A stretch of DNA of 64,000 bases from Leisingera sp. S132 (GTDB lineage: Bacteria > Pseudomonadota > Alphaproteobacteria > Rhodobacterales > Rhodobacteraceae): assembly GCF_025144465.1 (NCBI RefSeq), contig NZ_CP083553.1:2726001-2790000 (forward strand). The letters are read 5' to 3'. The position numbers were made by a program, and so were the translations under genes. Positions 1 through 64,000 of this stretch are shown here, in pieces; the stretch's first letter is position 1, and each line of letters starts with the position of its first letter. Under the pieces are notes generated by a model. It did not search any database and had not been told where the DNA came from. It saw only the letters and a program-made list of their open reading frames with translations.

Positions 1-3
1 TGC

Positions 4-555
4 TCATGCGCTGGTGGATCCGTTGTCTGTACCGGCAACCTGATACGCCCCTGCGGGCGCCTTGAAGCCGATGCCTTTGGTCTGGGCGCCCCACTTACGC
101 GTGAGTGCGATCAGATGCAAGGCCGCAGCTGCCGCGCCGCCGCCTTTGTTCTGATCGGCGGTATCGGCGCGCACCTCGGCCTGCTTGCGGTTTTCCACGG
201 TCAGGATGCCGTTGCCGATGCACAGGCCCTGCAGCCCCATCAGCTGGATCGCGCGGGAGCTGTCATTGCAGACGGTGTCATAATGGGTGGTCTCGCCGCG
301 GATCACGCAGCCCAACGCCACGTAGCCGTCGAAGTTGGAGGTGCGGTCGGCAATGGCAATTGCGGTCGGCACTTCGAGCGCGCCAGGCACTTCCACGATT
401 TCAAACGTGCCGCCTGCGGCTTCGATCTCCCCTGCGGCGCCCGCCACCAGATTGTCGGCGATATCCTTGTAGTACGGCGCGACAACAATCAGCAGCTTCA
501 CCGGCTTGTCGAACTCAGCGCGCGGCAGGGTGTAGTGGGTTTCATGTCCAGCCAT
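4..555 (-). CDS. ribH: 6,7-dimethyl-8-ribityllumazine synthase
   Basis: Lumazine synthase condenses 5-amino-6-ribitylaminouracil with dihydroxybutanone phosphate, the penultimate step of riboflavin synthesis, in the cytoplasm. The 183-residue product has the family core: a KLLIVVAPYY strand, the VPGALEVP substrate loop, the GCVIRGETTHYD phosphate/catalytic segment and LTVENRKQA. Length is slightly above the usual 150-180 because of a C-terminal Gly/Ala/Ser tail. The start codon lies one base beyond the stop of the upstream ribB, so the two are translationally linked. The family is certain; only the function of the tail is unknown. Confidence 0.97.
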   Translation of the reverse strand: MAGHETHYTLPRAEFDKPVKLLIVVAPYYKDIADNLVAGAAGEIEAAGGTFEIVEVPGALEVPTAIAIADRTSNFDGYVALGCVIRGETTHYDTVCNDSSRAIQLMGLQGLCIGNGILTVENRKQAEVRADTADQNKGGGAAAAALHLIALTRKWGAQTKGIGFKAPAGAYQVAGTDNGSTSA

Positions 556-556
556 A

Positions 557-1684
557 TCAAGCGTCCTTCAGAATGGGGCGGCTGCCGGTGATGGACAGGC
601 CATAGGCATCCAGGCCGACGTATTTGGTCGAGGGCGAGTCGGTCAGCAGGATCAGCTCATGCAGGCCCAGGCCCGACAGGATCTGGGCGCCGATGCCGGT
701 CTGCTTGATGGTCACCGTGCGCGGGCCTTCGTCCTCGTTGGCATAAAGCGCGTTGCGCGGCTGGCGGAACAGGGTCACGACGCCGCGGCCTTCTTCGGCA
801 ATGATCTCCATGGCGCGGGGCAGCTGGCGGGCGGACTTGGGGCCGAGGCCCAGAATATCCGTTGCCTCGTGCAGCGCGTGGGTGCGCACCAGCACCGGTT
901 CTGGTGTAGTGATGTCGCCCTTGATCATCACCACGTGTTCGATACCGTGGGTCTGGTCGGTGAACAGCCGCATTTCCCACTCGCCGCCGATTTCCGAGGT
1001 CACGGTCTCGCGCGAGGTTTCCACCACCAGGTTGTCATTGCGGGCGCGGTAGGTGATCAGGTCGGAGATGGTGCCGATCTTCAGTCCGTGTTTTTGGGCG
1101 TATTCGACCAGGTCAGGCAGGCGCGCCATGGTGCCGTCTTCCTTCATGATCTCGCAGATCACCGATGCCGGGTAATGGCCGGCCAGACGGGCAACGTCGC
1201 AGCCTGCTTCGGTATGGCCCGCACGGACCAGCACCCCGCCCCGGCGCGCGCGCAGCGGGAACACGTGGCCCGGCGTAGCGATATCGGCTGCGGTTTTGTC
1301 AGGGTCGATGGCGGTGGCCACGGTCAGGGCGCGGTCGGCGGCGGAAATGCCGGTGGACACCCCTTCGCGCGCTTCGATGGAAACGGTAAAGGCCGTCTCG
1401 TGGCGCGAGGAGTTGTGCAGCGCCATCATCGGCAGCCCCAGCTCCTCGATACGCTCGGCCGGCATGGTCAGGCAGATCAGGCCGCGGCCGTGGGTTGCCA
1501 TGAAGTTGATCGCAGCCGCATCGGCGTGCTGGGCGGGGATTACCAGGTCGCCTTCGTTCTCGCGGTCCTCGTGGTCGACAAGGATGAACATCCGGCCCTG
1601 GCGGGCCTCCTCGATGATATCTTCGATCGGGCTGATGGCATCGCGCAATTGCGCCTCAACCGGCCCCGGTGTTTCAAAGCTCAT
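557..1684 (-). CDS. ribB: 3,4-dihydroxy-2-butanone-4-phosphate synthase fused to a degenerate GTP cyclohydrolase II domain
   Basis: The N-terminal half (about residues 15-210) is a RibB domain that turns ribulose 5-phosphate into dihydroxybutanone phosphate; the acidic motif HEDRENEGD and the GLICL and HAD-type stretches are present. The C-terminal half resembles GTP cyclohydrolase II (RibA), but where active RibA has the zinc cysteines (HSEC...LRCDC) this protein reads THALHEATDILGLGPKSARQ with no cysteine. So the second activity is probably lost and ribA should lie elsewhere. I chose the ATG at 1684 (375 residues); the open frame extends to 1822, but that extension does not look like RibB. 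Order ribE-ribB-ribH suggests one operon. Confidence 0.93.
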   Translation of the reverse strand: MSFETPGPVEAQLRDAISPIEDIIEEARQGRMFILVDHEDRENEGDLVIPAQHADAAAINFMATHGRGLICLTMPAERIEELGLPMMALHNSSRHETAFTVSIEAREGVSTGISAADRALTVATAIDPDKTAADIATPGHVFPLRARRGGVLVRAGHTEAGCDVARLAGHYPASVICEIMKEDGTMARLPDLVEYAQKHGLKIGTISDLITYRARNDNLVVETSRETVTSEIGGEWEMRLFTDQTHGIEHVVMIKGDITTPEPVLVRTHALHEATDILGLGPKSARQLPRAMEIIAEEGRGVVTLFRQPRNALYANEDEGPRTVTIKQTGIGAQILSGLGLHELILLTDSPSTKYVGLDAYGLSITGSRPILKDA

Positions 1685-1805
1685 ATGGCAGCCTTTCAAT
1701 GCGCATGGGCAGCACGCCTGGCACTGCGGGTTCTTTCCCAGCCAGATAGCCCAGGCCGGCGGCAAATGCCAGTCCTGCAAACGGCAACCGGACGTCCGGA
1801 CGCGT

Positions 1806-1890
1806 CCTGTGCGCAGGCGCACAGGGTACTGAGGGGCGCTGCCCCTCGGCCTGACGGCCTCACCCCGGAGTACTTTGGGAAAGATGAAGG
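1806..1890. repeat. ribE-ribB intergenic hairpins plus copy A of an intergenic repeat
   Basis: Two back-to-back hairpins (CCTGTGCGC/GCGCACAGG at 1806-1825 and GAGGGGC/GCCCCTC at 1831-1847) are followed by CCCCGGAGTACTTTGGGAAAG and ATGAAG at 1863-1890. The last part matches the segments at 21281-21315 and 36871-36903. I looked for an FMN (RFN) riboswitch in the ribB leader and found none of its conserved boxes. Confidence 0.6.
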
Positions 1891-1901
1891 GACGGGCGCG
1901 T

Positions 1902-2489
1902 TCAGCCTGCCTCGTGCAGCCGGGCGACGTAGCGGGCCAAGGTGTCGATCTCGAGGTTGATGCGGTCGCCCAGCTTCACATCACCCCAAGTTGTCACTTC
2001 CTTGGTGTGCGGGATGAAGTTGATGCCGAAATCGCAGCCGTCCACATCGTTCACCGTCAGCGAAGTGCCGTTCAGCGCGACCGATCCTTTGGGCGCGATG
2101 AAGCGGGCCAGCGCCTGAGGCGCGCGCAGGGTGACGCGGGTGCTGTCACCCTCGTCCTTCATCTTCACCACTTCGGCGACGCCATCCACATGGCCGGAGA
2201 CGATATGGCCGCCCAGTTCATCGCCGACTTTCAGCGCGCGTTCCAGGTTCACCCGCTTACCCACGGCCCAGCTGTCCAGGTTGGTCTTGGACACGGTCTC
2301 AGCCGAGATCTGCACATCATACCAGTCCTCGCCCAGCGCGATCACAGTCAGGCAAACACCGTCCGAGGCAATGGAGGCACCGAGGTCAATGGTGGCGGTG
2401 TCATAGGCCGTGCGGATGCGGGCGCGCAGGTCGCCCTGCTGCTCCAGTTCGGCAATGGTGCCCACATCGGTGATGATGCCAGTAAACAT
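1902..2489 (-). CDS. ribE: riboflavin synthase, alpha chain
   Basis: Riboflavin synthase dismutates two molecules of dimethylribityllumazine to riboflavin. The 195-residue protein starts MFTGIITDVG, the hallmark N-terminus, and contains the two repeated lumazine-binding barrels (about residues 1-95 and 97-190). The second begins near GHIVSGHVDGV and contains SVALNGTSLTVNDVD. Length is normal. It is the first gene of the ribE-ribB-ribH run and is divergent from kpsS across a 160-base gap. Confidence 0.97.
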   Translation of the reverse strand: MFTGIITDVGTIAELEQQGDLRARIRTAYDTATIDLGASIASDGVCLTVIALGEDWYDVQISAETVSKTNLDSWAVGKRVNLERALKVGDELGGHIVSGHVDGVAEVVKMKDEGDSTRVTLRAPQALARFIAPKGSVALNGTSLTVNDVDGCDFGINFIPHTKEVTTWGDVKLGDRINLEIDTLARYVARLHEAG

Positions 2490-2649
2490 GGGTGCGCTCC
2501 CCGCAGGTCATATGTCATTCCTGCCGCAGAGGTAGCCAAGCCGCGCGGCCTTCACAAGCCCCGGCTTGTGTTTGCAGCCGGCCAAGCCTTAGTTTCGCCC
2601 CAGTCAAATGTTAATCAAATCCTGAAATCGCTCCTTTATAACACTCCTC

Positions 2650-3945
2650 GTGATGCCAAAAGCCGCCTTGAAACACCGCAGCTTCCTGTTCCTGCAAGGC
2701 CCGCACGGGCCGTTCTTTGCCGCGCTCGGACGGATGCTGAGGGCGGCGGGCTGCGAAGTGGCGCGGGTGGGGTTCAATGCCGGCGATGAGGCATTCTGGC
2801 GCCCCAAGGCGAGTTACCTCCCCTATGACGGAAGCCCCCAGGATTGGCCTAATTACCTGGCCGGAGTGCTGGAAAGCCGCGGGGTGACGGATATTGTCCT
2901 GTACGGCGATACCCGCCCCATTCACGCCACTGCCGTCGCGGCGGCGCGGCAGCGCGGCATCACCGTGCATGTGTTCGAGGAAGGCTACCTGCGCCCGTAT
3001 TGGGTCACCTATGAGCGCGGCGGCGCCAATGGCCATTCACGGCTGATGGAAATGACTGTACCGCAGATGCAGGAGGCACTGGCACTATCCGACATGGAAG
3101 CGCCGCTTCCGCCCGCGCATTGGGGCGATATGCGCCAGCATGTGTTTTATGGTGCGCTGTACCACTGGTTCGTCATGTTCCGGAACCGCAAGTACAGCAA
3201 CTTCCGGCCGCACCGGGCGCTGCCGGTGACCAAGGAATTTCAGCTCTACCTCAAGCGTCTGCTGCTGATGCCGTTTCAGGCATTGGAGCGGCGGCTGGCG
3301 GAGCGGCGCATCCGCAATGGCGGATTTCCCTATCATCTGGCGCTGCTGCAGCTGGAGCACGACAGTTCCTTCCAGATGCATTCCCCGTTCACAAGCATGG
3401 GCGATTTCCTGGCTGAAGTGATCACCGGCTTTGCCGAAGGCGCACCGCGCCATCACCATCTGGTCATTAAGGCGCATCCTCTGGAGGATGGCCGGGCCCA
3501 GGTGCGGCGCACCCTGCGCCGGCTCGCGCAGGACCACGGTATTGCCGGGCGGGTGCATTATGTGCGCGGCGGCAAGCTGGCTCAGCTGCTGAATGAAGCC
3601 CGCAGCGCGGTAACTGTCAATTCCACGGCCGGCCAGCAGGTGCTGTGGCGCGGCATTCCGCTGCGGGTGTTCGGCCGCGCGGTCTATGGCAAGCCGGAGT
3701 TTGTGTCGGAACAGCCGCTGGCCCAGTTCTTTGCGGCCCCGGCGCGCCCTGACAGCCGCGCCTATAAGGATTACCGGCGGTTCCTGCTGGAAACCTCGCA
3801 AGTGCCGGGCGGCTATTATTCCCGCGAAGGGCGGCGCCAGCTGCTGCGCCAGGTTGCCGACATGATGCTGGCGGGTGAAGACCCATATGACGCTCTGCGG
3901 CTGGGCACAGCGGCTCCACGGCAACAGTTGCGGCTGGTGACCTGA
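2650..3945 (+). CDS. kpsS: capsule polysaccharide Kdo transferase, KpsS/LipB family
   Basis: KpsS-family proteins add the first Kdo residue of the poly-Kdo linker that joins group 2-type capsules to a phospholipid, at the inner face of the cytoplasmic membrane. The 431-residue product begins with HRSFLFLQGPHGPFF, typical of KpsS, and has the EEGYLRPYWVT, KAHPLEDGR and VNSTAGQQVLW segments of capsule-synthesis glycosyltransferases. Start is either GTG 2650 or ATG 2653; neither has a strong ribosome site. It heads a plus-strand cassette with the wza-like gene and kpsC, and no kpsM/kpsT transporter lies nearby. Confidence 0.88.
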   Translation: MMPKAALKHRSFLFLQGPHGPFFAALGRMLRAAGCEVARVGFNAGDEAFWRPKASYLPYDGSPQDWPNYLAGVLESRGVTDIVLYGDTRPIHATAVAAARQRGITVHVFEEGYLRPYWVTYERGGANGHSRLMEMTVPQMQEALALSDMEAPLPPAHWGDMRQHVFYGALYHWFVMFRNRKYSNFRPHRALPVTKEFQLYLKRLLLMPFQALERRLAERRIRNGGFPYHLALLQLEHDSSFQMHSPFTSMGDFLAEVITGFAEGAPRHHHLVIKAHPLEDGRAQVRRTLRRLAQDHGIAGRVHYVRGGKLAQLLNEARSAVTVNSTAGQQVLWRGIPLRVFGRAVYGKPEFVSEQPLAQFFAAPARPDSRAYKDYRRFLLETSQVPGGYYSREGRRQLLRQVADMMLAGEDPYDALRLGTAAPRQQLRLVT

Positions 3946-4040
3946 AGCGGAAACACCCAAAGACTGGATTTTTTCCTGCCAGCCGGTTAGGTTGCCCCTA
4001 AAACTTGAGGCAAACAATAATTGGTCGAGGAGACCGAGCA

Positions 4041-5174
4041 GTGAAATCCGTTCCCCTTCGCTGGGCGCGTCCCGTGGCAATGCTGGCAGCATTGACCCTT
4101 GCTGCGTCCTGCGGTCTGCCGAAAGTCGGCCCTTCCAAGCGCCAGATCTTTGCCGGTTCGGTGCAGCGCGAAGGCGATGCCTTTATCGTTTCCGTCAATG
4201 ACCGGGTTGCCCGCGCCACAGCCGTGGTTCCGGCACTCGGCTTTTCCTCCGGGTTCACTTCGGCGGGCAAGCTGACGTCGGACACCATCCGCCCCGGCGA
4301 CGTCCTTGGGCTGACGGTCTGGGAAAACGTCGACGACGGGCTTTTGGCTGCAGAAGCCACCAATTCAACTGTGCTGGAAGAAGTGCAGGTCGACAGCGCC
4401 GGCTATATTTTCGTGCCTTATGCGGGCCGCCTGCGCGCCTCTGGCAATACGCCTGAGCAGCTGCGCGAAACCATCACCAGAAAGCTTGAGGATCAGACCC
4501 CTGACCCGCAGGTGCAGGTGCGCCGGCTGGCAGGGGATGGCGCCACAGTCAGCCTGACCGGCTCTGTGGGCGCACAGGGTGTCTATCCCATCGAGCGCCC
4601 GACCCGGACATTGTCCGCGATGCTGGCCCAGGCCGGCGGCGTGACGATCCAGCCTGAAATTGCCCAGGTCACCGTGATCCGGGGCCAGGAAAAGGGCAAG
4701 ATCTGGTTCCAGGACTTGTTCGACCACCCGGAGCTGGACGTGGCCCTGCGCGGCGGCGACCGCATTCTGGTGGAGGAGGACACGCGCTCCTTCACCGCGC
4801 TGGGTGCAACATCCGCTCAGGCAAGGGTGCCGTTTGAAAGCCAGGATCTGTCGGCGCTAGAAGCCATTGCACAGGTCGGCGGCCTGATCTCCACCGCCGC
4901 TGACCCGACCGGTGTCTTTGTCCTGCGCAATGAACCTGCCGAGATCGCAAACCAGGTACTGGGCCGTGATGATCTCATCGGCGCGCAGCGGATGGTCTAT
5001 GTACTGAACCTGACGCAGCCGAACGGGCTGTTCATGGCCCGCGATTTCGTGATCCGCGACGATGACACGCTCTATGTGACTGAGGCTCCCTACGCTCAGT
5101 GGACCAAGACCATCTCCCTGCTGCTTGCCCCGGTGGGATCGCTGGCCAGCACCTCCTCAGCTGTCAGCGGCTAG
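4041..5174 (+). CDS. outer-membrane polysaccharide export lipoprotein, Wza/KpsD-like
   Basis: Member of the polysaccharide biosynthesis/export family that forms the outer-membrane exit channel for capsule or exopolysaccharide. I set the start at GTG 4041 because GAGGAGA lies seven bases before it; the frame is open back to 4005. The 377-residue precursor has a lipoprotein signal ending LAASC (Cys24). A Poly_export domain follows (about 80-175, with IRPGDVLGLTVWENVDDG and DSAGYIFVPYAGRLRASG), then SLBB-type repeats (about 180-330) and a C-terminal amphipathic segment. It ends just before kpsC, which shares the cassette. Confidence 0.88.
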   Translation: MKSVPLRWARPVAMLAALTLAASCGLPKVGPSKRQIFAGSVQREGDAFIVSVNDRVARATAVVPALGFSSGFTSAGKLTSDTIRPGDVLGLTVWENVDDGLLAAEATNSTVLEEVQVDSAGYIFVPYAGRLRASGNTPEQLRETITRKLEDQTPDPQVQVRRLAGDGATVSLTGSVGAQGVYPIERPTRTLSAMLAQAGGVTIQPEIAQVTVIRGQEKGKIWFQDLFDHPELDVALRGGDRILVEEDTRSFTALGATSAQARVPFESQDLSALEAIAQVGGLISTAADPTGVFVLRNEPAEIANQVLGRDDLIGAQRMVYVLNLTQPNGLFMARDFVIRDDDTLYVTEAPYAQWTKTISLLLAPVGSLASTSSAVSG

Positions 5175-5179
5175 GCAAG

Positions 5180-7192
5180 ATGCGCCTGACTGCAGGCCGC
5201 CAAAAAGCCGGGAGCGCAGCATCCCGGCTTTTTGTCTACAACGGCGGCTTTGTTACTCAACACCGGATGCGGCGCATCCTTGAGCTGTCCGGCTATTCCA
5301 TCCGCGTGGGCCTGCCGCAAGCAGAAGACCTGGTCGGCATCTGGGGTGCCTCGCCCACCGCGCACCGCGGGCGGGCTGTTGCTGCAAAGCGCGGCTGCGG
5401 ACTGCTGCGGGTGGAGGACGCGTTTTTGCGGTCGCTTCATCCCGGCCGCGCGGGAGAACCGCCTGCGGGCCTGATGCTGGACCGCTCCGGCGTGCATTTC
5501 GATGCGGCGGAGCCGTCGGATCTGGAACAGCTGCTTGCAGCCCACCCTCTGGATGACGCGCATCTGATGCAACGGGCGCGCGACTCCATTGCCCGCCTCA
5601 AGTCAGCGCATCTCAGTAAGTACAACGCGTTTGATCCCAGCGCATCAGTGCCCGAGCCTGGCTATGTTCTGGTTGCTGATCAGGCGCGTGACGATGCCTC
5701 CGTTACAGCCTCACGTGCGGACCGGGCGCGGTTTCTGGAAATGCTGGCGTTCGCACAGGAAGAGCACCCCGGCGCACGGGTTCTGATCAAGACCCATCCC
5801 GAGACGCTGCGCGGATACCGGGCGGGATACTACGACGCGGATGATGCGAATGGGCGTGTGCAACTGTTTACAGACAGTGTCTCCCCGTGGGCGCTGCTGG
5901 ACGGGGCCATCGGGGTTTACACGGTCTCATCGCAACTGGGATTCGAGGCAATCCTGGCGGGTCACAAGCCACGGGTGTTCGGGCAGCCGTTTTATGCGGG
6001 CTGGGGGCTCAGCGCGGATGACGCCCCGCCCCCGCGGCGGCAGCGGCGGCTGACCCGGGCGCAGCTGTTTGCTGCGGCGATGATCCTTTATCCGAAATGG
6101 CACGACCCGTTCCGGGATGAGCTGTGCGAGCTTGAAACGGTGCTGGACAACCTAGAGGTCCAGGCGCGGGCCTGGCGTGAGGACAGCCTAGGCTGGGCCG
6201 CCTCTGGCATGCGGCTTTGGAAGCGCAAACCATTGCAAAAGTTTTTTGGCGCGCACAGGCGGGTGCTGTTCACCGATGATGCCGCCAAGGCACAGGCCAG
6301 CGGCCGCAGACAGATGGTCTGGGCTGGCAAGGCCTCAGCGGCCCAGGCAGGCGCGGCGCGGGTAGAGGACGGTTTCCTGCGCTCCCGCGGGCTAGGGGCG
6401 GAACTGGTGCCGCCGCTGTCGCTGGTGACCGACCAGCAGGGGATCTACTACGATCCGCGCCAGCCGTCGGACCTTGACGCTCTGATTGCCCGGCGGGCTG
6501 AAATGACCCAGGCTGAGGAGCGCCGCGCAGAGCGGCTTGTGCAATCGCTGATCCGGGGCGGTGTTTCGAAGTATAACCTAGGCGGCGCGGCCACCGCCCT
6601 GCCGGAGGGCCGCCGGATCCTGGTGCCGGGCCAGGTGGAGGACGACGCCTCGATCCTTTGCGGTGCTGGCGAGGTGCGGACAAATCTTGACCTGCTGCGC
6701 GCCGTGCGGGCCGCCAATCCGGATGCGGTGATCGTCTACAAGCCGCACCCGGATGTGGAGGCAGGCCTGCGCAAGGGCCGGATCGCAGCAGAGGAGCTGG
6801 CTGATGTTGTTGCCAGGCAGGCCGATCCAATGTCGCTTCTCGGCGATGTGCAGGAAGTCTGGACGATGACCTCTCTTCTGGGGTTCGAGGCGCTGCTGCG
6901 CGGGGTTAAGGTCGCAACGCTTGGCACCCCCTTCTATGCCGGTTGGGGGCTGACAACCGACCTGGCACCGGTTCCGCCCTGGCGGCGGGCGCAGGTGCCG
7001 CTGCTGGGGCTCGCCCACGCAGCTTTGATCGACTATCCGCGCTATTTCGACCCGGTGACCAGCCGGCCCTGCCCGCCGGAAGTGGCAGTGATGCGCTTGC
7101 GTCAGGGACATCTGCCGCATCCGGGCCTCAGCAACCGGCTGCTATCAAAGCTGCAAGGACTGTTCGCAACTTACGCCCATCTGTGGCGCTGA
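5180..7192 (+). CDS. kpsC: two-domain capsule Kdo transferase, KpsC family
   Basis: KpsC alternately adds beta-2,4 and beta-2,7 Kdo units to build the capsule linker. The protein (670 residues from ATG 5180) carries two copies of the domain. Copy 1 has RVEDAFLRS, PSDLEQLL, SKYN, DQARDDAS, KTHPE and FYAGWGLS; copy 2 has RVEDGFLRSRGLG, PSDLDALI, SKYN, GQVEDDAS, KPHPD and FYAGWGLT. A perfect 12-bp terminator-like hairpin occupies codons 8-18. Homology to KpsC begins only after it (RLFVYNGGF), so the true start is uncertain; ATG 5267 is the next in-frame ATG but would remove the first strand. Starts six bases after the wza-like gene. Confidence 0.87.
   Translation: MRLTAGRQKAGSAASRLFVYNGGFVTQHRMRRILELSGYSIRVGLPQAEDLVGIWGASPTAHRGRAVAAKRGCGLLRVEDAFLRSLHPGRAGEPPAGLMLDRSGVHFDAAEPSDLEQLLAAHPLDDAHLMQRARDSIARLKSAHLSKYNAFDPSASVPEPGYVLVADQARDDASVTASRADRARFLEMLAFAQEEHPGARVLIKTHPETLRGYRAGYYDADDANGRVQLFTDSVSPWALLDGAIGVYTVSSQLGFEAILAGHKPRVFGQPFYAGWGLSADDAPPPRRQRRLTRAQLFAAAMILYPKWHDPFRDELCELETVLDNLEVQARAWREDSLGWAASGMRLWKRKPLQKFFGAHRRVLFTDDAAKAQASGRRQMVWAGKASAAQAGAARVEDGFLRSRGLGAELVPPLSLVTDQQGIYYDPRQPSDLDALIARRAEMTQAEERRAERLVQSLIRGGVSKYNLGGAATALPEGRRILVPGQVEDDASILCGAGEVRTNLDLLRAVRAANPDAVIVYKPHPDVEAGLRKGRIAAEELADVVARQADPMSLLGDVQEVWTMTSLLGFEALLRGVKVATLGTPFYAGWGLTTDLAPVPPWRRAQVPLLGLAHAALIDYPRYFDPVTSRPCPPEVAVMRLRQGHLPHPGLSNRLLSKLQGLFATYAHLWR
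5202..5233 (+). terminator. perfect 12-bp terminator hairpin at the 5' end of kpsC
   Basis: AAAAAGCCGGGA (5202-5213) pairs perfectly with TCCCGGCTTTTT (5222-5233) around an 8-base loop, giving the classic GC stem with a U tract. It lies inside the reading frame of kpsC, downstream of its only upstream ATG, and would terminate or attenuate transcripts from wza. Confidence 0.8.
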
Positions 7193-7265
7193 CCGGGGCA
7201 GAGGCGCTCCCGCGCCTGCAGGATGCACAGGCTGCACCCAGCCGACGCGGAGCAAATTAGAAGGA

Positions 7266-8363
7266 TTACCGCAAAGCCCGTGTCCAGCGGTGCAGGATAT
7301 CCCTTCCAACCGGGCGCGCCTCAACCAGTTCGAACCGTGGCGCCTCCTCCAGCCTTCCGATCCCCAGCGCGCCGATCGACGGCAGCCCCTCGGCACCGAT
7401 CCCCAGACCGGCGGTGAAGCCGATCAGCTCATCCACCAAATCGAACGCCAGCAGCGACGCCGCCAATGCGCTGCCGCCTTCGCAGAACACCCGGGTCAAT
7501 CCAGCCGAACCCAGCTGCTGCAAAACATCTCCGGCATCCAGTTGCACCCCATGCGACGCACAGGGGATCAGCCTGGCACCCAGCCCTTCCCAGGCGCGGA
7601 TGCGCTCCTGATCAGCTCCATGGCCGTGGCAGAGCCAAACCGGCACCTCCTTGGCGGTGCGGGCCAGCTGACCCATCAGCGGCAGATCCAGGTGGCGCGA
7701 GATCACCACCCGCACCGGCTGATGCGCCACCCCTAGATCACGTACAGTCAGCGAGGGATCATCCGCCCGCGCGGTTCCCCCGCCCACCATCACCGCGTCA
7801 TGGCGGGCACGCATCGCGTGCACGGCACGGCGTGCTTCCGGCCCGGTGATCCATTTGCTTTGACCCGATCCGGTTGCGATGCGGCCGTCAAAACTGCCCG
7901 CCAGCTTCAGTGTCACCAGCGGGCGCCCCTGTTCGGTCTTCAGGAAGAACCCGGCATGGTCCCGCGCAGCCTGCGCGCCCCACACGCCAGTATCCACTCT
8001 GATACCTGCGTCCCGCAACATCCGGATGCCCTGCCCTGAAACGCGCGGATCGCTGTCCCCGATCGCAGCGACGACTCTCGCCACCCCGGCATCGATCAGC
8101 GCCTGCGCGCAAGGCGGTGTTTCGCCATGATGGGCGCAGGGCTCCAAAGTCACATAGGCGGTGGCACCACGCGCAGCGTCCCCCGCCTGCGCCAACGCTT
8201 CGGTCTCCGCATGCGGGCGCCCGCCCGGCTTGGTCCAGCCGCGCCCCACAACCCGGCTGCCCTGCACGATGACACAACCCACAGCCGGATTCGGCCAGCA
8301 GTTGCCCTGCCCGCGCCGTCCGAGGGACAGCGCCAGCGCCATGTAACGGTGATCCGTATCCAT
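7266..8363 (-). CDS. ribD: bifunctional diaminohydroxyphosphoribosylaminopyrimidine deaminase / 5-amino-6-(5-phosphoribosylamino)uracil reductase
   Basis: RibD performs the second and third steps of riboflavin synthesis. The N-terminal deaminase (about 1-145) has the zinc site HAETEAL and PCAHHGETPPC. The C-terminal NADPH reductase (about 150-360) has GRPLVTLKLAGSFDGRIATGSGQSKWIT-type sequence and a late EGGSALAASLL segment. At 365 residues it is normal. Its ATG overlaps the stop of nrdR by one base, so the two are co-transcribed. It is separated from ribE by the oppositely oriented capsule genes. Confidence 0.96.
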   Translation of the reverse strand: MDTDHRYMALALSLGRRGQGNCWPNPAVGCVIVQGSRVVGRGWTKPGGRPHAETEALAQAGDAARGATAYVTLEPCAHHGETPPCAQALIDAGVARVVAAIGDSDPRVSGQGIRMLRDAGIRVDTGVWGAQAARDHAGFFLKTEQGRPLVTLKLAGSFDGRIATGSGQSKWITGPEARRAVHAMRARHDAVMVGGGTARADDPSLTVRDLGVAHQPVRVVISRHLDLPLMGQLARTAKEVPVWLCHGHGADQERIRAWEGLGARLIPCASHGVQLDAGDVLQQLGSAGLTRVFCEGGSALAASLLAFDLVDELIGFTAGLGIGAEGLPSIGALGIGRLEEAPRFELVEARPVGRDILHRWTRALR

Positions 8364-8830
8364 TATTCTTCCGGTGCCACCGGCGGGCGCAGCTCGTGGA
8401 CGAAGTCCTCAAAGTCGTCTGCTGCCTGAAAGTTCTTGTAAACGCTGGCAAAGCGCACATAGGCCACGGTGTCGATACGGGCCAGCGCCTCCATCACGAT
8501 TTCACCGATCTTCTTGGAGGGAATATCGGTCTCGCCCATGCTTTCCAGCCGCCGCACGATGCCAGAAATCATCTGGTCGATGCGGTCCGGCTCGATCGGG
8601 CGTTTCTGCATGGAAATACGGATAGACCGCTCCAGCTTGTCGCGGTCGAAATCCTCGCGCTTGCCATTGGTCTTGATCACCACCAGATCGCGCAGCTGAA
8701 CCCGTTCATAGGTGGTAAAACGGCCGCCGCAAGCCGGGCAAAACCGGCGCCGCCGGATCGAAACGTGATCCTCGGCGGGGCGTGAATCCTTGACCTGAGT
8801 GTCGATATTTCCGCAAAATGGGCAGCGCAT
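8363..8830 (-). CDS. nrdR: transcriptional repressor of ribonucleotide reductase genes
   Basis: NrdR senses ATP/dATP and represses nrd operons. The 155-residue protein has the N-terminal zinc ribbon (CPFCGN at 3-6 and CPACGGRF near 31-34), the [14 protein letters not shown] linker and an ATP-cone domain (about 49-139, [16 protein letters not shown]). Length and sequence are typical, and linkage to ribD is widespread in bacteria. Confidence 0.97.
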
Positions 8831-8883
8831 CCGCCTGCTCCCTCAATCCTGTCAGCCTGTTTATTGTGCCGGCGTTTTCCCGG

Positions 8884-8892
8884 TTATCCACA
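8884..8892 (+). promoter_or_regulatory. consensus DnaA box upstream of nrdR
   Basis: TTATCCACA, the exact DnaA-box consensus, occurs 54 bases upstream of the nrdR start. It is a single copy, so this is not an origin. It might allow DnaA-ATP to influence nrdR expression, which is inference. Confidence 0.4.
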
Positions 8893-8952
8893 ACTATAGG
8901 CGACCCTCCAGAATTTGGGTAGGGGGCATTTGCCGCCGCTACATAAAGAGGT

Positions 8953-9369
8953 TCAGGACAGATGCGCCGCCACCTGCCGCAGATGCGGCGCATCGCGGTG
9001 TTCAAAAAGGTAGATGCCTTGCCAAGTACCGAGCAGCGGGGCACCGTTGCGGACCGGAACCGACAAGCTGACAGGCATCATCGCGGCCTTGATATGGGCT
9101 GGCATGTCGTCGGGCCCTTCGTAGGTATGACGCAGATAACCCATGGACGGATCAGAGGACGGCGGCACCAGACGGGCAAAAAATGCATGCAGATCGCCCT
9201 GCACCTCCGGGTCGGCATTTTCCTGGATCAACAGGGAACAGGACGTATGGCGCACAAATAGCGTCAGCAGCCCGTCCTGACAGCCCTTCGCTGCCACCCA
9301 GGCCTGCACGTCGCGGGTAAACTCATAGAGACCCTGCCCGCGCGTCGGAATGGAGAAGTCATGCTGCAT
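8953..9369 (-). CDS. YjbQ/UPF0047 family protein
   Basis: The product belongs to the YjbQ family, for which a weak thiamine-phosphate-synthase-like activity has been reported but whose role is not settled. The family motifs RHTSCSLLIQENADP and GTWQGIYLFEHRD are complete. I use ATG 9369 (138 residues), preceded by AGAAAGG; a TTG start six codons upstream is possible. The gene is monocistronic, between nrdR and the secreted-protein cluster. Confidence 0.9.
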   Translation of the reverse strand: MQHDFSIPTRGQGLYEFTRDVQAWVAAKGCQDGLLTLFVRHTSCSLLIQENADPEVQGDLHAFFARLVPPSSDPSMGYLRHTYEGPDDMPAHIKAAMMPVSLSVPVRNGAPLLGTWQGIYLFEHRDAPHLRQVAAHLS

Positions 9370-9428
9370 GCGGCCTTTCTGGCGCAAGCACCATGTTCAG
9401 GCAACCCTGCACCGCTGGCCGCTGCCCT

Positions 9429-9854
9429 TTACGGCAGCCAGCGGTCGCGCCCGGGAAGCCGGTCGTAGCAGTAGTTCTGCGCCGAGGTCACCCGCAGGCT
9501 GTCCCCTGCTTCACGAATATTCAGCGGCAGGCTGCCGGAGCGGTCAGGAACCCCCGGCGGCAGGCCAAAGGCAAATTGCACGGCTTTGCGCCCTGGCCGG
9601 TTCACCGAGGGGCCTTCGCCGCGCCAGACGTAGATCCGCTGGTTCACTGGCGCCCGCAGCTGGCGAATGGCAAAATCGGCGATACTGCACCAGTAGTCCT
9701 GGGCGCCGGAGCGGCTCCGGGCGACCACTTCCCAAACACCTTCGGAGACCGGCAACACCTCATTGCGGTTGATCGCCCTCCAGGCGGACGCGGGCACAGG
9801 AACGGACAGAACCAATACCAGCATTCCTGACAGCAAAAGTCTCTTGCAGGTCAT
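9429..9854 (-). CDS. small secreted protein, tandem paralogue 1
   Basis: A 141-residue protein with a clear signal peptide (about 1-24, cleavage after ASA) and no recognised domain. It shares a block with the two genes upstream: WEVVxRSxSG, DYWCSIADFA, a YVWRG strand, an RKAVQF strand and a C-terminal NYCYD. The two conserved cysteines could form a disulfide in the periplasm. This copy is the most divergent (PGRKAVQF in place of TGRRSxVQF). The start has GGAGG five bases before ATG. Function unknown. Confidence 0.75.
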   Translation of the reverse strand: MTCKRLLLSGMLVLVLSVPVPASAWRAINRNEVLPVSEGVWEVVARSRSGAQDYWCSIADFAIRQLRAPVNQRIYVWRGEGPSVNRPGRKAVQFAFGLPPGVPDRSGSLPLNIREAGDSLRVTSAQNYCYDRLPGRDRWLP

Positions 9855-9902
9855 CTCAACCTCCTACTCCGCCATCCGGAACAACCGTGGATCATAATAC
9901 CT

Positions 9903-10313
9903 TCACGGCCGCCCGAACGGCACAAAACAATAATCAAAAGCTCTCTGGACACTCATTGTATCACCAGCTTGCAGGCTGTTAACAGACCCGTATCCGCCAG
10001 ACGGAGGTGTTTGGGCCAGATTGGAATCCAGCGTGAATTGAACTGCTGACCTGCGGCCCGTGGTTTCACTGGGCCCCAAACCACGTGTTATGTGCAGGCT
10101 GGCACTCCAGGGCGCCCCGATAACACGGTGGGCATAGTCTGCGGCACCGCACCAGTACAAGTAACCGTTTCCAGATCTTGGTATCACTTCGAACACACCG
10201 CCTGGCATTTGATTGACGTTTATGCTGTGCCGGCTGGCATTGGCTTCGGACCTGACGGGCAGCCCCAACATTAAAATTGCAGCGGCGATAACAGCTGCGG
10301 AAACAGGTTTCAT
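9903..10313 (-). CDS. small secreted protein, tandem paralogue 2
   Basis: A 136-residue exported protein (signal peptide about 1-25). The mature part matches its neighbours: VFEVIPRSGNG, YLYWCGAADYAHRVIGAPW, RGLGP, TGRRSAVQFTL, LQAGDTMSVQ and FDYCF. It sits between paralogues 1 and 3 in the same orientation and has its own AAGGGGG ribosome site. No function can be assigned; the paired cysteines suggest an oxidised periplasmic fold. Confidence 0.75.
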   Translation of the reverse strand: MKPVSAAVIAAAILMLGLPVRSEANASRHSINVNQMPGGVFEVIPRSGNGYLYWCGAADYAHRVIGAPWSASLHITRGLGPSETTGRRSAVQFTLDSNLAQTPPSGGYGSVNSLQAGDTMSVQRAFDYCFVPFGRP

Positions 10314-10630
10314 GGCGGCCCCCTTTCATTCGGCATGGCGCAAAACGCTGCGCCCGGTTTTCAGGGTACGGAAATCTGAAACACAGGCCATACACACTGC
10401 TGTGCAGTCAAACCCGCCCTCAGGCTTCAAGCCGGGACACCGCAGGACACCACCGCACAGGCTTTGGAAACTCCGAGCAATCGCAAGTCCTTAGAGCGGT
10501 TGGCCAGATACCCTCTGCCGCCTGCCGCGAACAACCTGCCAAACGGTGGTGATCAGCTCATCCACGCGCTTCTCGCAGCGGCCGCACAAATCTGTGGCCG
10601 CCTGTGAACCAGTTCCCCTTCTGGAAGGAA
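10314..10630. other. 317-base intergenic stretch between paralogues 2 and 3
   Basis: I see no convincing gene here. Open frames on both strands lack codon bias, start signals and recognisable protein sequence. No strong hairpin with a T tract is visible. It probably holds the promoter of paralogue 2. Confidence 0.5.
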
Positions 10631-11032
10631 CTACAGCGCCGGCGCCTGCACGCAGTACCCGTACCCCTGCTGCACCGACAGGCTTTCACCCGGGCGGAAA
10701 CCCAGCGACAGCCAGCCCGTCTTGGGCGGCACCCCGGCCTGTTCCGGATGAAGGGTAAACTGCACGGAGGACCGGCGCCCTGTCGTGACGCTGACATCAC
10801 GTCCGCGCACGACGTAATACCGGTCTGTCCAGTTCGCGCCCAGCACCCGGCGGGCATATTGCGCGCCGGCACACCAATAGTCCCAGGTCCCGCCAGAGCG
10901 GCCCGGCACCACCTCGTAGACAAAATCGCTGACAGGCAGAACACGCACACCGCGATTGGCAACGAATGTATCGGCAGCAGCGGGCATGGCTGAAGCGCAG
11001 GACAGCAAGGCAGCAGTGATGAGGTTTTTCAT
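10631..11032 (-). CDS. small secreted protein, tandem paralogue 3
   Basis: The open frame runs upstream to 11224, but the signal peptide starts at ATG 11032 (MKNLITAALLSCASAMPAAA), giving 133 residues, with AAAGGGAC upstream. The mature protein has VYEVVPGRSGG, DYWCAGAQYARRVLGANW, YYVVRG, TGRRSSVQFTLHP, FRPGESLSVQ and YGYCV. It is closest to paralogue 2. The repeated unit implies two local duplications. Function unknown. Confidence 0.75.
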   Translation of the reverse strand: MKNLITAALLSCASAMPAAADTFVANRGVRVLPVSDFVYEVVPGRSGGTWDYWCAGAQYARRVLGANWTDRYYVVRGRDVSVTTGRRSSVQFTLHPEQAGVPPKTGWLSLGFRPGESLSVQQGYGYCVQAPAL

Positions 11033-11138
11033 CAGGAAATGTCCCTTTGTTTGCCTCAACATAGGGACTAGCCGCATGCTCTCCAAGGATCGATCATGGA
11101 CGAGACGGCAAGCTCTCGCAGATGTGTGCCGGAAGGTG

Positions 11139-11435
11139 TCATGCCCGGACGGGAAAAGGAATGATCTCTGCGCTCTCCTGGCGAGGAGCCAGCACTTCTT
11201 CCAGAATGGCCAGAACCGCTGCATCAGGTGAAGTTCCGGTTTCAGGATGAAACCGGACCCGGGCCTGATGGCGCAGCATGTCCCGGGTGTGGTCGCTGCT
11301 CATCTGTTTCAGTGCGTCACCCTGGCTGGCCATCACCTCCACCATGAACTGATTGGCGCTGACCAGGTTATTCAGCGACTGAAGCTTTCCCTGCAGCGCA
11401 TCCAGCGCCCCATTCAAATCGGCATGTGCAGACAT
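11139..11435 (-). CDS. hypothetical 98-residue cytoplasmic protein
   Basis: A small soluble protein with no signal peptide. The first 60 residues look helical and coiled-coil-like (ALDALQGKLQSLNNLVSANQ), followed by a Pro-rich tail ending EIIPFPVRA. I recognise no family. It has reasonable codon bias and sits in a minus-strand run. It does not overlap paralogue 3 once that gene's start is set at 11032. Confidence 0.6.
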   Translation of the reverse strand: MSAHADLNGALDALQGKLQSLNNLVSANQFMVEVMASQGDALKQMSSDHTRDMLRHQARVRFHPETGTSPDAAVLAILEEVLAPRQESAEIIPFPVRA

Positions 11436-11518
11436 CTTCTTCCCCCCGGAAGGTAAATGCGGATGCTGCGAGTTTAAAACTCAGGCCGCCGGCGGGCAAC
11501 GCCACGGTTAGCAAATGG

Positions 11519-12064
11519 TTAACGCCTAAGGTTCAATTCCGGCAGTGCAATGTGGCCGGTATAGCGAACCAGCAGGCCGAGTCTTGGCAGGCTGGCGGAG
11601 ATATCAAACCCCAAGTGCCCCTGCGGCGTCTCATACTCCATCGATGCGCTTTCGGGGCACAAAGCCCTCGGCAGCGGAAGTCCGAACAGGCGGGCTTTTT
11701 CCACTGAAACCATCAGGGCGCCCTGCTGCACCCCAACTGAAAGCTCCAGCTCAACCGGACCTAAGCGCTCCACCGCGCGGCCCGTGCGCGCATCGTAGCG
11801 CAGCACAGACCGGGTCTGATGCTTGCCGAAAACACGCCGCCAGACATGGCCGTTTCCCTGCTGTGCGATGTCCAGCCGGAACCGGCTTTGCGGCATCGGC
11901 GGCGGAAATCCTGCCAGCCGGGCCAGCAATTGCGCCCAGCGGGTTCCGCCCTCGACGCGAACCACGCCAAAGCTTCGTTCAGGCGGTTCTGCATGAAACC
12001 GCATCAGCGCCGGCGGCACCTGAAGAGATTTTGCGGCGATGATTTCGCCAAAGGCGTCCCTCAT
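11519..12064 (-). CDS. DUF4166 family protein
   Basis: The 181-residue protein resembles the DUF4166 family, a beta-rich domain often fused or linked to saccharopine-dehydrogenase-like or DCC-family proteins: ALMRFHAEPPERSFGVVRVEGG, GNGHVWRRVFG and a late RYTGHIALPE. The ATG at 12064 overlaps the TGA of the DCC gene as ATGA, so they are translationally coupled; the longer open frame to 12121 is not needed. Role unknown. Confidence 0.75.
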   Translation of the reverse strand: MRDAFGEIIAAKSLQVPPALMRFHAEPPERSFGVVRVEGGTRWAQLLARLAGFPPPMPQSRFRLDIAQQGNGHVWRRVFGKHQTRSVLRYDARTGRAVERLGPVELELSVGVQQGALMVSVEKARLFGLPLPRALCPESASMEYETPQGHLGFDISASLPRLGLLVRYTGHIALPELNLRR

Positions 12065-12504
12065 CCGCCATAGCCCCCCACGGCAAAGCGGTCGCGGACT
12101 TCCCGACTGGGGACCATGCAAGTGTCACGCCGCCCGAACAGGCGGTAGCGGTTGCGGGCGACACTGAAATAGAGCGCATCCTTCAGGCGCTGCGGCAGAA
12201 ACCGGCACACAGACAAGACCGGCCATGGCCACGGCAGCGCCCGCATCGCCGCGGCAAAGGCATCAAGACGCTGATGGGGGTGTCCGTCAACGATCACCAG
12301 GTTGGTCTCAAAATCATCTTGGGGCAGCCCAAGATCACGGTACAGCTGCTGTCCCAGCGGTGACTGCGCGGTGGCAAAGGCAAACTGCCCGGTACGGTCG
12401 TGGCGCAGCATGAAGCGGAAGAAGCCCGAGCACAGCACACATTCGCCATCAAAAACGATGAGGAACTTGTGCTCCGGCTCCTGGTTTCGTGCCTTGCCGC
12501 TCAC
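12061..12504 (-). CDS. thiol-disulfide oxidoreductase, DCC (DUF393/YuxK) family
   Basis: The 147-residue product has the DCC signature: FDGECVLCSGFFRFMLRHD, with Cys35 and Cys38 spaced as a thioredoxin-like CxxC. It also has the LPWPWPVL-RFLP-YxxVARNRYRLFGRRDTC tail typical of this family. Predicted to act on thiols, but no substrate is known. It starts at GTG 12504 directly after the secreted-protein gene and overlaps the DUF4166 gene; the three form a compact operon. Confidence 0.85.
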   Translation of the reverse strand: MSGKARNQEPEHKFLIVFDGECVLCSGFFRFMLRHDRTGQFAFATAQSPLGQQLYRDLGLPQDDFETNLVIVDGHPHQRLDAFAAAMRALPWPWPVLSVCRFLPQRLKDALYFSVARNRYRLFGRRDTCMVPSREVRDRFAVGGYGG

Positions 12505-12990
12505 CTATTGCCACGCCCCCGTTTCCAAGGAGTATTCCTGCCCGGCTGCGATTTTTGCGTCAAACAGCGGCAAAGGGTAGCCGCTGTCCACACTGCCCGC
12601 ATCACACCGCAGGTGCGCCAGTTCTTTGCCGCTCTGTTCGACGACAACGCCCCCTTCCATAGGGTTCTGCGCTCCCGGATCCTTCGAAATACTGTAATAA
12701 ACGATGTAGCGGGCATCGGCATTGGTAAAAATGACTTCCTCCCAGATCGACCCGCCAATGCCCGGCCATGGGGTCATGTCCACGTCGCGCACATCCCGTT
12801 TCATTTCAAGTTCCGGCTGCCGCCCAGGTGTCCCGAAAACATAAGTCGCCTGTTCCCCCTGCAAACAGGTCGTCAGCTTTTTTACTCCATCCTTGAATGT
12901 ACAGGAAACCATCGTCTCGGCTCCCTCAGGACATGCCAGTACTGCTGCGCTGTTGGCCAGTAAAAAAAGGCCGGACAGAAAAATCCTCAA
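12505..12990 (-). CDS. secreted protein of unknown function
   Basis: 161 residues with a signal peptide (about 1-19, ending VLAC; this could be read as a weak lipobox, but the region is short). The mature part has cysteines at CPEGAETMVSCTF, CLQGE and LRCDAG, a pattern compatible with disulfides. No domain recognised. It is the first gene of the operon with the DCC and DUF4166 genes, so a thiol-linked periplasmic role is possible but speculative. Confidence 0.65.
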   Translation of the reverse strand: MRIFLSGLFLLANSAAVLACPEGAETMVSCTFKDGVKKLTTCLQGEQATYVFGTPGRQPELEMKRDVRDVDMTPWPGIGGSIWEEVIFTNADARYIVYYSISKDPGAQNPMEGGVVVEQSGKELAHLRCDAGSVDSGYPLPLFDAKIAAGQEYSLETGAWQ

Positions 12991-13011
12991 AATACATCTC
13001 CATGAAATGCA

Positions 13012-13033
13012 AAGGCGCCCCAGGGGGCGCCTT
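13012..13033 (-). terminator. rpoD terminator hairpin
   Basis: AAGGCGCCCC (13012-13021) and GGGGCGCCTT (13024-13033) form a 9-10 bp stem six bases after the rpoD stop. The following minus-strand sequence has only a short T run (ATTT), so strength is moderate. Confidence 0.65.
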
Positions 13034-13038
13034 CTGTC

Positions 13039-15021
<1,983 letters not shown>

Positions 15022-15050
15022 TAAATGCTCCTACTCAGGGGCTGCGGGGC

Positions 15051-15067
15051 GATTCGCTGAGCGAATC
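15051..15067. promoter_or_regulatory. perfect palindrome in the rpoD leader
   Basis: GATTCGCT-G-AGCGAATC, a perfect 8+1+8 palindrome, lies 30 bases upstream of the rpoD ATG. It could be a leader hairpin or a protein-binding site. No T tract follows on either strand, so it is not an intrinsic terminator. Confidence 0.4.
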
Positions 15068-15152
15068 ATTAGCGCGATCATCTGATTCGTCACCCCGTTT
15101 ACCCAATTTTCCTGTGCTCTTCCTTAGCAAAACGCAGAATCACCCCCGCGTG

Positions 15153-17144
15153 TTACTTCTCGGAGAAGCCGATCCGGTCCAAAAGGGCCCCGAAGGCATC
15201 GCGCTCATCCCGGTTGAGCCGCGCGCCGTTCTTGCCCACGTCATACGTAGCCTTGTCCTCGTTTTCGCTGCGCACGGCTTTGTTCTTGGCCTCTGCCGCC
15301 TGCCGCAGCCGCCAGGTCAGCGCCTCATCCGCAAGGCCGTGCAAATCCTCTTCGGCTTCTGCCAGTTCTGCATCCAGCCCGCGCAGCGTTTCGAGTTTTG
15401 CGAGTTCTTCGGCCAGCGTCATGCTGGCCAGTTCGGTGTCGCCGGGTTTGCGCAGGCAGGGGATGATTGCAACGTGGCGAAGGGCAAAGAGGTTTTCAAG
15501 GGCATGCGGCCCCAAAGACCAGTCGATTTCCTCACGCAACCGATCCGGCGCGCTGATGCCGTGGCGAAGCACCATGTCGCGCAGGGCCGCCAGATCCGGG
15601 TCGGCGCACTGCAAGCGTTCCAGGCTGGTCTCGAACTCCGGGATCACCTCGGGTGTGGTGATGGCCGTGGCCAGGATCACCGCCTCACGCATCGCGGCAA
15701 AGGATTCATCATTGGCTCCCGCCACCAGCGAGGCGCGGGTGGTGGCGCGCGGCTGCGGAATCGGGCCGAAGCCCTTGCCCGATTTCCAGGGCGCGCGGGC
15801 GCCATCGCGGAAGCCGCCGCCTTTGCCGGTCCTCTGCTGATAGCTGCCGCTGTCCCGGTTGCCCCGGAACAGCTGCCAGCGCATCTCTTTGACGTCCTCG
15901 CCGTAATGCTTACGGATCGAGGGATCGCGGATCAGCTTGATCTTTTCCCGCAAGCTCTTGTCGAGCGCCGCCTTGCGCTCCGGGCTGTCAAAGACCTTGC
16001 CTTCGGTTTCACGCTGCCACAGCAGTTTGACCATCGGGATTGCCCGGTCCAGCACCGCCTGCACGGCCTCCGGGCCTTCGCTGCGGATCATGTCGTCCGG
16101 GTCCTTGCCCTCCGGCATGATGGCAAAGCGCAGGGATTTGCCCGCCTCCAGCAGCGGCAGCGCCAAGTCAATCAGCCGCATGGCGGCGCGAATGCCCGCG
16201 GTGTCGCCATCCAGCGCGATGATCGGCTCATCCGACATCCGCCACAGCATCTGCAACTGGTTTTCGGTGATCGCGGTCCCCAAGGGCGCGACAGAGGACT
16301 GGAACCCGCCTTCCGCCAGGGCAATCACATCCATATAGCCCTCGGCCACAACCAGCGTGGAGCCGCGCCCGGAGGCCGCCCGTGCCGGCCCGTGATTGTA
16401 AAGGCTGCGGCCCTTGTCGAACAGCTCAGTCTCGGGCGAGTTCAGGTATTTGGCGTTGTCATTCGGGTCCAGCGCCCGGCCGCCAAAGGCAATCGCCCGG
16501 CCGCGTGCATCGCGGATCGGGAACATGATCCGGTTGCGGAAGGTGTCATAAGGCTTGCCGCCCTTGTTCGACGGCTTTGCCAGCCCAGCGCCGATGATCA
16601 GGTCCTCGGGCACGTTCTTGCCGCGCAAAGCGTCCCACAGGTTCTGCCAGCCATCGGGGGCAAAGCCGATTTCCCAGCGGTCCAGCGCCTGCGCCGTTAT
16701 GCCCCGCCGCTGCAGATAGGCGCGGGCATCCTGGGCGGCATTGGTTTTCAGCTGCAGGCGGAAGAACTGCACCGCCTGCTCCATCACATCGGCCAGCAGC
16801 GTCCGGCGGTCCTGTTTCTCTTGCGCACGCGGATCGCGCTTGGGCATTTCCATGCCCGCTTCCCCTGCCAGGATTTCCACCGCCTCCATGAAACCGACGT
16901 TCTCGGTCTCCTGAACAAACTTCAGCGCGTCGCCCTTGGCGTGGCAGCCGAAGCAGTAATAGAACCCCTTGCGGTCCTCCACGTGAAACGAGGCGGTCTT
17001 TTCGTGGTGGAAGGGGCACGGCCCCCAGAAGTCGCCCTTGCCCGGCTGTGACTTGCGCTGGTCCCACATGACCTTGCGCCCGACAACATCAGATATGCTG
17101 ATGCGGGTGCGCAATTCATCCAGAAAGCCGGGCGGCAGGGACAT
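15153..17144 (-). CDS. dnaG: DNA primase
   Basis: Synthesises RNA primers at the replication fork. The 663-residue protein has the N-terminal CHC2 zinc finger (CPFHHEKTASFHV, then YYCFGC; about 41-66) and the catalytic core around 130-250. The TOPRIM domain carries VVAEGYMDVIAL and ALDGDTAG (about 265-330), and the C-terminal helicase-binding region follows. The start is separated from the upstream small gene by a single base. Confidence 0.98.
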   Translation of the reverse strand: MSLPPGFLDELRTRISISDVVGRKVMWDQRKSQPGKGDFWGPCPFHHEKTASFHVEDRKGFYYCFGCHAKGDALKFVQETENVGFMEAVEILAGEAGMEMPKRDPRAQEKQDRRTLLADVMEQAVQFFRLQLKTNAAQDARAYLQRRGITAQALDRWEIGFAPDGWQNLWDALRGKNVPEDLIIGAGLAKPSNKGGKPYDTFRNRIMFPIRDARGRAIAFGGRALDPNDNAKYLNSPETELFDKGRSLYNHGPARAASGRGSTLVVAEGYMDVIALAEGGFQSSVAPLGTAITENQLQMLWRMSDEPIIALDGDTAGIRAAMRLIDLALPLLEAGKSLRFAIMPEGKDPDDMIRSEGPEAVQAVLDRAIPMVKLLWQRETEGKVFDSPERKAALDKSLREKIKLIRDPSIRKHYGEDVKEMRWQLFRGNRDSGSYQQRTGKGGGFRDGARAPWKSGKGFGPIPQPRATTRASLVAGANDESFAAMREAVILATAITTPEVIPEFETSLERLQCADPDLAALRDMVLRHGISAPDRLREEIDWSLGPHALENLFALRHVAIIPCLRKPGDTELASMTLAEELAKLETLRGLDAELAEAEEDLHGLADEALTWRLRQAAEAKNKAVRSENEDKATYDVGKNGARLNRDERDAFGALLDRIGFSEK

Positions 17145-17145
17145 A

Positions 17146-17484
17146 TCAGTTCGACTTCAGTTGTTTCTGCATCGCCTGGATCTGATCCCAGTTCTGCAGG
17201 CACTGCTGTTCGAACAGCGCGCCGAGGTCGGTTTCCTTCAGCTCGCGCCGCTTCATCGCATAGACATGGCTTGTCAGCTGCGGGATCGCATTGGAGTAGG
17301 CATCAGGCCACTCTGGATTGCTGTCCAGAATCACCTGCTCCACCTCCTCCTGCTTCACCCGGTCCAGCCGCGCCTGCTGCACCGCGGCCATGACCTGGCC
17401 CTGGTATTTGCAGCTTTGTTCTTTGTTTTCAGAAGCATAGGCCGGAGCCGCCAGCAAGGCGGCTGCAAGGGCGATGCGGATCAT
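17146..17484 (-). CDS. small secreted protein of unknown function
   Basis: 112 residues: a signal peptide (MIRIALAAALLAAPAYA) then a charged helical domain with two cysteines (SCKYQGQVM and EQQCLQNW). No family recognised. It sits between soxG and dnaG on the same strand, 37 bases after soxG and one base before dnaG, so it may be transcribed with either. Confidence 0.65.
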   Translation of the reverse strand: MIRIALAAALLAAPAYASENKEQSCKYQGQVMAAVQQARLDRVKQEEVEQVILDSNPEWPDAYSNAIPQLTSHVYAMKRRELKETDLGALFEQQCLQNWDQIQAMQKQLKSN

Positions 17485-17521
17485 AGATGCGCTCCGGGAA
17501 TCAGTTGGTGATCTCCGCAGG

Positions 17522-18067
17522 TTACCCCCGCGCCGTGACGGCTTCCATGGCTGTTTTCAAATCATGCACAAGCGTTTTTGCCATCGAGCGGAACACCATG
17601 ATCTGAAACGCCTGCGGGCCAATGCGGGTGACCGAGGCCATCATGTGCTTGAGTTCCGTTCGGGCGGTATGGCCGCGCTTGAAAACCTGGGGGCGCAAAT
17701 CCACCGGCACCAGCCGCGCCAGCACGTCCTCAGCTCCCTTGCCGTCCAGCCGGACAACGGACCAGGCGTCGCTCTGATCCGTCAGTGCGGCATGTTCGGC
17801 CAGGCTGGCGTCAGGCTCCGGCCCCATCAGTAGCGCCATGTCGCGGCCGAACCAGACAGCCCGGCTGCCTGCCTTGCCGGTGGCGCGGTTCACCGCCGGG
17901 AAGGCCATTCCATGCGCGGCCTCCAGCGCCTTGCCCAGCGCCTTCTCCTGCCCCTTGAATGGCGCCAAGGCCCACATGCTGCCGGGCTGTTCCTCAGTGA
18001 GGCTCATGCCTCCAATAGTTACCGGCAGCAGCCTGTCACAGGGGCTTTTTGCGATCAGTTCAGCCAC
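17522..18067 (-). CDS. soxG: sarcosine oxidase, gamma subunit
   Basis: Gamma subunit of the heterotetrameric sarcosine oxidase, the small GcvT/YgfZ-like partner of the complex. I chose GTG 18067 (181 residues) because AAGGAGG lies eight bases upstream and the start then overlaps the soxA stop by eight bases; the frame is open to 18091 with a TTG. Recognisable features are GSMWALAPFKG, LDGKGAEDVLARLVPVDL and HMMASVTRIGPQAFQIMVFRSMAKTL. Last gene of soxBDAG. Confidence 0.92.
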   Translation of the reverse strand: MAELIAKSPCDRLLPVTIGGMSLTEEQPGSMWALAPFKGQEKALGKALEAAHGMAFPAVNRATGKAGSRAVWFGRDMALLMGPEPDASLAEHAALTDQSDAWSVVRLDGKGAEDVLARLVPVDLRPQVFKRGHTARTELKHMMASVTRIGPQAFQIMVFRSMAKTLVHDLKTAMEAVTARG

Positions 18068-21005
18068 GGGCACGCCCTCCTTCCGGGTCAAAGAACACAG
18101 GCGAGACTACCTCGCACAGGGTATCCACACCGCGCATATGGTCAACCAGACGCACGGTCTCGCCGATCCGCTCCGGCCCCTCCTTCAGGAACGCCAGGCC
18201 AATCGGATGCCCAAGGGTGGGCGAATAGCCGGCCGAGGTGACATAGCCCTGGTCATAAATCCGCTCGACCGGATCCCCCGGCATGAACAGATGCGCACCG
18301 GCGGTGATTTCCTTGGCAGCACCAACGGGTTTCAGTCCCACAAGGCGCATCCGGTCTTCGGCCATCAGCCCCTCACGCGTGGACATGGCCTTGCCCAGGA
18401 AATCCTTCTTCTTCGACATCATCCCTTGCAGGCCCAGGTCAAAGGCGGTCACAGTGCCGTTGATCTCGGCGTGGGTGATCAACCCTTTCTCGATCCGCAG
18501 GACATTGAGCGCTTCCATGCCATAGGCACCGCCGCCCATCGCCTCCGCCCGCTTCAGCAGCTCGCGGAACAGAGCCTCGCCATAGCGCGCAGGCACGGCC
18601 ACCTCATAGGCATGCTCACCCGAGAAAGAGATCCGGAACAACCGCCCCTTGATCCCCAGCACAGTCGCCTCGCCGCAGCCCATGAAGGGCCAGGTCTCGC
18701 CATTCACCTCCTCGTCGATCAGCCCGTTCAGAAGTTCCCGCGATTTCGGTCCGGCGACAGCAAACTGCGCCCACTGCTCGGTCACCGAGATAAAGCGCAC
18801 GTCCCATTCCGGGTAGAGCACCTGGCTCACGAACTCCATATGCGCCATCACCTGCCCTGCGGCGGCGGTGGTGGTGGTCATGACAAAGTGGTTTTCACCC
18901 AGCCGCGCTGTGGTGCCGTCATCCATGACAAAACCGTCCTCGCGCAGCATCAGGCCGTAGCGCACCTTGCCCACCTTCAGCGTGCTGAAGGTGTTGGTGT
19001 AGAGGAAGTTCAGAAATTTGCCCGCGTCCGGCCCTTGAATGTCGATCTTGCCAAGGGTGGAGACATCGCAGATGCCCACAGCCTTGCGCACCAGAGTCAC
19101 CTCGCGGTCGCAGGACTGGCGCCAGTTGGTCTCTCCCTGCTTGGGGAAATAGGCAGCGCGGTACCACAGGCCCACCTCTAGCTGATGCGCCCCGCGGGTG
19201 TCAGCCTCGCTGTGCGAAGTCAGGAAGCGCTGCGGCTTAAAGCCCTCATCCGTGGCCCCTGCCCCCATCGCGCCCAAAGCCACCGGCACAAACGGCGGAC
19301 GGAAGGTGGTGGTGCCGGTCTCGGGAATTGTCCGCCCGGTCGCATCCGCCAGCACCGCCAGCGCGGCGACGTTGGAGTTCTTGCCCTGATCGGTCGCCAT
19401 GCCCTGCGTGGTATAGCGCTTCATATGCTCGACCGAGCGGAAGTTTTCGGTGGCCGCCTGCTTCACGTCCTTGACGGTCACGTCGTTCTGGAAATCAAGC
19501 CAGGCGCGACCCTTGCCCGGCACCGCCCAAAGCGCGGCAATGCGGTAGGGATCATCCTCTGCATCCGGCAGCTCTGCCGCGGAGGATTTCAGGCCCAGCG
19601 CCTCCAGCACCTTGCCAGCCGCCGCAACGCCCTCGCGCAGCGCTCCTGCAGTCGAGAATGTGCCATTGCAAGCGCCAGCTGTCATCAGACCCGGCACTGC
19701 GCCCTCAACCGGCACAAAGGCCAGCGCCTCGCGGTTCCATTGCGGACGGCTGTTCAAATGGCAGGTCAGGTGCACAGACGGATTCCAGCCGCCGGACATC
19801 GCCAGGCAGTCAGTCTGGATCTTCTCCTCGCCCTTGACCGAGCGCACGGTAATGCTCTCGACGCGCTGGCGGCCCGCGCTGCCGCAGACCTGCGCACCTT
19901 TGAACACCTGATACGGGCCGTCAACGGGCGCGTCATGCCGGCTGTCGATCACCGCAGCGATATGCACGCCCGCGTCATGCAGATCGCGTGCAGTGCGGTG
20001 CGCCTGATCATTGTTGGCAAAGACGGTGACGCGTTCGCCAGGCGCCACCCCCCAGCGGTTCAAATAGGCCCGCACGGCACCCGCCATCATGATGCCGGGA
20101 CGGTCGTTGTTGCGGAAGGCCACCGGGCGCTCAATCGCGCCCGCCGCCAGCACCGCGTGTTTGGCCGCAATCCGCCAGAAGCATTCACGCGGCAGATGGC
20201 TGCCCTTCAGCGAATGACGCCGCGGCAGATGATGCGAGACCCGTTCCAGCGCGCCGTAGGTGCCCTGGTCATAAGCGCCAGTGACGGCAGTGCGGGTCAT
20301 CAGCCGCACATTGTCCATCGCCTCCAGCTCAGCCAGCACTTCTGCGGCCCATTCAGGGCCCGGCTTGCCGCCGACCTCCTCGCGCTCCGCCAGCAGGCGG
20401 CCGCCCATGCGGCTGTCTTCTTCCGCCAGGATCACATCCGCCCCGGCCCGGCCCGCGGCCAGCGCCGCCATCAGCCCGGCAGGACCCGAACCGATCACCA
20501 GCACGTCGCAGAACGCAAAGGCCTTCTCATAGCGGTCCTGATCCGCCTCGCCTGACAGCGCACCGAGACCGGCCGCATTGCGGATCATCGGCTCGTAAAC
20601 CTTCTCCCAGAACGCCGCAGGCCACATGAAGGTCTTGTAATAGAAGCCCGCGCCAAAGAACGGCGCCGCCAGATCATTCACCGCCATCACGTCGCGCTCA
20701 ACCGACGGCCAGCAGTTCTGGCTGCGCGCCTCCAGCCCCTCGAACAGTTCCTGCTGGGTGGCGCGCACGTTCGGGTCCTGCTGGCCGCCGGTGCCGATGG
20801 TCACCAGCGCGTTCGGCTCCTCGCTGCCTGCCGTCAGCACCCCGCGCGGGCGGTGGTATTTGAACGACCGCCCCACCAGATGCACATCGTTGGCCAACAG
20901 CGCCGCCGCCAGCGTATCACCTTCCAGCCCCATCATGTGACGGCCGTTGAAGGCGAAGGTGATCGGCTTCGCACCCTGGTTCAGGCCTTTCCCGGGAAGT
21001 CTCAT
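18060..21005 (-). CDS. soxA: sarcosine oxidase, alpha subunit
   Basis: 981 residues. The N-terminal [2Fe-2S]-like ferredoxin fold (about 15-95, FNGRHMMGLEGDTLAAALLAN) binds no cluster in this family. An FAD/NAD domain (about 165-580) contains VLVIGSGPAGLMAALAAG and ILAEEDSRMGGRL. A C-terminal GcvT-like folate domain (about 600-975) accepts the methylene group, yielding 5,10-methylene-THF. The enzyme demethylates sarcosine to glycine, formaldehyde equivalent and H2O2. The start overlaps soxD as ATGA. Confidence 0.97.
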   Translation of the reverse strand: MRLPGKGLNQGAKPITFAFNGRHMMGLEGDTLAAALLANDVHLVGRSFKYHRPRGVLTAGSEEPNALVTIGTGGQQDPNVRATQQELFEGLEARSQNCWPSVERDVMAVNDLAAPFFGAGFYYKTFMWPAAFWEKVYEPMIRNAAGLGALSGEADQDRYEKAFAFCDVLVIGSGPAGLMAALAAGRAGADVILAEEDSRMGGRLLAEREEVGGKPGPEWAAEVLAELEAMDNVRLMTRTAVTGAYDQGTYGALERVSHHLPRRHSLKGSHLPRECFWRIAAKHAVLAAGAIERPVAFRNNDRPGIMMAGAVRAYLNRWGVAPGERVTVFANNDQAHRTARDLHDAGVHIAAVIDSRHDAPVDGPYQVFKGAQVCGSAGRQRVESITVRSVKGEEKIQTDCLAMSGGWNPSVHLTCHLNSRPQWNREALAFVPVEGAVPGLMTAGACNGTFSTAGALREGVAAAGKVLEALGLKSSAAELPDAEDDPYRIAALWAVPGKGRAWLDFQNDVTVKDVKQAATENFRSVEHMKRYTTQGMATDQGKNSNVAALAVLADATGRTIPETGTTTFRPPFVPVALGAMGAGATDEGFKPQRFLTSHSEADTRGAHQLEVGLWYRAAYFPKQGETNWRQSCDREVTLVRKAVGICDVSTLGKIDIQGPDAGKFLNFLYTNTFSTLKVGKVRYGLMLREDGFVMDDGTTARLGENHFVMTTTTAAAGQVMAHMEFVSQVLYPEWDVRFISVTEQWAQFAVAGPKSRELLNGLIDEEVNGETWPFMGCGEATVLGIKGRLFRISFSGEHAYEVAVPARYGEALFRELLKRAEAMGGGAYGMEALNVLRIEKGLITHAEINGTVTAFDLGLQGMMSKKKDFLGKAMSTREGLMAEDRMRLVGLKPVGAAKEITAGAHLFMPGDPVERIYDQGYVTSAGYSPTLGHPIGLAFLKEGPERIGETVRLVDHMRGVDTLCEVVSPVFFDPEGGRARG

Positions 21006-21271
21006 GTCTCACCTCCCAGCCCGGCCTCGGAGGCCAGTTGCACCTCCAGAATTTCATGCGTCGCGGTATTGCGGGTGACCTTCAGCCAGGCATTGCAGCC
21101 CATTTCGTGGTACCACAGCTCATCCAGCGGCCCCGCCGGGTTTTCCCGCAGGTTCACATACTCATGCCAGGCATCCAGATCCGCGCCTTCCGCCGGGCGC
21201 ACAAGTGCAGCGCCCTTGTAATAGAATTCGCGGCGGTCCCTCTCGCCGCAGAGCGGACAGGTAATTCTCAT
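21002..21271 (-). CDS. soxD: sarcosine oxidase, delta subunit
   Basis: The 89-residue zinc-binding delta chain. The expected ligands are visible: CPLCGERDRREF at the N-terminus and HEMGCNAWL near residues 55-60. Its ribosome site, GAAGGAG, is the end of an intergenic repeat that separates it from soxB. Confidence 0.96.
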   Translation of the reverse strand: MRITCPLCGERDRREFYYKGAALVRPAEGADLDAWHEYVNLRENPAGPLDELWYHEMGCNAWLKVTRNTATHEILEVQLASEAGLGGET

Positions 21272-21280
21272 GACCGGCGC

Positions 21281-21315
21281 TCCTTCATCTTTGCAAAAAT
21301 ACTCCCGCCGGAGGC
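21281..21315 (-). repeat. intergenic repeat, copy B, between soxB and soxD
   Basis: Read on the minus strand: TGCCTCCGGCGGGAGTATTT, then TTGCAAAGATGAAGGA. It matches copies at 1863-1890 and 36871-36903. Its end supplies the soxD ribosome-binding site. Confidence 0.65.
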
Positions 21316-21337
21316 ATACCCGGCGCGCTTCAAACGC

Positions 21338-22591
21338 TTAGTGCAGATTATGCTGCGCACCGGTCCCCTCCTCATCCATCAGGCCAACGCCGCTGCGGAA
21401 ACGGTCGAGCTTGAATTTCGTGGCTGCCCCGTGCGGCCGGTCCGTGGCGATCAGATGCGCATAAACGCTGCCCGATCCCGGCGTTGCTTTGAAGCCGCCG
21501 TAGCACCAGCCGCAGTTCAGGTAGAGGCCGTCAATCGGCGAATGGTCGATGATCGGGGAGCCGTCCGGCGTCATGTCCATGATGCCGCCCCAGCTGCGCA
21601 ACAGCCGCGCCTTGCTGAGCGCAGGCACCATCGCCACAAAACTCTCCATCGTATGCTCCACCATCGGCAGATTGCCCCGCGCAGCGTAGGAGCTGTAGAA
21701 ATCCAGATAGCTGCCGAACACCATGCCGCCCTTGTCCGACTGGCTGATGTAAAGATGCCCCTCGGCGAAGGTGATCACATGGTCCACGATCGGCTTCAGC
21801 CCTTCCGAGACAAATGCCTGCAGCACATGGCTTTCAATCGGCAGCGTCAGGCCGGCCATTGCGGCCACCTGGCCGGACCGGCCCGCCGCCGCCAGCGCCA
21901 CCTTCTTGGCGCGGATCGGGCCGCGCGCGGTCTGCACGCCCACCACCTTGCCGTTTTCGACATCAATGCCGGTCACTTCGCAGTTCTGGATCAGGTCCAC
22001 CCCGCGCATGTCGGCAGCACGGGCATAGCCCCAGGCGACCGCGTCATGGCGCGCGGTGCCAGCCCGGCGCTGCATCAGGCCGCCCATGATCGGAAAGCGG
22101 GCATTGTCGAAGTTCAGGAACGGTGCCATCCGGCGCAGGTCGTCACGGCTCAGAATCTCTGCATCATCGCCTTGGTTGATGATGGAATTGCCCCGGCGCA
22201 CCGCAGCATCGCGCTGGCCGTCATTGTGGAACAGGTTGATAATGCCGCGCTGGGACATCATCGCGTTGTAGTTCAGGTCCTGTTCCATCCCCTCCCACAG
22301 TTTCAGCGAGTGGGAGTAGAATTCCGAATTGCCCGGCAAATAATAGTTGGCACGCACGATGGTAGTGTTGCGCCCCACGTTGCCGCCGCCGAGGTAGCCC
22401 TTTTCCAGCACCGCGACATTGGTGACGCCATGTTCCTTTGCCAGGTAAAAGGCCGTTGCCAGCCCATGGCCGCCGCCGCCGATGATCACCACGTCGTATT
22501 CGGATTTGGGTTCAGGGTCCCGCCAATGGGGTTTCCACCCCTTGTTTCCGGTGAGCCCCTCGCGAAGCACACGCCAGCCCGAAAACCGCAT
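21338..22591 (-). CDS. soxB: sarcosine oxidase, beta subunit
   Basis: The FAD- and FMN-binding catalytic chain, 417 residues from ATG 22591 (GGGAGGGAC upstream; the frame opens to a TTG at 22609). A dinucleotide-binding motif, DVVIIGGGGHGLATA, lies at about 33-48. The HDAVAWGYARAAD segment (His near 182) matches the site where FMN is covalently attached in this family. The C-terminus holds the DMTPDGSPIIDHSPIDGLY motif. First gene of soxBDAG. Confidence 0.97.
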   Translation of the reverse strand: MRFSGWRVLREGLTGNKGWKPHWRDPEPKSEYDVVIIGGGGHGLATAFYLAKEHGVTNVAVLEKGYLGGGNVGRNTTIVRANYYLPGNSEFYSHSLKLWEGMEQDLNYNAMMSQRGIINLFHNDGQRDAAVRRGNSIINQGDDAEILSRDDLRRMAPFLNFDNARFPIMGGLMQRRAGTARHDAVAWGYARAADMRGVDLIQNCEVTGIDVENGKVVGVQTARGPIRAKKVALAAAGRSGQVAAMAGLTLPIESHVLQAFVSEGLKPIVDHVITFAEGHLYISQSDKGGMVFGSYLDFYSSYAARGNLPMVEHTMESFVAMVPALSKARLLRSWGGIMDMTPDGSPIIDHSPIDGLYLNCGWCYGGFKATPGSGSVYAHLIATDRPHGAATKFKLDRFRSGVGLMDEEGTGAQHNLH

Positions 22592-22805
22592 GTCGTCCCT
22601 CCCCGTCAAATCACTTCCGCCGCCCGGGAAAATCTGGTCCGGGCCCTGGCGGCATTGCTACCCGCTTTCGCGTGCTGCTCCTAGCCCCAAGGCTCTCGTT
22701 GCAGCACTTCAGCATGGCCTTGCCGCAAAACACACAAACTATTCACTTGTGTCTAGTGCTATTTGCGACGGCGAATGCCGTAGTGCGGGTCAGAGGAAAG
22801 AAGAC

Positions 22806-22831
22806 AGGGCGGAGAGTTTCCCCTCCGCCCT
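22806..22831 (-). terminator. gdhA terminator
   Basis: AGGGCGGAG (22806-22814) and CTCCGCCCT (22823-22831) form a perfect 9-bp stem with an 8-base loop. On the minus strand it is followed by GTCTTCTTTCCTC. It lies 26 bases past the gdhA stop. Confidence 0.75.
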
Positions 22832-22856
22832 GCACAACACGTTTCGCCCGGCGCGG

Positions 22857-24287
22857 TCAGAGACCCTTGGCGTGATAGCTTTTGGCCACCTTGTCGATCG
22901 ACACCAGGTAGGCCGCGGTGCGCAGGTCCGTGACATCGTCGCGGCTGTGCCAGACTTCGCGCATCGACTGATAGGCCGCCCGCATGGTGTCATCGAGGCC
23001 AGAACGCACCAGTTCCAGTTCGCCCGCGCCCTTCAGGTACTTCTCCTTGAAGTCCGGCGACATTGACCAAGTGTCCCCCATGACGTCATCCAGACGCTGC
23101 AGTTCGTCGATCACCAGCTGATGGCGCGCCTCTTCCTGGCGGCGCTGCATCCGGCCAAAGCGGATGTGGCTGAGGTTTTTCACCCACTCGAAATACGAAA
23201 CGGTCACACCGCCTGCGTTGGCATACATGTCAGGAATGATCACGCAGCCCTTCTTGCGCAGGATCTCATCCGCGCCTGCGGTCACCGGGCCGTTCGCGGC
23301 CTCGATGATCAGCGGCGCCTTGACGCGCTGGGCGTTGGACAGGTTGATCACCCCCTCCAAGGCCGCCGGGATCAGGATGTCGCATTCCTCCTCCAGCAGC
23401 GCCGCACCGTTTTCCACGAACTGAGCATCGGGATAACCGGATACGCCATCATGTTTCACGATCCAGTTGCGCACCGCCTCGACATCCAGCCCGTCAGCGT
23501 TGAACAGCCCGCCATCGCGTTCGATGATGCCAATGATGCGTGAACCGTCCTCCTCGGACAGGAACTTGGCAGCGTGGTAGCCCACATTGCCGAGTCCCTG
23601 AACAATGACGCGCTTGCCATCCAGCTTGCCTGAAAGGCCTGCAGCGGCCTTATCTTCCTCATGGCGGAAGAACTCCTGCAGCGCGTACTGCACGCCGCGG
23701 CCGGTTGCCTCGACCCGGCCTGAAATGCCGCCGGCATTCAGCGGCTTGCCGGTCACACAGGCCTTGGCATTGATGTCGGTGGTGTTCATGCGCGCATACT
23801 GGTCGGCAATCCAAGCCATTTCACGCTCACCAGTGCCCATGTCGGGCGCTGGCACGTTTTGCGAAGGATGGATCAGATCGCGCTTGGCAAGCTCATAGGC
23901 AAAGCGCCGGGTGATCAGCTCCAGCTCATGCTCCTCATATTCGCGCGGATCAATGCACAGGCCGCCCTTGGATCCGCCGAACGGGGCTTCCACCAAAGCA
24001 CATTTATAAGTCATCAGCGCCGCCAGCGCCTCAACCTCATCCTGGTTTACCCCGGTCGCATAACGGATGCCGCCCTTCACAGGCTCCATATGTTCCGAAT
24101 GCACCGAACGGTAGCCGGTAAACGTGTGCATTGCGCCCCGCAGGCGCACGCCGAAACGCACCGTGTAGGTTGCGTTGCAAACCCTGATCTTCTCCTCCAG
24201 CCCCGGCGGCAGATCCATCAGTTTCACTGCCCGGTTAAACATCAGGTCCACGCTCTCGCGGAAGCTCGGCTCTGTGCGGCTGCTCAT
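22857..24287 (-). CDS. gdhA: Glu/Leu/Phe/Val-type amino acid dehydrogenase, probably glutamate dehydrogenase
   Basis: NAD(P)-linked oxidative deamination of glutamate. From ATG 24287 (GGAGA eight bases upstream) the protein is 476 residues, within the family range; the frame is open to 24338. It has GGIRYATGVNQDEVEALAALMTYKCALVEAPFGGSKGG (in parts, with catalytic lysines), PAPDMGTGEREMAWIADQY, and a Rossmann domain with VIVQGLGNVGYHAAKFL. Cofactor preference cannot be read from sequence. Divergent from the Tad-type cluster. Confidence 0.9.
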   Translation of the reverse strand: MSSRTEPSFRESVDLMFNRAVKLMDLPPGLEEKIRVCNATYTVRFGVRLRGAMHTFTGYRSVHSEHMEPVKGGIRYATGVNQDEVEALAALMTYKCALVEAPFGGSKGGLCIDPREYEEHELELITRRFAYELAKRDLIHPSQNVPAPDMGTGEREMAWIADQYARMNTTDINAKACVTGKPLNAGGISGRVEATGRGVQYALQEFFRHEEDKAAAGLSGKLDGKRVIVQGLGNVGYHAAKFLSEEDGSRIIGIIERDGGLFNADGLDVEAVRNWIVKHDGVSGYPDAQFVENGAALLEEECDILIPAALEGVINLSNAQRVKAPLIIEAANGPVTAGADEILRKKGCVIIPDMYANAGGVTVSYFEWVKNLSHIRFGRMQRRQEEARHQLVIDELQRLDDVMGDTWSMSPDFKEKYLKGAGELELVRSGLDDTMRAAYQSMREVWHSRDDVTDLRTAAYLVSIDKVAKSYHAKGL

Positions 24288-24623
24288 CAAAAATTTCTCC
24301 GTGATCAAACATCGACTCGCTGCCGATGATGATCTCACTCTATGCAGAGTTACTTAAGGAGTGCGACCTTTTTGACCATTTGCGGCCAAAAAGAATCTAT
24401 TCCCGGCATGTGACCTGCGATTCGCTGTTACCCAAAGAGCAATTGTCCCGACCCGCACCACAACCCCGCGGAATTGCGCAGGATTAGCGCCCAGGACTGC
24501 AACAATGGGAGAGTTTTCGGCCAATTTCCGCCCCATTTCCGCCCACTTTACCAAGCATTAATTAATGGAATTCCGCTGCAGAAGCCGAGCTGGCCCGTTC
24601 CCCAGCCGGAAGGGGGTATTTAA
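24288..24623. promoter_or_regulatory. 336-base divergent promoter region, gdhA / Tad-type cluster
   Basis: The region is AT-richer than its surroundings and must hold both promoters. A perfect 12-bp palindrome CATTAATTAATG lies at 24556-24567, about 57 bases before the vWA gene, and GGAAGGGGG precedes the start. I could not fix -35/-10 boxes with confidence. No gene is visible. Confidence 0.5.
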
Positions 24624-26249
24624 ATGAGTAAGCACCACAAGAATTCAACTGCGCTGAGCAATCCGCTCTTTCTGCGCTGCCGGGACAAGGTCAAAGGCTT
24701 CCTGCGGGAAGAGGATGGCGTTCTGGCGAAGCCAATGATTATCACGCTGCTCCTTATGCTGGCCGCCGGCGGCATGGGCGTTGACCTGATGCGGATGGAG
24801 CGTGACCGCACCACCCTTCAATACACGCTGGACCGTGCTGTTCTTGCGGCTGCCGACCTTGATCAACAACAGGATCCGGCAACGGTTGTTCAGGAGTACC
24901 TGACCAAGGCCGGGCTCGCCAACTATTACAGCGAGCCGGAAGTCGAGCAGTCACTGGGCTACAAGAGTGTTGAAAGCACGATCAACGCGACCTTCCCGGC
25001 ACACCTGCTGAAGTTCGCCGGCGTCGGCGACCTTCCGGTTTACGCGAATTCCCGGGCCGAAGAAACGATCGGCGCTGTCGAGATCTCGATGGTTCTCGAC
25101 ATTTCCGGTTCGATGTCCCGTAACAACAGGCTGGTCAATCTGAAGGCCGCAGCACACAGCTTTGTGGATCAGATTACCCAGAACACCGACATCGATAACC
25201 TGTCGATCTCGATCATCCCCTACGCCACTCAGGTGAATGTGGGGGAAGAGCTGCTGAGCCAATACACCAATGTCACTCAGGAGCACAGCTATTCTCACTG
25301 CGTGAACTTCATCAAGGACCAGTTCAGCAAACACACGCTGCCCCGCGATGAACGGCTTGAGCGCACCGCCCATTTCGACACGTTCACCTACTCCGAGAAC
25401 ATGATCTCGACGCCTGTCTGCCCGACCCGGGACGGCTCCCAGATCCTGCCTCTGACCAACAATGCTGCTTTGCTGCACGAGCACATCGACAAGCTGACCG
25501 CAAGCGGCAACACCTCAATCGATATTGGCATGAAGTGGGGCAGCGCCTTGCTTGATCCGACGGCACGTCCGGTTGTGAACGACCTGATCGCCGACGGCGT
25601 GATTGATGCATCCTTCGTGGACCGGCCCACCGAGTACGGCAGCGGCGACACGCTGAAGATCATCGTGCTGATGTCGGACGGCCAGAACACCAACCAGTAC
25701 ATGGTGAACCCGTCGCGGCGGGAAGGGGACTCTGACGTGTGGTACAACCCCACTGCAGATGCCTACTCCGTCTACCATTCCAACGGCACCAAGAACTACT
25801 ACTGGGAGCACATGAACCGCTGGGAAGACCATCCTTACGGCGAGGGCACCTACCAGACCTGCGACTCTTATGGCTGCACGACCCACACAGAGGAAGGCAC
25901 ATCCTCCCGCTTGACCTACCCGGAGTTGCATGCCCGCGCCTCGCTGGCCTGGATTGCCAAATACATCTACGAGTTCAGCAGCAGCGCCTGGGCCGACTGG
26001 TTCCACGCAGGCCGCTACTTCCACAACCGTGTCGCCAAGGACCAGCACACCAAGCACATCTGCGACATCACCAAGGATCAGGGTGTGATCGTGTACTCGG
26101 TCGGCTTTGAGGCCCCGTCCGGCGGTATCAAGGTCCTGGAAGACTGCGCCAGCTCCCCCGCCCACTTCTTTGACGTGGATGGCCTGGAGATCACCGACGC
26201 CTTCTCGTCAATTGCGACTTCCATCCGTCAGCTGAGGCTCACCCAATGA
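24624..26249 (+). CDS. TadG-like protein with von Willebrand factor A domain
   Basis: 541 residues. The N-terminal TadE/G-like membrane segment (about 37-55) is followed by a periplasmic vWA domain (about 150-540). The metal-ion-dependent adhesion site DISGS is at 159-163, and a second acidic MSDGQNTNQYM is near 350. A long Tyr/His/Asp-rich insertion follows the second site. TadG-type proteins sit in the envelope with Tad pili. First of three overlapping genes; no tad ATPase or secretin is in the window. Confidence 0.8.
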   Translation: MSKHHKNSTALSNPLFLRCRDKVKGFLREEDGVLAKPMIITLLLMLAAGGMGVDLMRMERDRTTLQYTLDRAVLAAADLDQQQDPATVVQEYLTKAGLANYYSEPEVEQSLGYKSVESTINATFPAHLLKFAGVGDLPVYANSRAEETIGAVEISMVLDISGSMSRNNRLVNLKAAAHSFVDQITQNTDIDNLSISIIPYATQVNVGEELLSQYTNVTQEHSYSHCVNFIKDQFSKHTLPRDERLERTAHFDTFTYSENMISTPVCPTRDGSQILPLTNNAALLHEHIDKLTASGNTSIDIGMKWGSALLDPTARPVVNDLIADGVIDASFVDRPTEYGSGDTLKIIVLMSDGQNTNQYMVNPSRREGDSDVWYNPTADAYSVYHSNGTKNYYWEHMNRWEDHPYGEGTYQTCDSYGCTTHTEEGTSSRLTYPELHARASLAWIAKYIYEFSSSAWADWFHAGRYFHNRVAKDQHTKHICDITKDQGVIVYSVGFEAPSGGIKVLEDCASSPAHFFDVDGLEITDAFSSIATSIRQLRLTQ

Positions 26250-26782
26250 CACACCGTATCCAAACCGCCCTGCGCCGGTTCCGGCACCGTGAGGATGGCA
26301 ATGCTACAATGGAATTTGCCATCATCGTCCCAGCCTTTCTTATGATCCTGCTGGCCACGGTCGAACTCGGCATCATCAATCTGCGCCATTCCCAGCTGGA
26401 GCGTGCCGTGGACCAGACTGTCCGCGACATCCGCCTCAGCACCGGAGCCGACCTGCAGCACGATCAGCTGCGCGACGCGATCTGCGCCCGCTCAGGCTTC
26501 ATCAGCAACTGCTCGGACTCGCTGCGGCTGGAGATGATCCGCCTGGACCCGTTCAACATGGCTGAGATTGATCCGACGCCGGATTGTATCGACGTCATTG
26601 ACGACGTTCAGCCCGTGCGCAGCTTTGAAAACGGCCAGTCCAACGAACTGATGTTCCTGCGGGCCTGCATGAAGTTCAATCCGATTTTCCCGACCTGGGG
26701 GCTTGCATCCCATATTGCACAGGACGAAGACGGCCGCATTCAGCTGATTGCATCTTCTGCCTTTGTCCAGGAACCGAGGTAA
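26246..26782 (+). CDS. TadE-like pseudopilin
   Basis: 178 residues with a type IVb pilin-like N-terminus: a short basic leader (HREDGNATMEFA) before a hydrophobic helix IIVPAFLMILLATVELGI (about 28-46). The Glu five residues into the segment is the conserved TadE/pilin glutamate. The periplasmic part has three cysteines. The start overlaps the vWA gene as ATGA. Probably processed by a TadV-type prepilin peptidase encoded elsewhere. Confidence 0.8.
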   Translation: MTHRIQTALRRFRHREDGNATMEFAIIVPAFLMILLATVELGIINLRHSQLERAVDQTVRDIRLSTGADLQHDQLRDAICARSGFISNCSDSLRLEMIRLDPFNMAEIDPTPDCIDVIDDVQPVRSFENGQSNELMFLRACMKFNPIFPTWGLASHIAQDEDGRIQLIASSAFVQEPR

Positions 26783-26786
26783 CGCC

Positions 26787-27416
26787 ATGCTGACGCTTAT
26801 TTCCCGCCTTTCCAACCGGACCCCGCGACCGCTGCGCGGCTTCGTTGAAAACACCAAAGGCAGCGTCTCGATGGAGTTCGCCATCTATGCGCCGCTGCTG
26901 ATGTTCATGTTCGCTGCGATCTATACGTTCTTCGATGCCTTCCGCCAGGAGAACGTCAACCTGAAAGCAGCCTACACAGTCTCCGACCTGATCTCGCGCG
27001 AGACCAATTATGTGAATGAGACCTACATCGACAGCATGCACGCGCTGGCAACGGAGCTGGTGCGCGGCGACACCTCTTTGTCGACACGCATTTCCGTTGT
27101 GCGCTGGGATGACGGCGATCAGCGCTACTATGTCGACTGGTCCAAAGTCCGCGGCTCGACCTTCACGGAATGGGACGATGCTTCTATCGCCGAAGCCGAG
27201 GAAAAACTGCCTGCGATGTACGACCAGGAACGCGTGATCGTGGTGGAAACCTGGAACGAAGTGACCCCGGCCTTCAACATCGGCCTGCCGCTTCTGGACG
27301 TTCAGAACTTCGTGTTCACCCGTCCGCGCTTTGCGCCTCAGGTTGTCTTCCTCGAGGACAAGGGCAACGGCAACAATCACAACGACGATGCCGAAAAGGT
27401 TTCGCCGCCGGCCTGA
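26787..27416 (+). CDS. second TadE/pilin-like envelope protein
   Basis: 209 residues from ATG 26787, four bases after the preceding stop. The N-terminus NTKGSVSMEFAIYAPLLMF is again a TadE-like processing region and helix (about 22-45), followed by a soluble domain that ends in an Asn/Asp-rich tail. It lacks cysteines. With the two previous genes it forms a complete small operon ending at a hairpin. Confidence 0.78.
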   Translation: MLTLISRLSNRTPRPLRGFVENTKGSVSMEFAIYAPLLMFMFAAIYTFFDAFRQENVNLKAAYTVSDLISRETNYVNETYIDSMHALATELVRGDTSLSTRISVVRWDDGDQRYYVDWSKVRGSTFTEWDDASIAEAEEKLPAMYDQERVIVVETWNEVTPAFNIGLPLLDVQNFVFTRPRFAPQVVFLEDKGNGNNHNDDAEKVSPPA

Positions 27417-27436
27417 TCAGTTACCGGATCAATCAG

Positions 27437-27913
27437 TCAGCTTTGGCCGCGTTGCACCAGCATCGCGGCCAAAATTTCTGACATGGCCTTGCCCTGCGAT
27501 CCGGGCGTCACGCCGCCAATGCCGATCCGCCTGCCGGACCGCCACCACAACCCTGGCATCCAGGCCCGGCTGCCTTGGGTGCCGGTGCGGATCAGAAAGC
27601 CGTTGGACGGCTTGAAGGCAAAGAAGCCGCGGTCGATGGCTTCGATATCCTCGACCCGCGCGATCACCTGCCCATCAGAGCAGCGCAGCTCTTCCGGCGT
27701 GAGCTCAATCCTGTGAACAGTAGCCTGCCACATCCGAGCGGCCAGCCACAGAGCACCTGCGCCAACCACCACCAGAAACACCAGCCAGGCCGGCGAAGGC
27801 GGTGCGGCAAAAGCCACATAGACCAGCAGGCCGCCGGTCAGCCCCAGCATCGCCGTGCCCATAACGCGCCGGCTGGCCGAGGCCTCAATCGTCGCCAGAA
27901 TGTCGTTGCCCAT
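27437..27913 (-). CDS. two-helix membrane protein of unknown function
   Basis: 158 residues from ATG 27913. Two hydrophobic helices (about 18-36 and 40-58) are followed by a PH-like beta-rich cytoplasmic domain (VHRIELTPEELRCSDGQVIARVEDIEAIDRG). I do not recognise the family. It converges on the Tad-type operon; its last codons lie in that operon's terminator hairpin. Confidence 0.65.
   Translation of the reverse strand: MGNDILATIEASASRRVMGTAMLGLTGGLLVYVAFAAPPSPAWLVFLVVVGAGALWLAARMWQATVHRIELTPEELRCSDGQVIARVEDIEAIDRGFFAFKPSNGFLIRTGTQGSRAWMPGLWWRSGRRIGIGGVTPGSQGKAMSEILAAMLVQRGQS
27443..27472 (+). terminator. terminator hairpin of the Tad-type operon
   Basis: TTGGCCGCG (27443-27451) pairs with CGCGGCCAA (27464-27472), then AATTTCTG. 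It lies within the last codons of the convergent membrane-protein gene. Confidence 0.6.
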
Positions 27914-27960
27914 CTGCTGCTCCCTGTTTTTCTTTGCCGGGCATAAACCGGATCGGCACA

Positions 27961-27990
27961 AGAAAACAGCCCCCGGCACGCCGGGGGCTG
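27961..27990 (-). terminator. intrinsic terminator of the beta-hydroxyacid dehydrogenase gene
   Basis: CAGCCCCCGGC (27967-27977) and GCCGGGGGCTG (27980-27990) form an 11-bp stem. On the minus strand the stem is followed by TTTTCT, a proper U tract. Confidence 0.85.
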
Positions 27991-28016
27991 AATGCAGCCG
28001 TGCAGTTTGGGGAAAC

Positions 28017-28985
28017 TTATTCCGCAGCAGCGCGGCGCACGACTACCTCATAGCCCGGCTCTTCAGGCTCGTCGTCGATCAATTCCTGCGGGAAGCCCGG
28101 CGCGGTGATCGACAGGCCGGTGGCCTCCTCCAAGCGCTCGATCATCCGGTCCGACTGCGCCCGCTCGCCATAGCGGCGCTGGCCGTCTTTCATCATCTCG
28201 ATCATCAGCGGGGACAGCTCCAGCGGCACATTGTGACGGTCGGCCAGGGTCTGGAACAGGCCAATGTCCTTCATCACCAGATCCATGGTGAAATTCACAT
28301 CGCGCGAGCCGGACAGGATCAGCTGGCTTTCGGTCTCATGCGCAAAGGATGTGCCCGACGACATCGAGATCGCCTCGAAGGTCATGCCCAGATCCATGCC
28401 GCAAGCCTTCATCACTGTCAGCGCTTCCATGACGGCCAGCAGGTTCAGGTTGGCCAGGTAATTGGTCATCACCTTGAGGGTGGAGGAATTGCCGATCTCC
28501 CCCACATGCAGGATGCGGCGGCCCATGGTGGTCAGGACCGGCAGGATCCGGTCGAAAGTGGCACGCTCGCAGCCCGCATAGATCGAGATATTGCCGGTAT
28601 CCGCCCGGTGGCAGCCGCCGGAGACCGGGCAATCGACCGGTTCACCGCCGCGCTCGACGATCAGGGCGCCGAGGCGTTTCACCTCCGCCACGTCGGTGGT
28701 GGACATTTCCATCCAGATCTTGCCCGGTTTCACATGCGGCAGCATTTCGGTCACCACTGCATCCGATGCCGCCGGGCTGGGCAGGCAGGTGATCACCGCA
28801 TCGCACTCCTGCATCATCTGCGCCGGGCTGCCGCCTGCCTTGGCGCCGCGCGCCACGAATTTTTCAACCAGCGCCGCGTCCAGGTCATGCACAGCCACAT
28901 CCAGCCCGTTGCGCACCAGGCTGCCTGCCAGCTTGCCGCCAACATTGCCAAGGCCGATGAAGCCGATCTTCATATCCGTTTTCAT
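28017..28985 (-). CDS. 3-hydroxyisobutyrate dehydrogenase family oxidoreductase
   Basis: NAD(P)-dependent beta-hydroxyacid dehydrogenase, 322 residues. The Rossmann motif is KIGFIGLGNVGGKLA (about 6-20), the substrate-binding motif DCPVSGG (about 118-124) and the catalytic lysine region GNSSTLKVMTNYLANL (about 164-179). The substrate cannot be decided; candidates include hydroxyisobutyrate and tartronate semialdehyde. Start is MKTDMK; the second Met is possible. Divergent from a LysR gene that may control it. Confidence 0.85.
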   Translation of the reverse strand: MKTDMKIGFIGLGNVGGKLAGSLVRNGLDVAVHDLDAALVEKFVARGAKAGGSPAQMMQECDAVITCLPSPAASDAVVTEMLPHVKPGKIWMEMSTTDVAEVKRLGALIVERGGEPVDCPVSGGCHRADTGNISIYAGCERATFDRILPVLTTMGRRILHVGEIGNSSTLKVMTNYLANLNLLAVMEALTVMKACGMDLGMTFEAISMSSGTSFAHETESQLILSGSRDVNFTMDLVMKDIGLFQTLADRHNVPLELSPLMIEMMKDGQRRYGERAQSDRMIERLEEATGLSITAPGFPQELIDDEPEEPGYEVVVRRAAAE

Positions 28986-29094
28986 GTCCCGTTTCTCCTC
29001 CCGGGGTAATCGCTTGCAAAAGGGCTAGCTTGACCTAAGCCAAAACAAAAACGAATAATAACGCGACCTGACCCCAAGAATTTTTGCAACGCAA

Positions 29095-29970
29095 ATGTCT
29101 GATCTGCCCAATCTGGTCTGGCTGCGCGCCTTTGAGGCCGCCGCCCGCCTGCAAAGCTTCACCGCCGCCGCTGATGAGCTGGGCCTGACCCAGGCCGCCG
29201 TCAGCCACCAGGTCCGCAGCCTGGAGAAAAGCTTTGGCATCACCCTGTTCATCCGCCGCGCCCGTCATCTGGAGCTGACGCAGCTGGGCCACGCCTACTA
29301 CCCCTCGGTCGCGCAGGCGCTGACCGACATTGCCTATTCCACCCGCGGGCTGCTGGGCCATGCCGAGACCCGGACCGTAACCCTGCGGGCGCCGGTCTCT
29401 ACTGCGGTTCTGTGGGTGGCGCCGCGGCTGGGGGCCTTTCACGCGGCGCACCCGCATATCCGCATCCGGCTGATCTCTGCCGTCTGGGCCGATAGCACCC
29501 AGGACGAGGACGTCGACATCGACCTGCGATTGGGGCCATCGGGCTGGTTCGACCGCCGCGCGCATCTGCTGGCAACCGAAAGCGTGATTCCTGTGGCACA
29601 GCCGCGGCTGGCGGAGCAGCTGAAATCAGTGGACCAGCTGTTCAGCCAGACACTGATTCACATCCACGGCTACCAGGATCACTGGCTGCGCCTGTCCGAA
29701 CAGACGGGCGTTCCGCTCAGGGACCGCTCCGCACCGCTCTATGTCGACACCTCATTGGCGGCGATTGAAATGGCCGCCTCAGGTGCCGGTGTAGCCATGC
29801 TGATGCGGCGCTATGCGGAACTGCCGCTGTCGCTGGGCCGTGTTGCGCCCGTTCTGGACACCGAAATCCCGATGGGCCAGGGCCACTATCTGATGCCCGC
29901 CGCGGGCGAAGCCCCCAACAGCGCCGAGGTCGCCATGGTGCGGGACTGGGTCGTCTCCCTGTTCTGCTGA
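29095..29970 (+). CDS. LysR family regulator, GcvA-like
   Basis: 291 residues with the N-terminal winged helix-turn-helix (about 6-65: LRAFEAAARLQSFTAAADELGLTQAAVSHQVRSLE) and a GcvA-type effector domain. Divergent from the hydroxyacid dehydrogenase across 109 bases, so that gene is the natural target. No clear T-N11-A operator stands out. Confidence 0.85.
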   Translation: MSDLPNLVWLRAFEAAARLQSFTAAADELGLTQAAVSHQVRSLEKSFGITLFIRRARHLELTQLGHAYYPSVAQALTDIAYSTRGLLGHAETRTVTLRAPVSTAVLWVAPRLGAFHAAHPHIRIRLISAVWADSTQDEDVDIDLRLGPSGWFDRRAHLLATESVIPVAQPRLAEQLKSVDQLFSQTLIHIHGYQDHWLRLSEQTGVPLRDRSAPLYVDTSLAAIEMAASGAGVAMLMRRYAELPLSLGRVAPVLDTEIPMGQGHYLMPAAGEAPNSAEVAMVRDWVVSLFC

Positions 29971-30025
29971 CAGCTCCAAGCCGGCAGCCCTTGCCCGAAA
30001 CCGGGCGGGCGGTTAGCGTCCCGTC

Positions 30026-31213
30026 ATGCCCTGGCCCCAGAACACCCCGCCCCAGCGTGACGGCGATGCAGCTGCAGGAATCGAAGTCACCGACGGTTTC
30101 GAACGGTTCACGCAGCGCAACGACATTTTCACCCGCGCCTTCTGGGATGACCGGGTGAAGTCCAAGCACACGGCGAAATTCTTTTCCTCCTACCGGATGG
30201 AAGCGGCGCCCCGGCGCGGCGACGGGTTCACCCAGCGCGATTTTGCCCTGCGCAACGCGGCCTGGCTGATTTCCGACATGGTCTCCTCCCGCCGCGCGCA
30301 CGAGGGCATCCGCGAAGGGTTCCAGGCCGCCATCCGGCCTGACACCCCGGTGGCAAAGGATGTGCTGGAAATTGGCGACCCCGCCAAGATGTCCGCGGAG
30401 ATAAAGCGCATCGCCAAGTTCTTCGGCGCCGATCTCTGCGGCATAACCGATCTGGACGAGCGGTGGATATACACCGCCCGCGTCGATGCCCGCGACATGT
30501 CCGAGGCGCCGCATGATCTGCCGGAAGGGCTGACCAGCGTGATTGTGCTGGGCCATGAGATGGATAAGGATCTGGTGGCCACCTACCCGTCCGCCCTGGC
30601 CGGCGCCGCAACAGGGCGGGAATACAGCCACGAAGCCTCCATCGTGATGCAGCTTGCTGCCTATATCCGCAACCTGGGGTATGAGGCGGTGCCGTCAATG
30701 AATGACACCGGGCTGGTGATCCCCTACGCCGTGAAGGCAGGCCTTGGCGAGTACGCCCGCAATCAGATGGTGATCACGCCGGAGTATGGGCCGCGCCTGC
30801 GGTTTTCCAAGATTTTCACCAACCTGCCACTGGCGCATGACGCTCCAAAACCGAAGGGGGTGAAGGCGTTCTGCGACATCTGCACCAAATGTGCTGATGC
30901 TTGCCCGGTTAAGGCCCTGCCTTATGGGCCGCCGTCAGCGCAGACATCCAATATCTCGGCCATCAAAGGCGTGAAGAAATGGACCTCCGATGCAGAGAAA
31001 TGCTTCTCCTTCTGGGCCAAAATGGCATCAGATTGCGCGATTTGCATGCGGGTCTGCCCTTTCAACCGGGATTATGCCAAGCCCCTGAACAGGATGTGGC
31101 TGAAACTGGCGCTTGGCCCCTTCCGCAAACTGGCACTGCGGCTTGCCGGCAACCATGGCGGGCGGCGCAAACCGGCTGACTGGTGGGCCGCATCCTCGCC
31201 CGGTGAAGACTGA
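30026..31213 (+). CDS. reductive-dehalogenase-like double 4Fe-4S protein
   Basis: 395 residues without Tat signal. The C-terminus binds two [4Fe-4S] clusters: Cys283/286/289 with Cys293 (CDICTKCADACP), and Cys326/337/340 with Cys344 (CAICMRVCPF). The preceding region (MNDTGLVIPYAVKAGLGEYARNQMVITPEYG in parts, about 225-255) matches the cobalamin/active-site core of respiratory and catabolic reductive dehalogenases and QueG. It lacks the flavin/ferredoxin reductase fusion of NpRdhA-like enzymes. Function as a dehalogenase is inference. It follows the LysR gene by 55 bases. Confidence 0.75.
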   Translation: MPWPQNTPPQRDGDAAAGIEVTDGFERFTQRNDIFTRAFWDDRVKSKHTAKFFSSYRMEAAPRRGDGFTQRDFALRNAAWLISDMVSSRRAHEGIREGFQAAIRPDTPVAKDVLEIGDPAKMSAEIKRIAKFFGADLCGITDLDERWIYTARVDARDMSEAPHDLPEGLTSVIVLGHEMDKDLVATYPSALAGAATGREYSHEASIVMQLAAYIRNLGYEAVPSMNDTGLVIPYAVKAGLGEYARNQMVITPEYGPRLRFSKIFTNLPLAHDAPKPKGVKAFCDICTKCADACPVKALPYGPPSAQTSNISAIKGVKKWTSDAEKCFSFWAKMASDCAICMRVCPFNRDYAKPLNRMWLKLALGPFRKLALRLAGNHGGRRKPADWWAASSPGED

Positions 31214-31237
31214 CGGGCGCGAGGGCTCCCGCCCGTC
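31212..31237 (+). terminator. hairpin after the Fe-S protein gene
   Basis: GACGGGCG (31212-31219) pairs with CGCCCGTC (31230-31237), starting at the stop codon of the Fe-S gene. The T tract is poor, so this may stabilise rather than terminate the transcript. Confidence 0.5.
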
Positions 31238-31395
31238 CTTGGCGCCTCCGGCACCGCGTCCCGTTGGGCCGGGCAGCCCTGCGGGCTGCGGCGCCTACTG
31301 TTCACCTGCGCACAAAGCGAGTGAACCTGGCTTGGTTTCCCCCTGGCTCCGCACACACTATCTTGCCAGAACAACCGCTCACAGGAGGCAGGCAA

Positions 31396-32307
31396 ATGTC
31401 CCTCAGACCCATCCTCGAAACCCGCCCAGCGCAGCCGCATACCGAGGGCGCCGGCGTCAAGCTGCACCGCGCCTTCGGCTTTCAGGACCCGTCGGAGCTG
31501 GACCCGTTCCTGCTGTTCGACGACTTCCGCAACGAAAACCCGGAGGACTACCTGCGCGGCTTCCCCTGGCATCCGCACCGCGGCATCGAGACCATCACCT
31601 ATGTGCTGGCAGGCACAGTCGAACACGGCGACTCGCTGGGCAATGAAGGCACTTTGGGCGCAGGCGACGTGCAGTGGATGACCGCCGGATCGGGCATCCT
31701 GCATCAGGAGATGCCCGCGGGCAACGCCAAGGGCCAGATGCACGGTTTCCAGCTGTGGGGCAACCTGCCCGCCAGCCAGAAAATGACCGCGCCGCGCTAC
31801 CAGGACGTCAAAGGCACCGAAATCCCCGAGATCATCGACGACGACGGCACCCGGGTGAAAGTGATCGCCGGCGATTTCTGGGGCAAACGCGGGCTGGTCG
31901 ACGGCATCGCCGCCGACCCGCAGTACCTGGACGTCTTCATCCCGGCAGGGGTGAAAAAGACCCTGCCGGTCGACACCTACCGCCGGGCCTTTGCCTATGT
32001 GTTCGAAGGCGAAGCGGCCTTTGCCGATGCCTCCGCCCCGCAAGGCGTGCTGCTGGAGAAGGAGGTCGCTGGCCAGGAGGTCAACATCCGCGACCTGTCC
32101 GGCGACCGCACCCTGATCCGCTTCGGCACCGGCGACGGGATCACCGTACAGGCCGGGTCGAATGGCGTGCGGTTCCTGCTGATCTCCGGCGCGCCGATCA
32201 ACGAGCCGGTGGCCTGGCACGGGCCGATCGTGATGAACACGCAGGCCGAACTGCACCAGGCCTTCCGCGACCTGCGCAACGGCACATTCATCAAGCCCGC
32301 GCACTGA
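31396..32307 (+). CDS. pirin family protein
   Basis: Bicupin of the pirin family, 303 residues from ATG 31396 with CAGGAGG seven bases before. The metal-binding cupin is visible as HPHRGIETITYVLAG and GILHQE, followed by HGFQLWGNLP. Bacterial pirins include quercetinases and redox-sensing regulators; the specific role is open. The stop codon lies inside the first unit of a 57-bp repeat array. Confidence 0.9.
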   Translation: MSLRPILETRPAQPHTEGAGVKLHRAFGFQDPSELDPFLLFDDFRNENPEDYLRGFPWHPHRGIETITYVLAGTVEHGDSLGNEGTLGAGDVQWMTAGSGILHQEMPAGNAKGQMHGFQLWGNLPASQKMTAPRYQDVKGTEIPEIIDDDGTRVKVIAGDFWGKRGLVDGIAADPQYLDVFIPAGVKKTLPVDTYRRAFAYVFEGEAAFADASAPQGVLLEKEVAGQEVNIRDLSGDRTLIRFGTGDGITVQAGSNGVRFLLISGAPINEPVAWHGPIVMNTQAELHQAFRDLRNGTFIKPAH

Positions 32308-32428
32308 CCCGGAAAACCGGTGCCCACTTTTCCCTGTGCGCGGCGCATCAAGCCCGCGCACAGGACGGGAAAACCGGTGCCCGCTTTTCCCTGTGCGCGG
32401 TGCAACAAACCCGCGCACAGGGCGTATC
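32293..32428. repeat. 57-bp tandem repeat with internal palindrome
   Basis: Units begin at 32293, 32350 and 32407 (third partial), each starting AARCCCGCGCAC. Units 1 and 2 differ at only a handful of positions. Within a unit, CGCGCACAG...GGAAAA and TTTTCCCTGTGCGCG can pair into a long hairpin around ACCGGTGCCC. The first unit begins inside the last codons of the pirin gene. Confidence 0.85.
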
Positions 32429-32492
32429 GGCCCGCCAAACGCACTGATGTTGTGCTATACTCCCCTTGTCCAATGACCGATGGGGGGGAGTG

Positions 32493-32795
32493 ATGATTAT
32501 CCGGGTGTTCCGTGCCACCGTCCGTGACGACAAGATCCAGGACTTCAAGGCCTTTCTGACCGATACCGCTGTGCCGCACGTGCGCCGCCAGCCGGGCCTT
32601 GTTTCGGTCACCGCCGGATTGCCGCGGCCGGATTCGCCGGCAACCTTCTGCGTGGTGATGGTCTGGGAAAGCGTCGAGGCGCTGCAGGCTTTTGCCGGCG
32701 AGGATTGGGAACAGCCGCATGTGCTGCCCGAAGAGGACCCGATGGTGCTGAGCCGCCAGATCGACCACTACGACATGCTTGGACTGCTGAGCTGA
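32493..32795 (+). CDS. antibiotic biosynthesis monooxygenase (ABM) domain protein
   Basis: A 100-residue ferredoxin-like alpha+beta protein: MIIRVFRATVRDDKIQDFKAF, RRQPGLVSVTAGLP and FCVVMVWESVEALQAFAGED are ABM-like. GGGGGGGAG precedes ATG 32493. Such small proteins act as dimers, some as heme or quinol monooxygenases. No partner is evident. Confidence 0.75.
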   Translation: MIIRVFRATVRDDKIQDFKAFLTDTAVPHVRRQPGLVSVTAGLPRPDSPATFCVVMVWESVEALQAFAGEDWEQPHVLPEEDPMVLSRQIDHYDMLGLLS

Positions 32796-32803
32796 TCAGG
32801 CCG

Positions 32804-33283
32804 TCAGCCGCCGGAATACCAGCTGTACAAGGTCTCCGCCCCCGCGCGCTCCGGCGTGAAACCGGATTTCTGCAGCACCCGGGCCGAGGCCGCGTTTTCC
32901 TGCATGACCCCGCCGGACAGCGTGACGCCGCTGCCGCGGTAATGCGCCTGCAATCCGCCAATCAATTCGCTGGCCAGCCCCTGCCCCCAAGCGGATTCGG
33001 CAAATAGATATCCCAGATTCCGGATGCTGCTGCCCTCTTCAGGGAAGGACAGGATGATCAGCCCGGCACCTTCGCCCGCCGCATTGCGGAGCGCCGCCAC
33101 TTCGGCCTGCTGCGACACTGCCGCCAGGAATTCGCGGCGGCTCTGATCGCTGCCCTGTGCCTGAAACCCGTCCGGCAGCCATTGCACCGCCTTCGGCGCA
33201 AACAGGCCCGCCAGTTCTGCCGCTGTCAGATCCTGCCAGGGAGCGGCCCGCAGACGGCTGGTCTTCAGGTCCAGCAGGTTCAC
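32804..33283 (-). CDS. GNAT family N-acetyltransferase
   Basis: 159 residues from GTG 33283, whose GTGA overlaps the stop of the tetR-like gene. The acetyl-CoA binding region is LFAESAWGQGLASELIGGL with ENAASARVLQKSGF following, the RimJ-like arrangement. Substrate unknown. Co-transcribed with the regulator, so it may be auto-controlled with it. Confidence 0.82.
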   Translation of the reverse strand: MNLLDLKTSRLRAAPWQDLTAAELAGLFAPKAVQWLPDGFQAQGSDQSRREFLAAVSQQAEVAALRNAAGEGAGLIILSFPEEGSSIRNLGYLFAESAWGQGLASELIGGLQAHYRGSGVTLSGGVMQENAASARVLQKSGFTPERAGAETLYSWYSGG

Positions 33284-33867
33284 TTGCTGACTGCCTTCTG
33301 CACCATGCCCCAATAGACCCGCTCCACCTCGTCCAACGACAGCCGCCCCTCTGAGCGGTACCAGGTGTTGACCCCGTTCAGCATCGCAATCACCGCCAGC
33401 GTTGCGATCTTGGTGTCGGGAATGGCAAACACCCCCTGCTCCACCCCCTGCTTCAGGATCCCCTCCACCCCGTTTTCATAGTCCCGGCGCAGCGATTCGA
33501 TGACGGTGAAATTCTCCTCCGTCAGATTGCGCAGCTCCATGTAGGCGATAAACACCGCATCCGGGCGCTCCAGGTGAAAACGGATGTGAAAGCCGGTGAA
33601 AGCGCGCAGCCGTTCCAGCGCGCTGTCCGCCTGCGGCACCGAATCCCAGGCCGCCTGCAGCTCTGCCATATGGCCCGCCATAAGATTGAACAGCAGGCTC
33701 TGCTTGTCCGGCGTGTAATTGTACAGGGCGCCCGCCTGCACCCCGACCTCTTTGGCGATCTGGCGCATCGAGACGGCGGCATAGCCATGCTGCGCAAACA
33801 GCCGCAGGGCCGCCTCGCGGATGCGGGGGCCGGTGATATCGGAGTGGGAGCCTTGGGTGCGTGCCAT
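33280..33867 (-). CDS. TetR family transcriptional regulator
   Basis: 195 residues from ATG 33867. The HTH is at about 14-60 (IREAALRLFAQHGYAAVSMRQIAKEVGVQAGALYNYTPDKQSLLF), followed by a ligand domain typical of fatty-acid/acyl-CoA-type TetR proteins. A perfect operator-like palindrome lies 14 bases upstream. Upstream of the GNAT gene in a two-gene operon. Confidence 0.88.
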   Translation of the reverse strand: MARTQGSHSDITGPRIREAALRLFAQHGYAAVSMRQIAKEVGVQAGALYNYTPDKQSLLFNLMAGHMAELQAAWDSVPQADSALERLRAFTGFHIRFHLERPDAVFIAYMELRNLTEENFTVIESLRRDYENGVEGILKQGVEQGVFAIPDTKIATLAVIAMLNGVNTWYRSEGRLSLDEVERVYWGMVQKAVSK

Positions 33868-33880
33868 GGGGCGACAATAA

Positions 33881-33896
33881 CTGAACGAATGTTCAG
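33881..33896. promoter_or_regulatory. putative TetR autoregulatory operator
   Basis: CTGAAC-GAAT-GTTCAG, perfect 6-bp arms around a 4-base spacer, 14 bases upstream of the tetR-like ATG. Position and symmetry fit an autoregulatory site. Confidence 0.7.
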
Positions 33897-34034
33897 AAAA
33901 AAGAGCGAATGCCCCCACCCCATGCCTCTATCAGCCCGCGGCTGCAGGAACATCCCCCAACAGCCGCAGAAATTCAATTGTGCCAGCCTGCCGGACCTCC
34001 TAAAACCGCTCCAGCTGAGCATGGGATTTAGGCA

Positions 34035-34289
34035 ATGCAGTTTTGGACTCGGATCGCATTCTTTCTGGCCGTGACGGCAGCCGCCGCCTGCACCCGGGTG
34101 CCAGAGCTGGAGGACAGGCTGACCCCGGACCTGCGTGGCGCGGATTATCCCGACCTCCTGCCGCTGGATGACGCACTGGAACCGCTGGATCCGCCGCAGC
34201 AGGCCAGCCAGGATCTGCAGGAGGAGCTCGACGCCCGCAGCGACCGCCTGAAACGCCGCGCCGAAGCCGTCAAAAACGCCGAACTCTGA
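34035..34289 (+). CDS. small lipoprotein
   Basis: 84 residues with a lipoprotein signal ending AAAAC (Cys19). The mature part is acidic and Pro-rich, then helical (DLQEELDARSDRLKRRAEAV). No domain recognised. It lies 116 bases before hom on the same strand. Confidence 0.7.
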   Translation: MQFWTRIAFFLAVTAAAACTRVPELEDRLTPDLRGADYPDLLPLDDALEPLDPPQQASQDLQEELDARSDRLKRRAEAVKNAEL

Positions 34290-34405
34290 CCCCTCCGCGG
34301 CATTCCTGCCCGCCCTGCTGCGCCTTGTTCCGCGGCGCCGTTGCACGCCTGCGCCGAACCCGCTAAGGCGGGGCGGACAAGTTTTCGGACAAAGGACCTC
34401 CAGCC

Positions 34406-35692
<1,287 letters not shown>

Positions 35693-35848
35693 GCCGGCCG
35701 AAACCGGCCAAAAATGGCAGTTTACAGCGCTGCGGCTGGGATTTCCTGCCGCCGTGCCCCCTATCGCCTCTTGCGAGCCAGCCCCGCCCCGCGCTATTCG
35801 GCTTGAAACGCCCATTCACTTCTGACCCGTTGAGACAGGATTTCCGGT

Positions 35849-36835
35849 ATGACTTCGAACACCTCTGACGCGCCTTTTCATGACCGCATGCTGTCGCTGG
35901 GCCTCGCCCGCGTTGCCGAACAGGCCGCGCTGGCCTCTGCCTCGCTGATCGGCCGCGGCGACGAAAAGGCCGCCGACCAGGCCGCCGTCAACGCCATGCG
36001 CGAGCAGCTGAACCTGCTGGACATCGCAGGCGTCGTGGTGATCGGCGAGGGCGAGCGCGACGAAGCACCGATGCTGTACATCGGCGAGGAAGTCGGCACC
36101 GGCAACGGCCCCGGCGTTGACATTGCGCTGGACCCGCTGGAAGGCACCACGCTGACCGCCAAGGACATGCCGAACGCGCTGACCGTGATCGCCATGGGCC
36201 CGCGCGGCTCCATGCTGCACGCGCCGGACACCTACATGGACAAGCTGGCAATCGGCCCCGGTTACGAGGACGGCGTGGTTTCGCTGGACATGTCCCCGCG
36301 CGAGCGTGTCGAGGCGCTGGCCAAGGCCAAGGGCTGCGCACCGTCCGACATCACTGTCTGCATCCTGGAGCGCCCGCGCCACGAAGCGATGATCGCCGAA
36401 GTGCGTGAGACCGGTGCCGCCATCCGCCTGATCACCGACGGCGACGTGGCCGGCGTCATGCATTGCGCCGAAAGCGATGTGACCGGCATCGACATGTACA
36501 TGGGCCAGGGCGGCGCACCTGAGGGTGTTCTGGCCGCGGCCGCGCTGAAATGCATGGGCGGTCAGATCTTCGGCCGCCTGCTGTTCCGCAACGACGACGA
36601 GAAAGCCCGCGCCGCCAAGGCCGGCATCACCGACCTGGACCGGATCTATGCGCGTGACGAGATGGTCACCCAGGACGTGATCTTTGCCGCCACCGGCGTC
36701 ACCGGCGGCTCGCTGCTGCCTTCGATCAAACGCACCCCGGGCTGGGTGGAGACCACCACCCTGCTGATGCGCTCCAAGACCGGCTCGGTGCGCCGCATGT
36801 CCTACCGCACGCCGCTGGAACCGCACCAGAAGTGA
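35849..36835 (+). CDS. glpX: fructose-1,6-bisphosphatase, class II
   Basis: Gluconeogenic phosphatase, 328 residues. The metal and substrate motifs GEGERDEAPMLYIGEEVG and DPLEGTT (Asp-Pro-x-Glu-Gly-Thr) are intact, with MGPRGSMLHAPDTYMDKLA following. In organisms without an FBPase I it is the main enzyme of this step. A terminator-like hairpin follows at 36905. Confidence 0.96.
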   Translation: MTSNTSDAPFHDRMLSLGLARVAEQAALASASLIGRGDEKAADQAAVNAMREQLNLLDIAGVVVIGEGERDEAPMLYIGEEVGTGNGPGVDIALDPLEGTTLTAKDMPNALTVIAMGPRGSMLHAPDTYMDKLAIGPGYEDGVVSLDMSPRERVEALAKAKGCAPSDITVCILERPRHEAMIAEVRETGAAIRLITDGDVAGVMHCAESDVTGIDMYMGQGGAPEGVLAAAALKCMGGQIFGRLLFRNDDEKARAAKAGITDLDRIYARDEMVTQDVIFAATGVTGGSLLPSIKRTPGWVETTTLLMRSKTGSVRRMSYRTPLEPHQK

Positions 36836-36854
36836 ACCGGCACTGCGCCTGCGA

Positions 36855-36903
36855 AGCGGCTTGCGCCGCTGCCTCCGGCGGGAGTATTTGAGGAAAGATG
36901 AAA
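36855..36903 (+). repeat. intergenic repeat, copy C, with leading hairpin
   Basis: AGCGGC-TTGC-GCCGCT hairpin (36855-36870), then GCCTCCGGCGGGAGTATTTG and AGGAAAGATGAAA (36871-36903). It matches copies A (1863-1890) and B (21281-21315). Confidence 0.65.
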
Positions 36904-36904
36904 G

Positions 36905-36931
36905 GGCCGGATCCAATTGGGTCCGGCCTTT
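36905..36931 (+). terminator. glpX-recJ intergenic terminator
   Basis: GGCCGGATCC and GGGTCCGGCC fold with one G-T pair and a CAATTG tip, preceded by AAAG and followed by TTTG. It lies 18 bases before the recJ start. Confidence 0.65.
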
Positions 36932-36948
36932 GCTTACGGGTGAGACGC

Positions 36949-38688
36949 ATGAGCTTTTTGGGTGTAGAGCAGTCCTTGACCGGCCGCCGCTGGGTTGGCC
37001 CCGGGGTCGAAGTGGACCGTGCCTCCGAGATGATGGCGCAGCAGACCGGCCTGCCCCGCTCTGTCTGCCAGGTTCTGGCCCGTCGCGGTGTGCCGGCGAT
37101 GGAGGCCAAGGGCTTTCTGGAACCGAAGCTGAAAGAACTGCTGCCCGACCCGCGCGAAATGAAGGACATGGAGGCCGCCGCCGCCCGCTTTCTGGAAGCC
37201 GTGCGGCGCAAGCAGCGGATTGCGGTCTTTGCCGACTATGACGTCGATGGCGGCAGCTCTGCCGCGTTGCTCCTGGTCTGGTTGCGCCAGATGGGGCTGC
37301 AGGCGACACTTTATATCCCCGACCGCATTGATGAAGGCTATGGCCCCAACGTCCCTGCCATGCAGGAACTGGCCGCCGCCCATGACCTGATCATCTGTGT
37401 CGATTGCGGCACCCTCAGCCACGAACCCATTGCCGCCGCCAAGGGTGCAGATGTCATCGTGCTGGACCACCACCTGGGCGGCGAGACGCTGCCGGATTGT
37501 GTGGCGGTGGTGAACCCCAACCGGCAGGACGAAAGCGGCGACCTGGGTTATTTCTGTGCCGCCGGCGTGGTGTTCCTGATGCTGGTCGAGGCAGGCCGCC
37601 AGCTGCGCGAGTCGGGTGCCAAGGGGCCGGATCTGATGGCACTGCTGGACCTGGTTGCGCTGGCCACCGTGGCGGATGTGGCGCCTTTGATCGGCGCCAA
37701 CCGGGCGCTGGTGCGCCAGGGCCTGAAAGTGATGGGCGCACGCAAACGTCCCGGACTGGTGGCTTTGTCCGATGTCTCCCGCATGGATTCGGCGCCTTCC
37801 ACCTACCACCTCGGCTTTCTGCTGGGCCCGCGGGTCAATGCCGGCGGGCGGATCGGCAAGGCAGACCTCGGCGCCCGGCTGCTGTCCACCAGTGACCCGC
37901 ATGAGGCCGCGGCGCTTGCGGAACGGCTGGACGAGCTGAACACCGAGCGCCGCGATATCGAAAACGCCGTGCGCGCTGCTGCTCTGGAGCAGGCCGAGGA
38001 GCGCGGTCTGGACGCCCCGCTGGTCTGGGCCGCGGGCGAGGGCTGGCACCCGGGCGTGGTCGGCATCGTCGCCTCCCGCCTGAAGGAAGCCGCCAACCGG
38101 CCCGCCGTCGTGATCGGCTTTGACGGCGAAGAGGGCAAGGGATCAGGCCGGTCTGTGTCCGGCGTCGATCTTGGCGCCTCGATCCAGCGGCTGGCGGCCG
38201 AAGGGCTGCTGGTCAAGGGCGGCGGCCACAAGATGGCTGCGGGCCTCACCGTGATGCGCGACAAGCTGGAGCCGGCCATGGCGCGGCTGAGTGAATTGCT
38301 GGCCAAACAGGGCGCTGGAGAGGGCGGCCCGGCAGACCTGAAGCTCGACGGCGCGCTGATGCCGGGGGCGGCCAGCGTGGATCTGATCGGGCAGATCGAA
38401 CAGGCAGGCCCGTTTGGCGCAGGCGCCCCTGCCCCGCGCTATGCGCTGCCGGATCTGCAGGTGCGCTTCGCCAAGAAAGTGGGTGAAAGCCATCTGAAAC
38501 TCTCTCTCAGTGACGGTATGGGCGGCGGTGTCGATGCGATCTGCTTTGGCGCCTTCGATACCGCGCTCGGCCCCCGGCTGCTGGAGCACGGCGGCGCGCG
38601 CTTCCATTTTGCCGGACGGCTGGAAATCAACACCTGGGGCGGCCGCCAAAGCCCGCAACTGCGCCTGGAAGACGCCGCAGAATCCTGA
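36949..38688 (+). CDS. recJ: single-stranded-DNA-specific 5'-3' exonuclease
   Basis: RecJ of the DHH family, 579 residues from ATG 36949 (the frame is open to 36898). Catalytic motifs: FADYDVDGGSSAALL (motif I), ICVDCGT, VLDHHLGG (DHH), and the DHHA1 domain with GSGRSVSGVDLGASIQRL and KGGGHKMAAGLTV. Acts in recombination repair and mismatch repair. Confidence 0.97.
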   Translation: MSFLGVEQSLTGRRWVGPGVEVDRASEMMAQQTGLPRSVCQVLARRGVPAMEAKGFLEPKLKELLPDPREMKDMEAAAARFLEAVRRKQRIAVFADYDVDGGSSAALLLVWLRQMGLQATLYIPDRIDEGYGPNVPAMQELAAAHDLIICVDCGTLSHEPIAAAKGADVIVLDHHLGGETLPDCVAVVNPNRQDESGDLGYFCAAGVVFLMLVEAGRQLRESGAKGPDLMALLDLVALATVADVAPLIGANRALVRQGLKVMGARKRPGLVALSDVSRMDSAPSTYHLGFLLGPRVNAGGRIGKADLGARLLSTSDPHEAAALAERLDELNTERRDIENAVRAAALEQAEERGLDAPLVWAAGEGWHPGVVGIVASRLKEAANRPAVVIGFDGEEGKGSGRSVSGVDLGASIQRLAAEGLLVKGGGHKMAAGLTVMRDKLEPAMARLSELLAKQGAGEGGPADLKLDGALMPGAASVDLIGQIEQAGPFGAGAPAPRYALPDLQVRFAKKVGESHLKLSLSDGMGGGVDAICFGAFDTALGPRLLEHGGARFHFAGRLEINTWGGRQSPQLRLEDAAES

Positions 38689-38708
38689 TTTTTCAAGGCC
38701 TTGCCGCC

Positions 38709-38717
38709 TGTGGATAA
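38709..38717 (-). promoter_or_regulatory. consensus DnaA box after recJ
   Basis: TGTGGATAA, the complement of the exact DnaA box TTATCCACA, lies between recJ and tRNA-Glu. Single copy. Confidence 0.35.
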
Positions 38718-38792
38718 GAATTTTCACAAAGGCGTATTTTTTCCCTTGCGGGTTCCGGCGCTTGCAACTAAACACCCGCTCACGCACAGAGT

Positions 38793-38867
38793 GGCCCGTT
38801 CGTCTATCGGTTAGGACGCCAGGTTTTCAACCTGGAAAGAGGGGTTCGATTCCCCTACGGGCTGCCA
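38793..38867 (+). tRNA. tRNA-Glu (TTC)
   Basis: 75 bases with GGCCCGT/ACGGGCT acceptor arm (one G-T pair), CCAGG-TTTTCAA-CCTGG anticodon arm with anticodon TTC, GGGGTTCGATTCCCC T arm and encoded CCA. The D loop has the usual CTATCGGTTAGGA. Confidence 0.97.
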
Positions 38868-39033
38868 CTTTTTCTCCCGAACAATTCTCCTATTGAGCGT
38901 TCTCAGGAACACTTCTGGAACTTGTGCGGCTCCCAGCCCCAGTCCGCTCTGCGCCGCTTTCCTCCGCCAGAATGGTCTGAGAGACTCTCGTATTCGCACC
39001 GCAAGTCGATTGGAATTTTGACCGAATACCCTT

Positions 39034-39849
39034 TCAGCCAGGGCTTGAGGCAGAGCCGGACCTGACAGCGGCTCCGGCCTGCGGACGAGAGGCCGCGCGC
39101 CAGTAGCCCCACCCCATGATCACAGCCCCTGCAAAGATATTGCCAAGGGTGACGAAGGTCAGATTATGGGCTGCGCCGGCAATTGTGATGCTGGCCGGGT
39201 GATCCGACATCAGCGCCACCGAGAATACCGTCATATTGGCAATGCTGTGCTCGAAGCCCGCCGCGATGAAGGCATAGAGGCACCAAAAGATGATGATGCA
39301 TTTGGTCACGTCGTCCTTGGCCCGCGCGGTGCACCACAGGGCCAGGCACACCAGCCAGTTGCACAAGACGGCTTTGGCAAACAGCTGAACACCCGTTCCG
39401 TGCATTTTCTTGGCTGCCACTTTAAGTAGCAGAGCCTCTTCTCCTGCCGCCAGGATCAGCCCGCCGCCGCCCGCCACAAAGAGCAGCGCCAGCAAAAGCG
39501 CTCCTATCAGATTGCCTGCCCAGCTGGCTGCCCAGCATTGCAGGAGGTCGCCCAAGCTGCTCTGCCCGGTCAGAAAGCCATGCGTCATGTACATGGTGTG
39601 GCCGGTGAACAGCTCGGCCCCTGCAAAAACCACCAGCGTCAGGGCAATACCAAAGCTTGCGCCCATCACAATGGGCCGGATGGCGGCGTCAGCTCCCTGA
39701 CCCACTGAGAATATCAGCAGGATACCCGCCCCCACGAATGCACCCGCTTTAAAGGCGAGGATCAGGAAGCCCAATGGGTCGGCCCGCAGGCTGGCGCTTT
39801 TGTTCTGCGCGACCTCGGCAAATCCCAGAACGGTTTCAGCATAGGTCAT
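39034..39849 (-). CDS. formate/nitrite transporter (FNT) family channel
   Basis: 271 residues with about six membrane helices. The FNT signatures are AFKAGAFVGAG (about 32-42), FAGAELFTGHTMYMTHG (about 75-91), KAVLCNWLVCLALW and AAGFEHSIANMTVF (conserved channel His). The family moves formate, nitrite or other small anions. It is the last gene of an NsrR-flanked operon for NO chemistry, so nitrite is the likelier substrate. The start overlaps orf1 as ATGA. Confidence 0.87.
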   Translation of the reverse strand: MTYAETVLGFAEVAQNKSASLRADPLGFLILAFKAGAFVGAGILLIFSVGQGADAAIRPIVMGASFGIALTLVVFAGAELFTGHTMYMTHGFLTGQSSLGDLLQCWAASWAGNLIGALLLALLFVAGGGGLILAAGEEALLLKVAAKKMHGTGVQLFAKAVLCNWLVCLALWCTARAKDDVTKCIIIFWCLYAFIAAGFEHSIANMTVFSVALMSDHPASITIAGAAHNLTFVTLGNIFAGAVIMGWGYWRAASRPQAGAAVRSGSASSPG

Positions 39850-40415
39850 TTTACTTCAAGCTCCGCGTTGGGCGTATCCGGAGCTGCCCAGCGCAGCCTG
39901 CGCGGATGTCCGAACAGAACCGGGATAGCCCAAAGGCAGGCCAGAGCCGCGGCGAGATAGAGGAAGGCAAAGCCCAGATCCTGCTGGGCCGAGACCAGGT
40001 AGGAGTTGCAGATCCGTACCGGCGCATGGGTATACAGAAACCCGAGCACCCCCAGCATCGACAGCGCATTCGCTTTCAGAAAGCCGCGCAGGATTGGGCC
40101 CAGCCAAGGCCAGGACAGCCGCAACGGCACCCCCAGCAGCAGCGGCAAAGTGATATATTTGGCGGCCTCCCCGGCCGGGGACAGCGCCCAGTCCACATTG
40201 CGCGGCAGCATCCAGAACAGAAAGGTGGTCAGCGCCGCCAGCAGCAGGGGCACGGCCCAGCTGCGCGGGGCTTTCAGGTTCCAGGCTGCCACAACGCCCG
40301 CCAGCACCAGCAAGGGCATCTGCACCAGGACATGCTGGACCGGGCTGGCCACCGCCGCATCCCGCAGTGCAACGGCTTCGGCAAAGGCAAGCAAGGCCAG
40401 GCAGATCATCCTCAT
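39846..40415 (-). CDS. membrane protein, orf1-type partner of sNOR operon
   Basis: 189 residues with about five or six helices and no cofactor motif. It occupies the position of orf1 in norSY-senC-orf1 operons described in ammonia oxidisers; I cannot verify homology without a search. The start overlaps senC and the end overlaps the FNT gene, both as ATGA, so translation is coupled across the operon. Confidence 0.65.
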   Translation of the reverse strand: MRMICLALLAFAEAVALRDAAVASPVQHVLVQMPLLVLAGVVAAWNLKAPRSWAVPLLLAALTTFLFWMLPRNVDWALSPAGEAAKYITLPLLLGVPLRLSWPWLGPILRGFLKANALSMLGVLGFLYTHAPVRICNSYLVSAQQDLGFAFLYLAAALACLWAIPVLFGHPRRLRWAAPDTPNAELEVK

Positions 40416-41011
40416 GGCCGCGACCCGTTCACATGTGCCAGCACAGCGTCCACTGCGTCGGTATCGTAGACAGCAGAGAAGCGGCCATCGCCGGTGATCA
40501 CATGGATCGCTGCATTATGCTGGTAGCCGCCCCACTCATCCGGGATGACAGTCACGTCAAACAGGTCCAATAGCTCCGGCAGTGCCTTCTGCTCCGGCCG
40601 TGCGATGGTCCACATAATGCCGTCGGCCTCATGCGCATCGCCATAGATCGCCATCTGCTCCGGCGTGTCGCGCTCCGGGTCGAAGCTGACTGAGAGCAGC
40701 CGGACCTTCACCCCTTGCGCCTGCAGGCGGTCGCGGATCTCTGCAAAATCGGCCGCGGCGATCTGGCAGATGTCGCCGCAGACGGTATAGATGAACTCGA
40801 CCAGAACAACCTCACCCGCTTGAGGCAGCAATGGCACCGGCCGGCTCGTCATGTCCTCCAGCAGCACCTTGGGGACTTGACGCGGCGACTGCACCACATC
40901 CAGCCGCCGCGCCGCCTCGCTGGTGAAGGCCTGCGCCCCGTCGGTGGCCTGCCACAGGATCCCGCCGCCAATCACGGCGGCGAGAACCGAAGGGAGAACA
41001 CGGGCCAGCAT
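40412..41011 (-). CDS. senC: SCO1/SenC family copper chaperone
   Basis: Membrane-anchored thioredoxin-fold chaperone that delivers copper to the CuA site. From ATG 41011 (199 residues) there is an N-terminal anchor (about 4-20), the copper motif CGDIC (Cys78/Cys82), and a distal conserved His in YQHNAAIHVI. The frame is open to 41119 but that extension lies inside the subunit I gene. It fits the presence of a CuA subunit in the operon. Confidence 0.9.
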   Translation of the reverse strand: MLARVLPSVLAAVIGGGILWQATDGAQAFTSEAARRLDVVQSPRQVPKVLLEDMTSRPVPLLPQAGEVVLVEFIYTVCGDICQIAAADFAEIRDRLQAQGVKVRLLSVSFDPERDTPEQMAIYGDAHEADGIMWTIARPEQKALPELLDLFDVTVIPDEWGGYQHNAAIHVITGDGRFSAVYDTDAVDAVLAHVNGSRP

Positions 41012-42471
41012 CAGCCTTCGCGCCGCCCTAGCCGCGCCGCAAAGCGCAGGACAAAGACCAGCGTCCCCAGCACAACCAGACCGCCGAAAAAGGTGCCGAT
41101 GCGGTCGTGGGCCAGCCATTCCTCATAGTGCACAGCCCAGCGGCGCGGGATCGAGGCGGCACCGGAGAACAGGAACACCGTCACAAACCCTGCGGCACCC
41201 ACCAGGTAGGTAACAAAAGCCGCCCGGTCCAAACCGCCCATTTGCGAGATCGTCTTGCCGCGCACCAGCCAGGCCATGAAGCCAAAGGCCATCGCCACCT
41301 CGCCCAGCAGCAGATAGGTGTGAAAATGGCCCGGCACCCACATGGTGTTGTGCATCACCTTGTTGACACTGATCATCCCGTCGATGGAGGCCGGAATGGA
41401 CCCCACCGACCAACCCGCAACTGACAGCACCAGAAGCGACGATGCCAGGTCCCAGGTCATCTTGGAGCCGCGCACATAAAGGAAGGTGGAAAGGGCGGTG
41501 ACCGCAATCAGGGGAATGCCGCTGAAGTAGGAGACCAGCTGCCCCACTACCAGCATCCACGGCGGCATCACCACATCCTGCAACAGGTGGTGCCAGTAGA
41601 CTGCCATCACAAAGATCAGCACCGCATTCCAGGCGATTGCAAACAGCCGGTTCGATTTCCAGGGCTTTCCGGTGTATTCCGGCAGGATCTCATAGACCGC
41701 CGTCACAGCCATATAGATCGAGGCGTTGATGAAGACATGGCCGAAGAAATAGATCAGGTTCTTGGCCAGCAGCGCATCCACCTCGAACCCCGGCACCAGC
41801 AGATGCACCAGGCTTGCAACCAAAACGGCCGCGCCCAGGATGATACCAATCGAGTTGAATATTGTCACAGCCGCGGCCGCCACGATGGCCGGCGGCGGTG
41901 GATCGTTGTCCTCGCGCCCCAGGATCAGATTCCAGCCCAGCGCCCGGACCAGGCTGCCATAACGCGCATGGATCCGGCGGCCCAGCTCCAGGTAATACAG
42001 CAGAAAGCCCACCCCGATGGCAGTGTATCCCAGCATGAAGGACGCGGCTGCACCTGCCTCCCAGGCGCCGCCGGACAGGGCAGGCAGAGGGAACAGGAAA
42101 GTCCAGGCACCGCCGTAACCGCCAATGAAGATCGCGCCAAGGATCAGCGCCACGCCTAGCAGGAAAAGCCCCAGGAAGGCCCAGAAGATGCCGCCCGACA
42201 GCACAAGATGGCGGCCGCAGAAATACCACATGATGGCCGCGCCCGACAGCGCAGCAGTGCCCACCATGCCCGCGCCATGTGCGGTCAGCAGCTGGTAGAA
42301 CAGTGCCGGGTCCAGCTCAATCCACTGGCCCTGCGCTGCGCGCATGAGGAGGCCGAAGACCATCATCAGCGCAAACACCGCGCCAGTGAGGATCATCGTC
42401 AGCTTGACCGCCCCGGCCTGCGGCGCAGCCGCTGCAAGCCCAGGAACATAATTTTCAGATGCAGTGCTCAT
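41011..42471 (-). CDS. norY: heme-copper oxidase superfamily subunit I, probable sNOR-type NO reductase
   Basis: 486 residues, about 12 helices. All six metal histidines are present: His65 and His384 (low-spin heme), His382 (high-spin heme), His245, His294 and His295 (CuB). At His245+4, where oxygen reductases carry the Tyr cross-linked to CuB-His, this protein has Asn249 (GHVFIN). That argues against oxygen reduction. With the CuA subunit, senC, orf1 and NsrR, the set matches norSY-senC-orf1. The alternative is an unusual B-type cytochrome c oxidase. It starts directly after the subunit II stop. Confidence 0.75.
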   Translation of the reverse strand: MSTASENYVPGLAAAAPQAGAVKLTMILTGAVFALMMVFGLLMRAAQGQWIELDPALFYQLLTAHGAGMVGTAALSGAAIMWYFCGRHLVLSGGIFWAFLGLFLLGVALILGAIFIGGYGGAWTFLFPLPALSGGAWEAGAAASFMLGYTAIGVGFLLYYLELGRRIHARYGSLVRALGWNLILGREDNDPPPPAIVAAAAVTIFNSIGIILGAAVLVASLVHLLVPGFEVDALLAKNLIYFFGHVFINASIYMAVTAVYEILPEYTGKPWKSNRLFAIAWNAVLIFVMAVYWHHLLQDVVMPPWMLVVGQLVSYFSGIPLIAVTALSTFLYVRGSKMTWDLASSLLVLSVAGWSVGSIPASIDGMISVNKVMHNTMWVPGHFHTYLLLGEVAMAFGFMAWLVRGKTISQMGGLDRAAFVTYLVGAAGFVTVFLFSGAASIPRRWAVHYEEWLAHDRIGTFFGGLVVLGTLVFVLRFAARLGRREG

Positions 42472-42981
42472 TTACTCCTCCGCCGCGATAACTTCGAATT
42501 CATTGACCATGTCGTGATGCGCCACGCCGCAAAACTCCATGCAGAGAACCTGGTAGCTGCCGGGTTCCTCAAAGGTGTAGGTGATCTGCGTGGTGTAGCC
42601 GGGGATCGCCTGCACCTGGGTCAGAAGTGTCAGCTCGCTGTCATAGATGCCCATCCCATGGGTCACGTCCTCGGTGGTCACGTTGAAATTGACCGGCTGG
42701 CCCGCCGGAATTTCCGCGGTGTCAATGTCCCACCACCACTGGCCGCCGCTGACATTCACCTCCAGCGCATCGCCGGTGCCGGCCAGCGCATGCGGCCACT
42801 CCCGCAGCGAAGCAACAGAGATGATCACGCCCGCTATTGTCATCGCCCAGATCAGCCCCTTGCGTTTTGCGTTGGCGCCCGGACCAGGCGCCGGACCGCG
42901 CGAAGACCGCGCAGCAGCGGCAAACACCGCTGACAGCGCCGCCATCAGGACCAGCGAGATTAAAAGAACAACCGGCTGCAT
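42472..42981 (-). CDS. norS: CuA-containing subunit II of the heme-copper enzyme
   Basis: 169 residues: one N-terminal anchor (about 3-25), a second hydrophobic segment (about 43-58), and a cupredoxin domain. The CuA ligands are complete: His108, then Cys147, Cys151, His155 and Met158 in CMEFCGVAHHDM; Trp-rich QWWWDID is also present. It would receive electrons from cytochrome c or a blue-copper protein. First gene of the operon; GGAGG precedes the ATG and the NsrR-like site is 16 bases upstream. Confidence 0.85.
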   Translation of the reverse strand: MQPVVLLISLVLMAALSAVFAAAARSSRGPAPGPGANAKRKGLIWAMTIAGVIISVASLREWPHALAGTGDALEVNVSGGQWWWDIDTAEIPAGQPVNFNVTTEDVTHGMGIYDSELTLLTQVQAIPGYTTQITYTFEEPGSYQVLCMEFCGVAHHDMVNEFEVIAAEE

Positions 42982-42996
42982 GCGCCGCCTCCATTT

Positions 42997-43019
42997 AATA
43001 GGTATTTTAGATGCCTATT
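42997..43019. promoter_or_regulatory. putative NsrR operator
   Basis: AATAGGTATTT-T-AGATGCCTATT, two 11-base half-sites around one base, matching at 9 of 11 positions. This 11-1-11 geometry with an AT-rich middle is that of known NsrR sites. It lies between divergent norS and nsrR, 16 bases from the norS start. Confidence 0.7.
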
Positions 43020-43089
43020 ATTGGATTGCCCGGATACATGTCAACAAAATACGTCTTTTCAGTGCATATTATTTATGGGATGAACGCTT

Positions 43090-43545
43090 ATGCAGATCAC
43101 CAAGTTTTCCGATTACGCCCTGCGCATCCTGATCCACCTCGCCACCCACGAGGACGGGCTGATGACCACCCGCGAAATTGCCGGGATGCAGCAGCTGCCG
43201 TTCAACCACCTGGCCAAGATTTCCCAATGGCTGACCCACGAGGGCTATGTGGAATCGGTCCGCGGCCGCAACGGCGGCATGCGCCTGGCCAAGCGGCCCG
43301 AGGCAATCTCCATCGGCGCTCTGCTGCGCAAATCCGAACACGGCACACCGCTGGTGGAATGCATGAAAGAGGACGGCGGCTGCTGTGTGATGACGCCGGC
43401 CTGCGGGCTGCTGCCGATCCTGTCTGAGGCGCAGGAGGCCTTCTTTGCCGCGCTGGACAACCGCACCCTCAAGGACGTGCTGGAAGGAAACCGCGGCATG
43501 AAGAACCTGATCCGAAAGCTGGAGGCGGAGCAGGCCTTGAAATAG
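43090..43545 (+). CDS. nsrR: Rrf2 family NO-sensing repressor NsrR
   Basis: 151 residues with winged-helix DNA-binding domain (MQITKFSDYALRILIHLATH...MTTREIAGMQQLPFNHLAKI) and iron-sulfur ligand cysteines Cys91, Cys98/99 and Cys105 (CMKEDGGCCVMTPAC), the NsrR spacing. NO destroys the cluster and relieves repression. Divergent from norSY-senC-orf1 with an operator-like palindrome between them. Confidence 0.9.
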   Translation: MQITKFSDYALRILIHLATHEDGLMTTREIAGMQQLPFNHLAKISQWLTHEGYVESVRGRNGGMRLAKRPEAISIGALLRKSEHGTPLVECMKEDGGCCVMTPACGLLPILSEAQEAFFAALDNRTLKDVLEGNRGMKNLIRKLEAEQALK

Positions 43546-43586
43546 GCAGCGGCAGCCTGCAAGGCCGCTGCCGTTTTACCCCCTCT

Positions 43587-43766
43587 TCACTTGGCGGCAC
43601 CAGACACCGTGCCCTCCAGCACCTGCCAGTTCCAGGCTTCAAACGCCACGGACAGGTGCCAGGCCTTGAACCCGGCGTAGCCTGCCAGCAGCGCCAGTAT
43701 CAGCAGGTACATCATCCTGCGGAAACGCAGGTTCTCTTCCGGCCGTGTGTTCTCAGTCCCGTGCAT
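43587..43766 (-). CDS. small single-pass membrane protein
   Basis: 59 residues from ATG 43766 with one helix (MMYLLILALLAGYAGFKAW). It overlaps the end of the ccoP fragment by 14 bases, so it was probably the last gene of the former cco operon. No family recognised. Its promoter is probably gone with the operon. Confidence 0.5.
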   Translation of the reverse strand: MHGTENTRPEENLRFRRMMYLLILALLAGYAGFKAWHLSVAFEAWNWQVLEGTVSGAAK

Positions 43767-44085
43767 CACTGCCATTCCACAACACATACAATGTCAGCAT
43801 CCGGATTTGGGCATCGCTCAGCCGTCCCTGCCAGGCCGGCATGACGCCCATCCGGCCATAGTAGACACTGCGGTAAATGTCGTCCCGGCTGCCGCCATAA
43901 ATCCACCGGCTGTCACCCAGGTCCGGCGCGCCGTTTTCGTAGCCGCCACGCCCGTCATCGCCGTGACAGGCAGCGCAGTTGTCCTCAAACACCGTCCTGC
44001 CCGCTTCGGCCAGCTCCGCGTTATGCGCCTGTCCTGACAGCGACAGCACAAATTCCACTGCCTGGCGTGCCCCCATCGGGTGGTC
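43753..44085 (-). pseudogene. ccoP: 3' fragment of cbb3 oxidase subunit III (ccoP)
   Basis: About 107 residues from the only in-frame ATG. FVLSLSGQ, then NCAACHGDDGRGG (heme c motif CAACH), GAPDLGDSRWIYGGS, and RMGVMPAWQGRLSDAQIRMLTLYV (axial Met) match the second heme domain of CcoP. The first heme domain and membrane helix are missing; the frame stays open upstream (DHP, then TIKP) and runs into the IS3 element. No ccoN or ccoO is in the window. It could be read as a stand-alone cytochrome, but there is no signal peptide. Confidence 0.75.
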
Positions 44086-44142
44086 CGGTTTAATTGTTAG
44101 TGCATCGTGGGTCTGGAGCTCACCCCATTTTTGGCCCGGGCT

Positions 44143-45022
44143 TCATGCGACCTTTCGGGTTTCGTTCAGTTGGGCCGCACATTCGCTCGGCGTCAAGTTC
44201 CCCGGCGAGGAATGCGGCCTGGCTTCATTGTAATCGGCTCTCCATTCGCTGATCCGCTTTCGGGCGTCGTCCATCGACAGGAACCATGAGGCGTTCAAGC
44301 ATTCCTGTCTAAGGCGGCTGTTGAACGCTTCGATGTATGCGTTATCTTTCGGTTTTCCGGGCCTCGAGAAGTCCAACTCGACCTTGTTCAGGTAGGCCCG
44401 CTGGTCAAGTAACCGGCCGGCGAACTCAGGCCCCTTGTCGGCTCGAATGCTTCGTGGCTTGCCTCGGATCCGGGCTAACCGATCCAATTCATCACTGACC
44501 TGGCAGGCTCGGAAGTTTGTCCTCGCAGCAGTCGCGAGAGCCTCTCTCGTAAAGCAGTCGGCAATGGTCGCAATACGAAACGGTTTTTCGTCGAACGGCC
44601 GGTCCGACATGAAGTCCCCTCCCGGCGATGCACGGCATCGCCTGCCGGGCAGGGATTGCCCAGATCTCATTCATGCCGTCAGCCTCGGATCGGCCGGATC
44701 GATACCGGCAGGCCCGGCGCCGCTTCGGGCTGCGGGTCCGGATCGACAGGCCCTCTTCGCAGTACAGGCGGTACAGGCGCTTGTGGTTCACATGCCACCC
44801 CTCCCTTTGCAGCAGTATGTGCAGGCGACGATATCCATACCGCACACGGCTTTCGGCCAACTCCTTCAGGCGCATCCGCAATTCAACCGCCGGATCGCGC
44901 CTGGATTGATATCTGCGGGAAGCCCGTCCGAAGCCCATGGCATTACAAGCACGGCGCTCCGACACCTCAAACACACCCTGATAGTGCCGGACGACCTCGC
45001 GGCGGCGGACAGGCTTCACCAC
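44143..45022 (-). pseudogene. IS3-family transposase orfB, disrupted
   Basis: DDE transposase in two frames. The N-terminal part (45022 to about 44650) has the HTH_21-like segment RVRYGYRRLHILLQREGW and ends at NEIWA. The C-terminal part begins DFMSDRPFDEKPFRIATIADCFTREALA with the first catalytic Asp, then RADKGPEF (second Asp; Asn changed to Lys) and YIEAFNSRLRQECLN (Glu). A 37-bp palindromic insertion between NEIWA and DFMSD (about 44618-44654) shifts the frame. Inactive. Confidence 0.85.
44618..44654. repeat. 37-bp palindromic insertion in IS3 orfB
   Basis: Relative to the expected NEIWAMDFMSD codons, 37 extra bases are present. They contain GGCGATGC-ACG-GCATCGCC and flanking CCCTCCC/GGGCAGGG arms, an imperfect hairpin. 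The insertion is 1 mod 3 and breaks the frame. Ends may be off by a base or two. Confidence 0.65.
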
Positions 45023-45282
45023 TTTTTTCTCAGCGCGTCCTGCAACATCGTTTTGTCCAGCGTCAGATCAGCGACCAGGCGCTTCAGCTTGCTGTTCTCG
45101 TCTTCGAGCTGTTTCAGCCGCCGGATCTCCGACACACCCATCCCCGCATAGACCTTCTTACCGCGATAGAACGTCGCTTCCGCGACCCCCATCTTGCGGC
45201 AAATCTCTCCAACCGCCGTCCCGGCTTCCGCTTGCCTCAAAGCAAAGGCAATCTGTTCGTCGCTCAATCGTTTCTTCGGCAT
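45016..45282 (-). CDS. IS3-family transposase orfA
   Basis: 88 residues from ATG 45282: HTH domain PKKRLSDEQIAFALRQAEAG...VGEICRKMGVAEATFY and a leucine-zipper tail (IRRLKQLEDENSKLKRLVADLTLDK). Intact, but useless without orfB. The end carries the AGA-AAA-AAG slippery run for -1 frameshifting into orfB. Confidence 0.88.
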   Translation of the reverse strand: MPKKRLSDEQIAFALRQAEAGTAVGEICRKMGVAEATFYRGKKVYAGMGVSEIRRLKQLEDENSKLKRLVADLTLDKTMLQDALRKKW

Positions 45283-45359
45283 CGGTACACTCCCTCTCTT
45301 GCCAGAAATGTTCCCAAAAATTCGCATTCACTCCGGACCAGTCTCAGGGGGCAGGACCA

Positions 45360-45597
45360 CACCATCTGAGGGTATGTTTGCAGTGGTCACAAAGATGTTC
45401 AAGGATGCTTGGGGGCAACGTGTGGGGCAAATGGAGGCTGACAAGCGTTTGATCCTCACAGAGCGCAACCAACTGGCAAAGAAAATCGAAGGCCTGTTGG
45501 ACCGTATTGTAGACGCCGACAACCCAACCCTGATCAAAGCCTACGAGAAGCGGATCGAAAAGATGGAGCGTGAGAAGCTGATCTTAGACGAAAAAGT
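45360..45597 (+). pseudogene. large serine recombinase, internal fragment
   Basis: The frame reads FAVVTKMFKDAWGQR, LLDRIVDADNPTLIKAYEKR and IEKMEREKLILDEKV, the coiled-coil region of large serine (resolvase-type) site-specific recombinases. The N-terminal catalytic and recombinase domains are missing, cut off by the IS3 element. The rest of the C-terminus continues beyond the IS5 element at 46648. Confidence 0.75.
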
Positions 45598-46647
45598 GAC
45601 TCTGTTGCGCAAATCGGTTGAGGGCCAAGGTTCCCCTTTCCCCAGACGGACTTATCCCACTGCCTCTGTGACGGGTATGCCAAGCGCGGTGAATCCGTTC
45701 ATGACCGCAACACGGAGCTGAAGCTCGGCAACCTGACGTCCAGGATCCCGTGCCATCAGTCTTTGTCCCAGCAGTTTCATGCAGTGCATCTTGGTTTCGG
45801 CACGACTTCGGCGGTGGTATCCACTCCATTTCCGCCAAAGCGCTCGGCCAAGGTATTTCGACGCCCGCAGCGCTTCGTTGCGCGCAATCGCGCCTGCGGT
45901 GTCGGGTTTCCAGGGCTTGGCGTTCTTGCGGGGCGGGACGACGGCATTGGCACCTCGGTTGGCGATGGCATCGTGGCACTTGCGCGTATCGTAGGCGCCA
46001 TCTGCCGTGACACTGCCGATCTCCTGCTCGGGCGGGATCTGATTAAGCAGTTCCGGCAGCATGGGCGCATCACCAATGTTGCTACTGGTGAACTCGACTG
46101 CCCGGATTTCCAGTGTCTTTTCGTCGATACCGAGGTGAACCTTGCGCCACACGCGGCGTTTCGAGCCACCGTGCTTGCGCGCATTCCACTCGCCTTCGCC
46201 CTCTACCTTTATCCCAGTGCTGTCGATCAGCAGGTGTAGCGGCCCCTCAGAACCACGATACGGGATGTTCACGGCGAGAGACTTCTGGCGGCGTGAAAGC
46301 GTGCTAAAATCCGGTACCGACCAGTCCAATCCACTCAATCGCAGGAGACTTTCCACGAAGCCGGTCGTCTGCCTGAGCGCCATACGGAACAGCACCTTCA
46401 TCGTCAGGCAGGTCTTGATCGCGGCGTCGCTATAGATGGGCTGTCGGCCTCTCTTGCCGGTCGGCCGGGCCTCCCACGTCATCTCGGGATCGAACCAGAT
46501 CGTCAGAGAGCCACGACGCTTCAGCGCTTCGTTATAGGCCCGCCAGTTCTTGATCTTGTAGGTCGGGGGTGTTGGTCTGCTCATGCCCTCCAGCTATCAC
46601 GCTGGATTCATGAGATGAATCCCTCACCCGATTTGCGCAACAGAGCC
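45598..46647 (-). mobile_element. IS5-family element (IS903-like)
   Basis: 1050 bp bounded by 20-bp inverted repeats GACTCTGTTGCGCAAATCGG (45598-45617) and, inverted, GGCTCTGTTGCGCAAATCGG (46628-46647), one mismatch. It contains one intact transposase. Flanking 9-mers CGAAAAAGT and GTCCTGAGG differ, so there is no target duplication. Confidence 0.9.
45652..46584 (-). CDS. IS5-family (IS903-like) transposase
   Basis: 310 residues, full length for this group. The DDE catalytic residues are in LLIDSTGIKVEGEGEW (Asp), VTADGAYDTRKCHDAI (Asp) and YHRRSRAETKMHCMKLLG (Glu). The N-terminal DUF4096-like segment KRGSLTIWFDPEMTWEA is present. It appears intact and could be active. Confidence 0.93.
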   Translation of the reverse strand: MSRPTPPTYKIKNWRAYNEALKRRGSLTIWFDPEMTWEARPTGKRGRQPIYSDAAIKTCLTMKVLFRMALRQTTGFVESLLRLSGLDWSVPDFSTLSRRQKSLAVNIPYRGSEGPLHLLIDSTGIKVEGEGEWNARKHGGSKRRVWRKVHLGIDEKTLEIRAVEFTSSNIGDAPMLPELLNQIPPEQEIGSVTADGAYDTRKCHDAIANRGANAVVPPRKNAKPWKPDTAGAIARNEALRASKYLGRALWRKWSGYHRRSRAETKMHCMKLLGQRLMARDPGRQVAELQLRVAVMNGFTALGIPVTEAVG

Positions 46648-46765
46648 GTCCTGAGGCCGACCTTTGCAGAGCAAATTACATATGCGCGAAATGAAGGGCT
46701 TCGAACACCAAAAACAACCTTGCCATTCAAGCTGTTAGAGGGGATTTCTTGCCAAAATAAGATAA
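46648..46765 (+). pseudogene. large serine recombinase, C-terminal fragment
   Basis: Right of the IS5 element the frame reads AVLRPTFAEQITYARNEG and LRTPKTTLPFKLLEGISCQN, the usual C-terminus of the same recombinase family as the fragment at 45360. About 35-40 residues expected between the two fragments are absent. The sequence then abuts the 3' end of tRNA-Ser. Confidence 0.75.
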
Positions 46766-46855
46766 TGGCGGGGAGACAGGGATTCGAACCCTGGGAACGC
46801 TCTCACGTTCAACGGTTTTCAAGACCGCCGCATTCGACCACTCTGCCACCTCCCC
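46766..46855 (-). tRNA. tRNA-Ser (TGA)
   Basis: 90 bases: acceptor GGGGAGG/TCTCCCC with one G-T pair, D arm GGCAGAGTGGTCGAATGC, anticodon arm CGGTC-TTGAAAA-CCG with TGA, a long variable arm typical of tRNA-Ser, GGGTTCGAATCCC T arm and encoded CCA. Confidence 0.97.
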
Positions 46856-47107
46856 GGTCCGTCAGCGGTTTAGGATGCCACGCCGGGCGAGGCAAGCGGA
46901 AATCCTTGGCCGGCGGAATGTGCGCAAGAGAAATTTTGCGGGGGCCGCCCGGCACGCGGAAACCTGCCGCCGGCGCGGCTTTCCCTTGCATCGTTCTCCG
47001 GCAGGGTTTTCATGACCGGAAGCGCAGGCTATCATGCCGCAAATCAAGAAGACCGGGCATTCCGGCAGGGGCGCAAAAGCGCCGCGGGCACAGGCAAGGA
47101 TGAAAGC

Positions 47108-48031
47108 ATGTCAAACACGGTGTCGAAAGCAAGAAGGGCCCCGCGGGCGGCCGCAGCGGCCTTGGGCCTGCTGGTCCTGGCAGCTTGCGAGGACGGGCCG
47201 AAACTGGGCTTCCTGGAACCGAAACCCAAGGCCGAAGGCGAGGTCCGCGCCTCCAGCAGCACCAAACTGGTCGAACGCGACGTGGAAGCGCCCGACGTGT
47301 TCCAGGTGACCGAGGCCGGCCTGTGGGACGGGCGCCCGTCGATCGGCGGCGTCTGGGTGGCGCACCCGGACACCAAGGACCCGGAACGGGTGATCATCCG
47401 CAACAATGCCAACGGCCAGTTCGTGATCGGCGCCCTCTTCCGCCGCGAGCGCGACATTCCGGGACCGCGGCTGCAGGTGTCCTCGGATGCGGCAGCTGCC
47501 TTGGGAATGCTCGCCGGCGCTCCGGTCGAAGTGAACGTCACCGCCCTGCGCCGCGAGGAAGTCGCCCCGGAACCGCAGCCGGAAGAGGCTGCTGCCGGAG
47601 AGGACACCCTGCCGGAAGGCACAGAAGCAGCCGAAGCCGCGCTGGCCGGCAGCGAGATTTCCGAGACGCCGCTGGATCCGATTGCCGGTGCCGCCGCCGC
47701 GATTGAGGCCTCCGCGCCCACCGCTCCGGACGCAGCCGCTGCGCCGGCCACGGCCGAAGCGGCCGCAGCGCCTGCCCCAAAACAGCAGAAGACCTCGCTG
47801 AGAAAACCCTACATCCAGATCGGCATCTTCAGCGTTGAAGCCAACGCCAAACATGCCGCCAACGCTATGCGCAGCTCAGGCATGGTGCCGGAAGTGCGCC
47901 AGCAATCCACCAGCGGCAAGACCTTCTGGCGGGTGCTGGTCGGCCCGGCGCAAACCAAGGCGGAGCGCAGCCAGCTTCTGAAAAGCGTAAAGGACACCGG
48001 ATTCGCTGATGCCTATGCTGTCACGAACTGA
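47108..48031 (+). CDS. SPOR-domain lipoprotein
   Basis: 307 residues from ATG 47108. Lipobox VLAAC gives Cys27 as the anchor. A conserved N-terminal domain (about 60-150, AGLWDGRPSIGGVWVAHPD) is followed by an Ala/Glu/Pro-rich linker and a SPOR domain (about 228-305, YIQIGIFSVEANAKHAANAM ... FWRVLVGPAQTKAERSQLL). SPOR domains bind denuded septal peptidoglycan. It overlaps dac by 23 bases; both are cell-wall genes. Confidence 0.88.
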   Translation: MSNTVSKARRAPRAAAAALGLLVLAACEDGPKLGFLEPKPKAEGEVRASSSTKLVERDVEAPDVFQVTEAGLWDGRPSIGGVWVAHPDTKDPERVIIRNNANGQFVIGALFRRERDIPGPRLQVSSDAAAALGMLAGAPVEVNVTALRREEVAPEPQPEEAAAGEDTLPEGTEAAEAALAGSEISETPLDPIAGAAAAIEASAPTAPDAAAAPATAEAAAAPAPKQQKTSLRKPYIQIGIFSVEANAKHAANAMRSSGMVPEVRQQSTSGKTFWRVLVGPAQTKAERSQLLKSVKDTGFADAYAVTN

Positions 48032-49229
48032 CACCCCCGGCGCGCATCTGGCGCGTCTCCTGAAGTCTTCGCTGCGCACGGGTCTTGCTGCTGGTCTTGC
48101 CGTCAGCCTGTCAGCGCTGTCAGCGGCCGCTTTTGATACCAAGGCACGTGCCGCCTATGTGCTGGATTCGGGGACCGACACCGTTCTGCTGTCGAAAAAC
48201 GCCGATGTGCCGCTGCCGCCAGCCTCGATGTCCAAGCTGATGACCCTCTATGTGGCCTTTGAGGCGCTGCGCGACGGCCGGCTGACCCTGAACGAAACCC
48301 TGCCCGTCAGCGAACACGCGATGAGCTACAAGGGCTCCACCATGTTCCTGGACACGCTGGACCGGGTCCGGGTCGAGGATCTGCTGCGCGGCATCATCGT
48401 GCTGTCCGGCAACGACGCCTGCGTGGTGATTGCCGAGGCGCTAAGCCCGGATGGAACCGAGGCGGGCTTTGCCCGCTACATGACCAAACGCGGCCAGGAA
48501 CTGGGCATGACTGCCTCGACCTTTGCCAACTCGAACGGCTGGCCCGCCGCCGGGCACCGGATGTCGGTGCACGATCTGGCAGTTCTGGCCGAGCGGCTGA
48601 TCGAGGATTTTCCGGAATACTACCCGCTGTTTGCCGAAACCAAGTTCGAGTTTGACGGCCGTGCGCCCTCCAATGTCCGTAACCGCAACCCGCTGCTGAA
48701 ACTGGGCATTGGTGCGGACGGGCTCAAGACCGGCCACACAGAGGAAGCGGGTTATGGTCTGGTCGGCTCCGCCAAGCAGGGCGACCGGCGGGTGATCTTT
48801 GTGGTCTCCGGCCTCGACAGCGAGCGCGGACGCGCAGAGGAGGCAGAAGCCCTCGTTAACTGGTCGTTTCGCCAATTTACCAAAAAAACCGTTGCCAAGG
48901 AGGGCATCCCCATCGCCGAAGCCGAGATTTGGCGGGGGGCCGAGCGATCGGTAGGGCTGGTGCCCGCAAAGGACCTGGAAATCCTGCTGCCCTCTCTGGC
49001 AAGCGGCACCATCGAGGGCGAAGTGGTCTACAGCGGCCCGATTGAGGCGCCGGTGGCCAAGGGCCAGCGCCTGGCAGAGCTGGTGCTGCAGCCGGAAGAC
49101 CTGCCCGAGGTGCGGCTGCCGCTGGTCGCTGAAACCGATGTGCCTGCGGGCGGCTTTGTGGTGCGGGTGAAAACCGCAGCCCAGGTGCTGATCAAGCAAT
49201 TTCTGACCGGTCCCGAGGGGGCACTGTGA
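48009..49229 (+). CDS. D-alanyl-D-alanine carboxypeptidase (DacF/PBP5 family)
   Basis: 406 residues; trims peptidoglycan pentapeptides in the periplasm. An N-terminal signal sequence is followed by the serine-peptidase motifs SMSK (Ser73/Lys76), SGN (VLSGNDAC, near 135) and KTG (GLKTGHTEEAGYG, near 240). The C-terminal PBP5-associated beta domain includes KAEIWRGAERSVGLVPAKDL-like sequence. Its stop overlaps the GTG of tmk. Confidence 0.95.
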   Translation: MPMLSRTDTPGAHLARLLKSSLRTGLAAGLAVSLSALSAAAFDTKARAAYVLDSGTDTVLLSKNADVPLPPASMSKLMTLYVAFEALRDGRLTLNETLPVSEHAMSYKGSTMFLDTLDRVRVEDLLRGIIVLSGNDACVVIAEALSPDGTEAGFARYMTKRGQELGMTASTFANSNGWPAAGHRMSVHDLAVLAERLIEDFPEYYPLFAETKFEFDGRAPSNVRNRNPLLKLGIGADGLKTGHTEEAGYGLVGSAKQGDRRVIFVVSGLDSERGRAEEAEALVNWSFRQFTKKTVAKEGIPIAEAEIWRGAERSVGLVPAKDLEILLPSLASGTIEGEVVYSGPIEAPVAKGQRLAELVLQPEDLPEVRLPLVAETDVPAGGFVVRVKTAAQVLIKQFLTGPEGAL

Positions 49230-49885
49230 CAGCTGGCACGCAATCTGGCTCAGGGCGCGGCCTGTTCATCACCTTTGAAGGCATCGACGGGTCCGGCAAG
49301 TCCACCCAATGCCGCCTGCTGGGTGAGGCGCTGCAGGCAGAGGGCCGCGATGTGGTGCTGACACGCGAACCCGGCGGCTCTCCTGGCGCCGAGGAAATCC
49401 GCCGCCTGGTGCTGGAGGGGGACCCCGACCGCTGGTCGGCAGAAACAGAGCTGCTCTTGTTCATGGCGGCGCGCCGCGATCATCTGGAGCGCACCATCGA
49501 GCCCGCCCTGGCGGCTGGCAAGGTGGTGATCTGCGACCGGTTTGCCGACAGCACCCGGATGTACCAGGGCCTGTCCCGCGGCGATCTGCGCGCCGCGGTG
49601 GACCAGATGCACAAGCTGATGATCGGCCGCGAGCCGGATCTGACGCTGCTCATTGACATGGACCCGGCAGAAGGCCTGGCCCGCGCCAAGGGGCGTCAGG
49701 GCAAGGAAGAGCGGTTCGAGGATTTCGGCGTCGGGCTGCAGGAAAAGATGCGCGCAGGCTTCCTGGCGCTGGCGCAGGAGTTTGCCGACCGCTTCCGCGT
49801 GGTCGACGGCGGCCGCCCGGTGGAGGAGGTCGCCGCAGACGTCCGCGAACTGGCGGATGAAGCGCTGGAAAGGCCTGCCGCATGA
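49226..49885 (+). CDS. tmk: thymidylate kinase
   Basis: dTMP to dTDP. 219 residues from a GTG that overlaps the dac stop as GTGA. The P-loop is FEGIDGSGKSTQ (about 15-26), then TREPGGSPGAEEIR, the DRFADST motif and the LID region RAKGRQGKEERFE. Followed by holB with an ATGA overlap. Confidence 0.97.
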   Translation: MTAGTQSGSGRGLFITFEGIDGSGKSTQCRLLGEALQAEGRDVVLTREPGGSPGAEEIRRLVLEGDPDRWSAETELLLFMAARRDHLERTIEPALAAGKVVICDRFADSTRMYQGLSRGDLRAAVDQMHKLMIGREPDLTLLIDMDPAEGLARAKGRQGKEERFEDFGVGLQEKMRAGFLALAQEFADRFRVVDGGRPVEEVAADVRELADEALERPAA

Positions 49886-51000
49886 GCGCTGACGAAGACC
49901 TACCCCGCGCCGACCAGGCCGAGGGTGCGCCGCATCCGCGCGAAACCCTGCGGCTGATCGGGCAGGAGGCGGCGGAACAGGATTTCCTGACCGCCTACAC
50001 GTCCGACCGTCTGCACCACGGCTGGCTGCTGACCGGCCCGCAGGGCGTCGGCAAGGCAACGCTGGCCTGGCGCATTGCCCGTTTCCTGCTGGCAACGCCG
50101 CCGGCCGAGGACGGCCTGTTCGGCGCCCCGCCGCCGCCGCAGACGCTGGACATTGACCCGGAGCACCCGCTCTCCCACCGCATCCAGGCGCTGGCCGAAC
50201 CCGGTCTGGCGCCGATCACCCGCTCTTATGACGACAAGGGCAAGCTGCGCAGCCAGATCGTGGTCGACGACATCCGCAAGCTGAACCGCTTCTTTGGCCT
50301 GTCTGCCACCGACGGCGGGCGGCGGGTGGTGATCGTGGACGCCGCCGACGACATGAACGTGAGCGCCGCCAATGCGCTTCTGAAGATGCTGGAGGAGCCG
50401 CCGGCGCGCACCACGATCCTGTTGATCTCGCACCAGCCATCGCGCCTCTTGCCCACCATCCGCTCGCGCTGCCGCACGCTGCGGCTGGGGCCGTTGTCGG
50501 CACCGGACATGGAAGCCGCGCTGGCGCAGTCGGGGGTCGAGCTGCCCCAGAACATGGATAATCTCGCGGCCCTCGCGGGCGGCTCCGTCGGCGCTGCCTT
50601 GCGGCTGATCAATCTGGGCGGGCTCAAGATCTATGCCGAACTGGTGCAGATCCTCGACTCGATGCCCCGGCTGGACCGGCAGCGGGCAATGGCCCTGGCC
50701 GAGGCCGCCGCCCAGCGCGGCGCAGCGGAGCGTTTTGAGCTGCTGCTGTCGCTGACCGAGATGGCGCTGGCGCGGCTGGCGCGCACCGGCGCCACCGGCG
50801 CTCCGCCAGCGCCCGAAGCGGCACCGCAAGAGGCCGCGATGCTGAGCCGACTGTCGCCAGACTCGCGCAAGGCGCGCGCCTGGGCCGACCTTGCCGCAGA
50901 AGTGACAGCACGCGCCCGCCACGGGCAGGCGGTGAACCTTGACCCCGCGGCGCTTGTCCTAGATACGGTTTTCAAGATGCAGGAAACCGCGTCGCGCTAG
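49882..51000 (+). CDS. holB: DNA polymerase III delta' subunit
   Basis: Clamp-loader subunit, 372 residues. AAA+ P-loop GPQGVGKATL (about 53-62, a nonstandard Walker A as in delta'), Walker B-like VVIVDAADDMNVSAANALLKMLEEPP, and the SRC motif (TIRSRCRTL). No zinc cysteines in the fold. Lies in the conserved tmk-holB-tatD order. Confidence 0.93.
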   Translation: MSADEDLPRADQAEGAPHPRETLRLIGQEAAEQDFLTAYTSDRLHHGWLLTGPQGVGKATLAWRIARFLLATPPAEDGLFGAPPPPQTLDIDPEHPLSHRIQALAEPGLAPITRSYDDKGKLRSQIVVDDIRKLNRFFGLSATDGGRRVVIVDAADDMNVSAANALLKMLEEPPARTTILLISHQPSRLLPTIRSRCRTLRLGPLSAPDMEAALAQSGVELPQNMDNLAALAGGSVGAALRLINLGGLKIYAELVQILDSMPRLDRQRAMALAEAAAQRGAAERFELLLSLTEMALARLARTGATGAPPAPEAAPQEAAMLSRLSPDSRKARAWADLAAEVTARARHGQAVNLDPAALVLDTVFKMQETASR

Positions 51001-51035
51001 GGTTTTGGCGCGGCGCAAGCGGCACCAGAGGACAA

Positions 51036-51845
51036 ATGACCGAGACGCCCCCCCAGATTACGGACAGCCACTGCCACCTGGACTTTCCGGACTTTGAAGG
51101 CCGCCTGGATGAAGTGATCGCCAGCGCGGCGGAGGCCGGCGTGACCCGGATGGTGACGATCTGCACCAAGATGAAGAACGAGCCGTCCGTGCGCGCCATT
51201 GCCGAGGCCCACGCGCCGGTGTTTTACGCCGCTGGCACCCACCCGATGAGCGTTGCAGACGAGCCGCTGGTCACTGTCGACGAACTGGTGGCACTGGCCA
51301 AACACCCGAAGTTTGTCGGCATCGGCGAGACGGGCCTCGACTACCACTACACCGCCGACAGCGCCGCGGTGCAGCAGCAGAGCTTGCGCATTCACATTGC
51401 CGCCGCCCGCGAGACCGGCCTGCCGCTGATCATCCACGCCCGCGCTGCCGACGATGACATGGCGCGCATCCTGGGTGAGGAGATGAAGAACGGCGCCTAC
51501 TCCTGCGTGATGCACTGCTTCTCGTCTTCCGCAGAGCTGGCAAGGGCGGCCCTTGATCTGGGGTTCTACCTGTCGATGTCCGGCATTGCCGCGTTCCCCA
51601 AGAGCCAGGAGCTGCGCGACATCTTCGCCGCCGCCCCGGTGGAGCGCATCCTGCTGGAAACCGACGCGCCCTATCTGGCGCCGCCGCCTTACCGCGGCAA
51701 GCGCAACGAGCCCGCTTACACTGCCTTTACCGGCAAGGTGGGGGCAGACGTGTTCGGCATGGACTACGCCGCCTTTGCCGCCCAGACACAGGCGAATTTC
51801 GACCGCCTGTTCTGGAAAGCCGCAGCTTATGAGGCCGCCGCCTGA
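51036..51845 (+). CDS. tatD: TatD family metal-dependent hydrolase
   Basis: 269 residues, a TIM-barrel DNase/hydrolase. Metal ligands are visible: DSHCHLDFPDF (HxH), GIGETGLDYHYT (Glu), PLIIHARAADDD (His), MHCFSSS (His) and ETDAPYLAPPPYRGKRNEP (Asp). Its stop overlaps the next gene's ATG. Confidence 0.95.
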   Translation: MTETPPQITDSHCHLDFPDFEGRLDEVIASAAEAGVTRMVTICTKMKNEPSVRAIAEAHAPVFYAAGTHPMSVADEPLVTVDELVALAKHPKFVGIGETGLDYHYTADSAAVQQQSLRIHIAAARETGLPLIIHARAADDDMARILGEEMKNGAYSCVMHCFSSSAELARAALDLGFYLSMSGIAAFPKSQELRDIFAAAPVERILLETDAPYLAPPPYRGKRNEPAYTAFTGKVGADVFGMDYAAFAAQTQANFDRLFWKAAAYEAAA

Positions 51846-52642
51846 TGGCTGAGTTGCGTTTCACCATCCTTGGCTCGGGTTCCTCCGGCGGCGTTCCGCG
51901 GATCGGCGGCCATTGGGGCGATTGCGACCCGGGGAACCCCAGGAACCGCCGCGGCCGCTGTTCGATGCTGGTGGAGCGCGACGGACCGGATGGAACAACC
52001 TCTGTGCTGATCGACACCCCGCCGGACATGCGCAACCAATTGCTGGATGCCGAAGTTGGCCGGCTGGATGCAGTGGTTTACACCCATTCCCACGCCGATC
52101 ATCTGCACGGTGTCGACGATCTGCGCATGGTCTATTTCAACATGCGCCAGCGCATCCCGGTCTATGCGGACGGGCCAACCCAGAACGACCTGCTGAACCG
52201 CTTTGGATATGCCTTTGCGCAGCCCGACGGCTCCCCCTACCCGCCCATTCTGGACCTGAAGAGCATCAGCGGACCATTCGCCATTGACGGCCCTGGCGGC
52301 GAAATCCCGTTCCGCCCGTTTGAGGTGAGCCACGGCTCCATCGACGCGCTGGGGTTCCGCATCGGCGGACTGGCGTATCTGCCGGATGTGAAGGAAATCC
52401 CGGAGGCCGCCCTGCCGGAACTGGAGGGGCTGGACGTCTGGATCCTGGACGGGCTAAGGCGGACGCCGCATCCGACGCATTTCAGCTATCAGGACGCGCT
52501 GGAGTGGTTCGAAAAGATGGCGCCCAAACGCGGCATCATCACCAACATGCACATCGACATGGACTACGCGACCATCGACGCCGAAACACCAGAGCACATC
52601 ACGCCCGCCTATGACGGCATGGTGATCCGGATGGAGATCTGA
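51845..52642 (+). CDS. MBL-fold metallohydrolase, PhnP-like
   Basis: 265 residues with LGSGSSGGVPRIGGHWGDCD at the N-terminus and the metal motif THSHADHLHG (HxHxDH), typical of PhnP/cyclic-phosphodiesterase-type proteins. A later DGLRRTPHPTHFS supplies further ligands. It is translationally coupled to tatD. In phosphonate loci PhnP opens a cyclic ribose phosphate, but no phn genes are here, so the substrate is unknown. Confidence 0.88.
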   Translation: MAELRFTILGSGSSGGVPRIGGHWGDCDPGNPRNRRGRCSMLVERDGPDGTTSVLIDTPPDMRNQLLDAEVGRLDAVVYTHSHADHLHGVDDLRMVYFNMRQRIPVYADGPTQNDLLNRFGYAFAQPDGSPYPPILDLKSISGPFAIDGPGGEIPFRPFEVSHGSIDALGFRIGGLAYLPDVKEIPEAALPELEGLDVWILDGLRRTPHPTHFSYQDALEWFEKMAPKRGIITNMHIDMDYATIDAETPEHITPAYDGMVIRMEI

Positions 52643-52692
52643 AGGGGCGCATAACAGCGCCCTTTTTCATTTGCGCAATTTGAGGCCGTACA

Positions 52693-53625
52693 GTGTTCCA
52701 AAGCCTGATTGACGTCATCCTGCCGGTGTTTCTGGTTGTCGGCGCAGGCTATGCCGCGACCGCGCGGGGCGCGCTGAGCCAGGACCACATCGAAGGCGTG
52801 ATGAAGTTTGCGCAGGGCTTTGCGATCCCCTGCCTGCTGTTCAAGGCAATGGCGGAACTGGACTTGTCGGCCAGCTTTGACCCGCGGCTGCTGGGGAGCT
52901 TCTATACCGGGGCCTTTACCTGCTTCCTGATCGGGGTGTTCGGCGCCCGTATCCTGTTCAAGCGGGACTGGGAGGACTGCATTGCCATCGGCTTCTGCTG
53001 CCTGTTCTCCAACTCGGTTCTGCTGGGACTGCCGATAACCGAGCGCGCGTTCGGGCCGGAGAACCTGACCGGAAACTATGCGATCATCGCCTTTCACTCG
53101 CCGTTCTGCTACGGCGTGGGCATCACCGCGATGGAGTTCGTGCGCAACCGCGGCGCGGGCGGGGTCAAAACCGCGGTGTCCGTTCTGAACGCGATGTTCC
53201 GCAATGTGCTGATCCTGGGGATCGCGCTGGGGTTTGCGGTGAACCTGTCCGGCTTTGCCATTCCGCTGGTGGTGGATGAGGCGCTGTCGCTGATTATCCG
53301 CGCCGCCCTGCCCTGCGCGCTGTTTGCGCTTGGCGGCGTGCTGGTGAAATACCGCCCCGAAGGCGACATGCGGGCGATCCTGTTTGTCTGCCTCACCTCG
53401 CTGATGATCCACCCGGCAATTGTCTGGACGCTAGGCACGGCGCTGGCTCTGCCGCAGGACCTGTTCCGCTCCGGCGTGCTGAATGCAGCGATGGCGACCG
53501 GGTTCAACGGTTACATCTTCGCCAATATGTACGGGCGGGCCAAACGGGTGGCGGCGTCCTCGGTGCTGATCGCCACTGGGGCCAGCATTCTGACCGTGTG
53601 GTTCTGGCTGCTGGTTTTGAGCTGA
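52693..53625 (+). CDS. AEC family transporter
   Basis: 310 residues from a GTG, about ten helices, auxin-efflux-carrier superfamily: VILPVFLVVGAGYAATARG at the N-terminus, NSVLLGLPITERAFG in the middle and GFNGYIFANMYGRAKRVAAS near the end. Bacterial members move dicarboxylates such as malonate or malate; the substrate is not determinable. Followed by a very strong palindrome. Confidence 0.85.
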   Translation: MFQSLIDVILPVFLVVGAGYAATARGALSQDHIEGVMKFAQGFAIPCLLFKAMAELDLSASFDPRLLGSFYTGAFTCFLIGVFGARILFKRDWEDCIAIGFCCLFSNSVLLGLPITERAFGPENLTGNYAIIAFHSPFCYGVGITAMEFVRNRGAGGVKTAVSVLNAMFRNVLILGIALGFAVNLSGFAIPLVVDEALSLIIRAALPCALFALGGVLVKYRPEGDMRAILFVCLTSLMIHPAIVWTLGTALALPQDLFRSGVLNAAMATGFNGYIFANMYGRAKRVAASSVLIATGASILTVWFWLLVLS

Positions 53626-53630
53626 AAAGA

Positions 53631-53692
53631 AAGGTCAGCACTTCTGTCCAAATGTTTCGCGCGCGAAACATTCGGACAACAAGGCTGACCTT
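53631..53692. terminator. nested palindromic bidirectional terminator
   Basis: Outer arms AAGGTCAGC (53631-53639) and GCTGACCTT (53684-53692) enclose TGTCC/GGACA and a perfect 22-bp palindrome AATGTTTCGCG-CGCGAAACATT (53651-53672). It sits between the convergent AEC transporter and racemase-family genes. T tracts are short. Confidence 0.75.
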
Positions 53693-53738
53693 ATCCTTCA
53701 GATTTCATTAGCAATTTTCCACCAAATGGTTACCGCCC

Positions 53739-54473
53739 TCAAAACCGGGGATCATCCAGTTCCAGCGGAAATCCCTTGGGCAGCAGACCGGCCTGAAACC
53801 AGTTGATGAAGGAATGGATCGAGAACACCGGCAGGCCGGTGGTCTTCCTCACGTCGCGGGCGTAGGGCACCATATTTGTGCATTCCAGCACGATGGCGCC
53901 CAGATCCGGTATGTCTGCCACCATCGCGCGGGCCGCGTCTATCATGTCCAGACGGCAGGCCTCGAAGTCAATCGAAGGCGCGTCGCCCAGGATGTCGCGG
54001 GTGAAGGCGCGGAGGCCGTCGGTGCCGGCAATCGGCGTATCCGGCGCAACACCTGCGGCAACAAGGTGGGCGGGCGTCAGCGTCGCCTTGGAGATGGTCA
54101 GGATGCCGCAACGCTTGCCCGCGGGCAGCAGGTTCTGCACCATCGGCACCTGCATCAGCGAGGACGTTGCCACCGGCACGCCCAGCGCCTGCTTCACCTC
54201 ATCCTGGATCAGCGCCAGGAAACCGCAGTTGGTGGTGATGCCATCCGCTCCCATGGCGACCAGGTCACGGCCAGCCTCGACAAACAGGTCCACCAGCTCC
54301 TTGGGGTTACCGCGCACGACGTTCTCAGGATTGGCCCCGCGCACCACCTTGTAGTGGACGGGGAAGTCCCAGGTCATCGCGTTGCCCATGTCGCCATGGA
54401 TGCGGGGAAAGCGGGTTTCCAGCATCAGGATGCCAACCGCCGCGCCAAAGACCGTCTTGCCGCCGTGTTCCAT
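53739..54473 (-). CDS. Asp/Glu racemase family protein
   Basis: 244 residues. The two catalytic cysteines are visible in ITTNCGFLALIQ and LECTNMVPYA. The sequence resembles the Asp/Glu/hydantoin racemase group rather than MurI. It is downstream of a gntR gene on the same strand and near an enolase-superfamily enzyme and D-amino-acid-oxidase-like gene, so it may interconvert an amino acid or related acid in the same catabolic island. Confidence 0.8.
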   Translation of the reverse strand: MEHGGKTVFGAAVGILMLETRFPRIHGDMGNAMTWDFPVHYKVVRGANPENVVRGNPKELVDLFVEAGRDLVAMGADGITTNCGFLALIQDEVKQALGVPVATSSLMQVPMVQNLLPAGKRCGILTISKATLTPAHLVAAGVAPDTPIAGTDGLRAFTRDILGDAPSIDFEACRLDMIDAARAMVADIPDLGAIVLECTNMVPYARDVRKTTGLPVFSIHSFINWFQAGLLPKGFPLELDDPRF

Positions 54474-54482
54474 GAGGCTCCC

Positions 54483-55178
54483 CTATTCGTCCGGAACGTA
54501 AAGCTGGGAGAAGGCGATGCGGACCGCTTCCGTCGCCTCCTCCCGGCGTTTCTCGATATGGCTGCGCATGGCCGTTACCGCCGCATCGGTGTTGCGGGCT
54601 GCAATGCCCTCGACGATCTGGCGGTGGGCCGAGATGTCGCCTGGTGCCTTGCCCCCGGCCCGGTCGCGCATCCGTTTGAGGTCAATCAGCCGGATGTAAC
54701 GGATCCGGCCGTTGAGGTTGTTCAGGATGCGCTGCAATTCGCTGTTACCCGACAGCTGCGCCAGCCGGGCGTGGAAGCTTTCATCCATCGCCAGCAGCTC
54801 TTCCGGGTCGGTGGCACTTTCGTATTCCGGTTCCATCCGGTTGAGGTAATCCGCCAGCGCCGCGATATCCTCATCCGCGGCGCGGGTACAGGCCAGCCGC
54901 GCGGCTTCGCATTCCACCGCCACCCGGGCCTCATAGAGATCCATGATATAGCTGGGGGTCAGCGGCCGGCAGAAGAAGCCGCGGTTGTTCTGGAAGGTCA
55001 AAAACCCCTCCGCAACCAGCCGGTTCAGCGCCTCGCGCAGCGGTGTGCGGCTGGCGCCCAGCACCTCTGACAGAGCGCTTTCATTGATCCGCTGGTCGGG
55101 CTTGAAGGCAAAATCCGCCGCCATCCGGCGCAGCGCCTCATAGACCCTGTCCACATTGCTTTCGCGTTTGGCCATCAT
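54483..55178 (-). CDS. GntR family regulator with FCD domain
   Basis: 231 residues (second Met possible start). HTH at about 10-72 (VYEALRRMAADFAFKPDQRINESALSEVLGASRTPLREALNRLVAEGFL), then an all-helical FCD ligand domain (about 85-215) with metal-type His residues. It is nine bases before the racemase-family gene, and an operator-like inverted repeat lies upstream. Confidence 0.9.
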   Translation of the reverse strand: MMAKRESNVDRVYEALRRMAADFAFKPDQRINESALSEVLGASRTPLREALNRLVAEGFLTFQNNRGFFCRPLTPSYIMDLYEARVAVECEAARLACTRAADEDIAALADYLNRMEPEYESATDPEELLAMDESFHARLAQLSGNSELQRILNNLNGRIRYIRLIDLKRMRDRAGGKAPGDISAHRQIVEGIAARNTDAAVTAMRSHIEKRREEATEAVRIAFSQLYVPDE

Positions 55179-55235
55179 TCCCGCCGTGTGTTTAATCCGC
55201 CCTGCAGACTAGGCGGCACGTCCGGCCCGCGCAAG

Positions 55236-55259
55236 ATTGAATTCGGAATTGAATACAAT
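55236..55259. promoter_or_regulatory. putative GntR operator
   Basis: ATTGAATTC-GGAATT-GAATACAAT, 9-base arms with one mismatch, 58 bases upstream of the gntR start. It lies in an AT-rich patch, suggesting autoregulation. Confidence 0.55.
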
Positions 55260-55270
55260 TTACGAGCCAG

Positions 55271-56173
55271 TCACTCCTGGGGCGTGGTGTAGGGCGCAAG
55301 CTCCTGCTTCAAAAGCGCCAGGAACTCCTGCCCGACCGCCGAAAGGGGGCGCGATTTGGAAGTGATCACCGCCATTTCCATCATGATGCGGGGCCGGAAC
55401 GGGCGGGAGATGAAGCCGCCGCCAGTCTCATAGTCCAGCACAAAGGGATCCAGGATCGAGACCCCCATCCCCTCCTGCACGAAACTCAGGAGGTTCTTGA
55501 ACAGATGCGAATGCACCCGGGTCCTGAGCGGTATGCCTGCCTGCTGAAACACCTCCCGGGTGCGGCGGTGGGTCATATGCTCAGGCCCCATGACGATAAA
55601 GGGCACATCTTCCAGCAGCTCGGGCGTCAGCACCTCATAATCCGCCAGCGGGCTGCCCGCCGGGATTGCCAGACGGGTTTCGACGCTGACCGGGTGCACC
55701 TCCAGCCCGTCGTGGATCAGCGGCATTTCGCAGACGCCGATCTCAAACAGGCCTGCAGTGACCCATTCCTGGATCTTGAGCGAATACTGCGCCTGAAAGG
55801 AGATCGACAGATCGGGGCGCGTACGGGCAAAGCGGGCGATCAGCGCGGGCATGAAGCCGAAGGACATGGAGTGCTGCGAGGCGACCTGAAGCTGACCCGC
55901 CTGCTTGTTCTGCAGGTCCGTGACCGCCTGCGCCACGTGGTCCAGACCGCGCACCACCGTGTCGACCTCCTGAAACAGCACGCCTGCCTCTGGCGTCGGG
56001 ATCAGGCGGCCCTTGCTGCGTTCAAACAGCTTGAGCCGTGTCTGGCGCTCCAGCTGGTAGAGCAGATTGGAGATGCCGGGCTGGGAAATGCCCAGCTGCT
56101 CCGCCGCACCGGTGACGGTGCCGGTCTCGACAATGGCGTGAAAGGCCTGCAGCTGGCGGAAGCGGAGGGACAT
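55271..56173 (-). CDS. LysR family regulator
   Basis: 300 residues; N-terminal HTH RQLQAFHAIVETGTVTGAAEQLGISQPGISNLLYQLE (about 5-60) and an effector-binding domain. Divergent from the enolase-superfamily gene by 100 bases, so likely regulates the enolase-oxidase-TRAP operon. Confidence 0.9.
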   Translation of the reverse strand: MSLRFRQLQAFHAIVETGTVTGAAEQLGISQPGISNLLYQLERQTRLKLFERSKGRLIPTPEAGVLFQEVDTVVRGLDHVAQAVTDLQNKQAGQLQVASQHSMSFGFMPALIARFARTRPDLSISFQAQYSLKIQEWVTAGLFEIGVCEMPLIHDGLEVHPVSVETRLAIPAGSPLADYEVLTPELLEDVPFIVMGPEHMTHRRTREVFQQAGIPLRTRVHSHLFKNLLSFVQEGMGVSILDPFVLDYETGGGFISRPFRPRIMMEMAVITSKSRPLSAVGQEFLALLKQELAPYTTPQE

Positions 56174-56273
56174 GTCCGATCATCACTTTTCATGATACCT
56201 TGTCCACTTCTTTGTATTGGTAATGATGATCCAGTCAAGGCACGCTTTCCCGGCACCTGGGAGGAAGAACAAA

Positions 56274-57401
56274 GTGCTGGAACAGAAGATTGCCGGGATG
56301 GATCTGTGGCATCTCGCGCTGCCCGTGATGTCGCGCCGCGACCATGGGATCGGGTCTGTTGAGGGCTCCTGTGAAGTTGTGATTGTCCGGCTGCGCAGCG
56401 AGGGCGGCGCCGAAGGATACGGCGAGGCCTCGACCTGGTCGGTGTTCACCGGCACGCCCGAGGCCAGCCTTGCGGCGCTCGACCGCTACATCCGGCCGCT
56501 GGTGGAGGGCCGCCGGGTGGCGGACAGGGCGGCGATCATGGAGGATGCGGCCAAGGCGGTAGCCCATTGCACAGAGGCCAAGGCGGCGCTGGAAACCGCC
56601 CTGCTGGATCTGACCGGGCAGATCACCGGCACACCTGTCTGGGCGCTGATCGGCGGCAAGTGCCGCGATACCATCCCGCTCAGCTGTTCGATTGCCGATC
56701 CGGATTTTGAGAAGGACGTGGAGCTGCTGCACCGGCTGCGGGCGGACAAGGTCGGGCTGATCAAGCTGAAGACCGGGTTCAAGGACCATGCCTTTGACAT
56801 CATGCGGCTGGAGCGGATTGCCAGGGACTTCCCCGATTTCCGGGTGCGGGTGGACTATAACCAGGGCCTCAGCATCGAGGACGCGCCTGCGAAAATCCGC
56901 GATGTGGCCGGGTTCAAGCCGGATTTCATCGAGCAGCCGGTACGGTTCCATCACTTCGGCATGATGGCCAAGCTGCGCCAGATGATTGACGTGCCGCTGC
57001 TGGCGGACGAAAGCGTCTTTGGCCCCGAGGACATGGTGCGCGCGGCGCGCGAGGGCATCTGCGACGGTGTTTCGGTCAAGATCATGAAATCCGGCGGCCT
57101 CAGCCGCAGCCAGACAGTGGCGCGGATTGCGGCCGCGAACGGGCTGTCGGCCTATGGCGGCGACATGTTCGAGGCCGGGGTGGCGCATCTGGCGGGCACG
57201 CACATGATTGCCGCGACGCCCGAGATCCGGCTGGGCTGCGAATTTTACCAGGCGAGCTATTTCCTGAAGGAGGACATTCTGGAAACCCCCTTTCAGATCA
57301 GGGACGGCCAGGTGGTAGTGCCGGACGGGCCGGGGCTGGGTATCAAGCCGGATGTTGAGAAGCTGGATCGTTTCGCGGTGTTCAAGAAGGTTGCGGCATG
57401 A
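56274..57401 (+). CDS. mandelate racemase/muconate lactonising enzyme family protein
   Basis: Enolase superfamily, 375 residues from GTG 56274 (GGAGGAA seven bases upstream). The metal ligands are in RVDYNQ (Asp), DFIEQPVRF (Glu) and LLADES (Asp). Lysines on both faces, LIKLKTGF (KxK, near 168) and VKIMKSGG (near 268), are the MLE-subgroup arrangement that supports 1,1-proton transfer (epimerase) or cycloisomerisation. With a D-amino-acid-oxidase-like partner, racemisation of an amino acid derivative is plausible. The stop overlaps the next gene as ATGA. Confidence 0.88.
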
Positions 57402-58651
57402 GCGAGGCCAGGAAAACCGTTGCCATTATTGGCGCCGGGATTGTCGGCGTTTCCGCCGCGGTTGAGCTGCAGCGCAACGGCCATCAGGTGATCCTGATTG
57501 ACGGCAAGGGACCGGGTGAAGGCACCAGCCATGGCAATGGCGGCATTCTGGCCTCCTGCTCCATCGTGCCGGTGACAGGCCCGGGGCTGTGGAAGAAGGC
57601 GCCAAAGATGCTGCTGGACCCGGACCAGCCGCTGTTCATGCGCTGGGGGTACCTTCCGAAACTGGCGCCCTGGCTGATGAAATACATGGGCCATGCCAAT
57701 GCCGGCGACACCACCCGCATTGCCGCCGCGCTGGCGCCCATTGTGGGGGACTCGCTGGCCGATCATCAGGCGCTGGCGGCGGGCACCGGGGCGGAGCGGC
57801 ATCTGAAGCCCTCGGACTACCTGTTCCTCTACAATGACCGCGCGCATTTCGGCGAGGACGCCTTTGGCTGGGGCCTGCGCAAGAAACATGGTTTCAAATG
57901 GGATGAGCTGGAGGGCGCGGAGTTCCGCGCCTATGATGGCATCTATTCCCAAGACATTACCTTTGCCGCCCGGCTGAAGGACCACGGTATCATCACCGAC
58001 CCTGGCCAGTATGTGAAGGATCTGGCAGCCCATGTGACTGCCAATGGCGGCCGGCTGATCCAGGCCTTTGTGACCGATGTGGCGCGCGAAAACGGCAAGG
58101 TGACCGGCGTCAGGGCCGGCGGCGAGACCATCGCTTGTGATGCGGTCGTGGTGGCCACGGGCGTCTGGTCCAGGCCGCTGGCAGAGAAACTGGGAATTTC
58201 CGTACCACTGGAAGCAGAACGCGGCTATCATCTTGAATTATGGGAGCCTTCGGCGATGCCCAAGGCACCTGTGATGGTGGCAGCGGCCAAATGCGTGGTG
58301 ACCCCGATGGAGGGACGGATCCGGATTGCAGGCATTGTGGAATTCGGCGGGCTGGAGGCCGGGCCGTCGAAAGGCCCGCTGGAGCTTTTGCACCGGAACA
58401 CGCGCCGCATCCTGCCGGGTGTCACCTGGAAACACGAAGAAGAATGGCAAGGCGCCCGCCCGGCACCGGCGGACTCGATCCCGGTGATCGGCGAAGTGCC
58501 CGGCCTGTCCGGCGCCTGGGTCGGTTTTGGCCACCACCATATAGGCCTGACAGGCGGGCCAAAGACCGGGCGCCTGCTGGCGCAGATGATTTCGGGCCAC
58601 ACCCCGAACATGGACATGAGCGCCTACGACCCGGCGCGATACGCGATCTGA
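57398..58651 (+). CDS. FAD-dependent oxidoreductase, D-amino-acid dehydrogenase (DadA)-like
   Basis: 417 residues: the Rossmann motif [21 protein letters not shown] (about 8-28, in part) and the DAO fold with [21 protein letters not shown] near the end. DadA-like enzymes oxidatively deaminate D-amino acids and feed the respiratory chain. Translationally coupled to the enolase-superfamily enzyme, it probably uses that enzyme's product. Confidence 0.85.
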
Positions 58652-58697
58652 TACCAACCAGTGCCCCATAAGGGGCCGCAACCACAACAGGGAGTAA

Positions 58698-59675
58698 ATG
58701 ATGAAGAAACTGACCCAACTGCTGGCCGCCACTGCACTGACTGCCACCGCCGCCCTGCCCGCCGCGGCAGAAACCTGGGACATGCCGATGGCCTATTCGG
58801 CCTCCAACTTCCACTCTGCCACCGGCGCGGAGTTTGCAGACTGTGTGACCACCGGCACCGGCGGCGAGATCGAAGTCAAGACGCATCCGTCGGGCTCGCT
58901 GTTCAAGGGCGCCGACATCAAGCGCGCGGTGCAGACCGGCCAGGCGCCGATCGGCGAGCGCCTGCTGTCCGGCCACCAGAACGAAAACGCGCTCTTCGGC
59001 TTTGACTCGATCCCGTTCCTGGCGACCTCGTTCGATGACAGTGACAAGCTGTGGAAGGCGGCCAAGCCCTCCATCGAAAAGCTGCTGGCAGAGCAGAACC
59101 TGACGCTGCTTTATGCCGTGCCGTGGCCGCCGCAGGGTCTTTATTTCAAGAACGAGGTGAATTCGGTTGCCGAGATGAAGGGGATCAAGTTCCGCTCCTA
59201 CAACAACGCCACATCGCGCTTGGCAGAGCTGACCGGCATGCTGCCGGTGACCATCGAGGCGGCTGAAATCAGTCAGGCCTTTGCCACCGGAGTGGCAGAT
59301 TCGATGGTGTCCTCCGGCTCCACCGGGTACGATCGCAAGGTCTGGGAAAGCCTGAACTATTTCTACGAAGTGGATGCCTGGCTGCCGCGCAACTATGTGT
59401 TCGTGAACTCCGATGTCTGGAACGGCACCTCCGAGGCGAACCAGAACGTGATCAAGGGCTGTGCCAAGCTGGCCGAATACGCGGGCAACTGGCGCGCCAA
59501 GGAATACACCGGCTTTACCCTGCAGGGCCTGCGCGATGGCGGCATGACCGTTGGCCCAGCGTCCGACCAGATGGTGGGTGAGCTGAAGGAAATCGGCGTC
59601 ACCATGACCAATGAATGGCTGGAAGCGGCCGGGGACGAAGGCAAGGCCATCGTCGACGCCTTCCGCGCCGAGTAA
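58698..59675 (+). CDS. TRAP transporter substrate-binding protein, DctP family
   Basis: 325 residues with signal peptide (about 1-25, ending PAAA). Periplasmic receptor: MAYSASNFHSATGAEFADCV, VQTGQAPIGERLLSG, then the specificity region FRSYNNATSRLAELTG with the conserved Arg that binds a carboxylate, and SGSTGYDRKVWESL. Substrate is a carboxylate, plausibly amino-acid derived given the neighbours. Confidence 0.92.
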   Translation: MMKKLTQLLAATALTATAALPAAAETWDMPMAYSASNFHSATGAEFADCVTTGTGGEIEVKTHPSGSLFKGADIKRAVQTGQAPIGERLLSGHQNENALFGFDSIPFLATSFDDSDKLWKAAKPSIEKLLAEQNLTLLYAVPWPPQGLYFKNEVNSVAEMKGIKFRSYNNATSRLAELTGMLPVTIEAAEISQAFATGVADSMVSSGSTGYDRKVWESLNYFYEVDAWLPRNYVFVNSDVWNGTSEANQNVIKGCAKLAEYAGNWRAKEYTGFTLQGLRDGGMTVGPASDQMVGELKEIGVTMTNEWLEAAGDEGKAIVDAFRAE

Positions 59676-59690
59676 TCAGACAAGGTGATG

Positions 59691-59715
59691 CGGGCGGCGC
59701 GGCTGGTGCCGCCCG
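59691..59715 (+). terminator. hairpin between DctP and DctQ genes
   Basis: CGGGCGGC (59691-59698) and GCCGCCCG (59708-59715) form an 8-bp stem, then TATTCTCAT. Probably partial termination or 3' stabilisation that keeps the binding protein in excess of the membrane subunits. Confidence 0.65.
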
Positions 59716-59748
59716 TATTCTCATAAGAATAATGCCGATGGGGATGCC

Positions 59749-60282
59749 ATGACTGTGCTCAGGGGGCTGCGCTCCGGACTGGATTTTCTATACCTTGCGG
59801 CGGGGGTGCTGGCCGCCCTCTGCCTGATTGCCATTCTGGGGCTGATCGTGGTCCAGATGCTGGCCCGCTGGACCGGAGAGGTCTTCCCCGGAGCGCCGGA
59901 TTACGCAGGTTATGCGATGGCCGCTGCGTCGTTCCTGGCCTTTGCCAATGCCCTGAACCGCGGCAGCCATATCCGGGTGTCGATCCTGCTGAATGCAGTT
60001 CCGCAAGGCTTCCGCCGGGTGCTGGAGATCTGGTGCTTTGGCATCGGCACCGCGGTGATGTGGTACTTCTGCTTTTACGCTTACCGTTTTGTCTACTGGA
60101 GCTGGAAGTTCAACGACGTGAGCCAGGGTCAGGACCGCACGCCGCTTTGGATGCCGCAAAGCGCCATGCTGATCGGTGCCGTCATCCTGGCCATCGCCCT
60201 CACCGACCATCTGATCCACGTGATTTTCCGCGGCGATCACCGCATCACCCGGGATCTCGACGATCAGAGCCACGCGGAGTAA
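59749..60282 (+). CDS. TRAP transporter small permease, DctQ family
   Basis: 177 residues, four helices, with the DctQ features ALCLIAILGLIVVQMLARW and FPGAPDYAGYAMAAASFLAFANAL. Six bases separate it from the DctM gene. Confidence 0.9.
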   Translation: MTVLRGLRSGLDFLYLAAGVLAALCLIAILGLIVVQMLARWTGEVFPGAPDYAGYAMAAASFLAFANALNRGSHIRVSILLNAVPQGFRRVLEIWCFGIGTAVMWYFCFYAYRFVYWSWKFNDVSQGQDRTPLWMPQSAMLIGAVILAIALTDHLIHVIFRGDHRITRDLDDQSHAE

Positions 60283-60288
60283 GGGCAC

Positions 60289-61599
60289 ATGGAAAACATC
60301 TCAGTCATCATTCTGTTTCTTTTCGTGCTGTTCACCCTTCTGGGCACCGGCGTCTGGGTCGGCCTGGCGCTGATGGGCGTGGCCTGGGTCGGCATGGAGC
60401 TGTTCACCACCAGGCCAGTGGGCGACGTGATGCTGACCACGGTCTGGTCGGCCTCCTCCAGCTGGACCCTGACAGCGCTGCCGATGTTCATCTGGATGGG
60501 GGAAATCCTCTACCGGACGCGATTATCGGAGGACATGTTCAAGGGCCTCTCCCCCTGGATGGCGCCGCTTCCCGGCGGGCTGGTGCACACCAATATCGTC
60601 GGCTGCACGGTGTTTGCCGCGGTCTCCGGCTCCTCCGCCGCGACGCTGACGACGGTGGGCAAGATGTCGATCCCGGAACTGCGCAAGCGCAACTACCCGG
60701 AGCGCATGGTGATCGGCACCCTCACAGGCGCGGCCACGCTGGGCCTGATGATCCCGCCGTCGCTGACGCTGATCGTCTACGGCGTCACCATCAATGAATC
60801 CATCACCAAGCTGTTCTTTGCAGGCATCCTGCCTGGCCTGGTGCTGGCGGCGATGTTCATGGGCTACGTGGCGATCTATTCCAAGGTGGGCAAGGACTGG
60901 AACCCGGCACAGGAAGACAAGCTGACCTTCGCGCAAAAGGTGAAGAACTCCCGCTTCCTGGCGCCGGTGATTGCCCTGATCATCGTGGTGATCGGGTCGA
61001 TGTATCTGGGCTTTGCCACCGCAACCGAGGCAGCGGCCTTCGGTGTTATCGGCTCGCTGCTGCTGGCGCTGGGTCAGGGTTCGCTCAGCTGGAAAACCTT
61101 CTCTGAGAGCCTGATGGGCGCCACCCGCACCAGTGCGATGATTGCCCTGATCCTGGCGGGTGCAGCCTTCCTGTCGCTGTCGATGGGATTCACTGGCCTG
61201 CCACGGGGCCTCGCCGACCTGATTGCCGGCTGGGAGCTGAGCCGCCTGGAGCTGCTGATGGTCCTGCTGGTCTTCTACATCATCCTGGGCTGTTTCCTCG
61301 ATGGGATCTCCTCGGTGGTGCTGACCATGGCGGTGGTGGAGCCGATGATCCGCCAGGCAGGCATTGACCTCATCTGGTTCGGCATCTTCATTGTGGTGGT
61401 GGTCGAGATGGCGCAGATCACCCCGCCGATCGGCTTCAACCTGTTTGTGATGCAGGGCATGACCAACCACGAGATGAGCTATATCGCCCGCGCCGCGATC
61501 CCGATGTTCCTGATCATGGTGCTGATGGTCTTTGTGCTGATCGCCTTCCCGGAGCTGGCGACCTATCTGCCCAACAACCTCAGGCCGGGGCCGGTCTGA
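60289..61599 (+). CDS. TRAP transporter large permease, DctM family
   Basis: 436 residues, about 11-12 helices. Na+-coupled transport subunit: WTLTALPMFIWMGEILYRT, AAVSGSSAATLTTVGKMSIPEL, GLMIPPSLTLIVYG and ITPPIGFNLFVMQG are the DctM motifs. Confidence 0.95.
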   Translation: MENISVIILFLFVLFTLLGTGVWVGLALMGVAWVGMELFTTRPVGDVMLTTVWSASSSWTLTALPMFIWMGEILYRTRLSEDMFKGLSPWMAPLPGGLVHTNIVGCTVFAAVSGSSAATLTTVGKMSIPELRKRNYPERMVIGTLTGAATLGLMIPPSLTLIVYGVTINESITKLFFAGILPGLVLAAMFMGYVAIYSKVGKDWNPAQEDKLTFAQKVKNSRFLAPVIALIIVVIGSMYLGFATATEAAAFGVIGSLLLALGQGSLSWKTFSESLMGATRTSAMIALILAGAAFLSLSMGFTGLPRGLADLIAGWELSRLELLMVLLVFYIILGCFLDGISSVVLTMAVVEPMIRQAGIDLIWFGIFIVVVVEMAQITPPIGFNLFVMQGMTNHEMSYIARAAIPMFLIMVLMVFVLIAFPELATYLPNNLRPGPV

Positions 61600-61603
61600 C
61601 TTC

Positions 61604-62542
61604 ATGCTCAGCGCGCTCGCCTTTGCCGCCCGGCGCGGGCGGGCCGGTTTGGTCCTGGGGCTCTTGGCCGGGCTGCTTCTGCCCGGCCTCGCCGCCGCGC
61701 TTCAGCCCTGGCTGCCGCAGATGGTGGCCGGGCTTTTGTTTCTGAACGCCTACCGGATCGGCCTGCGCAAGGCCGCGGGCGGGCTGGCAGATGGCATCGG
61801 CACGCTGAAGGCCGTCGCCCTGCTGCAAGTCGCCCTGCCGCTGCTGGCCCTGGGGCTTGCCGCGCTCATTGGGGTTGCGCAAACCCCTGCCGCTGTAGCG
61901 CTGATCCTGATGCTGAGCGCGCCATCCGTGACCGGCAGCCCCAATATCACCGCGCTGATGGGGCACGCGCCGGAACCGGCCTTCCGCCTGCTGATCACCG
62001 GCACTGCGCTGATGCCGCTGACAGTGCTTCCGGTGTTCCTGCTGGCGCCCAGCCTTGGCGATCTGGGCGAGGTGCTGCGCGCCGCCGGGCGGCTGATAGG
62101 CGCGATTGGCCTGACCGTGGCGGCCGCCTTTTTGCTGCGCCGCCTGACCCTGCCGCAAATGCATGAGGACCAGGCCAAAGCCATCGACGGGCTGACCGTG
62201 ATTGCGCTGGCAGTGATTGTGGTCGGGCTGATGGCCGCGCTGGGGCCTGCGCTGCGCATGGACCCGCTGCTGGTCCTGCAGTGGCTGGGATTTGCTTTGG
62301 CGGCCAACCTGGGCCTGCAGGTACTGGTGTTTGCAGTATTGCGCCGCCGCGCGGGCAGTGGCGCGGTGCCCGTTTCCGTTGTCGCCGGTAACCGGAACTT
62401 CGCCCTCTTCCTGATCGCCCTGCCCGCAGCCACGACCGATCCCCTGCTGATCTTCCTCGGCTGCTACCAGATCCCGATGTATCTGACCGCAATTCTGATG
62501 AAACCGCTCTACAACCGGGCGGCCCTCAGGACAGGAAGGTAA
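61604..62542 (+). CDS. BASS-like (bile acid:sodium symporter superfamily) membrane protein
   Basis: 312 residues, about ten helices. The arrangement, with LMLSAPSVTGSPNITALMGH and NRNFALFLIALPAA, suggests the bile acid/Na+ symporter superfamily, but assignment is not certain. It starts four bases after the DctM gene, so probably belongs to that operon as a second carrier. Its 3' end overlaps the convergent minus gene by 17 bases. Confidence 0.65.
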   Translation: MLSALAFAARRGRAGLVLGLLAGLLLPGLAAALQPWLPQMVAGLLFLNAYRIGLRKAAGGLADGIGTLKAVALLQVALPLLALGLAALIGVAQTPAAVALILMLSAPSVTGSPNITALMGHAPEPAFRLLITGTALMPLTVLPVFLLAPSLGDLGEVLRAAGRLIGAIGLTVAAAFLLRRLTLPQMHEDQAKAIDGLTVIALAVIVVGLMAALGPALRMDPLLVLQWLGFALAANLGLQVLVFAVLRRRAGSGAVPVSVVAGNRNFALFLIALPAATTDPLLIFLGCYQIPMYLTAILMKPLYNRAALRTGR

Positions 62543-63428
62543 CGCCCGGCATCCGGCGGATCAGTTCGGCATCGGCCTGATAGGACTCGCTCATGTCGTC
62601 CACCAGCGCCTGCGACCAGCCGGGGAGATCTATTTCCTCCTCGATCTCCGCCTCGTCATGATAATAGCTCAGGAACAGGGCGCGGACCCGCTCCCGCTGG
62701 TCTTCGGACAGCCCGGGGCGGCCTGCCAGATAGGCCTCCAGCCGCTCATAACCTGCCTCTGAAATGATGCCGCGGGTGATGTCCAGCTCGCCGCTGAAGC
62801 GGAAGCTGTCCCCCAGGCCGGATACGTGACCCAGGATGCTGGGCCAGATCACCGGCGTTTCCTCGTTGCACCAGACCGTGATGCGGCACTCTGGATTGCG
62901 CTCCTGAATGTCCTCGACCACTTCCGACCAGTGCAGGTTCAAAAAATCGGTATCCCCCGCAAACTCGCGCCAGGTTCTGCCGGACTGCGACTTGAACACC
63001 GGACCGATCAGGGTGGCCGGGTTGCGCAGGCCAAGGAAGAACTCGCAAGGATTGCCGGGAAACAGACCGCGCAGGGCCGCTGTGTTGCTTCCCGCGTTAC
63101 GGTACAGCCGCCCGCCCTGCAGCATCCAGCCCGGCATCCCCAGAAAGCCGGAGTTTGTCAGGATGATCCGCGAGACCGCCTGGTCCTTGACCAGCCCCGC
63201 CAGCAGCGCCTCCCGCTCCTCATCGGTCACAAATTCCTTGTTCTGTTTGCGGATCAGCTGGTTCAGCGCCGTCATATAAGTGCCGGGCCGGCGGATCATG
63301 ACACCGCGGTCCAGCAGCGGCTGCGCATCCTTGCGCAGCGACCAGATCAGCTGGCCGTTGTCGGTATTGGGCGCCCCTATGTGGAAGGCCAGGGAAACAT
63401 CCCGTATGTCCGTGTTCGACTGGCTCAT
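62526..63428 (-). CDS. hypothetical protein, sulfotransferase-like N-terminus
   Basis: 300 residues. The N-terminal strand-loop LAFHIGAPNTDNGQLIWSL resembles the HIGAPKTGTT phosphate-binding loop of roseobacter sulfotransferase-like proteins, but the Lys is replaced by Asn. SRIILTNSGFLGM could be the second motif. If a sulfotransferase it may be inactive. Lies upstream of the TRAP operon's end in the opposite direction; function unknown. Confidence 0.6.
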   Translation of the reverse strand: MSQSNTDIRDVSLAFHIGAPNTDNGQLIWSLRKDAQPLLDRGVMIRRPGTYMTALNQLIRKQNKEFVTDEEREALLAGLVKDQAVSRIILTNSGFLGMPGWMLQGGRLYRNAGSNTAALRGLFPGNPCEFFLGLRNPATLIGPVFKSQSGRTWREFAGDTDFLNLHWSEVVEDIQERNPECRITVWCNEETPVIWPSILGHVSGLGDSFRFSGELDITRGIISEAGYERLEAYLAGRPGLSEDQRERVRALFLSYYHDEAEIEEEIDLPGWSQALVDDMSESYQADAELIRRMPGVTFLS

Positions 63429-63501
63429 TATCCTTTCCGGCCTCTGCCCGGGTTTTGCTCAGCGGCGCTGTTGCAGCCAGCCGTATGGGCTTCTGCGCAT
63501 C

Positions 63502-64000
63502 TCATAGCCGTTCCTTCATCCGGCGGAAAAACCGGTCGTCCCTCTGCCGCAAGATATAGGCGCAAACCTGTTTCGCAAGACCCGGATGGCCGCGGTCCAG
63601 TGCCAGATTGGCAAGCTCGCGCTGAAACCTGGGAAAGCCGTGCCGCTTGCGCAGCAAACGGTGGAAGCGGTGCGGCGTCAGGTCCCCGGCGATGGCGCCG
63701 CGGGCGACCTCCTGCAGCACGCCCATCTGCTGCAGCGAGGACCCCAGCCGGTGCCCCAGCAGCGGGCACCGCCAGAATGTCACATTGCCCCCTGTAAACC
63801 GGGCCGCATGGGCCGCATCCGGCGCCACGTAAGGATCGAACATGATATGCACGTCCCCTGCCCCGTGGCTGGCCTGCGCCGCGTCGCCGAAGGGGCCGGA
63901 GAAATCCCGGCCCCAAACCTTCTTGTAGCGCATCTCCCAGGGCACGAGGGACTTGTCGAGGGTGGACTGCGGGCTGATCGCAAACACGGTGGAGCCCGGC
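63502..64000 (-). CDS. hypothetical protein, 5' end outside the window
   Basis: The frame runs through the end of the window (PGSTVFAISPQ at the edge), so only the last 165 residues are seen. Recognisable features are few: KKVWGRDFSGPFGDAAQ, a FDPYVAP segment, and a basic C-terminal RQRDDRFFRRMKERL. It is upstream of the sulfotransferase-like gene on the same strand, 73 bases away. No family recognised. Confidence 0.55.
   Translation of the reverse strand, partial: PGSTVFAISPQSTLDKSLVPWEMRYKKVWGRDFSGPFGDAAQASHGAGDVHIMFDPYVAPDAAHAARFTGGNVTFWRCPLLGHRLGSSLQQMGVLQEVARGAIAGDLTPHRFHRLLRKRHGFPRFQRELANLALDRGHPGLAKQVCAYILRQRDDRFFRRMKERL

Follow-up and report, generated by a model that had tools for sequence, protein, structure and literature searches.

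Sequence evidence for an sNOR-type nitric oxide reductase operon with an NsrR-like regulator in Leisingera sp. S132

The window that we analysed, a 64,000-nucleotide stretch of the Leisingera sp. S132 genome, contains a minus-strand operon (39034-42981) of five closely packed genes, norS-norY-sco-orf1-fnt, together with a divergent Rrf2/NsrR-like regulator (Table 1). We propose, at a probability of about 0.7, that this operon encodes the CuA heme-copper enzyme sNOR, whose two subunits most likely convert NO into N2O as an NO-detoxifying respiratory side branch under NsrR-like control. Assignment of the enzyme to sNOR, made from the sequence, is supported by an active-site residue, by phylogeny and by gene order, as the initial annotation had anticipated, and NO reduction would be its likeliest activity. 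The family itself is already known, and its occurrence in a roseobacter is less new than that annotation supposed, since Silicibacter is listed among sNOR holders in PMC8756737.

Table 1. Features of the sNOR locus and its surroundings, in window coordinates.
Feature	Position	Strand	Remarks
tRNA-Glu	38793..38867	+	Beside operon 3' end; also at the cluster in 4/9 other same-genus loci
fnt, formate/nitrite transporter family channel	39034..39849	-	NirC-like; 258 bits, cut-off 293
orf1, membrane protein, 189 aa	39846..40415	-	Without Pfam match
sco, SCO1/SenC copper chaperone, 199 aa	40412..41011	-	PF02630; CxxxC; start coincides with norY stop
norY, heme-copper subunit I, 486 aa	41011..42471	-	PF00115; Asn249 at CuB His245+4
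norS, CuA-type subunit II, 169 aa	42472..42981	-	PF00116; H108, C147, C151, H155, M158
Palindrome, 23 bp, 9/11 pairs	42997..43019		Between regulator and operon
Second palindrome position	43048..43070		Near regulator start; degenerate, in the window by position only
Rrf2-family regulator, NsrR-like	43090..43545	+	Divergent from operon
ccoP 3' remnant (cbb3 oxidase subunit III)	43753..44076	-	Homology to relatives stops at 44063-44064
Insertion element, transposase in three ORFs	44143..45327	-	Presumably IS3-type, from its domain content
DDE-transposase insertion element	45600..46645	-	25-nt inverted ends; transposase 45652-46584

Active site and phylogenetic placement of NorY

All six metal-binding histidines expected of subunit I are present in NorY (H65, H245, H294, H295, H382 and H384), and the CuA site of subunit II is complete, both as first noted. 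The residue four positions after the CuB histidine is Asn in 84/84 sNOR-like sequences, which were gathered by similarity to the window NorY and include near-identical strains. In the same alignment this position is occupied by Tyr in A/B oxidases (8/8), Glu in c/qNOR (5/5), Gln in eNOR-like sequences (2/2) and Gly in cbb3 enzymes (2/2). In cbb3 oxidases the active-site Tyr comes from another helix, six residues before the HH pair, and V288 stands there in the sNOR row of an alignment with two cbb3 rows. Measured against the K-channel residues of B-type enzymes, NorY keeps Y260 and T325, with the Tyr at His+11 replaced by V256, a partial retention that speaks against the NO-reductase reading; Y253 is invariant (84/84) and Y292 nearly so (81/84). 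Twelve membrane helices are predicted, counting 304-333 as one. Table A4 of PMC8756737 gives Asn at CuB His+4 for sNOR, names Silicibacter, a roseobacter, among its holders, and credits the family with 0 complete proton channels.

Two trees, built with four B-type rows and without gNOR, bNOR or nNOR references, group NorY with Nitrosomonas sNOR in a supported clade that lies outside the B-type oxidases. Support was 97/94 for the B clade and 100/99 for the sNOR clade in the first tree, and 96/95 and 100/100 in the second, where joining B and sNOR as a single clade was not rejected (p-AU 0.0675). One tree had 42 rows, 25 of them from the 84 sNOR sequences, and the other 27 rows with 17 such sequences. 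The metal histidines, Asn249 and the shared clade with Nitrosomonas sNOR therefore point to sNOR. An ordinary ba3/caa3 oxidase is excluded by the Asn and the tree, a cNOR/qNOR-like enzyme by the missing Glu, and eNOR by its need for Gln; gNOR, which has no row in the trees, carries Asp at this position according to Table A4 of PMC8756737. For CuANOR/bNOR the Asn is compatible and the tree holds no bNOR reference, while the NorY clade contains Nitrosomonas sNOR.

It had also been expected that annotation pipelines would call this enzyme a ba3/caa3 cytochrome c oxidase. An oxidase label is indeed found on the Ruegeria pomeroyi homologue, although it reads 'cbb3-type cytochrome c oxidase subunit I', and on the window NorY the NCBIfam oxidase models score far under cut-off (35 vs 671 bits).

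Operon integrity, Orf1 and the regulator

The coordinates confirm the gene order norSY-senC-orf1, as published in PMC4940428; the initial annotation named these four genes correctly and left the fifth, the FNT channel, unnamed. Reading frames are open in all five genes and in the regulator, and the genes are coupled, the most likely start of sco being 41011 rather than the longest-ORF start at 41119. NorS is 70% identical to its R. pomeroyi homologue. With a dN/dS of 0.035-0.088 against eight relatives, norY is under purifying selection, which speaks against both chance and old decay; a chance assembly is also ruled out by gene order and residues conserved widely, including in one Bacillota locus (L109).

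In such an enzyme, electrons would pass from cytochrome c, the presumed donor, to CuA of NorS, then to the low-spin heme of NorY and on to a heme-CuB site in which Asn249 takes the place of the cross-linked Tyr of O2 reductases. SCO may supply copper for CuA, FNT may transport nitrite or a similar small anion, and Orf1 would most likely serve as a dedicated assembly factor or third subunit.

Orf1 has no match in Pfam and no fold match in the PDB, and its genomic distribution follows that of sNOR. In each of two surveys the two occur in the same set of genomes (11/101 and 5/385), orf1 only alongside sNOR; the class survey scored at most 4 and at most 8 candidates per genome. Among sNOR loci with 2 kb of downstream sequence, 76/78 have orf1. 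Its count over all 84 loci rises from 73 by ORF search to 80 by six-frame profile, and thus other whole-ORF counts may also be low. Such counts, which need whole ORFs and include 37 loci with flanks shorter than 7 kb, gave norS in 83 and sco in 75 of the 84 loci; in the 47 full-flank loci, norS was found in 46, sco and orf1 in 44 each, the regulator in 29, fnt in 27 and ccoN in 19. Conserved positions of Orf1 are W68-M69-x-P71, D75, K86, M120 and P132-x-R134-x-C136-x2-Y139-x4-Q144. The sNOR-like locus that branches farthest away in the tree is that of Thermomicrobium roseum; its operon includes a Caa3_CtaG assembly factor but no recognisable orf1. Kinship between Orf1 and Caa3_CtaG is unsupported, given an hhalign probability of 0.9% against the T. 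roseum protein and no Foldseek match under E 2. We put at even odds that Orf1 represents an undescribed membrane-protein family and near-obligate sNOR partner, acting either as a third subunit or as an assembly factor that handles Cu(I) for the heme-CuB centre. Given this strong coupling, Orf1 may be required for producing sNOR in a foreign host.

The divergent gene had been described as an NsrR-type regulator. Its cysteines (Cys 91, 98, 99 and 105) follow the cluster-cysteine pattern of NsrR, which RirA shares, and NsrR is its best model, but the score stays below the curated cut-off (110 vs 182 bits; RirA, 97 vs 193), as it does for the homologues from R. pomeroyi (100.8 bits) and genome G060 (113 bits). 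An Rrf2-family gene lies within 7 kb of sNOR in 53/84 loci, compared with a chance expectation of about 1% derived from the three Rrf2 genes that exceed the cut-off in this 4.69-Mb genome, the loci being related and not independent. The operon promoter contains an AT-core 11-1-11 palindrome, the form of the NsrR consensus. This site, at 42997-43019, is the likely operator, judging from its sequence, and is the only match to the pattern within three mismatches in the genome; with no second site found by this search, control of the strain's own cNOR or NirK by the regulator is unsupported. The degenerate second position has 9/11 pairs in loci L016, L033, L035, L036 and L037. An AT-core palindrome was found in 30/42 regulator-norS gaps of related loci (shuffled mean 3.9, maximum 8/42), in a comparison designed after the sites had been seen and counting any AT-core palindrome rather than a single sequence; it was not found in the other 12/42 gaps, seven of them alphaproteobacterial. 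An NsrR-like repressor would sit on the palindrome between regulator and norS until NO damages its Fe-S cluster and releases the operon.

Genomic context and alternative functions

Within the genus the operon is present in 10/21 genomes. The wider search retained the best 80 of 333 relatives; nine same-genus loci (L021-L029), mostly from genomes already represented, were kept out of the 84-row set, and the longer ORF alone was used for L093, whose norY is split into two. Defective copies exist elsewhere: norY of Parasedimentitalea (L017, excluded from every alignment) lies in two frames, and G009 has a partial second copy. Globin, DUF2189 and cbb3 genes are among the neighbours in 18 to 23 of the 84 loci, R. 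pomeroyi included. In the window the adjacent cbb3 genes were lost at an insertion sequence, and the match to the full cluster ends within ccoP. The genome also encodes NirK and cNOR, NirK being a likely NO source. The sNOR-bearing genome G005 matched neither NirK nor cNOR strongly and NirS not at all; it thus lacks an obvious internal source of NO, a point against the proposed NO-detoxifying role. Co-occurrence of sNOR and cNOR within the genus is uninformative (cNOR in 8/9 sNOR-positive and 9/11 sNOR-negative genomes, excluding our own and counting partial genes).

An unlikely reading, though one favoured for the N. europaea sNOR by its authors (PMC6967387), is that of a high-affinity O2 reductase which lost the cross-linked Tyr and serves at scarce O2 and high NO, with NO reduction as a side reaction. 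The same source reports a 2.7- to 10.8-fold increase of norSY and senC transcripts when O2 is limiting, and slow NO turnover by characterised B-type enzymes; moreover, the best 50 fold matches listed for NorY are all oxidases, with no NOR among them, and cbb3 genes lie nearby in 23/84 loci. The conservation of Y253 and Y292 means that another Tyr might serve, but Tyr is absent from His+4 in 84/84 sequences and from the cbb3 position, a further high-affinity oxidase would be superfluous beside an adjoining cbb3, and the NsrR-like neighbour and palindrome suggest NO.

It is very unlikely that the operon belongs to hydroxylamine/nitrite metabolism, clearing NO from an HAO-like enzyme. R. pomeroyi does carry haoB, cytochrome c maturation genes and a gene for an HAO-like multiheme cytochrome about 14 kb upstream of norY on the same strand, with globin and cbb3 genes in between, and HAO with haoB is also near sNOR in L064 and L066. 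However, HAO lies within 7 kb of sNOR in only 2/84 loci, on which count we dismiss it as a general role, and it has no match in the own genome and occurs in 1/101 relatives. Still less credible is that the operon is a relic of the deletion of the adjoining cbb3 genes. The end of homology inside ccoP near an insertion sequence and the damaged copies mentioned above would fit a relic, whereas the open, coupled frames and the selection on norY do not, even if dN/dS is blind to a very recent loss of function.

Relation to known systems and significance

The sNORs of ammonia oxidisers (Nitrosomonas, Nitrosococcus oceani) resemble the window enzyme in residue, gene order and clade, with 50-53% identity between NorY and its homologues in the Nitrosomonas loci L089/L091, and NsrR is among the genes listed near the N. 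oceani sNOR. The present host, in contrast, belongs to a heterotrophic roseobacter genus; fnt is the fifth operon gene here but lies on the opposite strand in L089/L091, and in close relatives of the window a globin-DUF2189-cbb3 module is joined to the cluster. Closer in sequence is the megaplasmid locus of Ruegeria (Silicibacter) pomeroyi DSS-3, which has an 87-88% identical NorY and the same operon with its divergent regulator, although ccoNOQP, globin and DUF2189 are retained there, with HAO-like genes farther away, whereas only the ccoP remnant persists in the window. B-type (ba3) O2 reductases share the CuA subunit II, the fold and several conserved residues; NorY differs from them in lacking the Tyr and in falling outside their clade. 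Also akin to B-type oxidases are the CuA-type eNOR and CuANOR/bNOR (PMC11388526, PMC8756737). CuANOR has the same Asn at His+4 (PMC8756737, Table A4), and bNOR is given as known from Bacillota only (PMC11388526); the two eNOR-like sequences carry Gln and are separate in the tree.

According to PMC11388526 (2024), sNOR counts as a proposed rather than characterised NOR, and KEGG may read its genes as cytochrome c oxidases. Given this and the R. pomeroyi label, NO reduction, which yields N2O, may be underestimated. A culturable roseobacter genus in which the operon is present or absent by strain makes the choice between NO and O2 directly testable, and a useful contrast is offered by G005, without strong matches to other NOR/NIR genes, and the window strain, with sNOR, NirK and cNOR and no neighbouring cbb3.

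Subunit I and the sNOR family

The five genes of the window operon are coupled, neighbours abutting or sharing 1-4 bases, and norY is under purifying selection, with a dN/dS of 0.035-0.088 in eight comparisons.

Features of the sNOR operon of Leisingera sp. S132, family Roseobacteraceae (window positions)
Feature	Position	Strand	Pfam match	Remark
norS	42981-42472	minus	COX2	
norY	42471-41011	minus	COX1	
sco	41011-40412	minus	SCO1-SenC	start placed by comparison with R. pomeroyi
orf1	40415-39846	minus	no match	
fnt	39849-39034	minus	Form_Nir_trans	
palindrome AATAGGCATCTAAAATACCTATT	42997-43019			
Rrf2-family regulator	43090-43545	opposite to operon	Rrf2	

To place NorY, we built a subunit I tree, as proposed in the initial annotation, which had taken this enzyme for an sNOR. 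Among its 42 rows, the 25 of sNOR type, two Nitrosomonas loci included, formed a single clade (100/99), separate from B-type (97/94), A-type (100/99) and c/qNOR (100/100) rows. Removal of the C and c/qNOR rows left the outcome unchanged (sNOR 100/100; B 96/95); in this reduced tree, neither B-type plus sNOR (p-AU 0.0675) nor eNOR plus sNOR (p-AU 0.246) was rejected as one clade, and the program gave a long-branch warning for both trees. Since the clades are separate in both, the window NorY does not lie inside the B-type oxidases sampled, although B-type or eNOR may be its nearest sister. The megaplasmid of R. pomeroyi, formerly Silicibacter, carries an 88% homologue of this NorY. In the literature, norSY-senC-orf1 is described in Nitrosomonas (PMC4940428), a table assigns Asn to sNOR and counts Silicibacter among the organisms with this enzyme (PMC8756737), and NsrR Noc2967 is listed near sNOR Noc2969-2971 (PMC3772326). 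Because of these records, together with the R. pomeroyi homologue and the Nitrosomonas members of the clade, the family call was right, and sNOR is an already known family, with a roseobacter among its known holders.

In an alignment with 17 further heme-copper enzymes, each of the 84 sNOR-like sequences has all six metal histidines and an Asn four residues after the CuB histidine (N249); this and the other counts from the alignment are not independent, since the set was picked by similarity and holds close relatives. At the Asn position the references have Tyr (eight oxidases, four each of types A and B), Glu (five c/qNORs), Gln (two eNOR-like enzymes) or Gly (two cbb3 subunits). Two tyrosines mark the family, namely, Y253 at His+8 (84/84; Glu in the five c/qNORs) and Y292 (81/84; Phe in the other three). 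D364, W354 and Y386, each in 84/84, also mark the family in a comparison that covered the A-type, B-type and eNOR-like enzymes and the c/qNORs, where none of the three was seen; Y260 and T325 are common to NorY and the B-type rows. The AlphaFold2 model of NorY (pLDDT 82, pTM 0.87) shows 12 membrane helices if 304-333 is taken as a single helix, and its best 50 Foldseek matches are all oxidases (TM to query 0.73-0.79), with ba3 oxidase (1ehk) at rank 18.

eNOR-like enzymes were seen at two loci. One, annotated as b(o/a)3 oxidase on a Thermus thermophilus TF25 plasmid (L114, 839-2524), has Gln at CuB His+4, Lys where the GHFH motif should have its second His, and an adjoining Rrf2 gene. The other, a second heme-copper subunit I with Gln at His+4, belongs to a single cluster with globin, an NsrR-like gene, HTHP and sNOR in a genome of the host's family (L030, 1-15000), where it lies 7 kb from sNOR, with a NirS-type match between.

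Neighbourhood and distribution of sNOR

Over the 84 sNOR loci, 37 of them with short flanks, we counted norS at 83, sco at 75, orf1 at 73 (80 by six-frame profile), an Rrf2-family gene at 53, fnt at 45, ccoN at 23, DUF2189 at 21, group III globin at 18 and HAO at 2. At the one remaining locus, L102, no separate norS was found, and a 765-aa ORF (9140-11437), possibly a norS-norY fusion, takes the place of norY. All nine other same-genus loci examined share the order globin, DUF2189, ccoNOQP, regulator, norS, norY, sco, orf1; fnt was seen in eight, fragmented in one of these. At the window locus, ccoP is reduced to its last third, homology with the six relative loci compared (four genomes) ends at 44063-44064, and beyond the remnant lie an element that we take, from domain content, to be of IS3 type and a second DDE element. 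Another cbb3 subunit I is encoded elsewhere in the genome (L002). A tRNA-Glu adjoins four of the nine other loci as well, and the stretches examined at the remaining five showed no tRNA; its presence at some loci only, together with plasmid copies, suggests transfer or movement of the operon.

Among related clusters, about 60 kb of the R. pomeroyi DSS-3 megaplasmid (L016/L111, record 181901-250000) hold an HAO-like multiheme cytochrome, haoB, cytochrome c maturation genes, hemA, globin, cbb3, sNOR, cNOR and NirS-type genes; L064 and L066 likewise have HAO and haoB close to sNOR. On Parasedimentitalea marina pW43B, norY is split over two frames (L017, 9983-11385) and the ccoO match is also in two pieces.

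We detected sNOR in 11 of 101 relatives, ten of these among 21 same-genus genomes (the 4.69 Mb host genome and 20 relatives), and in 5 of 385 alphaproteobacteria, host included, with at most four candidates scored per genome. The host genome also encodes NirK (536.9 bits; cut-off 296.3) and a cNOR NorB with 79% identity to that of R. pomeroyi, and gave no match for NirS or HAO-like proteins; its remaining COX1-family genes, typed by motif, are one A-type and one cbb3 subunit. One sNOR-bearing genome (G005) lacks a strong match for NirK or cNOR and any match for NirS. Of plasmid matches to cNOR NorB, 60 were listed, some of them qNOR-like, and 36 of these carry the name 'cbb3-type cytochrome c oxidase subunit I'.

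Regulation and probable activity

The regulator scored highest with the NCBIfam NsrR model, followed among specific models by RirA, both below cut-off. AATAGGCATCTAAAATACCTATT, between regulator and norS, is the only site in the genome at three or fewer mismatches to the pattern used; the reversed pattern gave zero. Its 11-1-11 form with an ATTT-AAAT core is that of NsrR sites. Where the regulator is divergent (42 loci), the gap holds an AT-core 23-bp palindrome in 30 cases; 100 shuffles gave 3.9 on average and never more than 8. This test was designed after sites had been seen and counts any such palindrome. The 12 gaps without one are of Gallionella/Sideroxydans type (three), other non-alphaproteobacterial (two) and alphaproteobacterial (seven). 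We infer that the operon is induced by NO.

Because of the lost Tyr, the family assignment, control of the Rrf2/NsrR-like kind and neighbouring genes whose products, the globin for one, may deal with NO, the window sNOR is probably an NO reductase, a reading from sequence to which we give a probability of about 0.7. What counts against it is that sNOR ranks as no more than a proposed NOR in PMC11388526. For the N. europaea enzyme, PMC6967387 argues for O2 reduction on the ground of its induction under O2 limitation, and also mentions indirect evidence of NO reduction in Nitrococcus.

orf1, a candidate partner of sNOR

The presence of orf1 among the 101 relatives coincides exactly with the 11 sNOR genomes, and among the 385 alphaproteobacteria (at most eight candidates scored per genome) with the five, host included in both. 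Where an sNOR locus had 2 kb or more of downstream sequence (78 loci), orf1 was found at 76; it is missing from T. roseum (L018), whose operon includes a Caa3_CtaG protein (173.7 bits), and from Rhodobacteraceae bacterium HTCC2083 (L069). Since the latter has full flanks with norS, norY and sco and no detectable orf1, orf1 may be dispensable or replaced. The only extra copy seen lies in a broken second sNOR operon of G009, consisting of the sco end, orf1 and the fnt start (L141, 6972-7861). W68, P71, D75, K86, Y128, P132, R134, C136, Y139, Q144 and G148 are invariant in 16 of 16 aligned rows, and the fold is confidently predicted (pLDDT 90.5), the best PDB match reaching only E 2.1. As judged from these comparisons, orf1 would fit as an assembly factor for the metal centre or as a third subunit, and it is, in our view, the part of the system most worth following.
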